Origin: Schlesneria sp.
GTDB lineage: Bacteria > Planctomycetota > Planctomycetia > Planctomycetales > Planctomycetaceae
NCBI GenBank assembly: GCA_028291515.1
Contig: JAQGHU010000102.1
Location: 1 to 64,000 of the forward strand
Direction of reading: 5' to 3'
DNA length: 64,000 nucleotides
Made by a program: the position numbers and the translations under genes. The notes under the pieces were generated by a model. That model was not told where the DNA came from, searched no databases, and saw nothing but the letters and a program-made list of their open reading frames with translations. Positions 1 to 64,000 of this stretch are shown here, one piece after another (positions within the stretch are counted from its first letter, which is position 1; every line of letters begins with the position of its first letter).

Positions 1-2
1 AT

Positions 3-144
3 GTTCTGCATTGGCAATTGATTGGGAGGGCGAGGCGGGCGAGGCTCCTGCCGAGCCGCGCGTGTCGATGGACTCACAATCACAGGCGCGGCTCGGCAGG
101 AGCCTCGCCCGCCTCGCCCTCCCAATCACTTGCCAATGCAGAAC
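3..144. repeat. Near-perfect 59-bp inverted repeat at the 3' end of mnmE
   Basis: Arms at 3-61 and 86-144 are reverse complements over 59 bases with a single mismatch (position 18), separated by a 24-base loop. The GC-rich core contains the word GGCTCGGCAGGAGCCTCGCC. The right arm runs into the last codons of mnmE (stop at 126-128), so the left arm is an inverted copy of the gene's end plus flanking DNA. Transcripts of yidC-mnmE would fold into a very long hairpin; it may act as a terminator or transcript-end stabiliser, although no clear U-tract follows. I saw no second copy in this window. The outward extent to the left cannot be judged because the window starts there. Confidence 0.9.
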
Positions 145-1547
145 TTGCTGAAGACTCGATCAAGGATATCATCTGTGTAGATGACACCAAGAATGTGACC
201 CATATGATCAAGCGTATCTCGGATGTCGACTGCAATCAGTTCGTCTCCGACGGATTCAATTCCTGCCGACTCTTCAGCGCGTTTCAAAGCCTCGATGACA
301 CCCTCGAGACTTTCCCGGCATCTTGCCGCAGTCATGCCAAGCCATTGCCGAGCCGAGCCGTGCGAAGTCGCGAGGGATTCTCGCAGCGTTTCCGCCAACC
401 GATCGAAGCCTGCCCCTGTCACAGCGCTCACTTCTGGGCTGTCGCTGCCATTCGAATCGATTTCAATCGACGACGCACCTTCTTCACGCAACCACATCTC
501 TGCATCGGGTCGATCTGCCTGAGTCTGGACACGGACACACGCCCGAGCGCACTGACGCGTCTGTTCAAAGAGCAGGCTGTCTTCTTCTCGACGGCTGGCG
601 AGAAGATTTGCCGCGGAGCACCAGACAACGAGATCCGCCCCCTCCACCTGTTCAGACCGATGCAGTTGCGCAGCCCGAGCAATCTGCTCAGTTCGATCTT
701 CCCAGCCGGCGGTATCGATCAGGTCGAAAGCAATTCCCGCCCAATCGACTGGCGATTGCAGGAAGTCTCGAGTTGTCCCTTCGCTAGGCGATACCAATGC
801 AGACTGACTCGCGGTCAGTCGGTTGAACAACGTGCTCTTGCCCGCATTCGGCAGACCGGCCAGTACGACTCGAGTTCGCGTTCGCGACTGCATGCGACTG
901 GATGATTGCTGCAACAGATCCTCGACGAAGCGACGTGCCGTCGCGATTCGGCCCAGCAATTCGCACCGCGATACAAACTCGATGTCTTCTTCGATGAAGT
1001 CCAGCCCCGCTTCCAGGTCGGCCAATAACTCCAGCAAATCATGGCGGAGAGCCGACAGTCGGCCCGATAGCCCACCAGCCAGTTGCGCGAGCGCTGCCTG
1101 AAGTTCATGATGATCGTGAGCATCAATCACGCCCAAGACAGCTTCAGCCTGCAGCAGATCCAGCTTACCGGCCAGGAACGCCCGCAGCGTAAACTCACCC
1201 GCTCGGGCGGGGCGTACGCCTCGACGGTGAAGTGAAGACAAAACCGCCTCCAAAAGAGGAGGCGATCCTGGGAGATGAAGTTCAACGAGAGGCTGGCCCG
1301 TATAGCTCCGGCGGTTGGGCCAGTCGTGAACATCGACAGTAATCGGGGCACGTTCGCTGATAGTGATCAACTGGCCCGGATGCACCATTGCGACTCGAGC
1401 ATTGCGCCACGCATCGTCGTCATCAGGCCTAAACCAGCCCGCCAGAACCTGACGGATCGTCGGCCCCGAGATCCGAACGATCCCTCGACATGCCGAACCT
1501 GGCGCGGAGGCCAGGGCGACGATGGTGTCATCCAGCGACAGATCCAT
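126..1547 (-). CDS. mnmE: tRNA uridine-5-carboxymethylaminomethyl modification GTPase MnmE
   Basis: MnmE (TrmE), with MnmG, modifies the wobble uridine (U34) of certain tRNAs in the cytoplasm. At 473 residues it has family length. Visible are the N-terminal folate-binding domain (about 1-118), the helical domain, and an inserted G domain with the P-loop GLPNAGKS (231-238), switch TTR (258-260) and DTAG (278-281). The invariant C-terminal CIGK (470-473), which holds the catalytic cysteine, is present. The G4 base-recognition motif, usually NKxD or TKxD, appears as TQAD, which is slightly unusual. It starts 8 bases after the yidC stop, so the two are almost certainly cotranscribed, as is common for these genes. 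Its last codons lie in the long inverted repeat at 3-144. Confidence 0.96.
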   Translation of the reverse strand: MDLSLDDTIVALASAPGSACRGIVRISGPTIRQVLAGWFRPDDDDAWRNARVAMVHPGQLITISERAPITVDVHDWPNRRSYTGQPLVELHLPGSPPLLEAVLSSLHRRGVRPARAGEFTLRAFLAGKLDLLQAEAVLGVIDAHDHHELQAALAQLAGGLSGRLSALRHDLLELLADLEAGLDFIEEDIEFVSRCELLGRIATARRFVEDLLQQSSSRMQSRTRTRVVLAGLPNAGKSTLFNRLTASQSALVSPSEGTTRDFLQSPVDWAGIAFDLIDTAGWEDRTEQIARAAQLHRSEQVEGADLVVWCSAANLLASRREEDSLLFEQTRQCARACVRVQTQADRPDAEMWLREEGASSIEIDSNGSDSPEVSAVTGAGFDRLAETLRESLATSHGSARQWLGMTAARCRESLEGVIEALKRAEESAGIESVGDELIAVDIRDTLDHMGHILGVIYTDDILDRVFSKFCIGK

Positions 1548-1555
1548 CGATCAAC

Positions 1556-3571
1556 CTATCGCTTGCCTTTCTTCTTCTTGTTCTTGCTGTTGTCATCACT
1601 AATGCTGTTGCCACTCTTATCCGTACGCCGAATGGCAGTATCCTTATCCGCTGCCTCCTGCCACTTCTGCCACATTGCCAACCAAGCGGAAGGTTTCTTA
1701 GGCGGGGCTGGGTTGCCGGGGACGTTGACCAGGGCTGGCGGCGGATTCAGGGCCGCCGCCTTTGCCTTTTTTTCGAAGATCCAGCGTTCGGTCATACTCC
1801 AGATATTTGTCGAGATGAAATACAGACACAGTCCAGCTGGAACGCGATAGAACGTCGCTCCCATCACGAACATCATGATGTTCATCATCTTGTATTGCGC
1901 GGCCTGTTCTTCGTTCTGCGGCGGCGGCATCGTCAGCTTCTGATGGAGCATCATGAAGCCGATCGAAATACACGGCAGCAAGTTGAATTCGGTCCAACCC
2001 AGGAAGGGAACCGCGAACGGCAACCGGAACAGCGCATCCGGCGATGCCAGGTTCTGGAACCACAGGAACGGTTCCATTCGCAGATCGATCGAGCTGCTCA
2101 GTGAGCGATACAGAGCGATGAAGATTGGCAACTGCAGCAACATTGGCAAGCAGCCACCCAGCATCATCTTCGATTGCTCGGCAACAAGCTCTTGCGATGC
2201 TTTCAGGTACTCTTCGGTATTCTTACCGTGCCGCGCTTCCAGTTCTTTCTGCCGGGCCTGAATCTTCGGCTGCAGTTCTTTCATTCTTGCCGAGTGGGCG
2301 GCCTGATGCTTCGACAGAGGAATCAGGCAGGTTCGAACGGCAATCGTCAAACAGATAATTGCCAGGCCGTAGCTCAGACCCATCGCATGGAACGTATTGA
2401 GGATCCAGAGCATCCCTCGGCAGATCGTATCGAACCAGCCATAGTCCATCAGAGCGGCTGCAGAGACCTGCGACAGCAACTGCTGTCGTTTGGGTCCAGC
2501 ATACAGAGTGTATTCGTGCTCGATCGAACCATGGGCGGGAACAGTGAAGTCCTTCGACGTCAGGTCGACAGAGATATCACTGTAAGCAATCGTCTTCCTG
2601 TTTTCCGAAACCGTGACCCCTTGAGATTTGGCCACAGTTCGTTGCCGAACCTGATTTTCACCTGGCAACAGCAACGTTGCGAAGTAGGCGACATCGACTC
2701 CGATATACTTGATCGGCCGCTCCCAGATCAGTGGCGTCTTCGCCTTCTCTTTTTTCACGACATCCGTCGCGCTCAGCTTGCTGTCGTCGACAGTCGAACC
2801 GTCGTCACGCAAGAACCCCATCCGAATGTCGCGGTACTTATATGCGTTCTCGGCATCTTCGAGTGGAATACCTGTCGGGCCATGCACGACGTAAGAAACT
2901 GGTTTGGCGTCGTCAGACAGATTCTTCAGCGTGACTGTCATGAAGACCTTGTAGCCTTCAGCAAAGTTGTCACGCACACCAGGCTGTTTCTGTTCTTCGG
3001 CCGTCAATCGGCGCAAGCGGAACTTCTTCGTAAGCTCCCAGATGTTGTCGGGAGACGTTAGACGAAACGTGACCGAGTCCGCTGCTTGATCGACGACTTC
3101 CCAGTTGGCATGGTCGACCGATTGACCGTTCAAAACCTGGTCGATTGCAGGAACCTGTAATTCCATGGTCCGGCGATCCGTGAATGGATCACTTCCCAAG
3201 ATCTTCAATCGCTGTCCACGATGGCCAAATGCCGGGTAGCGTTTCACATCGGTCAGTTCAATGGAATCAATGCTGGCGCCTTCGGTACTGAAGTTGGCAG
3301 CCAGAAAGAATTCATCCAGCTTCGCTGCATCTTCCTCATCCTTCTGCGGACCAATCCAGATTGATCGCGAAGGGTGTCGAGTCAGTCTTGGTGCTCCCTT
3401 TGACGGATTCAGCGCATCGGCGGGTTCATCAACTTCTGTCACGACGGATTCAGGAAGCTTCGGTGCCACCAGGGGTGGTGGCGGGAACAAGACCGGAACC
3501 AGGAAGTGCATCCAGCCGATCCACATCAACATGGAAACCGTGAAGAAAACCAAAAACCGCCGCTGATCCAT
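1556..3571 (-). CDS. yidC: Membrane protein insertase YidC
   Basis: YidC inserts and folds inner-membrane proteins, alone or with SecYEG/SecDF. The 671-residue protein has an N-terminal membrane segment (about 7-28, following MDQRRF), a large periplasmic beta domain (about 80-360) and the conserved five-helix insertase core (about 370-605). In the core the segment after 'MDYGWFDTICRGML' matches the Oxa1/YidC signature. The C-terminal tail is rich in lysine (ending KNKKKKGKR), typical of ribosome-binding YidC tails. It is longer than the E. coli protein (548), mostly through its periplasmic domain and tail. The ATG at 3571 is followed directly by the membrane anchor, which supports this start. 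First gene of a yidC-mnmE unit. Confidence 0.96.
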   Translation of the reverse strand: MDQRRFLVFFTVSMLMWIGWMHFLVPVLFPPPPLVAPKLPESVVTEVDEPADALNPSKGAPRLTRHPSRSIWIGPQKDEEDAAKLDEFFLAANFSTEGASIDSIELTDVKRYPAFGHRGQRLKILGSDPFTDRRTMELQVPAIDQVLNGQSVDHANWEVVDQAADSVTFRLTSPDNIWELTKKFRLRRLTAEEQKQPGVRDNFAEGYKVFMTVTLKNLSDDAKPVSYVVHGPTGIPLEDAENAYKYRDIRMGFLRDDGSTVDDSKLSATDVVKKEKAKTPLIWERPIKYIGVDVAYFATLLLPGENQVRQRTVAKSQGVTVSENRKTIAYSDISVDLTSKDFTVPAHGSIEHEYTLYAGPKRQQLLSQVSAAALMDYGWFDTICRGMLWILNTFHAMGLSYGLAIICLTIAVRTCLIPLSKHQAAHSARMKELQPKIQARQKELEARHGKNTEEYLKASQELVAEQSKMMLGGCLPMLLQLPIFIALYRSLSSSIDLRMEPFLWFQNLASPDALFRLPFAVPFLGWTEFNLLPCISIGFMMLHQKLTMPPPQNEEQAAQYKMMNIMMFVMGATFYRVPAGLCLYFISTNIWSMTERWIFEKKAKAAALNPPPALVNVPGNPAPPKKPSAWLAMWQKWQEAADKDTAIRRTDKSGNSISDDNSKNKKKKGKR

Positions 3572-3695
3572 GCTGATCTCGTTCGCTAAATCGCGCTACC
3601 AAAACTTCGGTAGCAAAGTGCTTAAAGACGCGTCGTTGCGTTCATCGGAACGTTGCGTCAGGCAGAAACAATGCCAAGGCCAACTCACCCGCTGC

Positions 3696-4463
3696 TTATC
3701 GCCCATCTTTCAGGCGGTCGCCCAGGAAGTTGTCGAGGTCGGGGATGTCATAAATCTTCTGGGCCGTCTTGGTGAAATCGTATTCGACCCGCTTAAATTC
3801 GACGGTGTTCCCATTTAGAACGACGTAGGACGACCTCGGATCACCATTTCTGGGTTGTCCGACGGAACCGACGTTGATCAAGACCTTCTTCGCCCCCAAC
3901 TCATACTTGAAGTCGATCTCTTCGGGGGCCAGAAAATTCAAGTCTTCGGTAAAGACGCCAGGGATGTGAGTATGTCCCTGAAAACAATATTGCTCGACCA
4001 GCGAGAAGATCCGCTCCATCTTGCGCTGGTTGTAAATATCTTCCGGAAACACATATTCGTTCAGTGGGTTACGAGCAGAACCATGCACGAACAGAAAATT
4101 CGGTTCACGGTGAACACGGGGCAGTTCGCCCAGGAACTCCCACCGTCGGTCAGCCGCCGTACCTGTTCCCGCTTCCAGTTGGCGTCGGGTCCAAAACACG
4201 GCCCGTTCTGCACTGGCATTGAACCCCTCCGGATCGAACAAGGCGGCTTGATCATGATTGCCAAGCAAGCACATGTTGGTGGATATCACTTTGTCGATAC
4301 ATTCGCAGGGGTTGGGACCGTACCCAATAATGTCACCCAGGCAATAGATCTCTGTAATCCCCAACCCGCGAATGTCTGCCAGGACCGCCTCGAAAGCTTC
4401 CAAGTTGGCGTGGATATCACTGATGATCGCGCGCAACGCAGGTTCCTCAATGCTAAATAGCAA
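3696..4463 (-). CDS. Metallophosphoesterase (calcineurin-like, YfcE/MJ0936-type)
   Basis: A 255-residue protein of the calcineurin-like phosphoesterase superfamily. The metal-binding motifs are all visible: SDIHAN (15-20), [10 protein letters not shown] (43-52), GNHD (68-71), a later VHGS histidine, and QGHTHIPG near the end, which supplies the last metal ligands. The superfamily hydrolyses phosphomono- or diesters with a dinuclear metal centre; the substrate cannot be deduced. The small single-domain build fits cytoplasmic YfcE-like phosphodiesterases. It stands alone: yidC lies 124 bases downstream on the same strand and the next gene is divergent. Residues before the first motif are few, so the ATG at 4463 is reasonable. 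Confidence 0.88.
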
Positions 4464-4738
4464 CGTAGCCGAGGGATGAATTCTGAGAGCGAATCAGCCA
4501 ACACGGCTGCTTCAAAAACTACAGAGACAAAACCGGGCCCAAGTACCGACGACTAACCTAAGTCGGTGAATAATACGAATTTTGGAATGATAAGGGCCAC
4601 AAAACCGCACGGCAAGCATTGACATGGCGGCAGACGGTCGGCGACGGAGATTTGCGTTGCCCCGACGGCACGGCTACTCTGTCCGTTTCGGTTTATCGAC
4701 CACGATTCTTCCTTAAGTCCAGCCTGAGAAAGCCTGTC

Positions 4739-6097
4739 ATGCGTGTCCGGATTGGATTGATTTCGCTCCCTTTGCTGGTTGTTCTGGTTGGATGCCCGGC
4801 TTCGCCCCCCGCGCCGCCATCGACTCCAAAAGCTCCGACGATGCCTGCCACAGCCCCTCCCGCAACAACCAATACGACGCAACCCATTGAAGATGATGCA
4901 GTTCCAGATGAACCATCACTCATTGCCAAGCTGGAAAAACTGGGAGCAAAAGTCTCGGTCGACGAAGACAAGCAGGTGACTGAAGTCGACCTCACCTCCG
5001 AATCCCTGGATAAGCCAGAGGAAGCTAACGAAGTTTTCGACGATCTGGCCAAGCTGACTCATCTGCGACGAATCGTCGCATTCGGACCCGAAATCCGTAA
5101 TGATCAGGTCGCCAAGATCGCCGGATTAAAAAACCTCGTGGCTGTTGAACTGATCAACTCCAACATCAATGACGGTGGGATCGAGCATCTGGTGGGGCTG
5201 ACGAAGCTCGAAACGCTCTACATCCGTCGCGCCAATCTGACCGATGCCGGCTTGGAAAAACTATCGGTCCTGAAGAATCTCCAACGACTGGACCTCCGCT
5301 TCACCAACGTCACCAACGCCGGGATGCCGGCAGTCGCCAAGCTTCCCAAGTTGCGGGCCCTCATGCTCGAAGCCACCAAGGTCAGCGATGCTGGGCTCGA
5401 ACCACTGACCGAGCTGAAAAACTTGATCAAGTTGAATCTTTGGGGCGAACTCTTCACCAATGCCGCAGCCGAACACATCAAGAAGATGACCACGCTGGAG
5501 ATCCTGGAACTCGACGACACGCGCGTAAAAGACGATGGGCTCAAGCAACTGGCTGGGCTGACCAAGATGCGTGAGTTGTCTCTCGTGCGAACTCGGATCA
5601 CCAACGAAGGACTCACCGCGCTGAAAGGGATGAAAGAACTGCGTGCCCTGCAACTGCGCGACACGATGTCGACTGACCCCGGCTTGGAGAACATTGCCGG
5701 GCTGACCAACCTGAAAAAGCTGGATCTGAGCGAAGGAATTTATGGCGACGACGGAATCAAGCATCTGGCTGGGCTGAAAAACCTAGAAGAACTGAAGCTC
5801 TGGAAGATTCCCGTCAGCAATGAAGGCCTTGGCCCAATCACGGGCTTAACCAATCTGAAGGTCCTTAATCTGGCGGAATCGCGGATCAATGATGACGGCG
5901 TCAAGATGCTGAAGCCACTGGCAAACCTGGAAGAATTGAATCTCAGCATCACGGAAATCTCTCCGGCGACTCTGGAATTCATTCCCGAATTCAAGAAGCT
6001 GAAGAAGCTGCTGATCAATAACTGTATTCAGGTCAGTCCAGACGCCAAAGAAACCTTGCAGAAGGCAATGCCGGGTTTAAAGATCGACGGCCCCTGA
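4739..6097 (+). CDS. Leucine-rich-repeat lipoprotein
   Basis: The preferred start is the ATG at 4739, because it is followed by a lipoprotein signal (MRVRIG, a hydrophobic stretch, then LVGC at the lipobox), giving 452 residues. A proline/threonine-rich linker follows, then about a dozen leucine-rich repeats of 23-25 residues with the pattern LxxLxxLxLxxTxITDxGL, the cysteine-free RI-like type common in planctomycetes. Known for the fold: a protein-protein interaction solenoid; no catalytic domain is present. The lipobox predicts anchoring to a membrane facing the periplasm. An in-frame extension back to 4619 lacks signal character and is rejected as start. It converges with scpB 19 bases beyond its stop. 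Function unknown. Confidence 0.85.
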   Translation: MRVRIGLISLPLLVVLVGCPASPPAPPSTPKAPTMPATAPPATTNTTQPIEDDAVPDEPSLIAKLEKLGAKVSVDEDKQVTEVDLTSESLDKPEEANEVFDDLAKLTHLRRIVAFGPEIRNDQVAKIAGLKNLVAVELINSNINDGGIEHLVGLTKLETLYIRRANLTDAGLEKLSVLKNLQRLDLRFTNVTNAGMPAVAKLPKLRALMLEATKVSDAGLEPLTELKNLIKLNLWGELFTNAAAEHIKKMTTLEILELDDTRVKDDGLKQLAGLTKMRELSLVRTRITNEGLTALKGMKELRALQLRDTMSTDPGLENIAGLTNLKKLDLSEGIYGDDGIKHLAGLKNLEELKLWKIPVSNEGLGPITGLTNLKVLNLAESRINDDGVKMLKPLANLEELNLSITEISPATLEFIPEFKKLKKLLINNCIQVSPDAKETLQKAMPGLKIDGP

Positions 6098-6116
6098 ACT
6101 GGAGACGCAAGTCCGT

Positions 6117-7070
6117 CTACTTGTACGCGACTTGCTCGTGACGCGGCAGTTCGTTGAGGTTGCGGATGCCGAACAGGGACAGAAATCGCGGCGTGGTCCG
6201 ATAGGTCACGTCGCGAGATTTCCCGGTTCTGCGTTCCACGGCAACCAACTCGCGGCGCAATAATTGACGGACAACACCACTGGAACCCGGCTTGCCAAGT
6301 TGATCGATCTCGGCGGCCGTCAGTGGTTGATGGTAGGCAATCACCGCCAGCACTTCGATCGCTTCTTGAGAAAGCTTGACCTCTTTCGGCCCCAGCCCAT
6401 ACGTTTTGCGGCGGATGCGCTCGAAGTCTTCCCGCAAGGTCATACGGTAGCCCCCTTCAGCAAGGCGGATCTCGTAAGGGCGACCTTCGCGAGTGTACTG
6501 AGCATTCAATCCATCAATCTGCGACTCGATGAATGCCGCAGTGAATTCATCTCGCAGCACACCAATCAACTTACGAGTCGTCAGTGGTTCGCCACCCACG
6601 AACAGCAAAGCCTCGAGAATCTCGCGAGGAGTCACAGTTCCAGATTTAGGCGCGACAGGTTTTCGATTGGTGGCCTGGTTCGATAACTGCGTCAGCTCCG
6701 CAGTCAACTCTTCAGAACTGATTCGGTCCGCAGCGGGTATCTCCGCTTCCGGGACCACAGGCAATGTGGCGGACGCAGCTTCAACAGTCGCGGAAGCTTC
6801 CTGCGTGATGTCGCTCACACTTTGTGAATTGGAAACCGGCCCCGCTTCTGCTGTAAAAAACTCCGCCTCGGGATCAACCGGAGTCGGTATAGGCGGCAAC
6901 TCAGCATCCGATGCCTCCAGCACCTCCATGGCTCGCATATACGCCGCTTCTAACTCTTCGCCAGCCCAGTCGCCCGCTTCCGAACCAGAGTCCTCGTCGA
7001 GTTGTCCCCAGAAGGTGTCTTCACCAGATTCATCATCACTAGAAAGGTCATTTGCGTCGGATGTCGTCAT
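6117..7070 (-). CDS. scpB: Segregation and condensation protein B (ScpB)
   Basis: ScpB partners with ScpA and SMC in the bacterial condensin complex that organises and segregates chromosomes. The ScpB winged-helix domains occupy about residues 147-317, opening with TPREILEALLFVGGEPLT and including the conserved KxLSQEAIEVLAVIAYHQP stretch. The first 146 residues are an acidic, serine/proline-rich, low-complexity extension that most ScpB proteins (about 180-200 residues) lack. I chose the ATG at 7070 because it has AGGGAAGGAG upstream; a longer reading to 7202 has no such site. scpA is not adjacent here, whereas in many bacteria scpA and scpB are neighbours. Confidence 0.9.
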   Translation of the reverse strand: MTTSDANDLSSDDESGEDTFWGQLDEDSGSEAGDWAGEELEAAYMRAMEVLEASDAELPPIPTPVDPEAEFFTAEAGPVSNSQSVSDITQEASATVEAASATLPVVPEAEIPAADRISSEELTAELTQLSNQATNRKPVAPKSGTVTPREILEALLFVGGEPLTTRKLIGVLRDEFTAAFIESQIDGLNAQYTREGRPYEIRLAEGGYRMTLREDFERIRRKTYGLGPKEVKLSQEAIEVLAVIAYHQPLTAAEIDQLGKPGSSGVVRQLLRRELVAVERRTGKSRDVTYRTTPRFLSLFGIRNLNELPRHEQVAYK

Positions 7071-7268
7071 CTTGGCACCGCTCCTTCCCTGTGAGAACTG
7101 ATGGACTGGGCGGGAAGGATAGATCTGATCGGGAAAGCTGGTCAATAGCGATGCTGTCGGCCGAGCGCATGTCATGTCCCGAAGGAAGTTATGCATTTTC
7201 ACGTGGCTGCGACATGACTGATGGATTAAGCTAATCAGGCGAAATCGTTACATCAGCGAGGGCGGTAG

Positions 7269-7856
7269 ATGGCAGTAGTACTTCAAGATTTCTCTTGGAA
7301 AAGGATGATTGAAGCCGTGGAAGCCGTACGAGAACGTGCATGTCGTGCTACTGCCGCACTGAAGACTGCTTCGATTCCTTATGCGGTTGCTGGTGGAAAC
7401 GCGGTTGCAGCATGGGTTGCTCGTGTGGATCGTGCGGCCGTGCGAAATACACAGGATGTCGATATTCTAATCCGCCGCTCAGACTTCGATTCGGTAAAAA
7501 TCGCCCTTGAGGCTGTCGGGTTCTCCCACCACAACTTAATGGGTGTCGACTGTTTCATCGACGGGCCAAATGGCAGTCCACGTAACGCAGTCCATCTGCT
7601 ATACGCAGGTGAGAAAGTTCGTGAATCATATCCTGTGCCGTCAGCCGATGTTTCTGAGGCGGTGCCAGCCGAGGAATACCAAGTATTGTCTTTGGAGGCG
7701 CTTGTCAGAATGAAGTTGAATTCATTTCGTGACAAAGACCGGATGCATCTTCGCGATCTTCTGGGGGTGGGATTGCTTGATGATTCTTGGTTGACGCGTT
7801 TGATTCCCGAACATGCCGAGCGACTACAGCAAATTATCGACGATCCCGATGGCTGA
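7269..7856 (+). CDS. Nucleotidyltransferase-like protein (AbiEii/MNT-type fold)
   Basis: A 195-residue protein with the polymerase-beta-like nucleotidyltransferase signature: GGNAVAAWV (about 42-50) followed by TQDVDILI (61-68), where the paired aspartates are the expected metal ligands. This arrangement is seen in minimal nucleotidyltransferases and in AbiEii-type toxins. No partner antitoxin (AbiEi-like) or HEPN gene sits beside it; both neighbours are housekeeping genes, so it may be a domesticated or stand-alone enzyme. GAGGGCGGTAG precedes the ATG. It converges with mgtE with two bases between the stops. The target (tRNA, protein or small molecule) cannot be told from sequence. Confidence 0.7.
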   Translation: MAVVLQDFSWKRMIEAVEAVRERACRATAALKTASIPYAVAGGNAVAAWVARVDRAAVRNTQDVDILIRRSDFDSVKIALEAVGFSHHNLMGVDCFIDGPNGSPRNAVHLLYAGEKVRESYPVPSADVSEAVPAEEYQVLSLEALVRMKLNSFRDKDRMHLRDLLGVGLLDDSWLTRLIPEHAERLQQIIDDPDG

Positions 7857-7858
7857 TT

Positions 7859-9235
7859 TTATCGCAGCAAGATCGCCACCGAGAAATAGATCACCACGCC
7901 GACGATATCGCTCAACGACGCAATCAGCGGATTCGACATGATTGCGGGGTCCATTCCGAGCGATTCGAAAAACATCGGTAACAGCGATCCTGTGACGGTG
8001 CCCATGGTGACAACCAGCGCAATCGTCACAGCCACGACACCGGCCTGCATCCAGTCCCGCCCGAACAGGCCTTGGAGCGCCAGCCAAGCGAAGAGCCCCA
8101 GCACCAGTCCGAGGATCATGCCTGTTAAGAGCTCTCGAATCGCCATGCGGATGCGGTCTTGTCGAGACAGCGGCTGCATCGCCATCGCCCGAATGACCAG
8201 CGTTGCCGACTGCGAACCCGTATTGCCGCCACTCGCAAGGACCAGCGGCAGAAACCAATCCAGCCAATTGCTGTCGTTCTCGACTTTGCCAAATGCGCGC
8301 ATGACAGTCGCCGTGCCCAAGGCCATTACCGACAAGACCAACAGCCAGATTCCACGCTTCCAGGCAATCGTCAACAGGGGCGTCGAAAGGTAGCTGTGCT
8401 CCAGCGGCTGCATCGCGGACTGACGATAGGCATCCTCAGCCGCCTCTTCCTGAATCACGTCCAGCACGTCGTCGTGTGTGATGATGCCGACCAGCCGATT
8501 TTCCTCGTCGAGGACCGGCAGGGCGATCAAGTCAAACTTGGCGATCAGCCGCGCCGCTTCTTGCCGATCGTCGCTCACGCGTACGGCAATCAACTCGCGT
8601 CGCATGACATCAGCCAGCAACGAATTCGACCGAGCCAGAATCAGCTCACGTAGTGTGATCACCCCGTGCAAGTGCCTCGCGTCGTCGACGACGAACACAT
8701 AGTAGATCGTCTCGCTGTCGGGTGCCTGCTGACGCAACCGATTCAACGCCTCGCTGACACCGATGTTCTCGGGCAGCAACGCATATTCAGTCGTCATGAT
8801 CGAGCCGGCCGAGTCCTCCGGGTAGGACAACATCCGGCGGATTTCGTCTCGTTCGGCCTGCGCGATCAACGGCAGCAGCGCTTCCAACTGCTCCTCGTCC
8901 ATGTGCTCAAGCAAGTCAACGCGATCATCAGCCGACATCGCTTCGACCAACTGCGACAGGTGCTTGCGATCGACAGCCGCGATCAGTTCGATCTGCTGTG
9001 AGGGCTCGATGATCTCGAAGATCTCGGCCTGACGATCAATCGCCGTCGATGACAGCACCCGCCACGTGTCGGCGGGATCCAGCCCCTGCAACACCTCGGC
9101 GATGATGACCGGGTTCAGAACTTCGCAGAACTGCTGCAGACCGATGTCGTCGCTTTCGGCCAGCATCAACTTCAGATCCGGCTGAAGCAGCGGGTTGTAA
9201 ACTAATGTTCCCGCTGATGACCGGATGCTGCTCAT
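7859..9235 (-). CDS. mgtE: Magnesium transporter MgtE
   Basis: MgtE is a homodimeric Mg2+ channel of the inner membrane gated by cytoplasmic Mg2+. The 458-residue protein shows the order expected: N domain of helical repeats (about 20-130), paired CBS domains (about 135-260, including 'LPVLDEENRLVGIITHDDVLDV'-type sequence), a connecting helix, then five membrane segments (about 285-458). The pore-region signature GGNTGSQSATL lies near residue 340 and the acidic MGTVTGSLLP stretch near 420, both conserved in the family. The protein ends within the last membrane helix, as usual. The gene is downstream of the rplM-rpsI terminator and probably has its own transcript; no M-box-like leader was recognised. 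Confidence 0.95.
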   Translation of the reverse strand: MSSIRSSAGTLVYNPLLQPDLKLMLAESDDIGLQQFCEVLNPVIIAEVLQGLDPADTWRVLSSTAIDRQAEIFEIIEPSQQIELIAAVDRKHLSQLVEAMSADDRVDLLEHMDEEQLEALLPLIAQAERDEIRRMLSYPEDSAGSIMTTEYALLPENIGVSEALNRLRQQAPDSETIYYVFVVDDARHLHGVITLRELILARSNSLLADVMRRELIAVRVSDDRQEAARLIAKFDLIALPVLDEENRLVGIITHDDVLDVIQEEAAEDAYRQSAMQPLEHSYLSTPLLTIAWKRGIWLLVLSVMALGTATVMRAFGKVENDSNWLDWFLPLVLASGGNTGSQSATLVIRAMAMQPLSRQDRIRMAIRELLTGMILGLVLGLFAWLALQGLFGRDWMQAGVVAVTIALVVTMGTVTGSLLPMFFESLGMDPAIMSNPLIASLSDIVGVVIYFSVAILLR

Positions 9236-9243
9236 AGCAATCT

Positions 9244-9285
9244 CTAAAACAAGAACCCCAACCGGAACAAGTCCAGTGGGGTTCT
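9244..9285 (-). terminator. Rho-independent terminator after rpsI
   Basis: Nine-base perfect arms, AGAACCCCA at 9252-9260 and TGGGGTTCT at 9277-9285, enclose a 16-base loop. Read on the minus strand the stem is followed by TGTTTTA. It lies between the rpsI stop (9315) and the mgtE start (9235), so it should end the rplM-rpsI transcript. Confidence 0.75.
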
Positions 9286-9314
9286 GTTAGCAAACTTGAT
9301 ATTAACTTCCCAAA

Positions 9315-9821
9315 TCAACGCTTCGAGAATTGGAAGCCACGACGGGATTTCTTGTGACCGTACTTCTTACGCTCAACCATTCGGCTGTCGCGGGTCAGGT
9401 AGCCACCATCGGCCAGCGTGGCGTGCAGACCTGGATGGATCGCTTCCAAGGCACGAGCGATACCGAGGATGATCGCTCCGACCTGGCCAGTGGTTCCGCC
9501 ACCGTTAACACGGACCCACACGTCGACGGTACCGAGCTTCTCGGTCGCCTTCAGCGGAGCCTGAACCAGAATCTGATCTCGCTCAATACAGAAGAACTCT
9601 TCCATGGGGCGATTGTTAATCACGAAGGAACCGTTGCCAGACTTCAGGCGAACACGAGCCACGGCCGTCTTACGACGTCCCGTTCCCATCGCCACGCCGA
9701 ATCGGTCCAGCTTGCCACGGCGGATAATCGGAGCCTGTGGCTCGACTGCAGCCACGGGGGCAGAAGTTTCTTGCGTGAACGTCAATTCACCCGGTTCAAC
9801 GGAACTTGTCGTATCGTCCAT
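9315..9821 (-). CDS. rpsI: Small ribosomal subunit protein uS9
   Basis: uS9 binds the head of the 30S subunit, and its C-terminal tail contacts P-site tRNA. The family core begins near residue 43 (GVAMGTGRRKTAVARVRL) and runs to the invariant C-terminal motif with KKYGHKKSRRGFQFSKR. The full reading is 168 residues, about 40 more than E. coli S9 (130), due to an acidic, proline- and threonine-containing N-terminal extension of the kind seen in other planctomycete S9 proteins. It follows rplM after 60 bases on the same strand, the standard rplM-rpsI pair, and is closed by the hairpin at 9244-9285. Confidence 0.97.
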   Translation of the reverse strand: MDDTTSSVEPGELTFTQETSAPVAAVEPQAPIIRRGKLDRFGVAMGTGRRKTAVARVRLKSGNGSFVINNRPMEEFFCIERDQILVQAPLKATEKLGTVDVWVRVNGGGTTGQVGAIILGIARALEAIHPGLHATLADGGYLTRDSRMVERKKYGHKKSRRGFQFSKR

Positions 9822-9881
9822 GGGGCACTGCCAATTCGGTTGCTATTGGAGACTGAAGTATTTTGATTAAGCGAAAACAGA

Positions 9882-10388
9882 CTATTTAGGCAGCAGATGC
9901 TCGGGCAGCGGGGCTGGCTGTTGAGCTTGGAACTGATGGCTTGTTCCGACAACCAGCTTCAGCTTATCCAGCATGTGACGGGCCAACGCGTTCTTCGGCA
10001 GCATGCGTTTGACGGCCAGTTGCAGGATCTCAGTTGGCTTCTTGGCCCACAGATCCAGCGCTGCGATATTGCGTTGACCGCTTGGCCAGCCGGTGAACCA
10101 CTGATAGCTCTTCTTCGCCATCTTGGTCGTGTAGTGCTCATGATCCTTGTGGACCATTTCACCACCCGTAAATCGCACCTTGTCAGCGTTCAACACGATG
10201 ACGTAGTCACCGGTATCGCAATGAGGAGTGTATTCAGGCTTGTGCTTACCCATCAGGACAGTCGCCAGTTGCGTTGCCAAACGCCCAACGATCATGCCTT
10301 CGGCATCAACAACGTACCACTTCGGAGCGTACGCTCCACCTTGGCGCACTTCCGCCGGTTTGACAAATGATGTCTGTGGAGCGATCAC
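9882..10388 (-). CDS. rplM: Large ribosomal subunit protein uL13
   Basis: uL13 is an early-assembly protein of the 50S subunit. The conserved core starts around WYVVDAEGMIVGRLAT and contains GKHKPEYTPHCDTGDYVIV and the signature around GQRNIAALDLWAKKPTEI, ending in a short proline-rich tail. I place the start at the GTG at 10388: it is preceded by GGAAGG nine bases upstream and gives 168 residues, near family length. An ATG further upstream (10481) would add 31 residues unlike L13. It heads the rplM-rpsI operon. Confidence 0.93.
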   Translation of the reverse strand: MIAPQTSFVKPAEVRQGGAYAPKWYVVDAEGMIVGRLATQLATVLMGKHKPEYTPHCDTGDYVIVLNADKVRFTGGEMVHKDHEHYTTKMAKKSYQWFTGWPSGQRNIAALDLWAKKPTEILQLAVKRMLPKNALARHMLDKLKLVVGTSHQFQAQQPAPLPEHLLPK

Positions 10389-10771
10389 GACCGTCCGCCT
10401 TCCGTCAGTATCCGAACACGCAGGAGAAAGACCTTCATCCCGCAACAACAATTCATGGAGCCAGCCAGACCGCACGCGCACAAAGGGCGAAATGGTCCGC
10501 CGAGGGAGGAGAAAAGGTAACGATTTGTCGAATCTGCTTCAACCGTCCGCCGAAAATTGTCGCTGCCGATGCTCTAAGTTGTTTGTTGCGAAGCTTTTCG
10601 CAGGAAACAGCAACCTCGTCATCGCCTTCATGACATTTTGCCGTTTCTGCACAAGGCAATATTCCGCAAACGCATATCAAATAAATGCTTACGAAACAAC
10701 TAAAGTCCGCAATGCAACTTCGCGGCAATTTGGCTCGCCCAGATTGCAATACAGACGCATCCCTACAACGC
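10389..10771. other. Intergenic region upstream of rplM (383 bases)
   Basis: Between the rplM start and the stop of the DUF1501 gene. It must carry the rplM-rpsI promoter and 5' leader on the minus strand. I found no convincing -35/-10 pair, RNA gene or repeat; open frames here lack ribosome sites and recognisable protein sequence. Confidence 0.6.
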
Positions 10772-12106
10772 TCAAGCAAACAACTCCGCAATCGGAGTCG
10801 GATCGCTGACAAGATGAGTCGGCCGCCCCTGCGGCGTGTACAGGATCTGATCGGGATCGATTCCCAATTTCTTGTAGATCGTGGACACGAAATGCTCTGG
10901 CGAGAGGACGCGATCGACGGCGTTATAGCCCGCTCGGTCCGTCGCCCCGATGATCTGTCCGCCGGGGATGCCCGCTCCGGCCAACATGACGCTCATCGCC
11001 TGTGACCAATGGTCGCGACCGGCATCGCTGTTGATTTTCGGCGTGCGACCGAATTCACCAAGCATGACGACCAGCGTACTGTCCAGAAGGCCGCGTTGAT
11101 CCAGATCGTCGATCAACGCTGCAACCGTTAGGTCGATTTCAGGCATTCGCTTGTTGAATGCTTCGAACAACTTTGTGTGATGATCCCACCCCCCTTCATT
11201 CAGCGTGATGAACGGGACGCCCGCTTCGACCAATCGCCTGGCGAGCAGCGCCCGCTGGCCGAAAGCGTGTCGTCCATATTTATCGCGGACCGTCGGCGGT
11301 TCCTTGTGGATATTGAAGGCGGCTTGAGCCTTCTCGCTGCGCATCAACTGCTGACCCTGCATGTAGTAGTCGTCGAGCGCACGAACCGGATCGGCGGCGG
11401 CGGCGGCATCGGTCACTCTTGGCAAACGATCGACCCGGAGGCGAATCGATTCGCGTTTCGTGAATCGTTCGTCGGTGATTCCGCTCGGCAATGCAACATC
11501 CCTGACGCGGAACGATTCACTGTTCGGGTTATCGGGAACGACAAACGGCGCGTACTGCGCTCCCAGAAAATTTGGCCCGCCAGAGCGAGTCATGCTGGGA
11601 ATTGAAAAGTAGGCGGGCAGTCCATCCTGATGGCCTCGGGCGTGCGCCGTCGCCGATCCCAGGCTGGGGTGGAAGCTGACGAAGGCTCCGCAACCAACAG
11701 GAATTCGCGGAGGTGCCCCGGTCATCATGTAGTGATTGCCAGCGCCGTGATTGCCCTGGTTGTGGCAGATCGAACGCACGATCGCCAGTTTATCCGCCAT
11801 GCCCGCCAGTCGAGTCAGATGCTGCGAGAAGAATCCGCCGGTAATTTTGGTCGAGATCGGTTCAAACTCGCCGCGCACTTCTTTCGGAGCCAGCGGCTTG
11901 GGATCAAAAGTTTCGTAGTGAGTCGGCCCGCCATCGAGCCAGATCAGGATGCAGCTTTTGGCTTCGGTGCGTGCGGGCATCCCCGTATCGGCAGAGATCC
12001 CGCGGCGCATGATCCCATCGACGAGTCCCAGGCCAAAGAATCCACCCAGGCCGAACTGAATCGCGTTTCTGCGAGTGACACCAGCGCAATTTCGATAGCT
12101 GCTCAT
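10772..12106 (-). CDS. DUF1501 domain protein (Tat-exported, alkaline-phosphatase-like fold)
   Basis: A 444-residue protein of the DUF1501 family, very abundant in planctomycetes. It starts with a twin-arginine signal (TRRNAIQFG near residues 11-19, then a glycine-rich hydrophobic stretch). The body carries family landmarks: CILIWLDGGPTHYETFDPK, the NQGNHGAGNHYMMTG stretch with clustered histidines, GWDHHTKLFE, and VMLGEFGRTPKIN near the C-terminus. The fold is related to sulfatases and alkaline phosphatases, but the biochemical role is not established. Known context: DUF1501 proteins are routinely encoded next to DUF1549/DUF1553 proteins. Here the partner is two genes upstream on the same strand, separated by a CPBP-PDZ gene. 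Confidence 0.9.
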   Translation of the reverse strand: MSSYRNCAGVTRRNAIQFGLGGFFGLGLVDGIMRRGISADTGMPARTEAKSCILIWLDGGPTHYETFDPKPLAPKEVRGEFEPISTKITGGFFSQHLTRLAGMADKLAIVRSICHNQGNHGAGNHYMMTGAPPRIPVGCGAFVSFHPSLGSATAHARGHQDGLPAYFSIPSMTRSGGPNFLGAQYAPFVVPDNPNSESFRVRDVALPSGITDERFTKRESIRLRVDRLPRVTDAAAAADPVRALDDYYMQGQQLMRSEKAQAAFNIHKEPPTVRDKYGRHAFGQRALLARRLVEAGVPFITLNEGGWDHHTKLFEAFNKRMPEIDLTVAALIDDLDQRGLLDSTLVVMLGEFGRTPKINSDAGRDHWSQAMSVMLAGAGIPGGQIIGATDRAGYNAVDRVLSPEHFVSTIYKKLGIDPDQILYTPQGRPTHLVSDPTPIAELFA

Positions 12107-12130
12107 TGTTAACTCCAGTCAATTCGCGAT

Positions 12131-13138
12131 TCAGTCTTCGACGACCTGGTTTCGTGATTTTAATTTCACGTCAACTTGCTGCATCTTGTCAGATCGAAAG
12201 TATCTCATTTTCACTCGATCACCAACTCGATACTTGCCGATGGCCCCCTTTAAACTATCGAAGTCAGTGATGGGCTCGGAACCAAATTCGGCAACGATAT
12301 CTCCCACCTGGATGCCAGCATCAGCCGCGCTTCCGTTCGGTTCGACTCGCGTAATTTGACAGCCGTGTTGTTTGCCTTCACCCCAGACACCCAGAAACGG
12401 CCCTGTCGAGAGGATCAATGCCATGGCCAACGTCGCGATCATGGCCACCGTGTTCTGCATGACATGCAGACAAATCGGCATCACCAGCGTCTTGCGCCAT
12501 TCGTAAGCTGTTGCGAACGCGATCCCCAGAAACGACGCGAGAATCGAATGCAGAACACCGTAAGTATGGACGAATCCGAACAACAAGCCCTGAAGAAGAA
12601 TCGCTGACTTGATGTCAACGTGCTGCTTCAACCATCGATAAATCATCCCCCGGAAAAACAATTCCTCGCCCAGCGGCCCGGCCGTGCAGGCCGTCAACAA
12701 GAACAACCAGAACAGGGGATTGCCGAGATTTCGAGCGGCAGGCTCGACGAAGGGATTGGTGTTTTGGTTGATGTTAGGAAAGAGTTGCAGCGTGATACCC
12801 AGCACAATTCCCAAGCCAATCCAAATCATCATCGTCGTAGGGATCGCGATCACTGCCTCCATCGCAGAGGTGGCCAATGGGGGCAACCGAAGTTGGGCGC
12901 CGCGCAGACGCGCGATGACCACAGGAAAGAACCACATCCAGGTCGTGACGATCACGGTCAACGGAATCGCCAATGGCTGTAGCTTTTCGGGATAGAGACC
13001 CACCGAGATTCGCACCGCGAGAATCGGCATCAACCCCGCCAGCACATCTTCCCAACGCCAATCCAGTTCCGGAAACATCTCGCCGGTGTCATCTGCGTGT
13101 GACAAGATTACTTCAGCGGGGAGGGCTTCTTCCGACAT
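12131..13138 (-). CDS. CPBP family intramembrane metalloprotease with C-terminal PDZ domain
   Basis: A 335-residue multi-pass membrane protein. The CPBP (Abi, Rce1-like) motifs are visible: EELFFRGMIYRW (EExxxR), FGFVHTYG (FxxxH) and a later HVMQN (HxxxN), spread over about residues 155-245. A PDZ domain follows at about 255-330 (VEPNGSAADAGIQVGDIVAEFGSEP). Known: CPBP proteases cleave within or near membranes; a fused PDZ is reminiscent of site-2 or DegP-like regulation. The ATG at 13138 overlaps the DUF1549 gene end (13147) by a few bases of spacing and gives a short acidic N-terminus; an extension to 13189 overlaps that gene needlessly. Its tight position between the DUF1549/1553 and DUF1501 genes suggests cotranscription. 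Confidence 0.85.
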   Translation of the reverse strand: MSEEALPAEVILSHADDTGEMFPELDWRWEDVLAGLMPILAVRISVGLYPEKLQPLAIPLTVIVTTWMWFFPVVIARLRGAQLRLPPLATSAMEAVIAIPTTMMIWIGLGIVLGITLQLFPNINQNTNPFVEPAARNLGNPLFWLFLLTACTAGPLGEELFFRGMIYRWLKQHVDIKSAILLQGLLFGFVHTYGVLHSILASFLGIAFATAYEWRKTLVMPICLHVMQNTVAMIATLAMALILSTGPFLGVWGEGKQHGCQITRVEPNGSAADAGIQVGDIVAEFGSEPITDFDSLKGAIGKYRVGDRVKMRYFRSDKMQQVDVKLKSRNQVVED

Positions 13139-13146
13139 CAGGCAAC

Positions 13147-15606
13147 TCAATCCTTGAATACAAATTCGGGGGTGTTGATGAGCGCCCACATCAGGTCTTC
13201 AATCACTCGACGGCGATTCGTATCAGACTCACTGAAGAGACTGACCGCGTCATTCAACTCGTCTGTCGCAGGCCGCCGGGCATACAACGACAAGTACAAC
13301 TCCTCGACAATCTGAGCTGGCGTCTTGTCCGACTGCGCCAACTCGTGAACTCGACTCTGATCACTCGCGACTTTGCGCGACAGTGTGTTGGAATTCATCA
13401 GATGCAGCGACTGAACAATCGTCGTATCGAGCGTCCGTTCACAAGGAGGATCTTGATTCGGATCTTGTCTACCAAAGGCATCCAGGAACAACGAATCAAT
13501 GCGTGCGGTCCACAATTCCTTGGCTCTGGAACCGAGCGGCATCGCCTCAAAGTCCTCACGAACACCCGTGGCTGTACTAACGGTATCGAGCAGCACTTCC
13601 GCTCGCAGTCGCGTCCGATAGTGACGCGAAAAGTTCAGGTGATCCGCGACATTCTTATCGTTCGGAGCCGAATCTAGGCTGTAGACATGCGACGTGGCGA
13701 TTCTGCGAATCAGCTGCTTGATGTCATAGTGCTGCGCTCGGAAGTCGTCCGCCAGTGCTTTCAACAACGGACCATTGGATGGCGGATTCGTGGCTCGCAG
13801 ATCGTCGATCGGATCAACAAATCCGCGGCCCATCAGATCGGCCCAGACACGGTTCGTCATCGTTTGAACAAAAAAGTCGTTCTGATCCGACGTGATCCAC
13901 TCGGCCAGCGCTTCGCGTGGATCGTCAAGGTTGTCCAGACTTGGTGCCGTCCCGAACAAAGGCTTGGGAGTCATTGGCGTGTGTTTGAGCGGATGGTTCA
14001 CAGCCCCATTCGTTCCCGCGAAGATGAATTCTTCCGAACCCGAAATCGGGGCCGAGATTCCAGTTCCCTTGCGACCTAACTTCGCGAAATATGCCGCAAA
14101 CGAATAGAACTCGTCCTGTCCGTAGACTTCAAACGGATGGTGGTGGCACTTCGCGCACTCGAGCCGAATTCCCAGGAACAACTGGCTGACGATCGTCGTC
14201 AGTTCCTCCGGAGCCCGCCGGTCGCGAAACATCACCGTGTTGCCATCGCGGAACGTGCTCCCTCTGGCAGTCAGCAGTTCGCGCACGAATTGGTCATACG
14301 GCTTGTTCTTCCGGAAGGTATCGCGAATCCACGAGTCGTATGCCAATGTCGCCTTGATACCGACGTGATAGGGATTCGGTCGCAGCAGATCGGTCCACTT
14401 GTTCGCCCAATGCTCCGCATATTCGGGATGAGCCAGCAGGCGATCGATCAACGCCTCTCGCTTGTTCGCGGCCGAATCGTCTAAAAATATTTTCGCTTCG
14501 CTCGCCGTCGGACCACGACCAACAATGTCCAGGTAAGCACGTCGTAGAAAAGTATGCTCGGCGCAGGGGCCTGACGGAGTGATTCCCAGCGTCTTCAACT
14601 TAGTCCAGACCAGGTCATCAATGAAGTTTTGCCGCGGCAGATTGGGATAAACATCGTCACTGGCTGGTTCCGGGTGCGGGACCGCGATGCCACTGACATC
14701 GATGTGCCCCATGTAACGCGCCATCACCGCCGTGTCACCGACAATCGGCCCCGCCGTCATTAACCCCGTTTCATTCACCGCGACAACGGCAGCTTCGTTG
14801 GACATGTACGATGACAAACGAGTGACATCTCGGGTTGATCCGTCGCTGTATTTTGCGGTCACTCGCAGTTGCTGTTTTGCCAGTCGCGGCAACACGCGTT
14901 CATGTGGCTCGACAGAGACACCAGTCAGAGCTGCAATCGTTGTGGCATCTTGTCGCGACATGCCCGAGGTGATCCAGTCGGCCAGAATTCGATACTCGGC
15001 GGAATCGCGATCAATGCGTTTACCTCCGCCATGCGGCAGTTCGCCGATCGGTTTCAGCAACAGCAGACTGCGTTCAGCGGCCGGGGCGAAGACTCGTCGC
15101 CCGCGACCTTCTTTTGCCAATGCTTCGAAGTCAAAATCGGGGTCGAATCCTAATAAGCTCAACTGAAAGCCGTTTTGCCCCCGTTGCTTCCCATGGCACG
15201 GGCCGGAATTGCAGGCGTATCGAGACAGCACGGGCATCACATCGCGTTCGAAATCAACGGCCGGTGGCGTCGCGAATTGCTTGACGGTCACGGGGATGGA
15301 GACAACTTCGCCACGAACTTCAGTTCGAACGACTGCGTGACCTTCGGCGAGCGGTCTGACATAACCCGATGTCGAGATATCAACGACCCCTGCAGGTTCC
15401 ACGGTGTATTGGACATCACGACTGAAGTCGTGCACTTTCCCATCGATCTCAACATCGATGACAATCTGACTTCCCGCCAGGCGTCCGACCAGTTCAATCT
15501 TTTGAGGTGAAACGCGAACCCCGCCACAGGCGCCGGTACACAACGGCATCACCAGCGCAACAGCATTGAAAATCAGCAGCGGTAGTAGCTTACGACGAAT
15601 GTGCAT
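13147..15606 (-). CDS. DUF1549/DUF1553 domain protein with Ig-like and cytochrome-type domain
   Basis: An 819-residue secreted planctomycete protein. The signal peptide is MHIRRKLLPLLIFNAVALVM followed by a possible cysteine near 24-27. A bacterial Ig-like (BIG2) region covers about 30-112. A planctomycete-type cytochrome c segment follows with CNSGPCHGK (CxxxCH, about 131-136). DUF1549 covers about 320-530 and has the CAKCHHHPFE motif, a second haem-like CxxCH. DUF1553 covers about 560-810 and ends with the typical EFVFKD. Family function is not established; the haem motifs suggest redox or electron-transfer roles outside the cytoplasm. It is the first gene of a probable three-gene minus-strand unit with CPBP-PDZ and DUF1501. 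Confidence 0.9.
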   Translation of the reverse strand: MHIRRKLLPLLIFNAVALVMPLCTGACGGVRVSPQKIELVGRLAGSQIVIDVEIDGKVHDFSRDVQYTVEPAGVVDISTSGYVRPLAEGHAVVRTEVRGEVVSIPVTVKQFATPPAVDFERDVMPVLSRYACNSGPCHGKQRGQNGFQLSLLGFDPDFDFEALAKEGRGRRVFAPAAERSLLLLKPIGELPHGGGKRIDRDSAEYRILADWITSGMSRQDATTIAALTGVSVEPHERVLPRLAKQQLRVTAKYSDGSTRDVTRLSSYMSNEAAVVAVNETGLMTAGPIVGDTAVMARYMGHIDVSGIAVPHPEPASDDVYPNLPRQNFIDDLVWTKLKTLGITPSGPCAEHTFLRRAYLDIVGRGPTASEAKIFLDDSAANKREALIDRLLAHPEYAEHWANKWTDLLRPNPYHVGIKATLAYDSWIRDTFRKNKPYDQFVRELLTARGSTFRDGNTVMFRDRRAPEELTTIVSQLFLGIRLECAKCHHHPFEVYGQDEFYSFAAYFAKLGRKGTGISAPISGSEEFIFAGTNGAVNHPLKHTPMTPKPLFGTAPSLDNLDDPREALAEWITSDQNDFFVQTMTNRVWADLMGRGFVDPIDDLRATNPPSNGPLLKALADDFRAQHYDIKQLIRRIATSHVYSLDSAPNDKNVADHLNFSRHYRTRLRAEVLLDTVSTATGVREDFEAMPLGSRAKELWTARIDSLFLDAFGRQDPNQDPPCERTLDTTIVQSLHLMNSNTLSRKVASDQSRVHELAQSDKTPAQIVEELYLSLYARRPATDELNDAVSLFSESDTNRRRVIEDLMWALINTPEFVFKD

Positions 15607-16210
15607 GGAGGGACGGCAGGAGTGATTGTTCTCAGGCGGAATCTCCCATCAGGGTATACCGAAATGATCGGCTAGTCCAAGGTCGGAACCACGCAAATTC
15701 CGAAAAGGGAGCTATCGCTGATCGTGAGAACTTTCGGCGTCCGACACAATCAGGGAGGCTGAAGTCTTAGGCCAAGCGACAAAGGCATTCCTCACAACCT
15801 GGAAGCCATTTCTCAAGAGGAGTCACCGCGCTGGGCAACTCCCCGGATGTTAGGGCCAACGGTATAACTTTTCGATAGGAAGCGACCACACCTGTCGACC
15901 GCAATCAAATAGCTATGGTAACTTGTGGTGACCCCAGGACAAATTCGGACAAAACAGGCCCGAAAAAGCCTTTTTCGCCCATAATCCGCGCGGTTTCTGA
16001 CAACGAGTTCTGCGAGTAGACCGCATATTGCTCGAAAGAGCCGCGTCGTGTGCTGAGTGTCTTGGTTTTCCCGGATGCTTCGCCAGCCATGAATTCGCCG
16101 ACAACTCGGCACACGGAAGTGCGCCTGCTACTTTGCTACGGGTTTCGGGCCGCGAACGATCCATGTATCCTTCCCCTCCCGAATTGTCGGCAACTGGGAG
16201 TAAATGATTC
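15607..16210. other. Intergenic region between divergent DUF1549/1553 gene and tgt (604 bases)
   Basis: This region separates two divergent transcription units and must hold both promoters. I see a small palindrome (GAAAAAG/CTTTTTC at about 15962-15976) and no tRNA-like fold, long repeat or credible small gene; short open frames here have no ribosome-binding site and no family resemblance. Confidence 0.55.
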
Positions 16211-17329
16211 GTGTCCGCTTTCCGCTTTTTTCTTGATGCCGTCGATCCTGTTACCGGTGCTCGTGTGGGCCGCTGGCAGACTCCGCATGGAACCATTGAA
16301 ACGCCCGCCTTCATGCCTGTGGGGACGTTAGCTACGGTCAAAGGCCTGACTCCCGAGCAGTTGCGACGAGCCGGGGCCGAGATGGTCTTGTCAAACACCT
16401 ATCATCTGGCGCTGCGTCCCGGCGCAGAGGTCGTGGCGGAAATGGGGGGACTGCATCAATTCATGGGCTGGGACGGCCCGATTCTCACGGACAGCGGCGG
16501 ATTCCAGGTCTTCAGCCTGGCGACGCTTCGCAAGATCGATGACGACAAGGTCGTGTTTCGCTCTCACACTGACGGCAGTTTGCTTCAGCTTTCGCCAGAA
16601 CAGGCCGTCCAAATTCAGGAGCAACTCGGTGCGGATTGCATCATGTGTCTGGACGAATGCCCTCCCCATGATGCGCCTCCCGAAAAAATGAGGAACGCGG
16701 TTGATCGGACGACCCGCTGGGCGGCGCGTTGCCGGGACGCACAGAAGCGCGACGATCAGGCGTTGTTCGGAATCGTTCAGGGCGGAACGCATCAAGAAAT
16801 GCGTGAACGTTCCGCTGCAGGCTTGCTCTCCTTGAATTTTCCGGGCTATGCGATTGGCGGCCTGAGCGTCGGAGAAGCACCGGCTGATATGTACTCGACA
16901 CTCGATTACACGGTCCCGATGCTTCCGGGGGATCGCCCCCGTTACCTGATGGGGGTTGGTCGGCCGGTGGATATCCTCGAAGGGGTTCTGCGCGGGATCG
17001 ACCTGTTCGATTGCGTGATGCCTACTCGAAATGGCCGTAATGCGACTGCTTTCACGAGCGAAGGAATGCTGAAACTGCGCAATCTGAAGCACCGGACCGA
17101 CCCACGGCCGCTGGATGCCGAATGCGACTGTCCGGTGTGCCAGCAGTTCAGTCGAGCGTATCTGCGACATCTGTTTATGGCCAAGGAGATGCTGGGTCCG
17201 ATCCTGCTCTCTTGGCATAACATCGCCTACTATCAGCAGATGCTGAAAAAACTGCGGCAAGCGATCCGGGAAGGAAAGTCGGCAGAGTTCCGGGCGGCTC
17301 AACTTGCCGGTTGGCAGCGATCCGTTTAA
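16211..17329 (+). CDS. tgt: tRNA-guanine transglycosylase (Tgt)
   Basis: Tgt exchanges guanine-34 for preQ1 in tRNAs with GUN anticodons, the committing step of queuosine modification. The 372-residue protein has the TIM-barrel landmarks: [29 protein letters not shown], the catalytic-region [11 protein letters not shown] (near 96-106), FGIVQGG, GGLSVGE, and the zinc site CDCPVCQQF plus a downstream histidine. The start is a GTG at 16211 preceded by GGGAGTAAATGATTC; an ATG at 16204 is out of frame. It is followed by yajC and secDF, the classical tgt-yajC-secDF order of bacteria. Confidence 0.96.
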
Positions 17330-17388
17330 GATGCCGACTTCGAAATTTGGCCGGATCATCTGTCGCCTGCGGGACTTGTTGAAAACGA

Positions 17389-17739
17389 ATGCTAGTTTCA
17401 CTGACTTCACTGGTCATCTTCGCTGAGGGGGAAACCCCGAAAGATACAGGCGGCATCTGGATCATTCTGTTGCCATTGTTGGCGATCTTCACACTTTATT
17501 ACTTCATGGATTCACCACGTCGTCGCGATCAAAAACGCCGCGATCTGATGATGAAAAACATGAAGAAGAACGATCGCGTGGCGACGATTGGCGGCATTCT
17601 CGGTAGCGTCACTGACATTTCCGCTGATGGAAAAGAGGTCACTTTGAAGGTGTCTGATAACACCCGGATCCGTTTTCGTCGGACCGCCATCTCCGAAGTC
17701 TTTGGAGATGAGACCGAGACACCTCCCAAAACGACATGA
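17389..17739 (+). CDS. yajC: Sec translocon accessory subunit YajC
   Basis: YajC is a small single-span inner-membrane protein of the SecDF-YajC complex that assists protein export. The 116-residue protein has one membrane segment (about 22-40, IWIILLPLLAIFTLYYF) and then the YajC signature with RRRDQKRRDLMMKNMKKNDRV and a short beta region (TIGGILGSVTDI). It lies 59 bases after tgt and about 100 bases before secDF on the same strand. Confidence 0.94.
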   Translation: MLVSLTSLVIFAEGETPKDTGGIWIILLPLLAIFTLYYFMDSPRRRDQKRRDLMMKNMKKNDRVATIGGILGSVTDISADGKEVTLKVSDNTRIRFRRTAISEVFGDETETPPKTT

Positions 17740-17847
17740 CTTCAAGTCATTCGTCGCGACGCATTGATTCACCAATCGGGCCTTGGCGGTCCGTCATCTC
17801 TGAGATAGTTGAATTCACGAACAACGACGTTAGGACGGAACTCACGA

Positions 17848-20800
17848 ATGGACGGATTTGGAAACTGCCTGCTTCTCCTTCAAGAACAGCTGGAAGCGCC
17901 GAAGACCCACGGCTGGCTCATCCTTGGCGTTTTGGCAGTCATCTTCATTGCGCCCTTTTTGCTCGGCAAATTGATCGCAAGGTCGTTGAAGCTGGACGAT
18001 CTGTCAGGCCGGATCGGCGTCGTCCTGATGACGATTTTCATGGCCCTGGGACCGTTCGCCTACCAAGAGATTGTTGGTCGGTTGGACGAAGCCAGGGTGA
18101 TGAAGGAACGCGCAGTACGTAAAGAGAACCTGAAAGCGGGCGATCCTGAACTGGCCGCCGACGAAAAACCCTACGTTCGCCGGACTTGGCGAGACGCCAT
18201 TCACTGGGGTATCGACCTGGCCGGGGGAACCAACCTCGTTTATGAAGTCGATCTGGCCGCTGCGAAAGAGCAGGGGAAGTCCGTCGACAAGGCCACCCTC
18301 GACAAGATGGTCGATGCGATTCGCAAGCGTATCAACCCGTCAGGTGCTGAAGAAGTTGATGTCCGACGAGTCGGCACAGACCGCATCGAAGTCATCATCC
18401 CCGGCGCCGATCCTGACCTTGTTCTGCAAAAGAAACGCTTGATCGTCAAGCTGGGAAGCCTGGAGTTCGGGATCGTTGCCACGACTCGTAACGACCAAGC
18501 CCTGATCGACCAGGCCATCAAGTTGCCCAGCGACATCAATGAACTGCGCAGCAAATCCGGCGATGAAAGCGTGATTGTCGCGGCCTGGCACGATCTGGCT
18601 GACAAGAAAGATCGCGAACGCGAATATCCCAACGTCGGCTTCCGGTCTGTCCCGCGGCTGGATCGGGACGGCAAAGAAGTTCAGGTGCCGCAGCTGCTGA
18701 TCAAGCATGATCCCCCCAACCGAGCTGTGACCGGTTCCTATCTGACAAATGCGCGGGCCACGACGGACAGCAATGGTGCCGGTGCCGTCGCCTTTACGTT
18801 CAATGCCCGTGGTGCCGCCCTGTTTCATAAGTTGACCAGCGACAATCTTCCGGATAAGACCGATGGAGCACAGCGACAACTGGCGATTTTGCTGGACGGC
18901 AAGATCCAGTCGGCCCCTGTGATTCGCGAAGTGATCAGTTCCACCGGTCAGATCACCGGCAACTTCAAGAAGGCTGACATCGACAGCCTGGTCGGCGTGT
19001 TGAACGCGGGGGCGTTGGCTGTTCCGCTCAAGGAAAACCCAGTCAGCGAATTTACAATCAGCCCGCTACTGGGGATCGACGTGCAGACAAAGGGGATCAG
19101 TGCGATCCTGATTTCAGCCGTCGCGGTGTTCATCTTCATGCTGGTCTACTATCTGGTCGCCGGTGTGATCGCCGACTTGTCGCTGGCGTTAAACCTGCTG
19201 CTGGTCGTCGGGGCGATGGCTTTCATTTCGGCCACTTTCACGTTGCCCGGCCTGGCAGGTCTGGTGTTGACCATCGGTATGGCGGTCGATTCGAACGTGT
19301 TGATTTATGAGCGAATGCGTGAAGAACTGGCCCGCGGTGCCAGCCTGCGATTGGCGATCAAGAACGGTTTTGACAAGGCCTTCGCGGCCATCATCGATAG
19401 TAACGTCACGACCCTGATCACGGCCGTCATTCTGTACCTGATCGGTACCGACCTGATCCGTGGTTTCGCCGTCTCGCTGTTCATCGGGTTGATGGTCAGC
19501 TTGTTCTCGTGCTTGTACTTCGGCCACTTGTGCTTCGACATTGTCGAACGCAAACGCTGGGTCAAGACCCTGAAAATGATGCAGTTCCTGGGGGAAACGA
19601 AGGTCGATTTCCTGTCCAAACGCATGCTGGCCTTCGTGTTCTCGGCTGTCGTCATCTGCGTCGGGCTAATCAGCCTGTTCTCACGCGGAGAGCAGAACAT
19701 GGACATCGACTTCAGCGGTGGAACGATGGTGACATTCGAGTTTGTCGAACCGCAGGCCACCGACGCAGTCCGTGGTCCGCTGGAAGCAGCATTCCCGAAT
19801 GGCATCAGTCTGGAACGGCTGACGTTGAGCGGCGAAGACGCAACTGCCGTCAAAGGCAAGCGGTTCCGTGTTCGGACCACCGAACCAGATCAGGCCAAAG
19901 TCGGCGAAAAGATCAACGAATCGTTTGGCGGTCCCGAATATGCCTTGCGTCGTGTGACTCTCGACGACTTCAAAGTGGGTGACATCTCCGAGAAACTGCC
20001 TGCGAACAGGACCCGTTTTCAGGGGGGCCATCAGGCAGATCTGAAATTTACCGGGGCCATGTCCGAAGCGACTGTTATTGATTACATCGCCAAGGAACTG
20101 TCCAAGTTGAAAGTCGGTAAAGAGCAGCCGAAGTACGACGCGGTACAGTTGCTGCTGTCCGCTCGTGGGACCAAGGCGGCTGATGAAGGAAACCAATCGG
20201 TTGGCCGAGCCAGTCCAAAGTTCTCTGAATTCTCGGTGTTGACCGCCAAAGAGATCGACACGACGGACATGGAAATGGCCCTGAAGGATATTCAGGCCAC
20301 ACTAAGCAAGCAGCCCTTCTTCGAAGAAGTGAATGCGTTCGACACCTCGGTCGCCACCGAGACGAAGAAGTTGGCGTTATTGGCGATTGCGGCCAGTATC
20401 GTCATGATCGTCATCTACATCTGGTTCCGGTTTGAGAAGGTTTACTTCGGGTATGCGGCGGTGGCGGCGCTCGCGCACGACGTGCTCGTGGTAATGGGTG
20501 CGATTGCCATGGGAGCATATCTCAGCAAGACACCGCTTGGTCCCTACCTGGGATTGGAAGACTTTAAGATCAACATGGGCCAGGTCGCCTGCTTGTTGAC
20601 GATCGTCGGTTACTCGCTGAACGATACGATCGTGATCTTCGACCGGATCCGTGAAATCAAGGGGAAGAGCCCGAAGATCACATATGATATGATCAACCTG
20701 AGCGTCAATCAGACGTTGTCTCGTACGATCCTGACCGCCTTGACGGTGTTTATCGTGGTCATGGTCCTTTATGTCGCTGGTGGCGCAGGGATTCACGGTT

Positions 20801-20928
20801 TTGCGTTCTCGATGATCATCGGGGTCCTGACGGGTGCTTACAGCACGATCTACATCGCTAACCCGGTGTTGTTCTGGCTGGTCGATCGTGAGAACCGATT
20901 GGCCCCACCGAAAAAGGCTGCCGCCTGA
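17848..20928 (+). CDS. secDF: SecDF fusion, protein-export membrane protein
   Basis: SecD and SecF use the proton-motive force to pull secreted proteins through SecYEG. Here the two are one polypeptide of 1026 residues. The SecD half (about 1-590) has an N-terminal membrane segment, the GIDLAGGTNLVYEV motif, and a five-helix block at about 405-585 with LTIGMAVDSNVLIYERMREEL. The SecF half (about 600-1026) begins with a helix followed by the DIDFSGGTMVTFEF motif and ends in another five-helix block with VGYSLNDTIVIFDRIRE. I use the ATG at 17848, preceded by AGGACGGA; a TTG at 17809 is possible. Fused SecDF is known from Bacillus and many planctomycetes. Transcription is ended by the hairpin at 20948. 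Confidence 0.95.
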   Translation: MDGFGNCLLLLQEQLEAPKTHGWLILGVLAVIFIAPFLLGKLIARSLKLDDLSGRIGVVLMTIFMALGPFAYQEIVGRLDEARVMKERAVRKENLKAGDPELAADEKPYVRRTWRDAIHWGIDLAGGTNLVYEVDLAAAKEQGKSVDKATLDKMVDAIRKRINPSGAEEVDVRRVGTDRIEVIIPGADPDLVLQKKRLIVKLGSLEFGIVATTRNDQALIDQAIKLPSDINELRSKSGDESVIVAAWHDLADKKDREREYPNVGFRSVPRLDRDGKEVQVPQLLIKHDPPNRAVTGSYLTNARATTDSNGAGAVAFTFNARGAALFHKLTSDNLPDKTDGAQRQLAILLDGKIQSAPVIREVISSTGQITGNFKKADIDSLVGVLNAGALAVPLKENPVSEFTISPLLGIDVQTKGISAILISAVAVFIFMLVYYLVAGVIADLSLALNLLLVVGAMAFISATFTLPGLAGLVLTIGMAVDSNVLIYERMREELARGASLRLAIKNGFDKAFAAIIDSNVTTLITAVILYLIGTDLIRGFAVSLFIGLMVSLFSCLYFGHLCFDIVERKRWVKTLKMMQFLGETKVDFLSKRMLAFVFSAVVICVGLISLFSRGEQNMDIDFSGGTMVTFEFVEPQATDAVRGPLEAAFPNGISLERLTLSGEDATAVKGKRFRVRTTEPDQAKVGEKINESFGGPEYALRRVTLDDFKVGDISEKLPANRTRFQGGHQADLKFTGAMSEATVIDYIAKELSKLKVGKEQPKYDAVQLLLSARGTKAADEGNQSVGRASPKFSEFSVLTAKEIDTTDMEMALKDIQATLSKQPFFEEVNAFDTSVATETKKLALLAIAASIVMIVIYIWFRFEKVYFGYAAVAALAHDVLVVMGAIAMGAYLSKTPLGPYLGLEDFKINMGQVACLLTIVGYSLNDTIVIFDRIREIKGKSPKITYDMINLSVNQTLSRTILTALTVFIVVMVLYVAGGAGIHGFAFSMIIGVLTGAYSTIYIANPVLFWLVDRENRLAPPKKAAA

Positions 20929-20947
20929 TCGTGAGTGAGTGAATACA

Positions 20948-20987
20948 AAAGCCCCGCCGAAGTGCATTCGGCGGGGCTTTGTTTTTT
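20948..20987 (+). terminator. Strong Rho-independent terminator after secDF
   Basis: Perfect 14-base arms (20948-20961 and 20967-20980, core GCCCCGCCGAA) with a 5-base loop GTGCA, followed by GTTTTTT. Starts 19 bases after the secDF stop. Confidence 0.93.
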
Positions 20988-21099
20988 GGTGGGATTCGAT
21001 TGGGGAAAGCCGGTATTTATTTCACGGCCCCGTGTTCATCGGTCCGCGTGCTGACGCAGCGCGGCTCAACTGGGAGTTCTTAAGCATCGCGACATCGCA

Positions 21100-21909
21100 T
21101 CATGCTGGCCAGCACTGGCCGCCACCGTCGACTCGCAGGACCTGGCCCGTGACGAAGTCACCTAAAGGGCCCGCGAAGAAGTCGACAACACGAGCCACTT
21201 CGTCGACCAGGGCGATGCGATCGAGCGTCCCTTCAGAAACCATCCGGTCTCCCGGGACTTGGCGAGTTCCCAGGAAGCGACCCGTTCGTGTGTCGCCGGG
21301 TGCCAGGCTATTGACGGTGACGTTATAGGGACGCATCTGCACTGCCAGGCAGCGTGTATACTCGACCACGGCGGCTTTGGCGGTGGAATAGATCACGCTG
21401 TTTTCGCTCCCCTTGAACGCGGCGATCGAGCTGATAGTGATCACTCTTCCGGCTTTTCGCTCCATCATCCCCCGAGCGGTCTGCTGGCAGATCAGAATCG
21501 TGCTGAGCAGGTTACGATCGAGCACCGCTTTCACATCGATTTCTTTGACCATCACCGCATCATTGGGATTGGGTTTTCCTCCCCCGGCCGCGACGTCTCC
21601 ACCAGCGTTATGGACCAGAACGTGGATCGGGCCCAGTTCCTGCTGAGCGGTCTTCACCACATGTTCGACATCGGCATTCACAGTCAAATCGCCAAGAATG
21701 CGAATCGTTCTGACACCGAATTGCTCGCCAATTTGCCTAGCCACATCGGTCAGCGTCGTTCCCTCGCCATATTCAGAAGGCCCGTTTTCTCGCATCCCGT
21801 GGACGGCGATATCGCAGCCCATCGCCGCCAATCGCTCGGCAAATGCTCGCCCCAAACCACGCCCAGCTCCTGTGACCAAAGCAACTCTACCCGCCAGTGG
21901 TTTCTCCAA
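21100..21909 (-). CDS. SDR family NAD(P)-dependent oxidoreductase
   Basis: A classical short-chain dehydrogenase/reductase. Visible are the Rossmann nucleotide motif VTGAGRGLGRA near the start, the HNAGG (NNAG-equivalent) strand motif, and the catalytic Ser-Tyr-xxx-Lys set in ISSIAAFKGSENSVIYSTAK, followed by NSLAPGDTRTGRF and a C-terminal TGQVLRVDGG typical of the FabG-like branch. The substrate is unknown. I favour the TTG start at 21909 (269 residues) because CGGGAG precedes it and the protein then begins just before the Rossmann strand; an ATG at 21972 adds 21 unrelated residues. It is monocistronic by appearance. Confidence 0.85.
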   Translation of the reverse strand: MEKPLAGRVALVTGAGRGLGRAFAERLAAMGCDIAVHGMRENGPSEYGEGTTLTDVARQIGEQFGVRTIRILGDLTVNADVEHVVKTAQQELGPIHVLVHNAGGDVAAGGGKPNPNDAVMVKEIDVKAVLDRNLLSTILICQQTARGMMERKAGRVITISSIAAFKGSENSVIYSTAKAAVVEYTRCLAVQMRPYNVTVNSLAPGDTRTGRFLGTRQVPGDRMVSEGTLDRIALVDEVARVVDFFAGPLGDFVTGQVLRVDGGGQCWPA

Positions 21910-22151
21910 GTGATTTCTCCCGAAGGCTTTATCTGTGACTGTATTTCTGCCGCATCGCGGATCAAGACCCATCGATTCTTGTAAGACGAGACCGCCAAGT
22001 CGTCAAGAAAGGCCCTGCATTTTGTGGACATTAAGCCATCGTGCGAGTCAAACGCCTCACCGTGGACAGTGCACCAAAGCATGTCCGCGCTGTCTGTAGG
22101 ACGGCCGGGGTGGCCGGAGAATGCCGCTATCAGGCTGTGAACATTCCGGGG

Positions 22152-24470
22152 CTAGCGCATATTGAGCGGCTCAACATCGATAATGAATTCGATTTCGGGG
22201 TGATTAGGAATCGTCGGCGCAGCATGCAGCCAGAGATTCTGCAGCGACGACAATTCGACCGCTGTCATTTGAAGGTGATAGCGAAAGTTCGCTTTCAATC
22301 GGGTCACCAGACACGGAGCCGGACCAAGGAGGCGAACTTCCAACCCCAATTCTTTCGCGCTGCTGCGAAGGATCTCACCGATCTTTGTCGCGAAGTCTTT
22401 GACTTCGTTTTCCACAGGGCCGCGGATGACAACTCGCGCCAGATGAGTGAAAGGAGGAACCTTCAATGCCTGACGATGACGCAATTCGTCGGTGGCGAAC
22501 CCCAGATAGTCATGAGCGGCAGCCTTCATGATCGCTGGCTGATCAGGCGAGGCAGTCTGAACCAGGACTCGCCCCCCTTTTTCACTGCGCCCGGTGCGTC
22601 CAGCGACTTGCGCGATCAACTGAAAAGTCCTTTCCGCGGATCGCAGGTCGGGCTGATGCAACAATGTGTCCGCGTCGATCACTCCGACCAAAGTGACGTT
22701 CGGAAAATCGAGCCCCTTGGCGATCATCTGGGTTCCGAGCAGAATCTGCACTTCGCCGTGCCGAAACTGTTCCAGAGCCGTATCATGACTGCCTCGTTTC
22801 TGCATCGTGTCGCTATCCATCCGCAGGCACTTGTAGTCCGGAAAACGAGTTTTGACTTCGCTCTCCAACCGCTCGGTCCCCATCCCCAACGAAAGCAGAC
22901 CAGGCTTGGCGCACTTGGGGCAAGCTGACGGGGGCGTGGTGCTGTAATCGCAACTATGACAAAGAGCGACTCCGCGAGCCTTGTGCCAGGTTAAGGTGAC
23001 ATCGCAATCGGGACATTTCACACCTTCCCCACAACTGCGACACCAGAATACAGGCGAAAAACCGCGCACGTTGAGGAACAGAATCACTTGTCCACCGGCC
23101 TTTAAGGCTGCCTGCATGGAGGTAAACATTGCTCGACCAATGCCCGATCCTTTCGCGATGGCGGGATCATTCCGGGTATCGACAATGACGACCGGCGGCA
23201 GCGGTAGCCGTGCGACGCGTTTCGGCATCGCAATTAGCGTGTCTTGCTTGCGCAGCACTCGCAGGAAGGACTCCAGCGTTGGGGTTGCCGAACCGAGAAT
23301 TAAGGGAATCCCCTCGAGTTCTGCTCGCTGCCGAGCGACCTCGACTGCGTGATAGCGCGGCGTGCTGTCTTGTTTGAAACTGGTCTCGTGCTCTTCATCG
23401 ATCACGATCAAACCGAGATGCGGCGTCGGCGCAAAGACGGCGCTGCGAGCACCGACAACGACTTGCACGGCCCCGCTGGCAATCTGTTGCCAGTGCCCAT
23501 GCCGCTCGGCATCCGTCAAATGGCTGTGAAGGACAGCGACGGACGGAAAACGACTGTGAAATCGGCGTATCGTTTGCGGCGTGAGGCTGATTTCCGGAAC
23601 GAGCACGATTGCTTGTCGGCCGTAACTGACGATCTCTTCAATCGCCTTGATGTAGACTTCCGTCTTGCCGCTACCAGTCACTCCATTCAACAGCAGAGTT
23701 CGATGCTGGCTTGATCTGACAACCTCTAGAATCGTGTTTACGGCACGCTGCTGATCGGGATTCATCACGATTTCGCGGTGGGCCTCGGGCTTCGCCATGA
23801 TCGGAGCAGAAAGCTGCCTTTCACGAGAGGCGACGATCAATCCTTTGTCCCTCAATCCGTGAATCGGTGCGAGGCCACAACTGGCAGCCTCGGAAAGCTC
23901 ATCGACACGTAAGGGGCTCGCTGCCGAAGTGAGCACTTCGAAGACCGCACGCTGTTTCGCGGGCAACTTTAATTCGCGGAACAGCAATTCTCGATCATTC
24001 AGCCGCGGCAATATCGCGGGATTGAGAGCAAAAAAAGTGAATTCACGTGTCCCTGCCCGCGATTTCACACCCGCCGGGACAATGCTTTCCAACACCTGCC
24101 CCCACCCGCAGAGATAGCGGTCGGCGATCCAGCGAGTGAGTTGCAGCATTCGCCCATCAACCAGCGGTTCGCGATCCAGAACACTCGTCAGGGTCTTCAG
24201 CGTCTTACCGATTGGCAATCCCGTCGACAGCCCCACACAAAAACCGACCGTCGGCTTGTTGCCTCGCCCAAACGGGGCCTCAATCCGCTCGCCCGGACTG
24301 ACCAGGTCGCGCAGGTCGTTCGGAACAACGTATTGGAAGACCGTTGTCAGCGGGCGATTGAAGACTACTTCCGCGACCAGGCAATCTGCCGCTGCAGCCA
24401 CTTCCCATGACTGCAGGTTTGGTGGCAGTTCTTCTTCGGAGAATAGTGATGACTGGCGAGTCTTAGACAC
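22152..24470 (-). CDS. priA: Primosomal protein N' (PriA), replication-restart helicase
   Basis: PriA recognises stalled forks and reloads the replisome. The 772-residue protein has the N-terminal 3'-DNA-binding domain (about 25-130, with ERIEAPFGRGNKPTVGFCVG). Helicase motif I is LLNGVTGSGKTEVY (near 258-271), motif II is the DEEH box (DEEHETSFKQD), and motif III is GSATPTLES. The zinc-binding insert has paired cysteines (CRSCGEGVKCPDCD, CHSCDYS, CPKC), and motifs V and VI follow (GTQMIAKGLDFPNVTLVGV, QVAGRTGR). All catalytic motifs appear intact. DUF1571 lies 11 bases upstream on the same strand, so cotranscription is plausible. Confidence 0.96.
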   Translation of the reverse strand: MSKTRQSSLFSEEELPPNLQSWEVAAAADCLVAEVVFNRPLTTVFQYVVPNDLRDLVSPGERIEAPFGRGNKPTVGFCVGLSTGLPIGKTLKTLTSVLDREPLVDGRMLQLTRWIADRYLCGWGQVLESIVPAGVKSRAGTREFTFFALNPAILPRLNDRELLFRELKLPAKQRAVFEVLTSAASPLRVDELSEAASCGLAPIHGLRDKGLIVASRERQLSAPIMAKPEAHREIVMNPDQQRAVNTILEVVRSSQHRTLLLNGVTGSGKTEVYIKAIEEIVSYGRQAIVLVPEISLTPQTIRRFHSRFPSVAVLHSHLTDAERHGHWQQIASGAVQVVVGARSAVFAPTPHLGLIVIDEEHETSFKQDSTPRYHAVEVARQRAELEGIPLILGSATPTLESFLRVLRKQDTLIAMPKRVARLPLPPVVIVDTRNDPAIAKGSGIGRAMFTSMQAALKAGGQVILFLNVRGFSPVFWCRSCGEGVKCPDCDVTLTWHKARGVALCHSCDYSTTPPSACPKCAKPGLLSLGMGTERLESEVKTRFPDYKCLRMDSDTMQKRGSHDTALEQFRHGEVQILLGTQMIAKGLDFPNVTLVGVIDADTLLHQPDLRSAERTFQLIAQVAGRTGRSEKGGRVLVQTASPDQPAIMKAAAHDYLGFATDELRHRQALKVPPFTHLARVVIRGPVENEVKDFATKIGEILRSSAKELGLEVRLLGPAPCLVTRLKANFRYHLQMTAVELSSLQNLWLHAAPTIPNHPEIEFIIDVEPLNMR

Positions 24471-24481
24471 GTGAGGTCGGC

Positions 24482-25390
24482 TTAGGGTTGAAACGCTTTT
24501 TTCGCGTCGAAATCAACGTCGCTCAGGCCGACATTCGTCCTGATATTGGAGTAAGTATAGTCTTCTAGAACTGGCGCACTCGATTCTCCAGTCTGCGGAA
24601 ACCCGAGTTGTTCGACTCGAACAGCCAGATGCGTCTGCTGGTCGATCCACAGCCGAGTGATATGAAACTGAACCTTGTCGCGGGGAGTCGGGACAATCGA
24701 CTCGTAGACCGTGCATGTTTCGCCAGTCGCCAACTTGGCGTCAGCCTCAATTCGCGTGCTGACATCGCTCTGCATTCGATCGGCTTCCCACTGAGCAATG
24801 ACCAGGTCGAGCATTTTTTGAAGACCAATCATCGTCACCGGATAGCGGTTATCGGCCATGGCCAGCGATCCCGTCGGCTGCAGGGGCTGGATCCCAAGGA
24901 TCGATTTGTATCCTGATTCCTGAACCAGCAGGTTATTGCTGTTGCTCCCCTTTACGTAGACGACCTGGCGTCCTGCGACGGCCTTTGGTTCAACAAACTT
25001 CAAATAGACGCTGAAGGGTTCGACTCGCACCTTCAAGTTCATTTTCGTCGCGACGAGCTTGCGACCAACTTGCTCGCGTTTATCGAAAACGGCTGAGTAA
25101 TCCTGGACGCCCTTCAGGGCATCGCGCGCCTTGTAGGCGGCTTGCAAAAATTCATCCAATGCGTGCGGCGAAGCAGTTGAGATCGCTTCGTTGCTCGGTG
25201 AATCAACTCCCAATGTCGATTCGGGCAGATCAACGGTTGATGTCACCGCGGCCTGGGGATCAACATCCGCTGGCTTCGCAGAAAAGAAGGCAATGCGAAG
25301 TATGACTGCAGCAATACAAATCCCGACGACGACCAGGACTGCCGATCGCCATCGAATTTGTATTCTGGTCACTGCAGCCATCAACAACAC
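24482..25390 (-). CDS. DUF1571 domain-containing protein
   Basis: A 302-residue protein with one N-terminal membrane segment (about 18-36) and an exported body. The body matches DUF1571, a planctomycete-enriched family: it begins near residue 79 with ALDEFLQAAYKARDALKGVQDYSAVF and continues with KREQVGRKLV, YLKFVEPKAVAGRQVVYVKG and a closing YTYSNIRTNVGLSDVDFDAKK. The pattern resembles outer-membrane lipoprotein-sorting (LolA-like) half-barrels, but no function is established. The annotated start gives MLLMAAVTRIQIRW; an internal ATG a few codons later is also possible. It sits 11 bases before priA on the same strand. Confidence 0.85.
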   Translation of the reverse strand: MLLMAAVTRIQIRWRSAVLVVVGICIAAVILRIAFFSAKPADVDPQAAVTSTVDLPESTLGVDSPSNEAISTASPHALDEFLQAAYKARDALKGVQDYSAVFDKREQVGRKLVATKMNLKVRVEPFSVYLKFVEPKAVAGRQVVYVKGSNSNNLLVQESGYKSILGIQPLQPTGSLAMADNRYPVTMIGLQKMLDLVIAQWEADRMQSDVSTRIEADAKLATGETCTVYESIVPTPRDKVQFHITRLWIDQQTHLAVRVEQLGFPQTGESSAPVLEDYTYSNIRTNVGLSDVDFDAKKAFQP

Positions 25391-25408
25391 CTTGATAGGT
25401 TCAGTCCA

Positions 25409-26458
25409 CTACTTGGCAGCACGCTTCTTGGCGATCAGTTCCAGCAGGGCCTTGAGAGGATCTGCGAACTTCGCCAATCCCTCTTCCATCAGAACAATTT
25501 CCAGCTTGTTGAAATCGACCTTCTGATCGATATCTGCAACGATCTCCGTCGGCGGCAGTCGGTCCACTTTCCTCGAAAAGACTTTGCCCGTCATTTTTTG
25601 AATCGCCGCATTCGTCGCCGGTGGATTCGTCTGAATGTCCGAGCCAGCCAGAGCATCCACGTACTTGTCAGGCGAATCGCTGGGATCTTTCGTACCCGTG
25701 CTCGCAAAGATGAACTCTTGCTTCAACTGCAGGTTCTTGTCCGACCAGAACTGGCGGTTCTCTTGCCACAACCGCTGGGCATTGACGATACCAACCAGGC
25801 CTTGCGCACCTGTCGATAAGTCTGGCACATGCTTCTTCGTGTAGACATCAATCCGGCTGACAAAAATGCTATAAACCGACTTGAAGCCTTCCAGAGACGG
25901 TCGTCGCTTGGCACCGCGCCAGATTGCATCGCGGGCCGCAACGTACTGGCGTCGTGAGAACAGGAGCGTCACATTCAACGTGATCCCGGCTGCGGCGAGT
26001 TCTTCCAGGGCACCCAGGCCAGCTGGCGTTCCTGGTACCTTAATCATGCGGTTCGTGTGCCCCTTCGCCCACTTCTTGCCGAGCTCGATGTACCGAGCCA
26101 CCTTTTCATCATGCGACAGCGGACAATCGGCCGCTTCTAACAGCGGATCCAGTTCGAAGCTGACATAGCCGTCGTCGCCTTTCGTGCTGCGATGAACTTC
26201 GGCGAAGACATCCTGAGCCTGCTTCACCAGCCGATCGGTCATCTCCCAGGCGATATCCGCGTCCGACAGCCCCTGCTTGGACAGTTCGATGATCTGGTCA
26301 TCGAACCGACCGGTTTTCAGCAGATCGGAAATGATGATGGGGTTTGATGTTGCTCCGGTGGCTCCGAACTTGCGATTTTCGAGCACGAGATCAGGATCAA
26401 TACTATCGAGCCATAATTTCGTACCACAGCTGACCAGTGTTTCGAGTGGCGTCGGCAT
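25409..26458 (-). CDS. tal: Transaldolase
   Basis: Transaldolase moves a dihydroxyacetone unit between sugar phosphates in the non-oxidative pentose phosphate pathway. The 349-residue protein has family landmarks: [19 protein letters not shown] with [10 protein letters not shown] near the start, the active-site region [19 protein letters not shown] carrying the Schiff-base lysine, [11 protein letters not shown], and the [10 protein letters not shown] stretch. Length and sequence style fit the longer transaldolase subfamily found in actinobacteria and planctomycetes. I use the ATG at 26458, preceded by ACGGAG seven to nine bases upstream; a TTG at 26479 would add seven residues. Confidence 0.92.
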
Positions 26459-26790
26459 CGTGATAACTCCGTCTTGCAAGGGTCACGTTATAAGTGCATC
26501 AATTCAGTCTCCCGAACAGCAATGGATCTGTCGAGGCTGCATGCCTGGCATTTCGCATCGAGCAGTCGTCAGTGATTGCTGACAGGATATTTTGACCTAA
26601 GTCGCACCATTCTTCGAGGATTCGGCGGCGACTTCAACCAGCGCGGGACGAGACTTGCAATTGGTCACTCATTGAAATTTGAAATGACGCAACTGATATC
26701 GAACAGAGTCCGGGAACAGCCGCTCACCAGTTGTGAACGGGTGCCACTTCCGAATTCAAGACTGAACCCAGACGCTTCTGTCGCCAGAAG
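26459..26790. other. Intergenic region upstream of transaldolase (332 bases)
   Basis: This lies between the transaldolase start and the stop of the YheT-type hydrolase, both on the minus strand. On the minus strand a TATAAC hexamer (about 26489-26494) could be a -10 element for the transaldolase, but its -35 is poor. Nothing else recognisable. Confidence 0.5.
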
Positions 26791-27858
26791 TTACGCGGCT
26801 GCAAAGAGATCGTGCGAGTGACGCGACATGAGTTCGAGAATTCGCCAATCGAGCCAGAATTCGTCCGGATCTTGCCCGCGACGTGCGATGTATCCCACAT
26901 GTCCACCGCCGGCTGCGACCGCCAACCGCACTTGTGGCGACCAGCATTCGATAGAGCGAGTGAACATCTGCAGCGGGACCATTGGATCGTCTTGTGACGT
27001 AATAATCGTCGTTGGCACTTGAATTTGCGGCATGAACTGCATGGCACTGCAGCGGTCGTAGTACTCACGACTCGTGGAAAAACCGCTTACGGGAGCGGTG
27101 TACCAATCATCAAACTCCATCAAACTTCGTGGCCGATTCCATTGCTCTGGCATCGGCGCATCGGGTCTCTGCGAGCGACGCTGCAACAAGTCACTAAACA
27201 ACTTGCCGGCGAAATGGCGGTCATACCATCCCGTCAGCGTCCTGCGAAGAGCCCCCAGGCTATGTGACAAGTCGATGGGGGGATTGACCGCAATCGCCTG
27301 AAGCACCTCGCTCGGAATGCGTTCGGGCGATTCGCCCAGATACTTCAGCAGAATATTGCCGCTCAGGGAGACTCCCAGCAGGCTCAAATAAGGTTCGCGG
27401 TGAACAATTCTGTTGCGACGCCATGATGCGGCGTCGTGCGTCTCACACCAACAAACGATGTTTTCGAGCACTCGAGCCAAATCATCTGACCGACCAGCAT
27501 GATATGGCAAGCGGGCCAGGCCACGTCCGGCACCACAACCGCGCATATCCCAACGGAAAACACGTGTTCCCTGCTGCGTCAGCTTTGCCGCCAGCCGCAC
27601 CAGCACCGGACTTTGATGGCTGCCGTTAAGCCCATGCATCAGCAACGCGGCTCGATCGCCGGGCTGCCAACCTGGAGGACAGTCGTCATGAACGATGACG
27701 ATATCACCATCATCAAATTCGATTTGGCGGGGAATAGCTTGGTACTGATTCAACCGACCGAACCAACATCCGGCCGCCAACGTCTGTCGATGAGCGCCGC
27801 TTAACCACCAAGGGGCGAGGAAAGGGCTTAATTGCAGATACCGATCCGTCAACGCCAC
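26791..27858 (-). CDS. Alpha/beta hydrolase, YheT family
   Basis: A 355-residue alpha/beta hydrolase of the YheT/ABHD1-3 type. The N-terminus FLAPWWLSGAHRQTLAAGCW matches the family's PWWLxGAHxQT opening. The oxyanion-region LLMHGLNGSHQSP and the nucleophile elbow GVSLSGNILLKYLGE (GxSxG) are clear. Later landmarks are the aspartate in ITSQDDPMVPL and the histidine in GGHVGYI, which complete the triad. Known relatives hydrolyse esters, often lipid-derived, but the substrate here is unknown. The gene appears monocistronic, starting divergently from the ribosomal cluster. Confidence 0.9.
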   Translation of the reverse strand: MALTDRYLQLSPFLAPWWLSGAHRQTLAAGCWFGRLNQYQAIPRQIEFDDGDIVIVHDDCPPGWQPGDRAALLMHGLNGSHQSPVLVRLAAKLTQQGTRVFRWDMRGCGAGRGLARLPYHAGRSDDLARVLENIVCWCETHDAASWRRNRIVHREPYLSLLGVSLSGNILLKYLGESPERIPSEVLQAIAVNPPIDLSHSLGALRRTLTGWYDRHFAGKLFSDLLQRRSQRPDAPMPEQWNRPRSLMEFDDWYTAPVSGFSTSREYYDRCSAMQFMPQIQVPTTIITSQDDPMVPLQMFTRSIECWSPQVRLAVAAGGGHVGYIARRGQDPDEFWLDWRILELMSRHSHDLFAAA

Positions 27859-28364
27859 TCCGAATCACTCCAACTCTTTAGATGACTGGTTGTTATTCAG
27901 ACCCAACAACGACAGTCATGACCATACTAACCGAAATATCGTCAACACATCCACAGATTACGACGAGTGCAGGGGACAAAAATGGAACCAACAAGATTCA
28001 CCCGACACAGGCAATCACTGGAAACACAGGCAATCTAGGAGGTATAGTTCGCCACCGCCAATATTCGATACAGGCAACGGCAGAAATCCGCCACATTATT
28101 CGGCCCACCCGATACGAGATTTAGGGCATTTATTACAAGATCAAAATGTCTCAGAAACCATTGCGACCACGCGGTTTTCAAGGTTTTCGAGCAACGCACC
28201 GGGGCCTCGCGATACCTACGAAGCAGAATGTCCAAAAGCAAGCAGAATTTTGGAGTTAAACTCCGGCCTGATCGTTGACATTCAAATCCTCCGACAATAC
28301 CATCTCTAATTCCCCATTTTGGGGTGCCGGTAGTCTTTGTAGTTGCTTCGAGAGGATTCTGGGC
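27859..28364. other. Leader and promoter region upstream of the S10 ribosomal cluster (506 bases)
   Basis: This lies between the divergent YheT-type gene and rpsJ. Bases 27880-28260 are richer in A and C than their surroundings, with no convincing gene; a long open frame at 27890-28309 has no ribosome site or family resemblance. The proximal part holds the promoter noted at 28275-28303. No leader hairpin of the E. coli S10/L4 type was recognised. Confidence 0.55.
28275..28303 (+). promoter_or_regulatory. Probable sigma70-type promoter of the S10 operon
   Basis: A consensus -35 TTGACA (28275-28280) is followed after exactly 17 bases by TACCAT (28298-28303; 4 of 6 matches to TATAAT). It is 61 bases upstream of the rpsJ start and in the correct orientation. 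Inference from sequence only. Confidence 0.6.
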
Positions 28365-28691
28365 GTGTCAGGACCAAGACAAGAAAAAATTCGCATTCGC
28401 ATGGAATCGTACGACCATTCGGTCCTCGATCAATCAGCCGCAGAAATCGTCGACACGGCAAAGCGAACTGGTGCGGTTGTGCATGGCCCGGTGCCACTTC
28501 CAACCCGCATCGAACGATACACCGTTCTTCGTAGCCCGCACATCGATAAGAAATCACGCGAGCAATTCGAAATTCGCACGCACAAACGACTGGTTGACAT
28601 TCTGCAACCGACCGGAAAGACCATCGATGCGCTGAATAAGCTGTCGCTGCCAGCTGGCGTCGACGTCAAGATTCGTGCGTCCGTTAACTAG
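28365..28691 (+). CDS. rpsJ: Small ribosomal subunit protein uS10
   Basis: uS10 is a 30S head protein and also the NusE transcription-antitermination factor. The conserved core is complete: [16 protein letters not shown] at the start, [21 protein letters not shown] in the middle, and [14 protein letters not shown] near the end. I place the start at the GTG at 28365, with AGAGGA nine bases before it, giving 108 residues; an upstream in-frame ATG at 28275 overlaps the putative promoter. It is the first gene of the ribosomal cluster; tuf and fusA are not upstream here. Confidence 0.95.
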
Positions 28692-28743
28692 CGTTGCTAG
28701 TCGTGCTTCTTGAAATTCAGTTCTGTTGGCTAGGGTGTCAGTC

Positions 28744-29403
28744 ATGTCTCGTGGGTTGCTTGGCCGTAAAGTCGGCATGACGCAGGTGTTTGATAGTCGC
28801 GGCGCGATTGTGCCGGTGACGGTCGTCGCCGCGGGTCCTTGTGTTGTGTTGCGCTTGCGGACGATGGATCGCGATGGTTACAACGCAGCTCAGTTAGGCT
28901 TCGAAGACAAGCCTCGCCGGCTGTCTTGCCGTGCCGAGCGAGGCACTGTCGCCGTGCTGGATGCTGCTCGTCCAGGTAAGGTTGAGAAGCCAAATTGCGA
29001 GCCAAAGCGGTTTATTCGTGAGTTTCGCGATGCTCCTGAGTATACCGTTGGGCAGGTGCTGACTGCATCCGAGCTGGCTGAATGTCCGAAGGTGGACGTG
29101 ATCGGTGTTTCCAAGGGGCGTGGCTTCGCTGGTGTGATGAAGCGACATCACTTTAGTGGTGTGTGCGCGAGCCACGGTGTGAAGAAGGTGCATCGATCTG
29201 GTGGTTCCACCGGACAAAGTACCGATCCTGGCAAGGTGTTCAAGGGAACCAAGATGCCTGGTCGGATGGGTGGGGTGCGAGTCACAGTGCGCGGGTTGCG
29301 ACTTTGGCAAGCCGACGCGGATGCTGGAATGCTGCTGATAAAGGGGGCCATTCCTGGCTACTCTGGCGGTTATGTCATTGTTCGCGAGACCAACTGCTAT
29401 TGA
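28744..29403 (+). CDS. rplC: Large ribosomal subunit protein uL3
   Basis: uL3 is an assembly-initiator protein whose extended loop reaches the peptidyl-transferase centre. The 219-residue protein begins SRGLLGRKVGMTQVFD, the family's opening, and contains the conserved DVIGVSKGRGFAGVMKRHHF and GRMGGVRVTVRGL stretches. The ATG at 28744 matches the conserved N-terminus; six upstream in-frame codons to 28726 are unlikely to be used. Second gene of the cluster. Confidence 0.97.
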   Translation: MSRGLLGRKVGMTQVFDSRGAIVPVTVVAAGPCVVLRLRTMDRDGYNAAQLGFEDKPRRLSCRAERGTVAVLDAARPGKVEKPNCEPKRFIREFRDAPEYTVGQVLTASELAECPKVDVIGVSKGRGFAGVMKRHHFSGVCASHGVKKVHRSGGSTGQSTDPGKVFKGTKMPGRMGGVRVTVRGLRLWQADADAGMLLIKGAIPGYSGGYVIVRETNCY

Positions 29404-29461
29404 TAGCAGTGTCGCGTGCGATGTTCTTCTGATGTCGAATGACAACACATTGGTGATTTGA

Positions 29462-30103
29462 ATGGCTTCATTTCCAATTTACGACCAATCAGGTGCGCCC
29501 ACAGGTCAAAGCTGTGAGCTGAATCCTGATGACTTCGCGAAGGTGATCTCGGATCGCCTGCTGCACGAGGCCGTCATTATGTACGGCTCGAATCAGCGGC
29601 TCGGGACATCGAAAACGAAGTCTCGCGCCGAAGTGATCGGTAGCGGCAAGAAGATGTACAAGCAAAAGGGCACCGGCAACGCCCGTATGGGTAACAAGCG
29701 AACGCCGGTCCGCCGCGGTGGTGGTCATTGCTTCGCCAAGCGACCGAAGGACTGGAGCTACCGCCTGCCTCGCAAAGCATTGCGACGAGCGACCGCAATG
29801 GCGTTTGCCAGCAAGGTTCGCGACGGCGAGTTGTTCGTCCTGAACTCGCTGGCAATCACAGAGCCAAAGACGGCCCCGATCGCGAAGATGTTGAACAAGA
29901 TTGGTGTTGGCGAAGCGAGCTGCTTTATCGGTATCGCGGAACCAAACCCAATCGTCTGGAAGTCCTGCCGAAACATCGAGCGTTGCTCTCTGGTTCCAGC
30001 GACCGAGTGGAATGCGGGAACTCTGCTCCGCAATCGATACTTGGTTGTGACCGTCGACGCGATTGAGCGATTTAAGAAGCGATTTGATCAGCCGACCGCC
30101 TGA
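29462..30103 (+). CDS. rplD: Large ribosomal subunit protein uL4
   Basis: uL4 lines the exit tunnel and in some bacteria autoregulates the S10 operon. The 213-residue protein has the conserved tunnel loop region with QKGTGNARMGNKRTPVRRGGG and the following RDWSYRLPRKALRRA-like stretch. Residues near the start (DQSGAPTGQSCEL) fit the usual N-terminal strand. It ends 34 bases before rplW. Whether it regulates the operon cannot be judged from the leader. Confidence 0.96.
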   Translation: MASFPIYDQSGAPTGQSCELNPDDFAKVISDRLLHEAVIMYGSNQRLGTSKTKSRAEVIGSGKKMYKQKGTGNARMGNKRTPVRRGGGHCFAKRPKDWSYRLPRKALRRATAMAFASKVRDGELFVLNSLAITEPKTAPIAKMLNKIGVGEASCFIGIAEPNPIVWKSCRNIERCSLVPATEWNAGTLLRNRYLVVTVDAIERFKKRFDQPTA

Positions 30104-30137
30104 ACTGAGTCCAGCGAGAATTGAGAAGAGGTTAGAG

Positions 30138-30440
30138 ATGGCTGTGGAAACAGGAATTGTGTTGCGGGGTCATCAGGTCTTGCGACGCCCGATTATCACC
30201 GAAAAGACGATGCATCTGTCCGAGCGACGGAATACGTTTGTCTTCCTGGTGGACAACTCGGCCACCAAGACAAGCGTCAAGGCAGCCGTGGAAGAGCATT
30301 GGTCGGTTCGAGTGACCGGCGTGCGCATCCAGAATCGCGTGGGTAAGACGCGTCGATTCAAGGCTCTGCTCGGAGAAACAGGTGCTTCAAAGCGAGCTCT
30401 CGTGACGCTTCACGAAGACGATCGCATCGCCCTGTTCTAA
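30138..30440 (+). CDS. rplW: Large ribosomal subunit protein uL23
   Basis: uL23 sits at the tunnel exit and is the docking site for trigger factor and SRP. The 100-residue protein contains VLRRPIITEKTMHLSE and the N-terminal beta-strand pattern followed by VRVTGVRIQNRVGKTRRF. The ATG at 30138 has GAAGAGG upstream and avoids the overlap with rplD that an earlier start (30063) would require. Confidence 0.95.
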   Translation: MAVETGIVLRGHQVLRRPIITEKTMHLSERRNTFVFLVDNSATKTSVKAAVEEHWSVRVTGVRIQNRVGKTRRFKALLGETGASKRALVTLHEDDRIALF

Positions 30441-30488
30441 GAAATTTGGATTTGGTCAGAGTCGGTTGATTGCAGATTAGGATTCGCC

Positions 30489-31346
30489 ATGGGCATTAGA
30501 ACATACAAACCAACCAGCGCCGGTCGCCGCGGCGGGATGGTTAGCGATTTTGCGGACATCACCGACAAGAAGAAGCGTCCAGAGAAGACTCTGGTGTCGC
30601 GATTCAAGCGTCGCGGTGGTCGCAACTTCCAGGGTAAGATTACCTGTCGTCACCGTGGTGGTGGGCAGCGAGTTCTTTACCGTCAAATTGATTTCCGACG
30701 AAGCAAGGACGGCATCACCGGACTCGTCACGCATATCGAATACGATCCGAATCGTACTTGCCGAATCGCTCTGGTTCAGTACGAGGACGGCGAAAAGACT
30801 TACATCCTGGCTCCAGAAGGCCTGGCAGCCGGTGCGAAGATTGGTAGCGGAACATCAGTCGAGCCGTTGCTCGGTAACTGTATGCCGATGCGACTGATTC
30901 CGGTCGGCACCTCGATTCATAACATCGAATTGCAGCCAGGCCGTGGTGGACAGCTCTGCCGCAGTGCCGGTGTGTATGCCGTGATGAATGCCAGCGAAGG
31001 CAATTGGGCTCAGATTACTCTGCCATCCGGTGAAGTTCGTCGAGTTCCTGCCGAGTGCCGTGCAACTATCGGTGTACTTGGTTATTCTGAGCACTCGATG
31101 ATCGTCATCGGTAAAGCCGGTCGCGTTCGTCGCAAGGGGATCCGCCCTTACGTTCGTGGTTCCGCAATGAACCCGATCTCGCACCCGATGGGTGGTGGTG
31201 AAGGCCGTCGTTCGGGCGGTCGGCATCCCGTTAGCCCCACCGGCAAGCTGGCCAAGGGTGGCCGTACTCGAAATCCACGACGTCCAACGCGAAACGCGAT
31301 TATTCGCCGCCGCAAGTCACGACGTTATGGACAGGTTTCACTGTAA
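30489..31346 (+). CDS. rplB: Large ribosomal subunit protein uL2
   Basis: uL2 is essential for subunit association and peptidyl transfer. The 285-residue protein opens with MGIRTYKPTSAGRRGG and has the KITCRHRGGGQRVLYR stretch. It includes the conserved C-terminal loop AMNPISHPMGGGEGRRSGGRHP with the histidine implicated in peptidyl-transferase activity, and a basic tail with RRRKSRRYG. Length is slightly above the E. coli protein (273). Complete and ordinary. Confidence 0.97.
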   Translation: MGIRTYKPTSAGRRGGMVSDFADITDKKKRPEKTLVSRFKRRGGRNFQGKITCRHRGGGQRVLYRQIDFRRSKDGITGLVTHIEYDPNRTCRIALVQYEDGEKTYILAPEGLAAGAKIGSGTSVEPLLGNCMPMRLIPVGTSIHNIELQPGRGGQLCRSAGVYAVMNASEGNWAQITLPSGEVRRVPAECRATIGVLGYSEHSMIVIGKAGRVRRKGIRPYVRGSAMNPISHPMGGGEGRRSGGRHPVSPTGKLAKGGRTRNPRRPTRNAIIRRRKSRRYGQVSL

Positions 31347-31402
31347 TACTGAATTCCGTTTAGTTGTTTTTGAATGGGCCGAGAGGCTCGAGGCGAATCA
31401 CC

Positions 31403-31669
31403 ATGGGGCGAAGTCTTAAGAAGGGGCCGTATGTCGACGCGAAGTTGATCGCGAAGGCAGCTGCCATGCAAGGACGCAAGAAAGAACCGATCAAGACGTG
31501 GGCCCGCCGGTCGACGATTTCGCCGGAATTCATCGGGCACACGTTCATGGTTCACAACGGTAAAATCTTCGTCAGCGTGTATGTCTCCGAAGAAATGGTC
31601 GGACATAAGCTGGGCGAGTTTTCGTTGACCCGTACGTTCCGGGGTCACGGAAACAAAGGCAATAAGTAG
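31403..31669 (+). CDS. rpsS: Small ribosomal subunit protein uS19
   Basis: uS19 binds 16S rRNA in the 30S head with S13. The 88-residue protein begins [15 protein letters not shown] and contains [23 protein letters not shown] and [14 protein letters not shown], all canonical. The ATG at 31403 corresponds to the conserved N-terminus; the thirteen codons upstream to 31364 are not part of the family. Confidence 0.97.
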
Positions 31670-31691
31670 GCGAATCGCCTTTTTTGAGAGC

Positions 31692-32039
31692 ATGGTCATG
31701 GACTACCGAGCGACAATTCGTTATGCCCGTATCTCGCCGATGAAGGTACGGCATTTGGCAAACCTGGTGCGGGGTCGTTCTGCACGTGAAGGTTTGGAAA
31801 CCTTGCGGTATCTGCCGCATCGCGGAGCCCGAATGCTGGAGAAGGCACTGAAAAGTGCCATCGCTAACGCTGAAGAAGCGGGTGTGCGGAACGCGGATGC
31901 CCTGGTTGTTCGTACAGCCGGTGTCGACAGCGGCCCGACGTTGAAGCGAATCCAACCGCATGCGCGTGGGATGGGCTTCATGATCAAGAAGCGTATGTCG
32001 CACATCAGTGTGTCGGTCAGTCTGCCCGAGCAGAAGTAG
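31692..32039 (+). CDS. rplV: Large ribosomal subunit protein uL22
   Basis: uL22 contributes a long beta-hairpin to the exit tunnel, the site of macrolide-resistance changes. The 115-residue protein contains YARISPMKVRHLANLVRG and the C-terminal hairpin sequence with GPTLKRIQPHARGMGF and the KKRMSHISV ending. Start at 31692 (ATG GTC ATG); the second ATG two codons on is an alternative. Confidence 0.96.
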   Translation: MVMDYRATIRYARISPMKVRHLANLVRGRSAREGLETLRYLPHRGARMLEKALKSAIANAEEAGVRNADALVVRTAGVDSGPTLKRIQPHARGMGFMIKKRMSHISVSVSLPEQK

Positions 32040-32076
32040 TCGAACAGAATCTGGTTAGTTGGAAGGATACAGTTCC

Positions 32077-32775
32077 ATGGGTCAAAAAGTTCGACCGACG
32101 GGATTTCGAGTTGGGATCGTCGAAGACTGGCGAAGCCGCTGGTACGCTTCGCGTTCCGAATTCGGCGATCTCCTGATCGAAGACCATAAGCTGCGCACGT
32201 TCATCAAGAAGAAATACGAGTTCGCCGCGATTCCTCGCGTTGAAATCGAACGAACTCGCGACCAGGTCGTGGTGCATCTGCACACGGCTCGTCCGGGGAT
32301 CATCATTGGTCGTAAAGGCCAGGAAGTTGATCGTCTGAAGGCGGAACTCGAAGATCTGACTGGTCGCCGAATGGACCTGAAGATCGTCGAAATTTCGCAG
32401 CCGCTTAAATCAGCGGTGCTGGTTGCAGAGGACATTGCCCAACAATTGGCGAAGCGAGGCAGCTTCCGCCGAGTGGTCAAGCGGTCGCTCGATCAGGTGA
32501 TGGAGACGGGTGTCGACGGGATGAAGCTTGAGCTTTCCGGCCGCTTGGGTGGCGCGGAAATGTCCCGAACCGAAAAGGCCAGCCGGGGTTCGATCCCGCT
32601 GTCCACGATTCGCAAACACATCGACTATGGGTTTGCAATAGCGAAGACAACGATGGGTGTCATCGGGGTCAAAGTTTGGATTAACCTCGGCGAATACGAG
32701 CAGGAGCAGAACGATGGCACTCATGCCCAAGCGGGTAAAGCACCGCAAAGAGCAAAGAGGGCGCGTAAAAGGTAA
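32077..32775 (+). CDS. rpsC: Small ribosomal subunit protein uS3
   Basis: uS3 forms part of the mRNA entry tunnel. The 232-residue protein begins MGQKVRPTGFRVGIVEDW, has a KH domain with GIIIGRKGQEVDRLK, and the C-terminal domain with RLGGAEMSRTEKASRGSIPL and MGVIGVKVWINLGE. Its basic tail (ending APQRAKRARKR) is encoded by the last 62 bases, which also encode the N-terminus of L16 in another frame. The upstream GGAAGGA supports the ATG at 32077. Confidence 0.97.
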   Translation: MGQKVRPTGFRVGIVEDWRSRWYASRSEFGDLLIEDHKLRTFIKKKYEFAAIPRVEIERTRDQVVVHLHTARPGIIIGRKGQEVDRLKAELEDLTGRRMDLKIVEISQPLKSAVLVAEDIAQQLAKRGSFRRVVKRSLDQVMETGVDGMKLELSGRLGGAEMSRTEKASRGSIPLSTIRKHIDYGFAIAKTTMGVIGVKVWINLGEYEQEQNDGTHAQAGKAPQRAKRARKR

Positions 32776-33127
32776 TGCCAGCCGCGGCATCACAGTTGCG
32801 TTTGGTGACTGGGGCTTGCAAGCTGTGGAAGCCGGTCGGATTCGCGGAAACACAATCGAAGCCTGCCGTGTGGCGGTATCGCAGTACGTCCGTGGTGAAG
32901 GCAAGCTTTACATTCGCATTTTCCCGAACAAACCCATGACCGCGCGTCCATTGGAAACGCGAATGGGTACCGGGAAAGGCGAGCCGGATCACTGGGTGGC
33001 CGTGATTCGTCCAGGTAAGGTATTGTTTGAACTGGCTGGAGTTAGCGAAGCGGCTGCACGCGAGTGTTTTGCCCGCGTTGCTTACAAGCTGCCGGTCCGC
33101 GTTCGTCTGGTCGGTCGGACTCATTAG
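32714..33127 (+). CDS. rplP: Large ribosomal subunit protein uL16
   Basis: uL16 organises the tRNA-binding site of the 50S subunit. The 137-residue protein starts MALMPKRVKHRKEQRGRVKG, the canonical N-terminus, and has GDWGLQAVEAGRI, IRIFPNKPMTARPLETRMGTGKG and the VRPGKVLFELAGV-like stretch. AGGAG lies about eight bases before the ATG at 32714, inside rpsC. The first 62 bases overlap the end of rpsC out of frame, an unusual degree of overlap for this gene pair. Confidence 0.97.
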   Translation: MALMPKRVKHRKEQRGRVKGNASRGITVAFGDWGLQAVEAGRIRGNTIEACRVAVSQYVRGEGKLYIRIFPNKPMTARPLETRMGTGKGEPDHWVAVIRPGKVLFELAGVSEAAARECFARVAYKLPVRVRLVGRTH

Positions 33128-33171
33128 TCTGCGAGTTGGCTTCTTAAGCCGCACGCAAGTAGGGTAGGGTC

Positions 33172-33360
33172 ATGAAAGATTTGAATAACGAACAGCTGGA
33201 ACTCCAGTTGAACGAAACATGCCGTGAACGGCTGGATATGAAGATGAAGGCGGCGTCGGACAAGACCGTCGGCCATCGCAGCAAGAAATTGCGACGAGAT
33301 ATTGCTCGCGTTCTGACCGAATTGCGGTCGCGCGAAATCGCAGCTCAGAAAAAGAGCTGA
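33172..33360 (+). CDS. rpmC: Large ribosomal subunit protein uL29
   Basis: uL29 is a small helical protein next to L23 at the tunnel exit. The 62-residue reading shows the two-helix pattern with MKDLNNEQLELQLNE and the later KKLRRDIARVLTELRSREI. Position between rplP and rpsQ is canonical. Confidence 0.94.
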   Translation: MKDLNNEQLELQLNETCRERLDMKMKAASDKTVGHRSKKLRRDIARVLTELRSREIAAQKKS

Positions 33361-33413
33361 TTGTCGTCGGCAGAGTATTGAAGACAAATCGTCAAGTTTT
33401 GCGAGAGCGGAAG

Positions 33414-33644
33414 ATGCGTAAGCGAGAGATCGGGATCGTAACGTCAGATGGCGCCGATAAGACGCGCCGCGTTGAAGTCGAACGTGTGTTGGCGCATGCC
33501 AAATACGGTAAGACAATTCGACGCCGAACCGTCTGCCACGTCCACGACGAAGAGAACACTTCCAAGACCGGCGACCGAGTCGAGATCGTGGAAAGCCGCC
33601 CGCTGTCCCGTTTGAAACGCTGGCGACTCGTCAAGGTTCTCTAA
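33414..33644 (+). CDS. rpsQ: Small ribosomal subunit protein uS17
   Basis: uS17 is a primary 16S-binding OB-fold protein. The 76-residue form starting at the ATG 33414 aligns with the family N-terminus (MRKREIGIVTSDGADKTRRVEVE) and includes RRTVCHVHDEENTSKTGDRVEIVESRPLS-type sequence typical of S17. A TTG at 33378 would add 12 residues and cannot be excluded because the purine-rich GAGAGCGGAAG before 33414 is not a textbook site. Confidence 0.92.
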   Translation: MRKREIGIVTSDGADKTRRVEVERVLAHAKYGKTIRRRTVCHVHDEENTSKTGDRVEIVESRPLSRLKRWRLVKVL

Positions 33645-33689
33645 TCGCACAACTGTTTGACACGTGATTGTAGATGTTGGGTGTGACTT

Positions 33690-34058
33690 ATGATACAAAT
33701 GCAGACGATCGTTGACGTTGCCGACAACTCTGGTGCCAAAAGCGCCCGGTGCATCAAAGTACTGGGAAGCTCTGGACGCCGAACGGCAGGCTTGGGTGAT
33801 ATTATCGTCGTCGCTGTTCAAAGGGCAACGACGACTGGTGTTATCAAGCGAAAAGCGGTTGTGAAGGCGGTCATTGTCCGCACGAAGCAGCCAACTGGCC
33901 GCGCCGATGGCAGTTCGGTTCGATTTGATTCGAACGCCGTTGTGATCGTCGACGACGAAAATAATCCAAAGGGCAGTCGCATCTTCGGAGCGGTCGCTCG
34001 TGAATTGCGTGAACGCAAGTTCATGAAGATTGTCAGCTTGGCTCCGGAAGTTGTTTGA
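33690..34058 (+). CDS. rplN: Large ribosomal subunit protein uL14
   Basis: uL14 lies at the subunit interface and is the target of RsfS in many bacteria. The 122-residue protein is canonical: [19 protein letters not shown] at the start, [14 protein letters not shown] in the middle, and [27 protein letters not shown] at the end. Same length as E. coli L14 (123). Confidence 0.97.
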
Positions 34059-34110
34059 TTACATCGATTGACTCGCAGGCGAAAGCAGCCCTGCAGCGAA
34101 GAGGCATGTG

Positions 34111-34437
34111 ATGAGAATTCTGAAGGGTGACATGGTTGTGGTGAGTGCGGGTGATGACCGCGCTAAGCAGCCTCGTCGAGTGCTTCGCTTGGTTGAAGGC
34201 GGCGCTCGGATTGTCGTTGAAGGCGTGAATCGCGTCTATCGCCATGTGCGAAAGGGGCATCCGAAGAGCCCTCAAGGCGGACGGTTGTCGGTGGAAATGC
34301 CGATCGCCGTCAGCAATGTGCAGGTTTACTGCCCGAAGTGCAACCGCGGCGTTCGCGTCGGAAGTCGAGTTGATGAAGCCGGGAAGAAGTTTCGCGGTTG
34401 CCGGAAGTGCGGATCGCAACTGACCGCCAATAAGTGA
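34111..34437 (+). CDS. rplX: Large ribosomal subunit protein uL24
   Basis: uL24 is an assembly-initiator protein with a KOW motif, seen here at the N-terminus (MRILKGDMVVVSAGDD). The 108-residue protein continues with EGVNRVYRHVRKGHP and SPQGGRLSVEMPI. It ends in a zinc-ribbon-like part with CPKCNRGVRVG and CRKCG, so it is a four-cysteine L24. The ATG at 34111 follows a GTG codon at 34108 and has GAGG a few bases upstream. Confidence 0.96.
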   Translation: MRILKGDMVVVSAGDDRAKQPRRVLRLVEGGARIVVEGVNRVYRHVRKGHPKSPQGGRLSVEMPIAVSNVQVYCPKCNRGVRVGSRVDEAGKKFRGCRKCGSQLTANK

Positions 34438-34484
34438 ACCACAAACAGTCTGCAAGACAATTGACGGAATAAGGCTGAAGCCCA

Positions 34485-35027
34485 ATGAGTGCCCTGCAAA
34501 CCAAGTATCGAACAGAGATCGTTCCCCGGCTGAAAGAGAAGCTCGGCGGACGTAACGTGCATGCCATTCCGAAGATCGAAAAGGTCGTATTGAGCATGGG
34601 GCTCGGTAAGTCCGTCGGTGAGCGAAAGCGATTGGAAGAGGCGGTCGAGCAGCTCACTATGATCGCGGGCCAGAAGCCCCGAATCACACGTGCTCGACGA
34701 GCAATCTCTGGTTTCCGCTTGCGTGAAGGCATGGAAATTGGTTGCGCGGTGACTCTGCGATCGAAGCGGATGTACGAGTTTCTCGAGCGCCTGATTCACA
34801 TCGTTCTGCCACGCGTTCGCGACTTTCGTGGCGTGAATGGAAAAGGCTTTGATGGTCGCGGCAATTTCAGCATGGGATTGTCGGAACAAATGGTGTTCCC
34901 CGAGTTGAATCCAGATAAGGTGTCGTTCGTCCAAGGGATGAACATCGCGGTCGTCACGACTGCTAAGACGGACGATGAAGGGCGACAACTGCTGCAGGAA
35001 ATCGGGTTCCCATTCAAGAAGGAATAG
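34485..35027 (+). CDS. rplE: Large ribosomal subunit protein uL5
   Basis: uL5 binds 5S rRNA and contacts P-site tRNA. The 180-residue protein has the family signatures IPKIEKVVLSMGLG, QKPRITRARRAISGFRLREG and RDFRGVNGKGFDGRGNFSMGLSEQ, ending with the QEIGFPF stretch. It is the same length as typical bacterial L5 (179). Confidence 0.97.
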   Translation: MSALQTKYRTEIVPRLKEKLGGRNVHAIPKIEKVVLSMGLGKSVGERKRLEEAVEQLTMIAGQKPRITRARRAISGFRLREGMEIGCAVTLRSKRMYEFLERLIHIVLPRVRDFRGVNGKGFDGRGNFSMGLSEQMVFPELNPDKVSFVQGMNIAVVTTAKTDDEGRQLLQEIGFPFKKE

Positions 35028-35088
35028 GGAAACGCAGCAACCGGATCGACGATAGCAGGTCCAGTCAGACAAGAATCGGAGCATTTCA

Positions 35089-35274
35089 GTGGCAACGCTA
35101 GCACATGTGGTTAAGGCGGCTAAGAAGCCGAAGTTTTCATCGCGAATTGAACATCGATGTCAACTCTGCGGACGTCCGCGCAGTGTGTATCGACGTTTCA
35201 AGCTTTGCCGGATCTGCTTCCGTAACATGAGCTTGGATGGATTGATCCCTGGCGTACGAAAAGCAAGTTGGTAA
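35089..35274 (+). CDS. rpsN: Small ribosomal subunit protein uS14, zinc-binding (type Z)
   Basis: A 61-residue, short-form S14 with two CxxC pairs (CQLCGRPRS and CRICFRNM), the zinc-dependent C+ type. The sequence [15 protein letters not shown] and the [11 protein letters not shown] ending are canonical. The start is a GTG at 35089. No C- (zinc-free) paralogue is visible in the window. Confidence 0.96.
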
Positions 35275-35318
35275 GTTGCCTACGTGGCAACGAGTGATTT
35301 GGGACAGGAAGAAATAGA

Positions 35319-35720
35319 ATGCCGGATCCCGTAGCGGATATGTTGACGTGCGTGCGAAACGCGGTGGCCGCCGAGCGACCGACCGTTGAGCTTCCGAGCT
35401 CGAAGTTGCGGGTGTCGATTGCCGACGCCATGCAACGTCACGGTTATATTTGGGACTACGAAGTTGTGACTCCTGAGGACGCCGCGTATAAGGCTCGCCT
35501 GCGGATCAATCTGAAGTACGGCCCGACCGGCGAACGAGTGATCCAGAAGATCTCCTGCGTCAGCAAGCCAGGCAAGCGAGTTTACTCGTCTGTCGGCGAC
35601 ATCCCGAATGTGTTGCAGGGCTTGGGTATCTGCCTGCTCTCAACCAATAAGGGCGTCCTGGGCGGCGGCGAAGCGAAGAAGGCCAATGTTGGCGGCGAAG
35701 TTCTGTGTACGATTTGGTGA
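35319..35720 (+). CDS. rpsH: Small ribosomal subunit protein uS8
   Basis: uS8 is a central-domain 16S-binding protein and in E. coli the regulator of the spc operon. The 133-residue protein has the N-terminal DPVADMLTCVRNAV, the central PSSKLRVSIADAM and the C-terminal signature with KPGKRVYSSVGDIP and GLGICLLSTNKGVLGG. Canonical position between rpsN and rplF. Confidence 0.97.
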   Translation: MPDPVADMLTCVRNAVAAERPTVELPSSKLRVSIADAMQRHGYIWDYEVVTPEDAAYKARLRINLKYGPTGERVIQKISCVSKPGKRVYSSVGDIPNVLQGLGICLLSTNKGVLGGGEAKKANVGGEVLCTIW

Positions 35721-35779
35721 TTCGAATCGGATCGCCGCAGCGGAAGCAAGTTTGAATCGAAGACTTGGTCAGGTGAATA

Positions 35780-36325
35780 ATGTCTCGAGTTGGATCAGCC
35801 GTCATTACCGTGCCTTCAGGCGTTGATATTAAGACGCAGGACGAACAGGTCCAGGTCAAGGGAACTCACGGACAGTTGTCCATGCGTGTCCCTGATGGGA
35901 TCGGTGTGGCATTTGATACGGGCAAGCGTGAGTTGGCCGTGTCGCGTGAAGATGACCGTCGTGAGCTGCGGGCCCTGCACGGTTTGACTCGCGCACTCGT
36001 GGCGAACATGGTCCGCGGCGTGGTTCAGCCTTGGGAAAAGAAGCTGGAAATCGTTGGCGTTGGCTATCAAGCATCGTTGGCCCCCGGCAAGTTGACGTTA
36101 AACGTTGGTTTCGCGAATCCCGTTGTGATTCCGATTCCGAAGGGCGTCACCTGCGAGTTGCCAGACAATACCCACGTGATTTTGAAGTCGGCAGACCGCC
36201 AGGCAGTCGGTCAGGTCGCCGCGAATGTTCGCAGTGTTCGTCCCCCTGAACCGTACAAGGGTAAAGGGATTCGTTATGCCGGTGAACATGTGAAACGTAA
36301 ACAAGGTAAGGCATTCGGCAGCTAA
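35780..36325 (+). CDS. rplF: Large ribosomal subunit protein uL6
   Basis: uL6 stabilises the factor-binding region of the 50S subunit. The 181-residue protein begins MSRVGSAVITVPSGVDI and carries the C-terminal signature PEPYKGKGIRYAGEHVKRKQGK. Two L6 repeats are recognisable. Ordinary. Confidence 0.97.
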   Translation: MSRVGSAVITVPSGVDIKTQDEQVQVKGTHGQLSMRVPDGIGVAFDTGKRELAVSREDDRRELRALHGLTRALVANMVRGVVQPWEKKLEIVGVGYQASLAPGKLTLNVGFANPVVIPIPKGVTCELPDNTHVILKSADRQAVGQVAANVRSVRPPEPYKGKGIRYAGEHVKRKQGKAFGS

Positions 36326-36379
36326 GTGGCTGGCATTCATCAGCCCTATCAGTCTGGTCTGAATTTCGGAAGTCGGTAA

Positions 36380-36733
36380 ATGAACAAAGTTAAGCGTCTC
36401 GCGAAGCAACAAGAGCGACGGAAGTATCGCGTCCGTAATCAACTGAAATCCGGTGGACGGGTTCGGTTGTCGGTCTTTCGAAGTAACCTTTACTTCCGAT
36501 GTCAGGCCATTGATGACACGGCAGGGAATACGCTCGCGGCAGCGTCATCTGGCGAACTGACCGGGGATGTTGTTAAAGGATGTGATGCCGCGGCACAAGT
36601 TGGGCGATTGATCGCTGAACGACTGTTGGCAGCAGGAGTCAAGGAAGTCTGCTTGGACCGAGGTGAGTATCGTTACCACGGCCGGGTGAAGGCGTTTGCG
36701 GATGGTGCTCGAGGCGCTGGATTGAATCTCTAA
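36380..36733 (+). CDS. rplR: Large ribosomal subunit protein uL18
   Basis: uL18 binds 5S rRNA in the central protuberance. The 117-residue protein has the basic N-terminus with [10 protein letters not shown], then [19 protein letters not shown] and ends with [25 protein letters not shown], a canonical L18 C-terminus. Confidence 0.96.
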
Positions 36734-36789
36734 TCGTTTCGTCGCCTTCATCAACAAGTGTTCAAGCATTCACAAGAGGGGTCGGTCCG

Positions 36790-37272
36790 GTGGCGGAGCA
36801 AAACCAAAAAGAATATCCCGAACGAGTCGTACAGATCCGTCGGTGTGCTTGCGTGGTCAAGGGTGGCCGTCGGTTCAGCTTCACGGCGCTAGTCGTCGTT
36901 GGCGATGGCCGCGGTAAAGTTGGCTACGGCTACGGCAAGGGCGTCGAAGTCCCCCAGGCCGTGGAGAAGGCTGTGAAGTCAGCCGGTAAGAAGATGTACA
37001 ACGTTGCCATCGAGAACGGAACAGTGCCGCACGCGGTGATTGGCAAGTTCGGTTCGTCGTCGGTGATGCTGATGCCAGCCAATGCTGGTACGGGAATTAT
37101 TGCTGGTGCTGCGGTTCGATCAATCGCCGAAGCCGCCGGAATAACAGATGTGCTCACAAAGTGCCGTGGATCGAGCAATCCGCTGAATGTCGTCAAGGCC
37201 GCCTTTGACGCAATCCGCCAGCTTCGGCATCGGGCAGATGTAGCTAGGCTTCGCGGAGGTTCCGAACGATGA
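36790..37272 (+). CDS. rpsE: Small ribosomal subunit protein uS5
   Basis: uS5 lies near the decoding centre and mRNA entry channel. The 160-residue protein has the N-terminal signature with VKGGRRFSFTALVVVGDGRGKVGYGYGKG and the C-terminal GTGIIAGAAVRSIAEAAGITDVLTK. The start is GTG at 36790. Its TGA overlaps the ATG of rplO, so no room is left for rpmD (L30), which usually lies here. Confidence 0.97.
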   Translation: MAEQNQKEYPERVVQIRRCACVVKGGRRFSFTALVVVGDGRGKVGYGYGKGVEVPQAVEKAVKSAGKKMYNVAIENGTVPHAVIGKFGSSSVMLMPANAGTGIIAGAAVRSIAEAAGITDVLTKCRGSSNPLNVVKAAFDAIRQLRHRADVARLRGGSER

Positions 37273-37736
37273 TGATCCATGAATTGACCACTGTCGAGGG
37301 AGCTCGGCCGCGTAAGCGAATTGGTCGCGGTATCGGCTCTGGACACGGTAAGACATCTGGTCGCGGTCACAAGGGTGCTGGTAGCCGCTCGGGTTACAAG
37401 CGTCGAATCACGTTCGAAGGTGGTCAGATGCCGCTGACAAGGCGGATCGCCAAGCGTGGTTTCAACAATCGGCAGTTCGAAACCGAGTGGGAAGTTTGCG
37501 ACGTTGCTGCGCTGGAGAAAGCGTTCAATGCCGGTGAGACCGTGACTGTCGCGGAGTTGCGAAGTCGTGGTGTGCTGCCGCGACGCAAGTCGGGCGGTTG
37601 CGCCGTCAAGCTCATTGGTACAAGTACACTGACTAAGTCACTCACGGTGATGGTCGGCGGTTGTACGGCCGGAGCGAAGAAGTCTGTTGAGCTGGCTGGT
37701 GGCAAGGTGGTCACGCGAAGCCGTAGCGAAGTATAA
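37269..37736 (+). CDS. rplO: Large ribosomal subunit protein uL15
   Basis: uL15 is a late-assembly 50S protein. The 155-residue protein has the glycine-rich N-terminus with RKRIGRGIGSGHGKTSGRGHKG, RSGYKRRITFEGGQMPLTRRIAKRGF and the C-terminal globular part. The ATG overlaps the rpsE stop by four bases (ATGA), indicating translational coupling; a second ATG follows immediately. Confidence 0.96.
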   Translation: MMIHELTTVEGARPRKRIGRGIGSGHGKTSGRGHKGAGSRSGYKRRITFEGGQMPLTRRIAKRGFNNRQFETEWEVCDVAALEKAFNAGETVTVAELRSRGVLPRRKSGGCAVKLIGTSTLTKSLTVMVGGCTAGAKKSVELAGGKVVTRSRSEV

Positions 37737-37781
37737 GCTCAATCCGGGACCGCCATAGAACCGTCAGATACTGGGTGAAGC

Positions 37782-39155
37782 GTGTACGCATCATTTATGC
37801 AGCTTTTGCGTATCCCGGAAGTACGCGCCAAGATCGGCTTGACGTTATTGCTCCTGGGCGTCTATCGCCTTGGTTTCTCCGTGGTCCTGCCAAACGTGGA
37901 TCAAGAGATCTTGGCAGAAAACATGAAGAGTCAGGGCGGTGCAGATGGCATCGATCGCATGGTCGCCATGCTGTCGCTGTTCTCCGCCTCTAACATTGGC
38001 ATGATGACCATCTTCGGTTTGGGGATCATGCCTTACATTTCGGCGTCGATCATCTTTCAACTGCTGGGGACGGTTTATCCACCGTTAGAGCAGATGCAGA
38101 AAGAAGGTGAGGCGGGGCGACGAAAGATCAATGAATATACTCGTTACGCAACAGTCGTAATTTGTTTGTTCCAGAGTTTCTTCTGGGTACGAATGCTTGC
38201 CAGCGGCGGTGCCACCGGCAACCCGGTGTTCTTGCCTGGTTTCAACGACTTATTCTGGCAGATTTCGGCTGCGATCACGATGACCACGGGAAGCATCTTC
38301 CTCATGTGGGTGGGTGAGCAGATTGATGAATTCGGTATTGGTAACGGGGTTAGTCTGCTGATCATGGCCGGGATTCTGGCACGCATGCCCGAAGCCGTTC
38401 GTTCGCTGGTTGCACCGGTGCTGGAGAAGGGGATGCCGTTGGGTAGCCCGACCGGGATCGAGCGATACGCGACATTGGTCATATTGTTCCTGGTTGTGAT
38501 TGTCTGCGTAGTGATGATTACTCAGGCGCAGCGAAGAATCCCTGTCCATAGTGCCAAACACGTTCGCGGTGCGAAGGTTGTTGGCGGGCAGATGCAGTCG
38601 CTTCCAATTAAGATCAATCAATCAGGCGTAATGCCGATCATTTTCGCGTCTAGCCTATTGATGTTCCCTCAACTGATTTTCGGTATGCTGGCCTCGGCGG
38701 TGGGGACTGTGCCGTTTATCGGAACGTTGGCGACGGCGGCAGATGTGGCGTTTAAGAATACGGGTGGCGTGTTTTACAATACGTGCTACGTCGCCTTGAT
38801 TTACTTCTTCTGCTTCTTCTGGACTGCGGTCACCTTTAATCCGACCGAGATGGCGAATAATCTGAAGGACTTCGGCAGCTTTGTGCCTGGGTATCGTCCA
38901 GGGGCCCGAACCGCTCAATACCTTGAACGAGTCATGTTGCGGATGACGTTTGTGGGTGCCGCGTTCCTTTCGCTAGTCGCCATCATCCCGACGGTCGTAG
39001 TGAATTCGATGAGTGTGGATTACCTGGTCGCCAGCTTCTTCGGTGGGACCGGTTTGTTGATTTGCGTGTCGGTGGTGATTGACTTGATCACGAAACTCGA
39101 CAGCCAGTTGGTCATGCGTGGCCTGCCGACGCTGTTGGACCGCGATACGAAGTAG
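37782..39155 (+). CDS. secY: Protein translocase subunit SecY
   Basis: SecY forms the protein-conducting channel of the inner membrane. The 457-residue protein has ten predicted membrane segments and family signatures. Early on it has the plug-region pattern with [17 protein letters not shown]. The cytoplasmic C4 and C5 loops that bind SecA and the ribosome include [10 protein letters not shown], and [23 protein letters not shown] is a canonical SecY sequence. The start is GTG at 37782, with an ATG five codons later as alternative. It follows rplO in the standard spc order; adk, map and infA do not follow. Confidence 0.96.
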
Positions 39156-39190
39156 AGCTAATTGTTAGACAGTTTTTGGGGAGTGCGGTC

Positions 39191-39307
39191 GTGAAAGTTC
39201 GATCAAGCGTGAAGCGAATCTGCGACGGTTGTAAAATCGTTCGCAGAAAGGGTAGAGTATATGTGATCTGCGCTCTCGACGCCCGGCACAAGCAACGCCA
39301 GGGTTAG
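39191..39307 (+). CDS. rpmJ: Large ribosomal subunit protein bL36
   Basis: A 38-residue gene found by reading the gap after secY. The GTG start at 39191 gives [19 protein letters not shown] followed by [19 protein letters not shown] and a TAG at 39305-39307. The zinc ligands C11, C14, C27 and H33 of the C+ form of L36 are all present, and 38 residues is the standard length. It lies 35 bases after secY and upstream of rpsM, the normal place for rpmJ. Confidence 0.96.
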
Positions 39308-39419
39308 TTCTTCGTCTGATCGCGCAATCGTTTAGAGCCTTCGGCGAATCACGGCAGCCAATCGCGGTAACCGGGTCGCCGATCTTGTTTTTGGAAGTTT
39401 AGAGGGAACGGACTAGAAG

Positions 39420-39806
39420 ATGCCACGTATTCAGGGCGTTGATATTCCTAGCGACAAGCCAACGTTTATCGCGTTGCAATACCTGTATGGTGTCGGACCG
39501 CACGTTGCGTTCGAGATCTGCCATTCAGTCGGCATCGACCCTCAGCGTAAAAGCCGAGAAATGAGCGAGGATGTCCTTGCTCGAATTTCGGCGCTGCTGG
39601 ACAAGGACTACACCGTTGAAGGCCAACTTCGACGACAAGTTCAGCAGAATGTGATGCGATTGAAGGATATTCAGTCCTACCGTGGCCTGCGACATCGCCG
39701 CGGCTTGCCAGTACGAGGTCAACGGACCCGTACGAATGCCCGCACTCGTAAGGGTGTGAAGAAGACTGTGGCAGGCAAGAAGGGCGTTAAGGACATGAAG
39801 CACTGA
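39420..39806 (+). CDS. rpsM: Small ribosomal subunit protein uS13
   Basis: uS13 forms intersubunit bridges and contacts P-site tRNA. The 128-residue protein begins MPRIQGVDIPSDKPTF, has the helix-hairpin-helix region around YGVGPHVAFEIC, and the C-terminal RHRRGLPVRGQRTRTNARTRKG followed by a lysine-rich tail. A 112-base gap separates it from rpmJ. Confidence 0.97.
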   Translation: MPRIQGVDIPSDKPTFIALQYLYGVGPHVAFEICHSVGIDPQRKSREMSEDVLARISALLDKDYTVEGQLRRQVQQNVMRLKDIQSYRGLRHRRGLPVRGQRTRTNARTRKGVKKTVAGKKGVKDMKH

Positions 39807-39848
39807 TCCTTGGGATTACTCTCGTTTTGAGTGGTTGGAAAGTTAAAA

Positions 39849-40229
39849 ATGGCACAAGGCAAGAAGCGACGCGTTCGCCGAAATGTGACTCGCGGTATCG
39901 CGCACATCAAAGCGACGTTCAATAACACGACGGTCACGATCACAGACACGAACGGCGACGTTCTGTGCTGGGCAACGGCTGGTACGGTCGGTTTCAAGGG
40001 AAGCCGCAAGAGCACCCCGTTCGCGGCACAGCGCGCCTCTGAGACCTGTTCCGAGCGCGCTGCAAAATTTGGTGTTCGAGAATTGGAAGTTCGCGTCAAG
40101 GGCCCAGGCTCGGGTCGTGAAAGTGCGATCACCGGCTTGCAGTCGTTTGGCGTGCAAGTTCGTGGCATCGAAGACGTGACTCCATTGCCGCACAACGGTT
40201 GCCGTCCTCGCAAGAAGCGACGAGTCTGA
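39849..40229 (+). CDS. rpsK: Small ribosomal subunit protein uS11
   Basis: uS11 lies on the 30S platform near the Shine-Dalgarno helix. The 126-residue protein has [18 protein letters not shown], the [14 protein letters not shown] stretch, and the signature [14 protein letters not shown] followed by [18 protein letters not shown]. The ATG at 39849 matches the family start. rpsD, which usually follows, is missing here; rpoA comes next after 58 bases. Confidence 0.97.
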
Positions 40230-40287
40230 TCGTTGAGCTGGCTGAGATTCACTGCCTAAAACAATGTCGGGTATTGGGGGATAGCAG

Positions 40288-41307
40288 ATGCGGATTCGCT
40301 GGCGTGGATTAGAATTGCCGAATCGGGTGGTTCCCGAAGTCGAAGGTTCGAGCGATACCTACGGCAAGTTCACGATCGAACCGTTTGAACGCGGTTTCGG
40401 GGCGACAATCGGTAACTCGTTGCGTCGAATCCTGCTGTCGAGCCTGGAAGGGAGCGCGGTCACCCGCATCCGTATTCAAGGTGTGCAGCACGAATTCACG
40501 GCGTTGCCCGGGATCGTCGAAGACGTGACCGAGGTCTGTTTGAACGTGAAGTCACTGATCGTCAAGAACCGCAGTGCGACGTCGCGGACTGTTCGCATCG
40601 AGAAGAGCGAACGTGGCGTTGTCACCGGTGCGGACATCGTTGGCGATGAGCAGATCGAAGTCGTGAACAAGGATCTCGTCATCGCCACGATGACTGATGA
40701 TGTCTCGTTCCAACTGGAAATGCAGATCGAAAATGGCCGCGGTTACGTGCCGGCTTCCGAGCAGTACGAACAAGAGCCTGAACTCGGTGTGATTCCGTTG
40801 GACGCGATTTATTCGCCAGTCCTGCGTGTTCGATATCGGATTGAAGAAACACGTGTCGGTCAGCGAACGAACTACGACCGATTGATTCTGGAGATCTGGA
40901 CCGATGGTACGATCACTCCGGAAAATGCTCTGGTTGAATCGGCCAAGATTCTCCGCAAGCACCTCAGCCCGATCATTACTTATCGCGAAGCTGGTCCAGT
41001 GACATCACCGGACGGCGGCCTGCGAAACATGATCGATGCAACGGGCTATGCGCCCGTTGATCTGGAGCTCGAAGAGAAGCTGCAGCAGAGTTTGGCGGAA
41101 TTGAACTTATCGGTCCGAGCAACGAACTGCTTGGAGTCCGAAGGGATCAATTCGGTTCGCGACCTGGTGCTGCGATCCGAAGATCAGCTTCTGCAGGTTC
41201 GCAACTTTGGTGAAACGACTCTGCAAGAAGTCCGAGAACGCCTGGGTGCGATCGGCTTGCGTTTGGGAATGCGTTTGCCGCAGTATCTGCAGCGAGACGC
41301 ACGTTAA
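40288..41307 (+). CDS. rpoA: RNA polymerase alpha subunit
   Basis: The alpha subunit nucleates RNA polymerase assembly (N-terminal domain) and binds UP elements and activators (C-terminal domain). The 339-residue protein has [28 protein letters not shown] (alpha-NTD signature, about 30-55) and a complete alpha-CTD near 265-330 with [23 protein letters not shown] and the following [14 protein letters not shown]-like motif. Length and domains are standard. Confidence 0.97.
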
Positions 41308-41353
41308 TTTGTTAGCTTAAGTCCATCAGGAATTTTGATAGCGAGTATTGGTG

Positions 41354-41917
41354 ATGAGGCACAAAAGGCGAGGTCGGCAACTCGGACGGAACGCGGCACA
41401 TCGACGTGCCATGTTCAGGAATATGGCGACCAGCTTGATCACCACGGTGATCCCAGCTGGCAGCGACGTTCCCGAAGGTCGAGTCTCTGGCAGAATCGAA
41501 ACAACGATCCACAAGGCCAAAGAGCTGCGACCGATCGTCGAGAAGCTGGTGACGCTGGCAAAGAGGTCGCTTGTTCACGCCGAGAAGTCCGTTGAATTCG
41601 CGACTTCGGCCGCGCGGAACACGACTGAATGGCGCGAGTGGCGGAAGTCGGACAAGTGGCAGCAATGGAATCGTGCGATCGCTCCAGCAATCGCTTTGCG
41701 ACGCCGAGCATTTGCAGCCCTTCGATCGCGTGCCGCTGTCGATTTGCTGTTTAGCGAACTTGGACCCAAGTTCCGTGAACGAGCAGGCGGATACACCCGT
41801 ATTGTCAAGTTGGCGCGAGTTCGCTTGGGCGACGGCGGCAAACTGGCAATCATCGAATTCGTCGGTGATCGCGACCGCAATAAAGCACGACGCTCGACTC
41901 TGAAAGTCGGTGAGTGA
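41354..41917 (+). CDS. rplQ: Large ribosomal subunit protein bL17 with lineage-specific insertions
   Basis: bL17 sits near the tunnel exit. The N-terminus ([28 protein letters not shown]) and C-terminus ([22 protein letters not shown]) are canonical. At 187 residues it is about 60 longer than E. coli L17 (127). Extra residues occur at about 32-47 and, mainly, about 71-113, where an alanine-, tryptophan- and glutamate-rich helical stretch interrupts the LAK/RRxAF helix region. The ATG at 41354 corresponds to the conserved start; in-frame TTG and GTG codons precede it. It is the last gene of the cluster, closed by the hairpin at 41942. Confidence 0.93.
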
Positions 41918-41941
41918 TCTTGCTGAGCTGATTTAAAAGAG

Positions 41942-41972
41942 AAGCCTCGCTTTTGCGAGGCTTTTTCTTTTT
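41942..41972 (+). terminator. Rho-independent terminator after rplQ
   Basis: Perfect 9-base arms, AAGCCTCGC (41942-41950) and GCGAGGCTT (41955-41963), with a TTTT loop, followed by TTTCTTTTT. It lies 25 bases after the rplQ stop and ends the long ribosomal transcript. Confidence 0.92.
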
Positions 41973-42058
41973 GTATGCGGTTGGTCTGGCCTCCCACCCC
42001 CTGCGCGGGAATGATGAAGAATTAGGCCGTGATATAATCCGAGCTAACCGTCGGACCG

Positions 42059-43405
42059 CTATAAGTCGATGCCTAATTCTTCGATCTTCCGGTACAGACT
42101 CGATAGGCCGAGTTTCAATCGTTTGGCGGTTTCGCGTTTGTCGGGCCATTGACTGAGGACTCGCAGGATGTGCAGTCGCTCATAGTGACGCAGGGCCGAG
42201 CGCAAGTCGTCCGTATCGGGCAGAGGCTGGTCGGATCCACGCAGGTCAGGCGGCAAATCATTCGGACGGATCTGCGTCCCGTCGCACATCATGACCGCTC
42301 GTTCAATCGCGTTGTCTAATTGGCGGACGTTCCCTTTCCAGGGGGCCGACATCAACGTTCGAATCGTTTCACTTGTCGCCGCGGTGACCCGCTGGCCCAT
42401 AGCCCGGCTGTGTTTTGCGATGAGGAATTCGACCAGCTCGGGGATATCGTCCAATCGTTCTCGCAACGGCGGGATGCGGATGGTCATTCCGTCCAAACGA
42501 TAGAACAGATCCACTTGAAAGCGACCTTCCGAAACCTCGACTGACAGGTCTCGTGTGGTGGCAGCAACAATGCGCGCCGACATATGGAGTGGCTTCGTTG
42601 CTCCCAACGGCGTAAATTCCTGGTATTCGATGGCTCGCAGCAGCTTGTCCTGGGTGGCCAGCGGTAACTGCGAGACCTCATCCAGATAGACCGTGCCGCC
42701 ACCGACGGTGTGAAAGCTGCCAGGCAAGTCCTCATTGATTCCTGGTAAGCCGCCAACATTGGCACCGAACATCTGCGCTTCCAGTTGTTCGCTGGGTCGC
42801 GTTGCACAATTGATGGCAATGAATCCTTCGTCGTGCTTCGGGCCCCACTTGTGAATTGTCCTGGCAAACAGTTCTTTGCCAGATCCGGACTCGCCAACGA
42901 GCAGCACATTCGAATTGGTCACGGCGACTCGGCGAGCTGCATCTTGAACTGCCTTCAAGGCATTGCTGGAACCGATCAAGGATTCGCCGGATTCGCGGCG
43001 TGCCAGCTCTCGACGGAGAAACTGATTCTCCATCGAGAGTTCGCGGTACTGAAACAACCGTTTCAGCTTATTAGACAAATCGTCGAAGATGACCGGTTTG
43101 ACGAGATAGTCGAATGCCCCGGACTGGAAGGCTTCGACGGCGTTCTCGACAGTGGCGTAAGCGGTGATGATCAAGCCTGAAACGCTTGGGTTCAGTTGTT
43201 GTAGTCGCCGCAGCAGGGCCAAGCCATCACCGTCCGGCAGTTGCACATCACAAACGGCAACCTGAAAATCACGCTGACGAGCATGCTGGAGAGCCGCGGC
43301 GACGTTTCCGGCTGTCACGACATCGTATCCCTCGTCGCTGAGGAACTCTCCCAGCGAAGTGCGGATAATGGGTTCGTCTTCAACGATCAATACTGAACGG
43401 GGCAT
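42059..43405 (-). CDS. NtrC-family response regulator with altered sigma54-contact loop
   Basis: A 448-residue response regulator. The receiver domain (about 4-118) has the acidic pocket and phospho-acceptor D53. The AAA+ domain (about 140-375) has Walker A GESGSGKE (171-178), Walker B GTVYLDE (237-243) and the sensor/arginine-finger region FYRLDGMTIRIPPLRERLDDI. The Fis-type helix-turn-helix is at about 405-448 (RETAKRLKLGLSSLYRKIEELG). The loop that in sigma54 activators reads GAFTGA is here GGLPGI (218-223), losing the key Phe and Thr. Inferred: it may not activate sigma54-polymerase in the usual way. The cognate kinase is the gene 49 bases upstream on the same strand. Confidence 0.9.
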   Translation of the reverse strand: MPRSVLIVEDEPIIRTSLGEFLSDEGYDVVTAGNVAAALQHARQRDFQVAVCDVQLPDGDGLALLRRLQQLNPSVSGLIITAYATVENAVEAFQSGAFDYLVKPVIFDDLSNKLKRLFQYRELSMENQFLRRELARRESGESLIGSSNALKAVQDAARRVAVTNSNVLLVGESGSGKELFARTIHKWGPKHDEGFIAINCATRPSEQLEAQMFGANVGGLPGINEDLPGSFHTVGGGTVYLDEVSQLPLATQDKLLRAIEYQEFTPLGATKPLHMSARIVAATTRDLSVEVSEGRFQVDLFYRLDGMTIRIPPLRERLDDIPELVEFLIAKHSRAMGQRVTAATSETIRTLMSAPWKGNVRQLDNAIERAVMMCDGTQIRPNDLPPDLRGSDQPLPDTDDLRSALRHYERLHILRVLSQWPDKRETAKRLKLGLSSLYRKIEELGIDL

Positions 43406-43454
43406 ATCGACTTTGAATTGCTGGAGCCTGGTGGATTGTCAGTGAAAGGGAATC

Positions 43455-44843
43455 TCAAGTCTGAGCGGACGTGGTCAAAGGCAAGGCCGGTGGCGTTTCG
43501 TCGCGCCTGTTGTCGGTATCATGCCGTTCAGCATCGAGTTTGGCCAGATTCAGCCAGACGGTGAAGGTCGCGCCTGGCAACGAACTGGCCGTCAATTCGA
43601 TGCGTCCGTCATTTTGTTCAACGATATTTCGGCAAACAAACAGGCCGAGGCCGGTCCCTGTCTCTTTGGTCGTGAAGTAGGGAGCAAAGACTCGTTCGCG
43701 GTGTTCAGGCGAAATCCCGTGGCCATCGTCCCGAATGTCGATTCGAAGTTCATTGGCTTCAATCGCGGTATGAATCTCGATGCAGCCACCTTCCTCGGTC
43801 GCATCCATCGCGTTCAGGATCAGGTTCAGGAACACCTGGACCAACTGATCGCGAACGATCATCAGCGGCGGCAGATTGTCGACATAATCGGTAACGATCC
43901 GCTTTCCTTTTTTGCGTTTGTAGTACTTGGCAATGTTCAGTGCCGCATCGAGGACCGCGTGGATGTCACATCGAGATCGCTCGTAAACGACTGGACTGCT
44001 GAAGTCGACGAGTTCCCTTAATGTGCGTTGGATGCGACGCAACTGGTCGTCAACCAGTTGCAGCTTTTCGCGGGTTTCGGGCTCGATGTTGCGGCGATTC
44101 AGCAGTTGAACCAGTGAACTAATCGCCGCCAGAGGATTTCCGACTTCGTGAGCGATGCCGGCAGCGAGCAAACCGAAGGCAGCCTGCTTTTCCTGTTGGA
44201 CGATCATCGCCTGCGATTCCTGCAGTTGCCGCGTGCGCTCCAGAATTCGATGCTCCAGCAATCGCTGATTTTCCTGAAGCTCGCCGTTGAGCTGCCCGAG
44301 TCGCGAACTGGCCCATTTCAACAAGCCGATCAGGGATGTCCCGGCCCATGTCACCCATGCCATGAAAATTGGCGTCAGGATCAGGGCGGCAATCTCGTCG
44401 CGGCTGTGAACCGCCAGTGCTAGAGAGATCGCCGAATAGCTAAGGACGTGCAGCCCCAGCGTCGCCCAGGTAATCGATGGCTTGTATCGAATCGCGCAGA
44501 CCAGCAGCGATAGAAAATAGTAGAACCGGAAGGCGCTCAGCACGCCTCCGTCGAAGTAGCACAGCAGGCCGATAAACATCGCTTCCATCAGCGACACGAA
44601 CAAGGGCCATTTGCTAAAAAAAACCTTGCCATGGAGGCTATAGTAGGTGTCGAGGAGCGCGTAGATCGCTCCCAGCACCAGAATGGCGTCCAACGCACTG
44701 CGGTTCGAGGCCTCACCGCCACCGATCAGGTTAACGAGGCCATAGCCGACACAGATCCCAAACCAGCGAATGCGGACGGTGATCGCCTGTACTGATAACT
44801 GCCAATCGAAATCGGGCGATTCGATTGTGGGCGACTGTGACAT
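43455..44843 (-). CDS. Membrane sensor histidine kinase
   Basis: A 462-residue histidine kinase. The first 175 residues are about six closely packed membrane segments without a large periplasmic loop, so the stimulus is probably sensed in or at the membrane. A coiled-coil (about 180-215) leads to the dimerisation domain with phospho-acceptor H232 in AGIAHEVGNPLAAISSL, the NtrB/ZraS-like type. The ATPase domain has the N box NAMDATEEGG, DDGHGISPEHRERVFAPYFTTK and GTGLGLFVCRNI. It is followed by the NtrC-like regulator and forms a two-component system. The signal and targets are unknown. Confidence 0.92.
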   Translation of the reverse strand: MSQSPTIESPDFDWQLSVQAITVRIRWFGICVGYGLVNLIGGGEASNRSALDAILVLGAIYALLDTYYSLHGKVFFSKWPLFVSLMEAMFIGLLCYFDGGVLSAFRFYYFLSLLVCAIRYKPSITWATLGLHVLSYSAISLALAVHSRDEIAALILTPIFMAWVTWAGTSLIGLLKWASSRLGQLNGELQENQRLLEHRILERTRQLQESQAMIVQQEKQAAFGLLAAGIAHEVGNPLAAISSLVQLLNRRNIEPETREKLQLVDDQLRRIQRTLRELVDFSSPVVYERSRCDIHAVLDAALNIAKYYKRKKGKRIVTDYVDNLPPLMIVRDQLVQVFLNLILNAMDATEEGGCIEIHTAIEANELRIDIRDDGHGISPEHRERVFAPYFTTKETGTGLGLFVCRNIVEQNDGRIELTASSLPGATFTVWLNLAKLDAERHDTDNRRDETPPALPLTTSAQT

Positions 44844-44970
44844 TGAGCGAACTCAACCAGACGGCGGGTGGAAACGAAACCAGATTACTGCAGCGAGTAT
44901 ATCCGATGCCGCTCCACCTCGACCAACCAAGTCGCCCTTCGTCTGGATACCGAGGCAGGTATTTGAACGA

Positions 44971-45876
44971 TTACCGCGTCGGAACCGGTGGACGCTTGGC
45001 GAATGCCGTGCGAATAATTTCCAGCACCCGTTCGCGTTCTTCACCAACGAGTGTCAATCGCGGTTCGCGGACCCATTCGGAGCCGAGGCCGGCTTCCTGA
45101 ACGATCAACTTGATGTACTGGATGAAATGCACATGCGTATCCAGTTTCATGAGCGGCTGACTCCAGCGATACAGAGCGCGAGCCTTGTCCCATTCACCAG
45201 CGCGCGTCAGATCCCAGAGGTGTTGGTTTTCGGCGGGGAATCCAATCCCGCTGCCAGCAACCCAGCCGTCAATTCCCAGGATACTCGCTTCGAGCATCAA
45301 GTCGTCCACACCCGTAAAGACGGCGTAACGTCCGCCAACGGCGTTGTGAATTTCCGTGATCCGGCGAGTATCCGCCGAGCTTTCTTTGATTGCCACGAAG
45401 GCAGGTTCATCGGCCAGTTCCGCGAAGAGAGCTGGAGTGATGTCGTTCGCGTAACTGATGGGATTGTTGTAGATCATAATCGGCAGCCCGCCGCGTTTGG
45501 CCACCGTTCGTAAGTACGTCATGGACTCGCGCGGATCACCTCGATAGCTCATGGGTGGCATCAGCATCACGCCGCTGGCACCCAGTTTCTTCACGTCTTG
45601 AACGTATTGCACAGCGGCCGCGGTACTCGATTCGGCAACGCCGCTCAAGACGGGGACACGACTTCGCGATGTCTCCACGGCGCAGCCGATCACCGCGCGT
45701 TTCTCGTCTGGAGTCATCGTCTGGTTTTCACCAAGAGAACCACAGACGATCAGGCCGCTGACTCCACTGGCAATGATCGCCTCAAAATGCTGTGCGGTCG
45801 CACCCAGATCCAATGATTGATCTTGCTTGAATTGTGTCGTCACTGCGGGAAAAACACCGGTCCAATAAGGTTGCAT
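44971..45876 (-). CDS. Dihydrodipicolinate synthase/N-acetylneuraminate lyase family protein, possible pyrroline-hydroxycarboxylate deaminase
   Basis: A 301-residue class I aldolase-type TIM barrel of the DapA family. The catalytic tyrosine (Y136 in IMIYNNP) and Schiff-base lysine (K164 in FVAIKESSADT) are present, as is the substrate-carboxylate loop GSLGEN (46-51). The style of the N-terminus (WTGVFPAVTTQF) and of IYNNPISYANDITP resembles, from memory, the branch annotated as 1-pyrroline-4-hydroxy-2-carboxylate deaminase of hydroxyproline catabolism. This cannot be verified here, and true DapA remains possible although no lysine genes are near. It is the third gene after the enolase-family enzyme and the S9 peptidase on the same strand. 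Confidence 0.8.
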   Translation of the reverse strand: MQPYWTGVFPAVTTQFKQDQSLDLGATAQHFEAIIASGVSGLIVCGSLGENQTMTPDEKRAVIGCAVETSRSRVPVLSGVAESSTAAAVQYVQDVKKLGASGVMLMPPMSYRGDPRESMTYLRTVAKRGGLPIMIYNNPISYANDITPALFAELADEPAFVAIKESSADTRRITEIHNAVGGRYAVFTGVDDLMLEASILGIDGWVAGSGIGFPAENQHLWDLTRAGEWDKARALYRWSQPLMKLDTHVHFIQYIKLIVQEAGLGSEWVREPRLTLVGEERERVLEIIRTAFAKRPPVPTR

Positions 45877-45932
45877 CGCTTTGCCTGTTTGAGAAAAGTT
45901 TGTTTGTCTGCGATTTAGCGGCCGTGCCGCCT

Positions 45933-48900
45933 TTAGCGTTCCGATGTTCCAGTCGCCTTGGTCTCTATCGAAGCCGGATTCTGCGGCGAAAGTAAGTGCC
46001 GCTGAAAATAGTTCGTCATGACAGAATAGAGATGCCGAGTCGTATTTCGCCCTTCCGAAATCGAGTGCGACCGTCCGGGGTAGGGCATAATTTCAAAGGA
46101 TTTATTGTTTGCGATCAGATCGTTCATTAACTTTTCGGTCCCCTGGTAGTGGCAGTTGTCATCACCAGTGCCATGCACAAGCAGCAAGTTTCCTTTGAGT
46201 TGAGCGGAGTGCGTCAGCGGCGATCCATTCCGATAGCCTTCGGCGTTGTCATCGGGCAAACCCATGTAACGCTCCTGATAGATGGTGTCGTACAGCTTCT
46301 GATCGGCGACAGGGGCGATCGCAACGGCGGTGCGATAGAGATCGGGATATCGAAAGATCATGTTCAGGCTCATGCTGCCGCCGCCGCTCCAACCCCAGAT
46401 ACCAATTCGCTGGCTATCGATCGACGGATATTTCTCGATCAGAACACGAGCGGCGTTGGCTTGATCCTGAGACGCCAGGACTCCGACCTGGCGGTACACG
46501 CACTTTCGCCACGCACGACCTCGAGGCGACATCGTTCCGCGATTGTCAATGCTAGCCACCACGCAGCCCTGTTGTGCCATCATCATGTGCCAGAGCCCGC
46601 GCGATCCTTGCCAGGCATCGCGGACGGTTTGGCCGTGAGGCTCTCCGTAGACGTGAACCAATAGTGGCAGTTTGCGGGAGGGATCCGATTTCGCAGGCCT
46701 GATGCTCCAAGCATCCAGCTCCACATTTTCGGCGACATTCAATCGGAGGAATTCAGTAGCAACCGACTGCAATGACGCGAGCTTCTCACGCAATTTCGAG
46801 TTGGTGACCAGCGTACGAATGACCGAATGATCGGACATCCGAATCAGTTCGACAATCGGCGGACTGGCAAACGTCGAATAGGTGTGAACAGCCCATTCGG
46901 CGTTCGGCGAGATGTTGTAGCTGTGCCACCCGGGTTGATCAGCGGGGGTCAGGCGTTCCAACGGGCCGCCTCCGATCGCAGTTCGATACAAGTACGACTG
47001 GGTCGCATTTTGCGGCGAGGCCGAATAGTACAACTTGGACTTCGGCTCATCGACGGCTTCAACGCGGAGCAAGTCGAATTCGCCAGGCGTCAATGGGACC
47101 AGCGGCGATCCATCGACGGCCGCAACATACGCATGTCGCCAGCCGTCTCGCTCACTGATCCAGAGAAAGTTTTTGCCGCCATTCAACCATTTCACGGGAT
47201 TCTCGTTCTCAAGCCAGGCGTCGTCGGTCTCAGTGTGAATTGATTTTGCGGCCCCGGTCAGTGGATCTGCCAACATCACCTTGTTCACGTTCTGCAAGCG
47301 ATTGAACTGTTGAATGAGCAGGCCCTGGCTGTTCGGGGTCCACTCCATCCTGGCGAGATAGTGGTTCCGCGGATCGCCCGGAATATCCATCCAGCGAACG
47401 GATCCACCCGATGCGTTCACAACACCAACACGAGCAGCAGAGTTCTTGTCGCCGACCTTTGGATAGGCAAACGAGATCGTCTTGGAATGACTTCCCGACG
47501 TGTTCTCGACGAGGTGAAACACGGGAACGTCACTCGTATCGAACTGCCAGAAGGCAACCGCCTTTCCATCGGGACTCCAGCGGAAGGCGTCGCGGATCTC
47601 GAGTTCCTCTTCATTCACCCAATCGGCAGTCCCGTTGATCAGATGGTTAGATCCGTCTGAAGTCAGTTGTGTGATCTCCAGACTCGCGAAGCTCTGCACG
47701 TAGACGTTGTTTTTGCGAACGTAGGCGACCTGAGTTCCGTCGGGCGAAAACTTCGCGAACATCATCGTCGCCGGTTCGGCATCCCCCCCCAGTTTTTTGA
47801 GTTCGCGGGAGGCAACATCCAAGACCCAATAGTCGCCGCGTGTGTTTTGACGCCATACTCGATGACTGTTGGTGAAGATCAACAACTTGGCTTCATCGGC
47901 AGAAAACTCAAACCGATCGATCGAAAGCGGCTTCTTGTTATCTGCGACGACGAAAGATTGAGCTGAAACAACGATCGCTTTTTCCCCACTGGCGACATCA
48001 ATGCGAACAAGGTCACGGCCTTCGCCCTTGTCGGCAGCCGGCTCCAGCGAGAAGTACGTTCCCGTGAGTTTGCTCCAGACGACGCTGGGAACCTTCTCTT
48101 CGTGGAACTCGTCCGAATGGAAGATGCGATCGATCGTCAGCAGGGTGCCTGTTTCGGCCTCTTGGTTGCGAGCTTCAGCACCTTTGCGAATCGCGACTTT
48201 CACTTCCGCCAATCGTTCCGGCCAGACGAACTTGGGGGCCTTCAACGGATCGTAACTCTGCAGATGCTCTTTCAACCGCGTGGTCGGCTTGGTGTATTTC
48301 AGTTCGGTTTCGCCGAAGACCTCTCGACAAAGGTCAGCCAGTCGCGGGTCGTACTCGATCAATTCGACACGCGTATTTACGTGATTGTGGTCATGATCAT
48401 TTTCGCGGTTGTTATCGAACCAGGACTGGACACCTTCTGCGAAGTATTCGTGGTGATTGACGGAGGCATACTTCCCGTTCCACAAACCAGCGTCCATCGC
48501 TTTGCGGTAGGCGTCTTTCAATCGGTCATTGAATGTCGGGTCAATATTCTGCATGCCACGCAGATGAATGTTGTGAGCCAGCTCGTGGATCAGGATGTTT
48601 TCCGTCAAATACGGATCACCCGAGTACCCGAGCAAGTTTTCCTCGCCACACGAGCAGTAGGGGTCCGTCTCGCTGCCACCGGTCCCGCGAGCACGGGCAT
48701 CCCAAAAGTCTTTGCCGGAGAACCGTTTCAGATTCCGATCCGGGGCTTCTCCTTCGCCCAGGTGCGCAAACTCCGGAAGATCCGTCGTGAACTCATTGTG
48801 CGCGATGATGCACAGCCGGGCACCGCTCTTGGTCATGGCATCGCGCACATCCGGTCGCTTCGCCAGCATCAAGTCGATGAGATACGCCGCCTCCTTCAAG

Positions 48901-49295
48901 GCGAACGGGTTCACTTTGTCAGAGGCTACAATCGGAAATCCACTTGCGTTTGCCGATTGAGTGTAAAACTTCGGGGCACAGTGCCCGGCTTCAGGATCGA
49001 ATCGAAACCCCTGAATCGGCACTTCGCTGGTGACAATCGCTTCAACCTTGTCATCGCGGCCCACGACTGCAAATCGATGCCCCAAGGTCGTCGTGATGAC
49101 CGTATCCTTGCCTGGAGCTACTGACCCGTTGGGAACACGTTCCGAATCCGATTTGAGCCAAAAGATCTCCACAGGCTCATTCGAGCCATTCAGGATCTGC
49201 AATTGCGGACGGCGCGGTTTCGCGGTTTCGTCGGCATGCACGGCCAGCGTGACAAATGCAGGAACAATCATCAGTAGATAAATGAACGGTCTCAT
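45933..49295 (-). CDS. Secreted S9 (DPP IV-like) peptidase with N-terminal zinc-peptidase and VHL-like domains
   Basis: An 1120-residue protein starting at the ATG 49295, preceded by GGAGG. Signal peptide 1-22. Residues about 30-78 look like a VHL-beta domain (WLKSDSERVPNGSVAPGKDT, then a GHRF motif). Residues about 120-310 form a gluzincin-like zinc peptidase with HELAH (237-241) and a downstream HHEYFAE (281-287) giving candidate third ligands. A DPP IV-type propeller follows (about 430-850). The C-terminal S9 catalytic domain has GWSGGGSM as nucleophile, HGTGDDN supplying aspartate and a histidine in GRSHSIS. Such a zinc-plus-serine peptidase fusion is unusual. Inferred: extracellular protein degradation, perhaps proline-rich substrates, feeding the neighbouring catabolic enzymes. 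Confidence 0.88.
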   Translation of the reverse strand: MRPFIYLLMIVPAFVTLAVHADETAKPRRPQLQILNGSNEPVEIFWLKSDSERVPNGSVAPGKDTVITTTLGHRFAVVGRDDKVEAIVTSEVPIQGFRFDPEAGHCAPKFYTQSANASGFPIVASDKVNPFALKEAAYLIDLMLAKRPDVRDAMTKSGARLCIIAHNEFTTDLPEFAHLGEGEAPDRNLKRFSGKDFWDARARGTGGSETDPYCSCGEENLLGYSGDPYLTENILIHELAHNIHLRGMQNIDPTFNDRLKDAYRKAMDAGLWNGKYASVNHHEYFAEGVQSWFDNNRENDHDHNHVNTRVELIEYDPRLADLCREVFGETELKYTKPTTRLKEHLQSYDPLKAPKFVWPERLAEVKVAIRKGAEARNQEAETGTLLTIDRIFHSDEFHEEKVPSVVWSKLTGTYFSLEPAADKGEGRDLVRIDVASGEKAIVVSAQSFVVADNKKPLSIDRFEFSADEAKLLIFTNSHRVWRQNTRGDYWVLDVASRELKKLGGDAEPATMMFAKFSPDGTQVAYVRKNNVYVQSFASLEITQLTSDGSNHLINGTADWVNEEELEIRDAFRWSPDGKAVAFWQFDTSDVPVFHLVENTSGSHSKTISFAYPKVGDKNSAARVGVVNASGGSVRWMDIPGDPRNHYLARMEWTPNSQGLLIQQFNRLQNVNKVMLADPLTGAAKSIHTETDDAWLENENPVKWLNGGKNFLWISERDGWRHAYVAAVDGSPLVPLTPGEFDLLRVEAVDEPKSKLYYSASPQNATQSYLYRTAIGGGPLERLTPADQPGWHSYNISPNAEWAVHTYSTFASPPIVELIRMSDHSVIRTLVTNSKLREKLASLQSVATEFLRLNVAENVELDAWSIRPAKSDPSRKLPLLVHVYGEPHGQTVRDAWQGSRGLWHMMMAQQGCVVASIDNRGTMSPRGRAWRKCVYRQVGVLASQDQANAARVLIEKYPSIDSQRIGIWGWSGGGSMSLNMIFRYPDLYRTAVAIAPVADQKLYDTIYQERYMGLPDDNAEGYRNGSPLTHSAQLKGNLLLVHGTGDDNCHYQGTEKLMNDLIANNKSFEIMPYPGRSHSISEGRNTTRHLYSVMTNYFQRHLLSPQNPASIETKATGTSER

Positions 49296-49372
49296 CGGAC
49301 CTCCGGATATCGAATGGAACTGGCGTAGCGATTGGCGAGTCGTCACTAAGTTAGCGGACTCTCAGGTAGATT

Positions 49373-50476
49373 TCAGGAGACATCGACGACGCGCGGCCCG
49401 AGCACGGCCATCTTCGGAGTGATCCCGAGACCGGCCGAAGTGCTGGCGCTCATGAATCCATTTTGACGCTGGGGAGCACCGTCGGCCGTACTGACCGTGA
49501 CGTAGCTGTTGAAATCGGTACTCGTGAATCGGAATTCTTCGGGAGTACTGTGCGCCAGGTGGGCGATCGCTGCCGTGGTGATGTCGCCCCCCCAGCTATC
49601 TTCCAGCGTCATCGCGATTCCCATTGAAACGCACAGATCGCGAGCTTGACGCGTCTTCGTCAGGCCACCGAGTTTGCTGATCTTGAGATTGACGACATCC
49701 ATCGCCAAATCCGCTTTGCCACGCAAGAGCATTTCGAGACTATCGACATTCTCGTCCAGGACAAACGGGTGATCGGTATGTCGTCGGACGGAGAGACATT
49801 CATCGTAGGTCAAACAGGGCTGTTCGATATAGACATCGACATCTCGCACGCCACGTACCACGCGCATCGCTTCGTGCTGCGTCCAGCCGGTATTCGCATC
49901 TGCCACGAGTCGATCAGAGGAAGCCAGCATAGCCCGGACAGCGTGGATGCGTTCGATATCGGTGTCGGGATCGCCGCCGACCTTCAATTGAAACCGCGTG
50001 TACCCGGCAGCTCGATATCCCGCGACCTTGCGAGCCATCTCGTCGGGAGATTCCTGTGAGATCGCACGATACAGCCGAACACTCTCCCCAAATCGCCCCC
50101 CCATCAAAACACAGACCGGCAATCCAGTTGCCTGGCCCAGCAGATCCCAACAGGCGATGTCGATCCCTGATTTGACGTAAGCGTGTCCCTTGAGCGCGGC
50201 ATCCATCCGGTGGTTGAGTTTGCTCAGCTCGCGCGGGTCGAAACCCAATAGATGCGGAGCCAGTTCTCGCAGACCCGACCGAACCCCTTCGGCATAGGCC
50301 GGCAAATAGAATGGCCCCAAGGGACAGACTTCTCCGTACCCAATCAGGCCGCCATCCGTTTCGACCCCCACGATCGTACTGTCGAAGACTGAAACGGATT
50401 TGCCGCCGGACCAGCGATAGGATCCTTCGACAAGCGGCAATTCAACGCGATGAGCAAAGATCCGTGTGATCTTCAT
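49373..50476 (-). CDS. Enolase-superfamily enzyme (mandelate racemase/muconate lactonising type), possible hydroxyproline dehydratase
   Basis: A 367-residue member of the MR/MLE group. The capping domain (about 1-125) precedes a barrel with metal ligands D193 (ADAN), E218 (IEQP) and D241 (LDEN) and the second-face lysine K265 (NLKISKLGG). The KxK motif on the other face reads Q163-L-K165, so only one lysine is kept. The opening ([34 protein letters not shown]) resembles, from memory, the branch annotated as cis-3-hydroxy-L-proline dehydratase; dipeptide epimerase or other acid dehydratase functions remain open. It is first in the minus-strand unit with the S9 peptidase and DapA-family gene, divergent from an AraC regulator. 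Confidence 0.82.
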
Positions 50477-50580
50477 AGCAGATTCCAGGGAACTAATCAG
50501 GGCTGAGAATGGACGATCGGCGTCGGCCCGATTCTACTGAGCGGCACTTCAAGTTACTTGGCGAGAAACGGCATTCCAGC

Positions 50581-51327
50581 ATGAAACCGCGCACATCAAC
50601 ACCACTGAATTCCCGGTCCATGGTGGCGTCGCCGGTAAGCGTGGCGCTGCTGGAGCAATTGTTCGACCAGGTTCCAGATGTCACGTTTTTTGTGAAGGAT
50701 GCCGAGGGACGATACCTGGCAGTGAATGATTCGTTAGCGACTCGGCACGGGTTGAAAAACAAATCCCAGGCGATTGGGAAGCTCCCCAGCGACATCTGCC
50801 CCGGCGATCTGGGACGAATCCCGGTTGAGCAGGACGCGAACGTCATTCGGACGGGGCGTCCGTTGTTGAATCACCTCGAACTGCACTGGTATCAGCCTCA
50901 CCGAGCTGGTTGGTGCCTCACGACGAAGCTGCCAATTGTCCAAGCCGATGGGATCATAATCGGGGTGATAGGTATCTCACGCGATGTCCGCGTTCCGATT
51001 GAACCTGACGAGATCCCGGCAGATTTCGCCGCCGCCATTCAGGAAATGGAAGACGACCTTTCCGAGTCGATGACACCGGCCGATTTGGCTCGGAAATCCG
51101 GACTGACGCCGCAGCGGTTAGCGCGCCTGACCAAGCGGTTGTTTGGGCTGACTCCCAGTCACTTCATCACGAAATCGCGTTTGACTGCTGCCGCGCGAAT
51201 GCTGCGAGAAACGAGCCAATCGGTGTCCGATATCGCGTTGGCATGCGGGTTCTACGATCATAGCGCGTTCACTCGGGCGTTCCGCGCTGCTGCCGGAGTG
51301 ACTCCCACGGAGTTTCGCGGGCGGTGA
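50581..51327 (+). CDS. AraC family transcriptional regulator with PAS domain
   Basis: A 248-residue regulator from the ATG at 50581; an upstream ATG at 50509 is in frame but would leave only 32 bases for two divergent promoters. A PAS domain (about 20-125; VPDVTFFVKDAEGRYLAVNDS) precedes a C-terminal AraC double helix-turn-helix (about 150-245), including LARKSGLTPQRLARLTKRLFGL and SDIALACGFYDHSAFTRAFRAAAGVTPTEFR. Known: planctomycetes use PAS-AraC proteins as cytoplasmic ligand-responsive regulators. Its divergent position suggests it controls the enolase-peptidase-DapA cluster and perhaps itself. Confidence 0.88.
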   Translation: MKPRTSTPLNSRSMVASPVSVALLEQLFDQVPDVTFFVKDAEGRYLAVNDSLATRHGLKNKSQAIGKLPSDICPGDLGRIPVEQDANVIRTGRPLLNHLELHWYQPHRAGWCLTTKLPIVQADGIIIGVIGISRDVRVPIEPDEIPADFAAAIQEMEDDLSESMTPADLARKSGLTPQRLARLTKRLFGLTPSHFITKSRLTAAARMLRETSQSVSDIALACGFYDHSAFTRAFRAAAGVTPTEFRGR

Positions 51328-51482
51328 TATTGCCGGCGATTGAATAACGTCTTCGTAACTATTTTCTGAACCATTGTTCAGACCCGTCCCGTCGCGATTG
51401 GCATGGACATCAAACAGTTTGCCAATCATGCTTGGCACCGTTGATCAACTTATTCTGGATTCCTCGCGCTAGATTGACCTTC

Positions 51483-53039
51483 ATGGCATGGATGCCCCGC
51501 CGAAGTCTATTCGTTTTGATCTCCGTCACGCTCGTTCTCAGGCTGTGCTGGGCGGGGATGATAGAGATGGCGAATGACGAAGCCTACCACTTCCTATATA
51601 CCGTCCACCCCGATTGGAGCTACTTCGATCATCCGCCAATGCTGATGTGGGTGGCCAGCTTGGGACGCTGGCTTTGTGGGGGGTGGCTGCATCCTCTTTC
51701 GCTGCGGCTGGGTTTTGTGCTGCTGTTCGCGGGTAGCACCTGGCTCATGTTCGACTGGACAGCACGCTGGTTCGGCGAACGTGCGGGATTTTATGCCGCC
51801 TTGGCGATGAACGTTGCCGCGTACTTCAGTGCGGGGGCGGGCACGTTTGTCTTGCCAGATGGTCCCTTTCTGTTCTTTGCACTGCTGACAATGCGCAATC
51901 TCACCGAAGCACTCTTCACGAAAGTCGACGGGGTTGCTGTCCTGCGAGTCGAAGTCAAAAGCCCCCTTCGATCGGATGTTATCGCTTGGGTGTGGGTCGG
52001 ATTCGCATGTGCGGGAGCTTTGACGAGCAAATATCATGGAGCGCTACTTCCAATCGCGACGTTGGGCTATGTGATCGTCACACCACGAGCATGGCCGATT
52101 CTACGGACTCCAGGGCCCTATCTGGCCGCGATTCTGGGTGCTTGCGGATTGATCCCGATTTTCGTGTGGAATGCTCAGCATGACTGGGCTTCATTGGCAT
52201 TCCAGGGAGCACGCGCAGTTGGAGTCCAATTTTCGCCTGTGGGCCTGGCGACGATGATCTTTGGGCCCATCGCCTTCTTGCTGCCTTGGGTCTGGCTCCC
52301 GGCAGTCGGAGCTCTTGTCACGCGGATACGTCGATTTCGAGAGCTGACCGGCGTCGATCGGTTTTTGGTTTGTTTGTCAATCGTGCCTCTCGCCCTGTTC
52401 TTCTGTGTCTCGTGTGTTCGACCTATTCTGCCGCATTGGCCGCTGGTTGGATTTTACCCACTGTTTCCCTTGGTAGGAGCACTGTGGGCGCGCAACGCCG
52501 AGCTGAATCCGAATCAAGTTCGCCGATGGGTTATCTTCATGTGCCTCTGCACGCCGGTGATCGCTTTGATATTTGGCTGCCAGGCTCGGTTTGGGCTCTT
52601 CAATTTTCCGTGGAAGAGTGACCCAGCCCGTGAAATCAGCGGATGGGAATCGGTCGAACGCGAACTCGAAACGCGGGGACTACTTGATCGCCCCAACACG
52701 TTTCTGTTTACCGAGCACTGGTATGACAGCGGGCAACTCGCCTTCTGCGTTCGTAATCGGCTCGCTGTCACCTGCTACAACCAGGGGGACGCGCGCGGAT
52801 TCGCTTACTGGAGCAAGCCCTCGGATTGGGTCGGCAAAGACGGCCTGCTGGTATGCACGGAAGATTTACCGAACCTGGAGAGGTTCAAGCCGTATTTCGA
52901 ACGCGTGGAACTGCTCGCCAGCTTTTCGATGACTCGTGGTGGAAAGCCATTTCGGCCGATCCATGTCTACCTCTGTGCAGACCAGCAGCAACCGTTTCCA
53001 TTCGCCTATAGAAGCCGGAACCAAAACACGGCGCCGTAA
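51483..53039 (+). CDS. Glycosyltransferase family 39-like membrane protein (ArnT/PMT_2 type)
   Basis: A multi-pass membrane protein of about 518 residues. After the first membrane helix it has the acidic motif NDEAYHFLY and then SYFDHPPMLMWV, the pattern of ArnT-like and PMT_2 glycosyltransferases that use lipid-linked sugars on the periplasmic side. About ten membrane segments follow to residue 400, then a soluble C-terminal domain with HWYDSGQLAF and YLCADQQ. The start is uncertain: an in-frame TTG at 51432, ATG at 51483 or 51492; none has a good ribosome site. The acceptor (lipid or protein) is unknown. It is followed by galU and a GHMP kinase on the same strand. Confidence 0.85.
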   Translation: MAWMPRRSLFVLISVTLVLRLCWAGMIEMANDEAYHFLYTVHPDWSYFDHPPMLMWVASLGRWLCGGWLHPLSLRLGFVLLFAGSTWLMFDWTARWFGERAGFYAALAMNVAAYFSAGAGTFVLPDGPFLFFALLTMRNLTEALFTKVDGVAVLRVEVKSPLRSDVIAWVWVGFACAGALTSKYHGALLPIATLGYVIVTPRAWPILRTPGPYLAAILGACGLIPIFVWNAQHDWASLAFQGARAVGVQFSPVGLATMIFGPIAFLLPWVWLPAVGALVTRIRRFRELTGVDRFLVCLSIVPLALFFCVSCVRPILPHWPLVGFYPLFPLVGALWARNAELNPNQVRRWVIFMCLCTPVIALIFGCQARFGLFNFPWKSDPAREISGWESVERELETRGLLDRPNTFLFTEHWYDSGQLAFCVRNRLAVTCYNQGDARGFAYWSKPSDWVGKDGLLVCTEDLPNLERFKPYFERVELLASFSMTRGGKPFRPIHVYLCADQQQPFPFAYRSRNQNTAP

Positions 53040-53205
53040 CGGCATCCTGAAGAGTTGATGGTTTTCCCGATGAAGGCCGTCAGTCGTTTTCACCCTCCTG
53101 GCGGCAGTTCTTCACCTGTTGTCTGGGCGTCAGAATTGCTATGTTGCGGTCGCCGGACCAACCCGACAGGGTGGCAGGACGCACTCCGATGAAATCTGCT
53201 AGGGA

Positions 53206-54090
53206 ATGGATCAGATGATTGATATTGCTGTCGTACCAGTGGCAGGCCATGGAACTCGCCTGCTTCCCGCCACGAAGAGCCAGCCCAAAGAAATGCTGCC
53301 CGTCGGCCGTCGACCGGTGGTGCAATATGTCGTCGACGAGCTGGCCCAGTCGGGAATTCATCGCCTGCTGTTCATCACGGGGCCCGGCAAGACTTCGATC
53401 GAGAATCATTTCGATATCAATCCCGAATTGATTTCGTTCCTGCGCGAGACGGGTCGCGAAGAACAACTGCAGGAATTGCAGTTCGAACGACAGCAGATGG
53501 AGTACTTTTACACACGCCAGCGCCGGCAACTCGGCCTGGGGCATGCGGTCCTGTGCGCCAGACCCTTCATCGGTGACCAGTCGTTTGTGGTTGCCTTGGG
53601 TGATTCGATCTTAGGGGTCCATGCCAAGTCGAACGTCGTGCAGCGTATGGTCGAGCAGTTTGAATCCTCGAAAGCCGATGTCGTGGTTGCCTTCGAAGAA
53701 GTCCCCAAGGAAGACGTCGTCCACTACGGCGTGGCGTTGCCGAAGCAACCAGCCGGAGCGGTATTCGACTTGCTCGATGTTGTCGAAAAGCCGAGCGTGG
53801 CCGAGGCCCCGAGTAACCTCGCCGTGGCGGCTCGGTATGTTTTTTCGTCGTCAATCTTCGATGCCCTCGCCAAGACCGAACCAGGCAAGGGGGGCGAAAT
53901 TCAACTCACGGACGCCATTCGCCGCGTCTTGCGCGAAGGTGGCAAAGGGGTGGGGATTCGCCTGACTCACGAAGAGCGCCGGTTCGACATTGGAAACTTT
54001 GAAAGCTACTACCGAGCCTTCGTGGAGTTTGCGATGGCCGACCCCGACTACGGTGAAGATCTGAAGCAGTTTGTGCGCGGGTTGCTGTAA
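53206..54090 (+). CDS. galU: UTP-glucose-1-phosphate uridylyltransferase-type enzyme (GalU family)
   Basis: GalU makes UDP-glucose from UTP and glucose 1-phosphate. The 294-residue protein has the nucleotide-binding motif GHGTRLLPATKSQPKEMLP (14-32), the VQYVVDELAQSGI stretch, and GLGHAVLCARPFIGDQSFVVALGDSI with the metal-binding Asp, followed by VVEKPS and the GGEIQLTDAIR motif. All are canonical. The following gene, a glucuronokinase-like GHMP kinase, starts about 40 bases later. The pair suggests that sugar-1-phosphates such as glucuronate 1-phosphate could be an additional or main substrate; this is an inference. AGGGA precedes the ATG at 53206; ATG 53215 is an alternative. Confidence 0.92.
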   Translation: MDQMIDIAVVPVAGHGTRLLPATKSQPKEMLPVGRRPVVQYVVDELAQSGIHRLLFITGPGKTSIENHFDINPELISFLRETGREEQLQELQFERQQMEYFYTRQRRQLGLGHAVLCARPFIGDQSFVVALGDSILGVHAKSNVVQRMVEQFESSKADVVVAFEEVPKEDVVHYGVALPKQPAGAVFDLLDVVEKPSVAEAPSNLAVAARYVFSSSIFDALAKTEPGKGGEIQLTDAIRRVLREGGKGVGIRLTHEERRFDIGNFESYYRAFVEFAMADPDYGEDLKQFVRGLL

Positions 54091-54130
54091 CAAATCCAGA
54101 CATCTATGAGTTGGTGACGGAGCACTTACG

Positions 54131-55138
54131 ATGCAACTACTACGACGCCGGGCTTATGCTCGCGCGGGTCTCGTTGGCAATCCGTCCGACGGATACAACG
54201 GTCGGACGATCTCGTTCATCATCCGCAACCTGTGGGCAGAGGTGGTCCTATACGAATGGGACGAGATCGAAATCCTCTGGAGTTCCGAAGATCAAAGCCG
54301 TTTCCGTTCTGTGCATGACCTCGCCCAGGATGTTCGGCTGCATGGCTATTACGGCGGCGTCCGCCTGGTGAAGGCAACGATCAAGCGGTTTGTCGAATAC
54401 TGCGATGCCCAGAAGCTAAAGCTGCACGATCGCAATTTCTCGATCCGCTACCAGAGCACCATTCCTCGCAATGTAGGGTTGGCCGGGTCCAGCGCTATCA
54501 TCATTTCGACTTTGCGTGCGCTGATGGACTTCTACGAAGTGACGATCCCTCTGGAGGTCCAGCCATCTCTGGCTCTGAGTGTCGAAACGCGTGAACTGGG
54601 GATTACCGGTGGCCTTCAAGACCGCGTCATTCAGTGCTACGAAGGCCTGGTCTCGATGGACTTCTCGAAAGACAAAATGACGACTCGCGATGGCTACGAA
54701 TGTGGGGTGTACGAGCGACTCGACCCTGCATTGTTGCCTCCGATCTATGTGGCGTACTGCGATGAAATGGGTGAGCCGACCGAAGTCATCCACAATAACC
54801 TGCGCCAGCGTTATGACCGCGGCGATGCCGATGTGGTGACGGCGATGCGCACGTTTGCGGACCTGGCTCGAGACGCGCGACACGCACTCGGCCAGGGCGA
54901 TGTGGCCCAGTTAAGTCGATTAATCGACACCAATTTTGATACGCGACGATCGATCTGCCAATTGCATTCCGGCCACATCGAAATGATTGAACGGGCTCGC
55001 AAAGTGGGTGCGACAGCGAAGTTCGCGGGTTCCGGCGGGGCGATCATCGGCACCTACACGGACGAATCGATGTTTCGTGCGCTACAAAAGGAATTGGGGC
55101 AAATGCGCTGCATGGTGCTGAAGCCAATCATTCAGTGA
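54131..55138 (+). CDS. GHMP-family sugar kinase, glucuronokinase-like
   Basis: A 335-residue GHMP kinase. The N-terminal [20 protein letters not shown] (10-29) closely resembles the opening of plant glucuronokinase (ARxGLxGNPSDxYxGxTIS, from memory). The ATP-binding glycine-rich motif is [14 protein letters not shown] (111-124), and the C-terminal motif 3 is [11 protein letters not shown]. Glucuronokinase phosphorylates D-glucuronate at C1. Placed right after a GalU-type enzyme, it could supply glucuronate 1-phosphate for conversion to UDP-glucuronate. Other sugar specificities (for example D-glycero-manno-heptose) are possible, but the GNPSDG signature favours the glucuronokinase branch. Confidence 0.83.
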
Positions 55139-55168
55139 TGCGATTCGATGTCCTTGGATTGTGACCTG

Positions 55169-55582
55169 TCAAAGTTCGATATCGACGACGTTCCCATGTT
55201 GCAGTAGCAGTCGAAGACTATAGACGACAACGACTGAGACTAACGCGGTCGCCCCGAGTAGCAGCCAGCGTGCAGCCCGTGGCCGATATCGGGCGATGAT
55301 TTGAGCCAGCACGCAGACGAAGGCCACCATCGAGAATTTGAAGTAGACCATTCCCTTCGCGCCCCATTCGGCGATAAAAAATCGAGCCACGGGGTTTGCT
55401 TCAATGAAGACACCGCCGCTCTGACTGAGCAGGATATACGTCATGAACAGGTCCAGACTACTCACAACGATGTACAGCAGTGTCTCCTGCTGCACCATCG
55501 CGGTGCCCAGAATGTCCCGAATGGTCACGGGATTTTGAGGACTTGGTTGACGAGACATCCAGTCGAATCCTTCAGAAGTCAA
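55169..55582 (-). CDS. Small membrane protein (DUF5658-like)
   Basis: A 137-residue protein with three membrane segments. The middle has the pattern SLDLFMTYILLSQSG followed by EANPVARFFIAEWGAKGMVYFK, which resembles the DUF5658 family (EANPxxxxxxxxG). Function is unknown. The start may instead be the ATG at 55558 (MSRQPSP). It is encoded 12 bases upstream of the next minus-strand gene's stop boundary region, at the end of a convergent pair with the GHMP kinase. Confidence 0.7.
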   Translation of the reverse strand: MTSEGFDWMSRQPSPQNPVTIRDILGTAMVQQETLLYIVVSSLDLFMTYILLSQSGGVFIEANPVARFFIAEWGAKGMVYFKFSMVAFVCVLAQIIARYRPRAARWLLLGATALVSVVVVYSLRLLLQHGNVVDIEL

Positions 55583-55594
55583 AAACGATCGTCG

Positions 55595-56536
55595 TCATTC
55601 CGCGATGAGTTCTCGAAGCTTCTTCAGATAGGGTGGGATGGCGTCCAGTGGCTCTTCTTTCGCTTCGTACTCCAGTACCAGAAAGCCGCGGTAGTTAGCT
55701 TCCTTGAGAATCTTGACGACGCGGGCCAGATCGGCGGGTTCTTTTTTGCCACCCGGACTCATTTCCACCTTGATTTGAGCATTTACGGCGTACGGTGCGA
55801 TCTTCGCCAGGTCTGCGTAGGGATCGGCCGTACTGAAATTGCCCCCGTCAAAATTCACGCCGAACCAAGGCGAAGATTTGACCCCTTCAATGATTTTCAG
55901 CATCTGTGCCGGCGTCGCCGTGATGCCACCGTGATTTTCGAGAGCTAGACTCACTCCTTTCGTCGCGGCGTATTCCAACGACTGGTTGATGCCCGCGATG
56001 CACCGTTCGCGAGCCACCTCTTCCGTTTCGCCTTTGGGAACATAGCCAGCGAAAATACGAATGGCTGGTGCTCCTAAGGCTGCCGAATAGTCGATCCAAT
56101 CGCGGCACATTTTCAGATTGCGTTCACGGGCCTCACCCTCGGGCAAACAGAAGTCATTGCCGATCGCAGTTCCTGAAATATCGAGCCCCAGTCGAAAGGA
56201 GCGTTCCTTTAGACTCATCAGATAGTCGTTAGTGATCTCCTTCGGAAAGTAGTAGGCCGTCAGTTCGCACCCGTCCAGATTTTGTTCTGCACAGAAGTCG
56301 ATGAACTTTTCCAATGAGAACTTGGCGTCACTCAATTGATCGGGCGTCCAGTTCTTGGGAAGGACTCGATTGAACGAGTACGCTGCGAGACTCAGCTTCA
56401 TATGCGACTTGCCATTTCGTTGTGGCGGGGTCGCGGCCTGCATTGGGCGACCGCCAATCAAGGCAGAAGCGGCTGTGACGGCGCCGAATCGAAGAGCATC
56501 TCGCCGAGAAATCAGCAGGTCGGCCAAATTGTGAAC
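55595..56536 (-). CDS. Tat-exported sugar phosphate isomerase/epimerase-like TIM-barrel protein
   Basis: About 313 residues from the ATG at 56536; an in-frame ATG at 56557 adds seven. The N-terminus carries a twin-arginine-like signal (SRRDALRFGAVTAASALIGG). The body is an AP-endonuclease/xylose-isomerase-like barrel (about 55-313) with HGG near NHGGITATPAQ, FDGGN and VEMSPGGKKEP, and ends with YLKKLRELIAE. Planctomycetes have many exported members, usually assigned to sugar or inositol metabolism without direct evidence. The substrate is unknown. Confidence 0.85.
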   Translation of the reverse strand, partial: VHNLADLLISRRDALRFGAVTAASALIGGRPMQAATPPQRNGKSHMKLSLAAYSFNRVLPKNWTPDQLSDAKFSLEKFIDFCAEQNLDGCELTAYYFPKEITNDYLMSLKERSFRLGLDISGTAIGNDFCLPEGEARERNLKMCRDWIDYSAALGAPAIRIFAGYVPKGETEEVARERCIAGINQSLEYAATKGVSLALENHGGITATPAQMLKIIEGVKSSPWFGVNFDGGNFSTADPYADLAKIAPYAVNAQIKVEMSPGGKKEPADLARVVKILKEANYRGFLVLEYEAKEEPLDAIPPYLKKLRELIAE

Positions 56537-56655
56537 CATGACAGGTACCCTTATCATGAGGTGGACGAATAGAATGCTTCGCTTATTCTGCCCAGATCGG
56601 CAATGGCCCGATAGCGATACCGTTCTGAACTGTGATCGGAAATCCGGAGTCCGTG

Positions 56656-57336
56656 ATGCCAGCGACGTTAGAGGTTCGACAACTTAACAAGGAATACACC
56701 ACCGCCGAAGGGCCTCTCTCGATCCTGCGCGATCTTGACCTGACAATGGAACGCGGCGAGGCCATTGCTATTACGGGGCCCTCTGGGAGCGGGAAAAGTA
56801 CCTTCCTGTACATGATTGGGTCGCTGGATACTCCCACATCCGGCAGCATTGCCCTCGACGGCCGCAATCCATTGACCCTGACTTCGGCCCAGCAAGCGGA
56901 ATTCCGAAATCGGCAGATCGGGTTCGTTTTTCAGGATCATCACCTGCTGCCTCAGTGTACCGTCCTGGAAAATGTGCTGATTCCCACGTTGCCTGCCGAA
57001 GGGTCGACGGCAGAGGCAGAATCGCGAGCGAGAAAGTTGCTCGAACGTGTCGGCTTGGCAGGCCGCATCAATCATCGGCCGGCCCAACTCTCGGGGGGGG
57101 AACGTCAGCGAGTCGCCGTTTGTCGAGCCCTGATCAATCAGCCGATCTTACTCCTGGCAGATGAACCTACGGGAAACCTGGATCGAGCGACCGCCGAAAG
57201 CGTTGGCACATTGCTGTTGGAATTGAATCGCGAGTTCAACACGCTGCTGGTTTGTGTCACTCACAGTGCGGAACTCGCCAGTCGCTTTCCGAAACACTGT
57301 GAACTGCGTGACGGCAAGCTGGAACTCTTCAAATAA
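56656..57336 (+). CDS. ABC transporter ATP-binding protein (LolD/MacB type)
   Basis: A 226-residue ATPase of the LolD/MacB/FtsE group. All motifs are present: Walker A GPSGSGKST, Q-loop FVFQDHHLLPQ, signature LSGGERQR, Walker B ILLLADEPTGNLD, and the switch histidine in VTHSAEL. The ATG at 56656 follows CCGGAGTCCGTG. No FtsX-like permease is adjacent; the downstream genes encode exported propellers and a binding protein on the same strand. It may function with a permease elsewhere in the genome. Confidence 0.93.
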   Translation: MPATLEVRQLNKEYTTAEGPLSILRDLDLTMERGEAIAITGPSGSGKSTFLYMIGSLDTPTSGSIALDGRNPLTLTSAQQAEFRNRQIGFVFQDHHLLPQCTVLENVLIPTLPAEGSTAEAESRARKLLERVGLAGRINHRPAQLSGGERQRVAVCRALINQPILLLADEPTGNLDRATAESVGTLLLELNREFNTLLVCVTHSAELASRFPKHCELRDGKLELFK

Positions 57337-57376
57337 AGATCGCCGGATATGCAACAAATTCGCTGATATAAAATCT

Positions 57377-57406
57377 TTGACAAAATGTCTCTGGCTTCAG
57401 TATTGT
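57377..57406 (+). promoter_or_regulatory. Possible sigma70-type promoter of the propeller operon
   Basis: TTGACA (57377-57382), an 18-base spacer and TATTGT (57401-57406; 4 of 6 matches). It lies about 73 bases upstream of the start at 57480 and in the right orientation. It would separate the propeller/PhnD/PQQ genes from the upstream ATPase. Inference only. Confidence 0.5.
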
Positions 57407-57479
57407 TTCGCCTGCAATGTCCGATTGGCCTCTCGTCTGTTTGAATATCGAGATCGAGGCATTTTCAGGAGGTGGCGTG

Positions 57480-58946
57480 ATGGCGATGCATCGTTTGGTT
57501 TTCCAGAATCGAAGTTTCCGCTGGGTATTGACCGCAACCGTCGTCGGCACGCTGATGCTCACGTCGCCAATCCTGGCCGACGAGGATGCGGCTGAAGCAA
57601 AATCGGGCGTCACTTTCACGAAGTTGGTCGGATCGTTGTTTTCTGGCGCTGCTGAGAAGGCAGCGGTCGAAGACTCGGCCACTCCACTGCCGGGATCGTC
57701 CCATGTGCAAGCGGGCGAAATTAAGATTCGGGGAACTCGGACCGGCCATCAACTCCAAACGTTCTGCCTGAATAAAGAGGGCCTGATTTTCGCGGTCGTG
57801 GGTGCTCCTCGTTCTTACGGTGCGAAACTGGACGGCAAGAATAACACGGCAGAAATCCGCGTTTTCTCTGCAAGCGGCGAAGAGCTTCGTCAGTGGACTG
57901 TTGATTTTGCCGTGCAGTCCATCGCGATTTCTCCAAGCGGAAAAGTCTTTGCGGCTGGGAACGGCCAGATCGCGAAGTTTGATTCCGAAGGAAAGCTACT
58001 GAAAACAACTGACGCTCCGCATATTGCTTCCCTCTTGAAGAACTCCGCCAAGCTTAAGGAAGAAGCGGAAGCGGCGATGGAAGAGGAAAAAGAACAATAC
58101 CAGGAACAAGTGAAAGCATTGAAAGAGCAGGTTGATCCCCAGCAAAAGATGCTGGACGAAATGAAGACCGCGCTCGCAGCCAAACCGGAAGCAGAGCAAA
58201 CGGCTGCCGCCAAGCGAAAAATTCGGACGCTGGAATTGGCGATCAAGAATCAAGAAACACAAAGCAAGGCAATGCTTCAGTTCTACAAACAGCGAAGCGA
58301 GAGGAAGATCGACGATGTCATCAGCGAAATGACCGGTCGCTTGAAGATCGTGAATGCCTTGGGAGCCACTGACCAGGATGTCTTTATTGCCTCGGGTGTC
58401 GTGAAGGGATATGGCTACGCCATCTGGCGGACCAGCCACGATTTTGAAGGGGCTGAGCAGATCGTGACAGGATTATCTGGCTGCTGCGGGCAGATGGATA
58501 TCGGCTGTTGCAATGACAAGGTGTTTGTCGCAGAAAACAGTCGCAAACGCGTCCTGCAATACGATCGCGACGGGAAGAAGATCGCGCAGTGGGGCGAGGG
58601 AACTCGGAATGGAGCGGATGGTGCCGGATTCGGTGGCTGCTGCAACCCGATGAACGTCTGTTTCGGAACGGACGGCGAAGTGCTCACGTCCGAGTCAGAA
58701 GGCTACATCAAGAAATTCACGAAAGAAGGAAGCTTCCTCGGTGTGGTGGGCCAGGCCAAAGTCAGCGGCGGATGCAAGAACGTTGCCATTGCACTCTCGC
58801 CGACTGGCGAGAAAGCCTATTTCTTCGATCTGCAAGGTTCGCGAATTGTCATCCTCGACAAGAAGGCGGATGGCGATAAGCCGAGTAAAGCAGACAAGCC
58901 TGCTGATGCCGAATCAGTGAAGGCAAAGCCTGTTTCCTTGCGTTAG
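57480..58946 (+). CDS. Secreted NHL-like beta-propeller protein with cysteine pairs and coiled coil
   Basis: A 488-residue protein from the ATG at 57480, preceded by AGGAGGTGGCGTG. Signal peptide about 1-33. Residues 90-175 and 285-460 carry propeller-like strands (AIRVFSASGEELRQW-type, YDRDGKKIAQWGEG). A charged coiled coil (about 190-280) is inserted between them. Cysteines cluster in GLSGCCGQMDIGCCND (332-346), GFGGCCNPMNVCFG (383-396) and SGGC (429-432), each at an equivalent place in a blade. Inferred: the cysteine pairs may bind metal or form disulfides on one face of the propeller. No enzyme motif was recognised. The next gene starts 46 bases later on the same strand. Confidence 0.75.
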   Translation: MAMHRLVFQNRSFRWVLTATVVGTLMLTSPILADEDAAEAKSGVTFTKLVGSLFSGAAEKAAVEDSATPLPGSSHVQAGEIKIRGTRTGHQLQTFCLNKEGLIFAVVGAPRSYGAKLDGKNNTAEIRVFSASGEELRQWTVDFAVQSIAISPSGKVFAAGNGQIAKFDSEGKLLKTTDAPHIASLLKNSAKLKEEAEAAMEEEKEQYQEQVKALKEQVDPQQKMLDEMKTALAAKPEAEQTAAAKRKIRTLELAIKNQETQSKAMLQFYKQRSERKIDDVISEMTGRLKIVNALGATDQDVFIASGVVKGYGYAIWRTSHDFEGAEQIVTGLSGCCGQMDIGCCNDKVFVAENSRKRVLQYDRDGKKIAQWGEGTRNGADGAGFGGCCNPMNVCFGTDGEVLTSESEGYIKKFTKEGSFLGVVGQAKVSGGCKNVAIALSPTGEKAYFFDLQGSRIVILDKKADGDKPSKADKPADAESVKAKPVSLR

Positions 58947-58992
58947 ATCGCATGTGCTTCTTATTCATGACCGTCCCAAGCGGAGCTATTTC

Positions 58993-59877
58993 ATGACATC
59001 GATCAATCGACGAGTTGCACTCACCGTTTTGGCCAGTTCACCGCTGGTAATTTCTCGATTTCTTCCTGCCGCAGAGCCAGGAACTTCAGCGCCAGATCTG
59101 ACGCTACTGGTCATGGACCCGTTGGCAAAGGAGTTATCGTGTCCGTGCGTGAAAGGCTATGCCCAGCGCGAGTACGATGAACTTGGTAAGCATCTGGCAG
59201 CCAAGTTGAATCGCTCCGTCAAGGTGGTCTATTCAGAGACGATGGTCGGGGCAATCAAAAGCGGAAAGTTGCCGGAAGGGGTCGACCTGATCATCGGCAA
59301 ACGTTCCGTGGTGGAATCGGATGCTCGTCTCAGTCAGGTTGAAATCACCCCTCTGGCGTCGCTCTCTGGTAAGGATGGCATTGCCACGCAATTGGGTCTG
59401 GTCGTCGTTCCGGCTAAGGATCCCGCCAAGTCAATAGCGGACCTCAAGGGCTACCAGATCTACTTCGGGCCCGAGGATTGTGATGAAAAGCACAAAGCGG
59501 CGTTGGATCTACTGAAGCAGAATGGTGTCGCCTTACCGTCGAAGCTGGAGACCTGCGCGGCGTGTAGCGAAGGAGCCACCAAAATCTTGGAACTGGGTCC
59601 AGACGTTCGCGCAGCAACGGTCATCAGCAGCTACGCGGCCCCCCTGCTGGAAGGCTGTGGCACTATTCAGAAAGGGGACTTGCGAGTCGTCGGGAAGACG
59701 GCCCCTGTTCCATTCATTACCGCCTTTGCCACTGATCGGGTCAACAAACAAGACACTGCAGCCATTCAGACGATATTGCTTGACTTGATCGAATCGCCCA
59801 AACTCTGCGGAGCCCTCGAGACTCGCTTGGGGTTCGTTGAGTTGGCGAGCGCAGGCGAGGCGACTAAAAAAAAGTAG
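58993..59877 (+). CDS. PhnD-like phosphate/phosphonate-type substrate-binding protein
   Basis: A 294-residue exported protein. The ATG at 58993 is preceded by GGAG, and the N-terminus has paired arginines (NRRVALTVLASSPL) as in Tat/Sec signals. The body matches the PhnD/SsuA/transferrin-like binding fold (VYSETMVGAIKSGKLPEGVDLIIG, LVVVPAKDPAKSIADLKG). Extra cysteines occur as CPC (50-52) and CAAC (188-191), not typical of PhnD. It ends TKKK and a TAG, and the codons for these lysines form the slippery run noted at 59866-59874. Inferred: the main product may extend into the next frame as a PhnD-PQQ fusion. The ligand is unknown. Confidence 0.85.
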   Translation: MTSINRRVALTVLASSPLVISRFLPAAEPGTSAPDLTLLVMDPLAKELSCPCVKGYAQREYDELGKHLAAKLNRSVKVVYSETMVGAIKSGKLPEGVDLIIGKRSVVESDARLSQVEITPLASLSGKDGIATQLGLVVVPAKDPAKSIADLKGYQIYFGPEDCDEKHKAALDLLKQNGVALPSKLETCAACSEGATKILELGPDVRAATVISSYAAPLLEGCGTIQKGDLRVVGKTAPVPFITAFATDRVNKQDTAAIQTILLDLIESPKLCGALETRLGFVELASAGEATKKK

Positions 59878-59913
59878 TCTCTGAGCCAGCGCCTATCGAT
59901 TGGACTGGCTGGC
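59853..59913 (+). other. Candidate programmed -1 frameshift site linking PhnD-like and PQQ genes
   Basis: An eight-A run (59866-59873) followed by G gives the heptamer A AAA AAG (59868-59874) in the exact codon phase used by dnaX (AAA AAA AAG), immediately before the PhnD-like stop TAG (59875-59877). A -1 slip resumes at GTA (59874) in the frame of the PQQ propeller, which stays open to 61049. Just upstream is a Shine-Dalgarno-like AGGCGAGG (59853-59860), and GCCAGC (59885-59890) can pair with GCTGGC (59908-59913) downstream. A one-base homopolymer mutation or sequencing error would look the same. Confidence 0.6.
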
Positions 59914-59969
59914 GCGGGCCGAAACGGGACGGCCATGTCGCGTGGCTACCAGATCAACTACCAAAAGAA

Positions 59970-61049
59970 ATGGTGCCGGTCTGGAAAAAGCGACTGAGAA
60001 GTACCGGTGTCGGTGGCGTCGCCGCGACGAAGTCCTTCGTCATTGTGTCTGGTCGCGAATCCAGCGATTCGGCCGACGGTTTTCGGTGCTTCAATGCTGC
60101 CGACGGAACCGAGGCCTGGAAGCTGACGTACCCGGCTAAGGGAGACCTCGACTACGGCAACTCGCCGCGAGCAACCCCGCAGATTCACGGCGATTTTGTC
60201 TATCTGCTGGGTGCATTCGGGCACCTGCACTGTGTCAAGTTAGGGACTGGCGACATCGTCTGGAAGCAAGACTTACGTCAGGCGTTCCAAGTCACCCGCA
60301 AGACAGTCTGGGGACATTCGTCGTCTCCTCTGGTTGCGGGTGAGCAGTTGATCGTCAATCCGGGTGGTCCCCAGGCGGGATTCGTGGCCCTTGAACTCGA
60401 CACAGGTAAGGTTCGCTGGAAGACGGATGGAGACGCAGCCGCATTCGCCTCTTTCGTACTCGCGGACATTGGTGGCAGACAGCAGATCATCGGATACGAC
60501 GCCACTTCTTTGGTGGGGCTTGATGTTCCCACCGGGCGAAAGCTTTGGCGACATGTTCCTCGTCGGCCAAATGATTTTAATGTCCCCACCCCGATCCTTT
60601 GGCATGACAAGCTCATCCTCAGCACTGAAAACAATGGCACTCGCTTGTTCGAATTCGATTCAGAGGGCCGTTTGATTGATGAACCGGTGGCCGTGAACGA
60701 AGACCTGGCACCCGATACGCACACGCCGGTTGTCGTCGGTGATCGACTATTTGGTGTGTGGGACGAACTGTACTGCCTGGATCTTAAGGCTAACCTCAAG
60801 ACCGTCTGGACAGGCGAAGCCAAGACGTTTCATCAATACACCAGCCTGATCGCCTCGGAGAATCGCCTGCTGGCAACGGGAATTCACGGTGAACTGCTGC
60901 TGATCGATCCAACCGCCGATCAGTATCGAGAGCTTTCCAGAGTCGATATCGTCGAGGATGATTCTGGGGTTTTCTCGCATCCAGCCATCGTGGGTGATCG
61001 GTTGTACATGCGGACAAGTTCAGACGTGCGATGCTTGGCACTGTGTTAA
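59970..61049 (+). CDS. PQQ-binding-like beta-propeller protein, likely downstream half of a frameshift product
   Basis: The first usable start codon in this frame is the ATG at 59970 (359 residues), but it has no good ribosome site and no signal peptide. The frame is open back to 59868. Its upstream codons spell the conserved opening of the family (IDWTGWRGPKRDGHVAWLP), with no ATG, GTG or TTG in that stretch. The body is a PQQ-type propeller with repeated strands such as DGTEAWKLTYPAKG, TGDIVWKQDL, TGKVRWKTDG and TGRKLWRHVP, ending at LYMRTSSDVRCLALC. Such propellers are normally exported. Translation by a -1 shift from the PhnD-like gene would supply both the opening and a signal peptide (total about 685 residues). 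Confidence 0.72.
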   Translation: MVPVWKKRLRSTGVGGVAATKSFVIVSGRESSDSADGFRCFNAADGTEAWKLTYPAKGDLDYGNSPRATPQIHGDFVYLLGAFGHLHCVKLGTGDIVWKQDLRQAFQVTRKTVWGHSSSPLVAGEQLIVNPGGPQAGFVALELDTGKVRWKTDGDAAAFASFVLADIGGRQQIIGYDATSLVGLDVPTGRKLWRHVPRRPNDFNVPTPILWHDKLILSTENNGTRLFEFDSEGRLIDEPVAVNEDLAPDTHTPVVVGDRLFGVWDELYCLDLKANLKTVWTGEAKTFHQYTSLIASENRLLATGIHGELLLIDPTADQYRELSRVDIVEDDSGVFSHPAIVGDRLYMRTSSDVRCLALC

Positions 61050-61068
61050 ACTTGTCGTGACATTGATG

Positions 61069-62529
61069 TCAGCAAACGTTCGCGAATGGTGTCTGTGCAT
61101 CAAACACGGTCTCCGCGGCGGCCTCACCACTAACGATTGAATCGGGGATGCCGACGCCTCGAAACGCATTCCCTGCCAAGGCGAGTCCCCGGTGAGTCGC
61201 CGTCAGGGATTCGATCCGGTGTACTCGATCCAGGTGACCGACGTGATATTGCGGCATCGCCCGTGGATAACGCACGACAAGTTCGAACTGGGGAGGGCCT
61301 TGAATTCCGAAGATATCTGACAACTCGTCACGCACGATCCGTTTCAAAGATGCATCTTCATAGTCATTCAATTCCGGCTGCATCGCTCCGCCGACAAAGG
61401 TGCGCATCAACACAGAGTCTGCGGGAGCCCGTTTTGGAAACTTGCGGCTCGAAAATGAAGTCGCCAGGATTCGCCGCCGTTCTCGGTGCGGAACGACGAG
61501 GCCGAATGAATTCAGTGGGTGGCGAACATTCGCCAATTTATGCGCGGTGACGACGATCGCGCTAGAGGCATATTCAATCTGATCGAGTTCCGACGAAAGC
61601 GCTGGATCTAGTTCCCCGAGCAGCCTCGCGGCCTGATGTGCTGTCGTCGCGACCACGATCGCGTCAAATAGTTCTTGCGTTCCATCCGCGAGCACAACGC
61701 CGTAGCCAGCCGATGTGTCGAGTTTGCTCAGCGACTGGATGCGAACACCGGGACGGACGGTGCATCCTGCTTCAACTCGTTGCCGTAACGCGGCCAACAG
61801 TTCTTCCATGCCACCGGCGAGTCCCGCGAATAATCCGTAACGAGCACCGCCGGAAGTTGTATCCGACGCAATCGCCCGCTTCGTATTCTTTTCATTCCGC
61901 GATGCACGAATTAGGCTGCCATACTCGCGCTCCATATCGAGAAAACGGGGCATTGTCGCGGCAAGGCTGAGTTTTTCAGGATCAGACGTGTAGATGCCTC
62001 CTATCAATGGCTGGACCAGTCGATCGAGCGTTTCGCGTCCAAACCGGCGTCGCACGAAATCGGCGAGGCTTTCGTCGGCCACGTCGCCTGGAGGAACGAA
62101 ATACTCCATGAGCATTCGCAGCTTGCCCCAAGGAGAAAGGATTGGTGTCGTCAGGATTGGCCAAATGGCGGATGGGCTGAGGAGCTGAAATCCCTCTGGA
62201 ACGGGAACCGGACGGCCATCGAAGAGAACGTGAACTCCCCGGTATCGCGAATCAGTCGCAATAAGGCGGTTTTCGAGCCCCAGTCGCCGGCAGAGGCCGA
62301 TCGCTCCGGGTTTATTCGTCAGAAAGCTATCGGCCCCTGTATCAACCAGGTAGTCGCCGATCTGCTGAGTCCCGATAATCCCACCGAGACGAGGGCCGGC
62401 CTCGAACAACGTGATTTCAACTCGCGATGATTGTTTCGCAGAGAGCTCGATCAGGCGATGAGCGGCAGCTAAACCCGACAGGCCGCCACCGATGATGGCA
62501 ATTCGCCGACCTGTGTCAGGATTCGTCAT
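61069..62529 (-). CDS. hemY: Protoporphyrinogen oxidase (oxygen-dependent, HemY/PPOX family)
   Basis: PPOX oxidises protoporphyrinogen IX to protoporphyrin IX (or coproporphyrinogen III in the coproporphyrin route). The 486-residue protein has the FAD-binding GGGLSGLAAAHRLIE near residue 14 and the following EAGPRLGGIIGT. The substrate-region LADFVRRRFGRETLDRLVQPLIGGIYTSDPEKLS and GGMEELLAAL are present, with the C-terminal LALAGNAFRGVGIPDSI typical of the family. It follows hemE by 65 bases on the same strand, so both are probably in one haem-synthesis operon. It converges with the PQQ gene. Confidence 0.94.
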   Translation of the reverse strand: MTNPDTGRRIAIIGGGLSGLAAAHRLIELSAKQSSRVEITLFEAGPRLGGIIGTQQIGDYLVDTGADSFLTNKPGAIGLCRRLGLENRLIATDSRYRGVHVLFDGRPVPVPEGFQLLSPSAIWPILTTPILSPWGKLRMLMEYFVPPGDVADESLADFVRRRFGRETLDRLVQPLIGGIYTSDPEKLSLAATMPRFLDMEREYGSLIRASRNEKNTKRAIASDTTSGGARYGLFAGLAGGMEELLAALRQRVEAGCTVRPGVRIQSLSKLDTSAGYGVVLADGTQELFDAIVVATTAHQAARLLGELDPALSSELDQIEYASSAIVVTAHKLANVRHPLNSFGLVVPHRERRRILATSFSSRKFPKRAPADSVLMRTFVGGAMQPELNDYEDASLKRIVRDELSDIFGIQGPPQFELVVRYPRAMPQYHVGHLDRVHRIESLTATHRGLALAGNAFRGVGIPDSIVSGEAAAETVFDAQTPFANVC

Positions 62530-62594
62530 CGCGAGCTACCTGGACCTTAAATGCCTGGCGTGAGGAGTTGCTGAATTGTCGCGGTGACCATCTG

Positions 62595-63638
62595 TCACTT
62601 CTGGCCCATTTCGTGGACCATCTCAACTAAAGCTTTCACATTGTCCGGCGGAACCTCGGGGAAGACCCCATGTCCCAGGTTGAAGATATGCCCAGGTCGC
62701 CCTTCGGTGGCGTCAAGCACAGCTTTCGCCCGAGACCGCAGCGTCGGCAAGTCTGCCATCAGTGACACAGGATCAAGGTTTCCCTGAACGGCGACATCGT
62801 GACCGACCGTTCGCCAACCATCGGCCAAGTCCACTCGCCAATCCAAGCCGAACACACTGCCGCCCGCCTCGCGAAGCATCGGCAACAGCGCTGGATTACC
62901 CGTCAAGAAGTTGATCACAGGAGCGTCGGCACGAATTCCTGCGACAACTTGTTTTGTGAAGGGAAGCACATAGCGACGATAGTCGGCTGGTGACAAACAA
63001 CCGGCCCAGCTATCGAAAAGTTGAATCGCCTGACAACCCGCGTCGACCTGGGCATTGATGTAACGGACCAGGCTGCGAACCAGGCGTTCCATCAACGTGC
63101 GCCAGGCTCCTTCATCGCAGTACATCATCCGTTTGGTTGAGAGATAGTTCTTCGAACCGCCACCTTCGATGACATACGAAGCCAGTGTGAATGGTGCTCC
63201 CGCAAACCCCAGCAGTGGGATATCGGCTGGCAAATCACGTCGAATCAGCTTCACGGCATCGAATACGAACTGCAGCGAATCGACCGTTTCCAATTCATGG
63301 AATCGATCGACATCAGCCGCGGTGCGGATCGGATTGTGAATGACGGGCCCTTCACCCTTGGCATATTCCAAGTCGATGCCCATCGGCTCCAGCATCGGGA
63401 GCAGATCGGCAAACAGAATCGCGGCGTCGACACCAAGGACCCGTTGTGCCGTCAGCGTGACTTCCGCGGCCAATTCCGGCCGTTTGCACAACTCGATGAA
63501 CGTGACCTTGCTGCGAACTGCCATGTATTCAGGCAAATACCGTCCCGCTTGGCGCATGATCCAAATGGGAGTGGTATCGGTTGGTTCGCGGCGGGCGGCT
63601 TTAAGCAGTCGACAATTTTGCAGGGCAGGTGTCAGCAT
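62595..63638 (-). CDS. hemE: Uroporphyrinogen decarboxylase (HemE)
   Basis: HemE removes four carboxyl groups from uroporphyrinogen III to give coproporphyrinogen III. The 347-residue protein has the signature [19 protein letters not shown] (near 24-42), [49 protein letters not shown], and ends with [20 protein letters not shown]. It is cotranscribed with the downstream protoporphyrinogen oxidase by position. Confidence 0.96.
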
Positions 63639-63726
63639 GGGGGCTCCGGAGTGAAATCGAATTGTAGCCGTGAGGTTCCCCGGCGAGTAGCGAGCCTGAT
63701 TTGATCAACGTGGCGGTCGCGAAGAT

Positions 63727-64000
63727 TCATTCGGGCAATTCGCCAGCGAGCATCTCGGCGTCATCGTCCTGCCCCGCTTCGCTCATGCCCAATTGCCGCA
63801 TCTTGCGATACAGATTGGAGCGATGTAACCCCAGCAACCGAGCCGCTTCGCTCATATTGTTGCGAACACGACGAATTCCTCGTCTGATGAAGTCTTGCTG
63901 GAACTGGTTCGTTGCTTCACTGAGCCCCAGATCCAGAGAAGGTTCATGCGACCGATTCTGATCGGGACTGAGGATGAATGCCAGATCATCTGCGGCGACA
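63727..64000 (-). CDS. C-terminal end of an NtrC/Fis-type transcriptional regulator (partial)
   Basis: The minus strand is open from the window edge to a TGA at 63727-63729, giving about 90 residues and missing the rest of the gene. The sequence has a Fis-type helix-turn-helix ([20 protein letters not shown]) preceded by the usual linker [15 protein letters not shown], the end of a sigma54-dependent activator or NtrC-like response regulator, and a short acidic tail (ending AGELPE). It lies 88 bases upstream of hemE on the same strand. The AAA+ and receiver parts lie outside the window. Confidence 0.85.

Follow-up and report, generated by a model that had tools for sequence, protein, structure and literature searches.

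The window, a stretch of 64,000 nucleotides from a Schlesneria sp. contig, contains a PhnD-like binding-protein ORF and a PQQ-type propeller coding region that meet at a run of eight As followed by a G (Table 1). In the 0 frame the junction reads ACT AAA AAA AAG TAG. After a -1 slip the sequence continues GTA GTC TCT and onwards, giving VVSEPAPIDWTGWRGPKRDG, and stays open until a stop at 61047-61049. This propeller frame is open from 59868 onwards, and no start codon occurs in it before an ATG at 59970, which lies beyond the WTGWRGP motif. A preliminary description had reported a slippery A_AAA_AAG heptamer in the correct codon phase, with its last codon AAG directly followed by the stop of the PhnD-like gene, an open propeller frame entered by a -1 slip, and a conserved propeller N-terminus upstream of any start codon; all of this was confirmed from the window sequence.

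Table 1. Features at the junction in the window and at A-run loci of other gene families (remarks on conservation refer to the relatives described in the text).
Feature	Position	Strand	Remarks
NHL-type cysteine-rich protein, conserved neighbour, probable partner	57417..58946	+	homologue upstream, same strand, in 91/99 loci
PhnD-like binding-protein ORF, short product with KKK end	58993..59877	+	Phosphonate-bd PF12974, 53.6 bits (Pfam cut-off 27); conserved C50, C52, C191, C222
SD-like AGGCGAGG of the preliminary description	59853..59860	+	not conserved, no enrichment in 63 loci; probably chance
A8 run, putative slip site	59866..59873	+	G at 59874; 8 or 9 As here in 63/63 unique -1 loci
A_AAA_AAG heptamer, 0-frame phase	59868..59874	+	same phase in 59/63 loci
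Coding region of a PQQ-type (BamB-like) propeller in the -1 frame; C-terminal portion of putative long product	59874..61049	+	PQQ_2 PF13360, 80.8 bits (Pfam cut-off 27.6)
0-frame stop TAG closing short product	59875..59877	+	read from sequence
Third-frame (+1) stop TGA, would end translation where a transcript lacks one A	59882..59884	+	read from sequence
Second family (STN-TPR), L119/L140	G000:C5:18761-20212	minus	A9 junction; relatives L141-L169
Probable dnaX, L170/L216	G000:C5:131673-132905	minus	A10 in frame, stops within 2 codons in both other frames
Putative MBL-fold and caspase-like ORFs, L212	G000:C111:5775-8783		A10, -1 split; run at locus position 1499

Both halves scored above the Pfam cut-offs (Table 1). 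No NCBIfam model was above its cut-off for either half, the PhnD half reaching 17.7 bits against TIGR01098 (PhnD, cut-off 112.05) and the propeller 46.9 bits against TIGR03300 (BamB, cut-off 285.2). A sequence search of the PDB returned a weak phosphonate-binding match for the PhnD half (E 0.032) and BamB for the propeller. The four cysteines of the PhnD half listed in Table 1 are kept in 96-100% of 95 aligned rows. Judged by eye, this half carries a plausible signal peptide; a count of twin-arginine motifs gave 14 matches, the pattern being too loose for use. For L066, whose two halves are naturally fused in frame, a structural model built on an alignment of 27 had a mean pLDDT of 86.8 and a pTM of 0.60, with two confidently predicted domains and a loose linker in which residues 276-286 fall below 50. 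When the whole fusion was used as query in a fold search, propellers led the best 50 of 1957 PDB matches, with BamB chains at the head, and none of these 50 was specific to the N-terminal domain. The NHL-type protein upstream is itself strongly conserved, with C356, C357, C408 and C409 identical in 91/91 homologues and C453 in 98%. Of the eight loci without this homologue, at least three begin so near the PhnD match that it would lie outside them.

With the PhnD half as query, relatives were obtained from 44 of 170 genomes at family level, 87 of 397 at class level and 21 of 392 at phylum level. These sets overlap, and the order-level set consists of the same 170 genomes as that of the family; a search of contigs gave 14 loci. 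The nearest named relative found was an uncultured Schlesneria, with a PhnD half 78% identical. In all, 118 loci were gathered, of which 113 were examined after five known duplicates were skipped. Both halves were present in 99, and 14 gave no propeller match, several of them because the contig ends there. The propeller lies in the -1 frame in 67 of the 99 two-half loci, in frame in 31 and in +1 in a single locus. Three duplicates were removed from the -1 loci, as was L059, which has no run of five or more As near the junction and an internal stop in its PhnD half, leaving 63 unique -1 loci and 95 loci in total. The 63 come from at least 30 genera and five families (three carry no genus code) and form 14 lineages when clustered at 55% identity. 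Two loci with an additional frame break within the propeller (L010 and L041) were retained in the counts. Also retained was L105 (G202), an in-frame relative with a TAG in its linker and no A run, which may represent readthrough, a split gene or a lesion. In the sole +1 relative (L019, G152) the run is A10, and an assembly error is possible.

The preliminary description had proposed looking in other genomes for the run as a mark of programmed recoding, and it was found in every unique -1 locus. Eight As are present in 16 and nine in 47 of the 63, just 5′ of the PhnD-frame stop, which starts 1-10 nt past the run in all 63 and is the very next codon in 48. The run is thus a homopolymer of at least eight whose length is kept across all 14 lineages, each lineage representative having 8 or 9 As, and the coding sequence past it is conserved in the shifted frame, the propeller being homologous in all 63. 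In the common phase (59 loci) the heptamer ends with AAG in 55 loci and with AAC in four; the remaining four loci carry the run in another phase, in which A_AAA_AAA can be read. Codon usage in these genes gives AAA for 37% of lysines and A as third base in 13% of codons. From this usage an extension of the run to nine would be expected in 8.3 loci, compared with the 47 observed, and, given lysine, the chance of AAA at both leading codons in all 63 is 10^-58.9 (shared descent ignored). The preceding codon ends in A in 43 of the 59 common-phase loci and is NAA in none, although 46% of NNA codons are NAA (p 2e-12, kinship ignored). The absence of NAA there limits the run to nine in these loci, and no run of ten As occurs among the 63. 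Such a cap could also stem from replication instability. Genus g10 has four in-frame loci, three of them (L011, L013, L015) with A10, and removal of one A from L011 or L015 would lead to an immediate TAG.

A start codon before the conserved W of the propeller is absent in 43 of the 63 -1 loci and present in some form in 20, with an SD-like site in one. The third frame is closed early: a stop within 10 codons occurs in 83% of the 63 loci, compared with 33% in codon shuffles and 29% of the 31 in-frame loci, and early closure is seen in 13 of the 14 lineages. The stimulators that the preliminary description had likened to those of dnaX fared less well. Its SD-like motif is present in the window, but shows no enrichment across the 63 loci, where SD-like matches 5′ of the run are in fact rarer than in control stretches (at least four matching bases in 19% vs 33%). 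The 60 nt downstream, where a stem had been proposed, do fold more strongly than stretches taken from within the propeller gene (-22.6 vs -17.0 kcal/mol, p 2e-9); however, the signal is weak against dinucleotide shuffles, with a mean z-score of -0.78, compared with -0.34 for in-frame relatives at the corresponding boundary. Therefore, what stands of the earlier proposal is a PhnD-propeller fusion and a PhnD-only form arising by programmed recoding, whereas a dnaX-type ribosomal slip with SD and stem stimulators is not supported in detail.

On a quick tree of the 95 loci the three frame states need at least nine changes, of which well-supported branches force four for the -1 label. The in-frame loci without an A run include distant members of the phylum (L110, L112, L113, L118) and two from Verrucomicrobia (L043, L044), and for this reason the slip site may have arisen after the fusion.

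The source genome (8.59 Mb, both strands together) has 67 sites with eight or more As, with counts of 21 for AAAAAAAAG and 46 for AAAAAAAAY, one of them the junction. The second A8 run of the window, an A8C on the + strand at 44616-44624, lies antisense to a histidine-kinase-like ORF (43455-44843) and showed no ORF junction when examined. Another site in the genome, an A9, links ORFs of 476 and about 455 codons in the -1 frame, with Pfam hints of STN and TPR that are below cut-off. A class-wide search for this second family matched all 198 genomes, and the 30 loci examined come from one taxonomic family and 13 genera. Of these, 28 are in -1 (27 with A9, one with A8), the shifted frame being 424-495 codons long; the other two are an A10 in frame and an A9 in +1. 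The 0-frame ORF stops 0-9 codons past the run, and A9 is kept mostly in another codon phase than in the PhnD-propeller genes. A third-frame stop within 10 codons was found in 21/28, against 56% in shuffles. Many deeper matches have long open frames, and the family may therefore be in frame elsewhere.

A third family is probably dnaX, the name being given from its sequence and the parallel with Thermus thermophilus. Matches were found in 118 genomes, and 26 of the 30 loci examined have an in-frame A9 or A10, an arrangement like that known from Thermus, the other four (two genera) having no run of seven or more. Among the 26 run-bearing loci a -1 stop occurs within six codons in 26 and a +1 stop within 10 in 23, counts that carry no shuffle control. 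A -1 split at A10 between putative MBL-fold and caspase-like ORFs (L212) is perhaps a candidate for a fourth family. Besides the query, its search gave one clear relative, a pair in G091 (L261/L282) with 49% identity and an A9 in a single frame; the other listed matches had E-values of 2e-7 or worse. Exact A9 runs number 6, 7, 8 and 14 in four other genomes, and five of these 35 fall in the PhnD-propeller, STN-TPR and dnaX families. Several further runs were observed. L131 (G000:C60:124582, minus strand) is a 285-codon ORF ending GTT AAA AAA AAG TGA, like the PhnD short form, and a search for a long shifted frame after its run found none. L128 (G000:C49:110054), near a contig end, has 152 codons leading to an A8 junction, past which a -1 frame is open for about 204 codons. 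In G208, L275 and L278 have an in-frame A9 within long ORFs, with other-frame stops at 9 and 3 codons and at 4 and 23 codons, respectively, and are possible further slip sites.

Our preferred reading of the PhnD-propeller junction, which we consider fairly probable, is programmed transcriptional slippage that inserts one A at the run. RNA polymerase would mostly copy the A8 or A9 faithfully, giving an mRNA for the short PhnD-like protein. In a fraction of transcripts it would slip back and add one A, making the PhnD and propeller frames continuous and yielding a fusion of about 685 residues, while products of transcripts shorter by one A would be ended by the early third-frame stop. The frequency of slippage would then set the ratio of free to propeller-tethered binding protein, and we infer an exported cysteine-rich complex, formed with the neighbouring NHL protein, in which the binding protein is partly free and partly tethered. 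The conserved run, the frame relation, the early closure of the two remaining frames and the general lack of a propeller start are read directly from the sequences. That the polymerase would be the site of the slip is suggested by the lack of a conserved SD-like motif, the weak stem and a run of 8-9 As that is capped in -1 loci, and by the sharing of the run with an unrelated family in another codon phase and (as A9/A10) with dnaX. The early closure of the third frame points the same way, because ribosomes that shift by -1 never enter it, and we also counted in favour the A10 in the sole +1 locus and in three in-frame loci of g10. Single-base insertions predominate at A/T runs in transcripts of E. 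coli and Buchnera (PMC5574713), which would explain the near-exclusive -1 direction, and a conserved length of nine As among homologues is argued to mark purposeful slippage (Baranov et al. 2005, PMC1088944). The latter paper describes eight As as productive in some bacteria and treats them as non-slippery in one context, which makes the window's own A8 borderline. Against slippage we counted the heptamer phase, right in 59/63 loci, the direction of 63 to 1, the weak third-frame signal of the second family and the report in PMC5574713 that no transcription error restoring the reading frame was detected.

The main rival, which would yield the same junction protein, is a programmed shift of the ribosome by -1 on A_AAA_AAG, A_AAA_AAA or A_AAA_AAC within the run, alone or together with slippage; we regard it as rather unlikely, although it has the heptamer in phase in 59/63 loci (with A_AAA_AAA readable in the other four), the -1 direction in 63 of the 64 shifted loci, a downstream stretch more stable than those inside the gene and, in dnaX, a -1 stop that is tighter than the +1 stop. 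A single direction would be read as ribosomal by Antonov et al. 2013 (PMC3711429), and for this reason the ribosome is kept in consideration. However, there is no SD enrichment, the folding z-score is weak, the third frame is closed early and in-frame relatives carry A10; moreover, the run is always at least eight and never ten in -1 loci, whereas A_AAA_AAG needs just six As. It is very improbable that the run is a phase-variation switch, its length changing in replication to turn cells ON or OFF. A9 and A10 forms do occur inside the one genus g10, but 63 of 95 loci in -1 and 31 in frame, most of the latter without a run, are no random mixture. Length is also shared by near relatives (L052 and L054 both with nine, L095, L096 and L098 all with eight), and L001 differs from L003/L004 (8 vs 9) through a changed preceding codon with the frame kept.

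Equally little credit can be given to a pair of separate genes that relies on an internal or coupled start, or to a fusion broken recently or an error of sequencing. The two halves are fused in frame in 31 relatives, and a start codon of some kind precedes the conserved W of the propeller in 20 of the 63; however, the 43 with none there, and the single start with an SD-like site, disfavour a separate gene or internal start. Against a lesion or error, this combination of run and stop is repeated across at least 30 genera, also in single-contig genomes. Since the 63 -1 loci keep the run across these genera, the sequences argue for conserved recoding over sequencing error or lesion.

A close parallel to the proposed transcriptional slippage at this junction is dnaX of Thermus thermophilus, where slippage occurs at nine As (PMC3711429, PMC5009743). 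It shares with the PhnD-propeller genes an A run of nine, two product lengths and early stops in the non-productive frames; however, it is a different gene, and its long product lies in the 0 frame with slippage giving the short one, whereas in the -1 loci slippage would give the long one. In IS elements and Shigella mxiE, too, slippage adds a base and so joins two ORFs; the run consists of As in the former, 8-9 of them as in the PhnD-propeller genes, and of Us in the latter (PMC1088944). Unlike an IS transposase or the mxiE plasmid regulator, the PhnD-propeller is a chromosomal two-domain protein found in at least 30 planctomycete genera. The -1 ribosomal frameshift of E. coli dnaX has A_AAA_AAG in phase and the same direction, but only six As, compared with the 8-9 seen here with neither a conserved SD-like motif nor a strong stem. 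The poly-A clusters of Antonov et al. 2013, a two-ORF dnaX included, are similar in having a -1 poly-A junction at which the long product needs recoding; that set held just two planctomycete genomes, and its main text makes no mention of PQQ or phosphonate (PMC3711429). The PhnD-propeller and other A-run families were not found described in the open-access literature on planctomycete frameshifting or transcriptional slippage, where, judged by title, Antonov et al. 2013 was the one listed paper that deals with bacterial frame transitions. The slippage mechanism is already known, and the gene families and their spread appear new relative to that literature.

To our knowledge, the greater part of conserved recoding in bacteria is located in mobile elements, prfB and dnaX. 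Here, a recoding site of a chromosomal two-domain protein is kept in at least 30 genera, and a second family has the same signal. Gene finders that follow one frame would probably call such genes truncated or split. Whether ribosome or polymerase slips is directly testable on these A8-A10 genes and, if slippage is the true mechanism, they offer a natural series of conserved sites for measuring polymerase slippage in gene control. A broader reading, which we hold tentatively as possible though not the more probable case, is that tracts of 8-10 As at domain boundaries give planctomycetes a general means of switching between isoforms, with RNA polymerase reading the tract, in at least three unrelated families (PhnD-propeller, STN-TPR and dnaX), perhaps with the MBL-caspase-like pair. 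On that reading, because the three families are tuned to the same run length, the polymerase of the lineage would slip productively, and, were it true, selection would have used polymerase slippage outside mobile elements.
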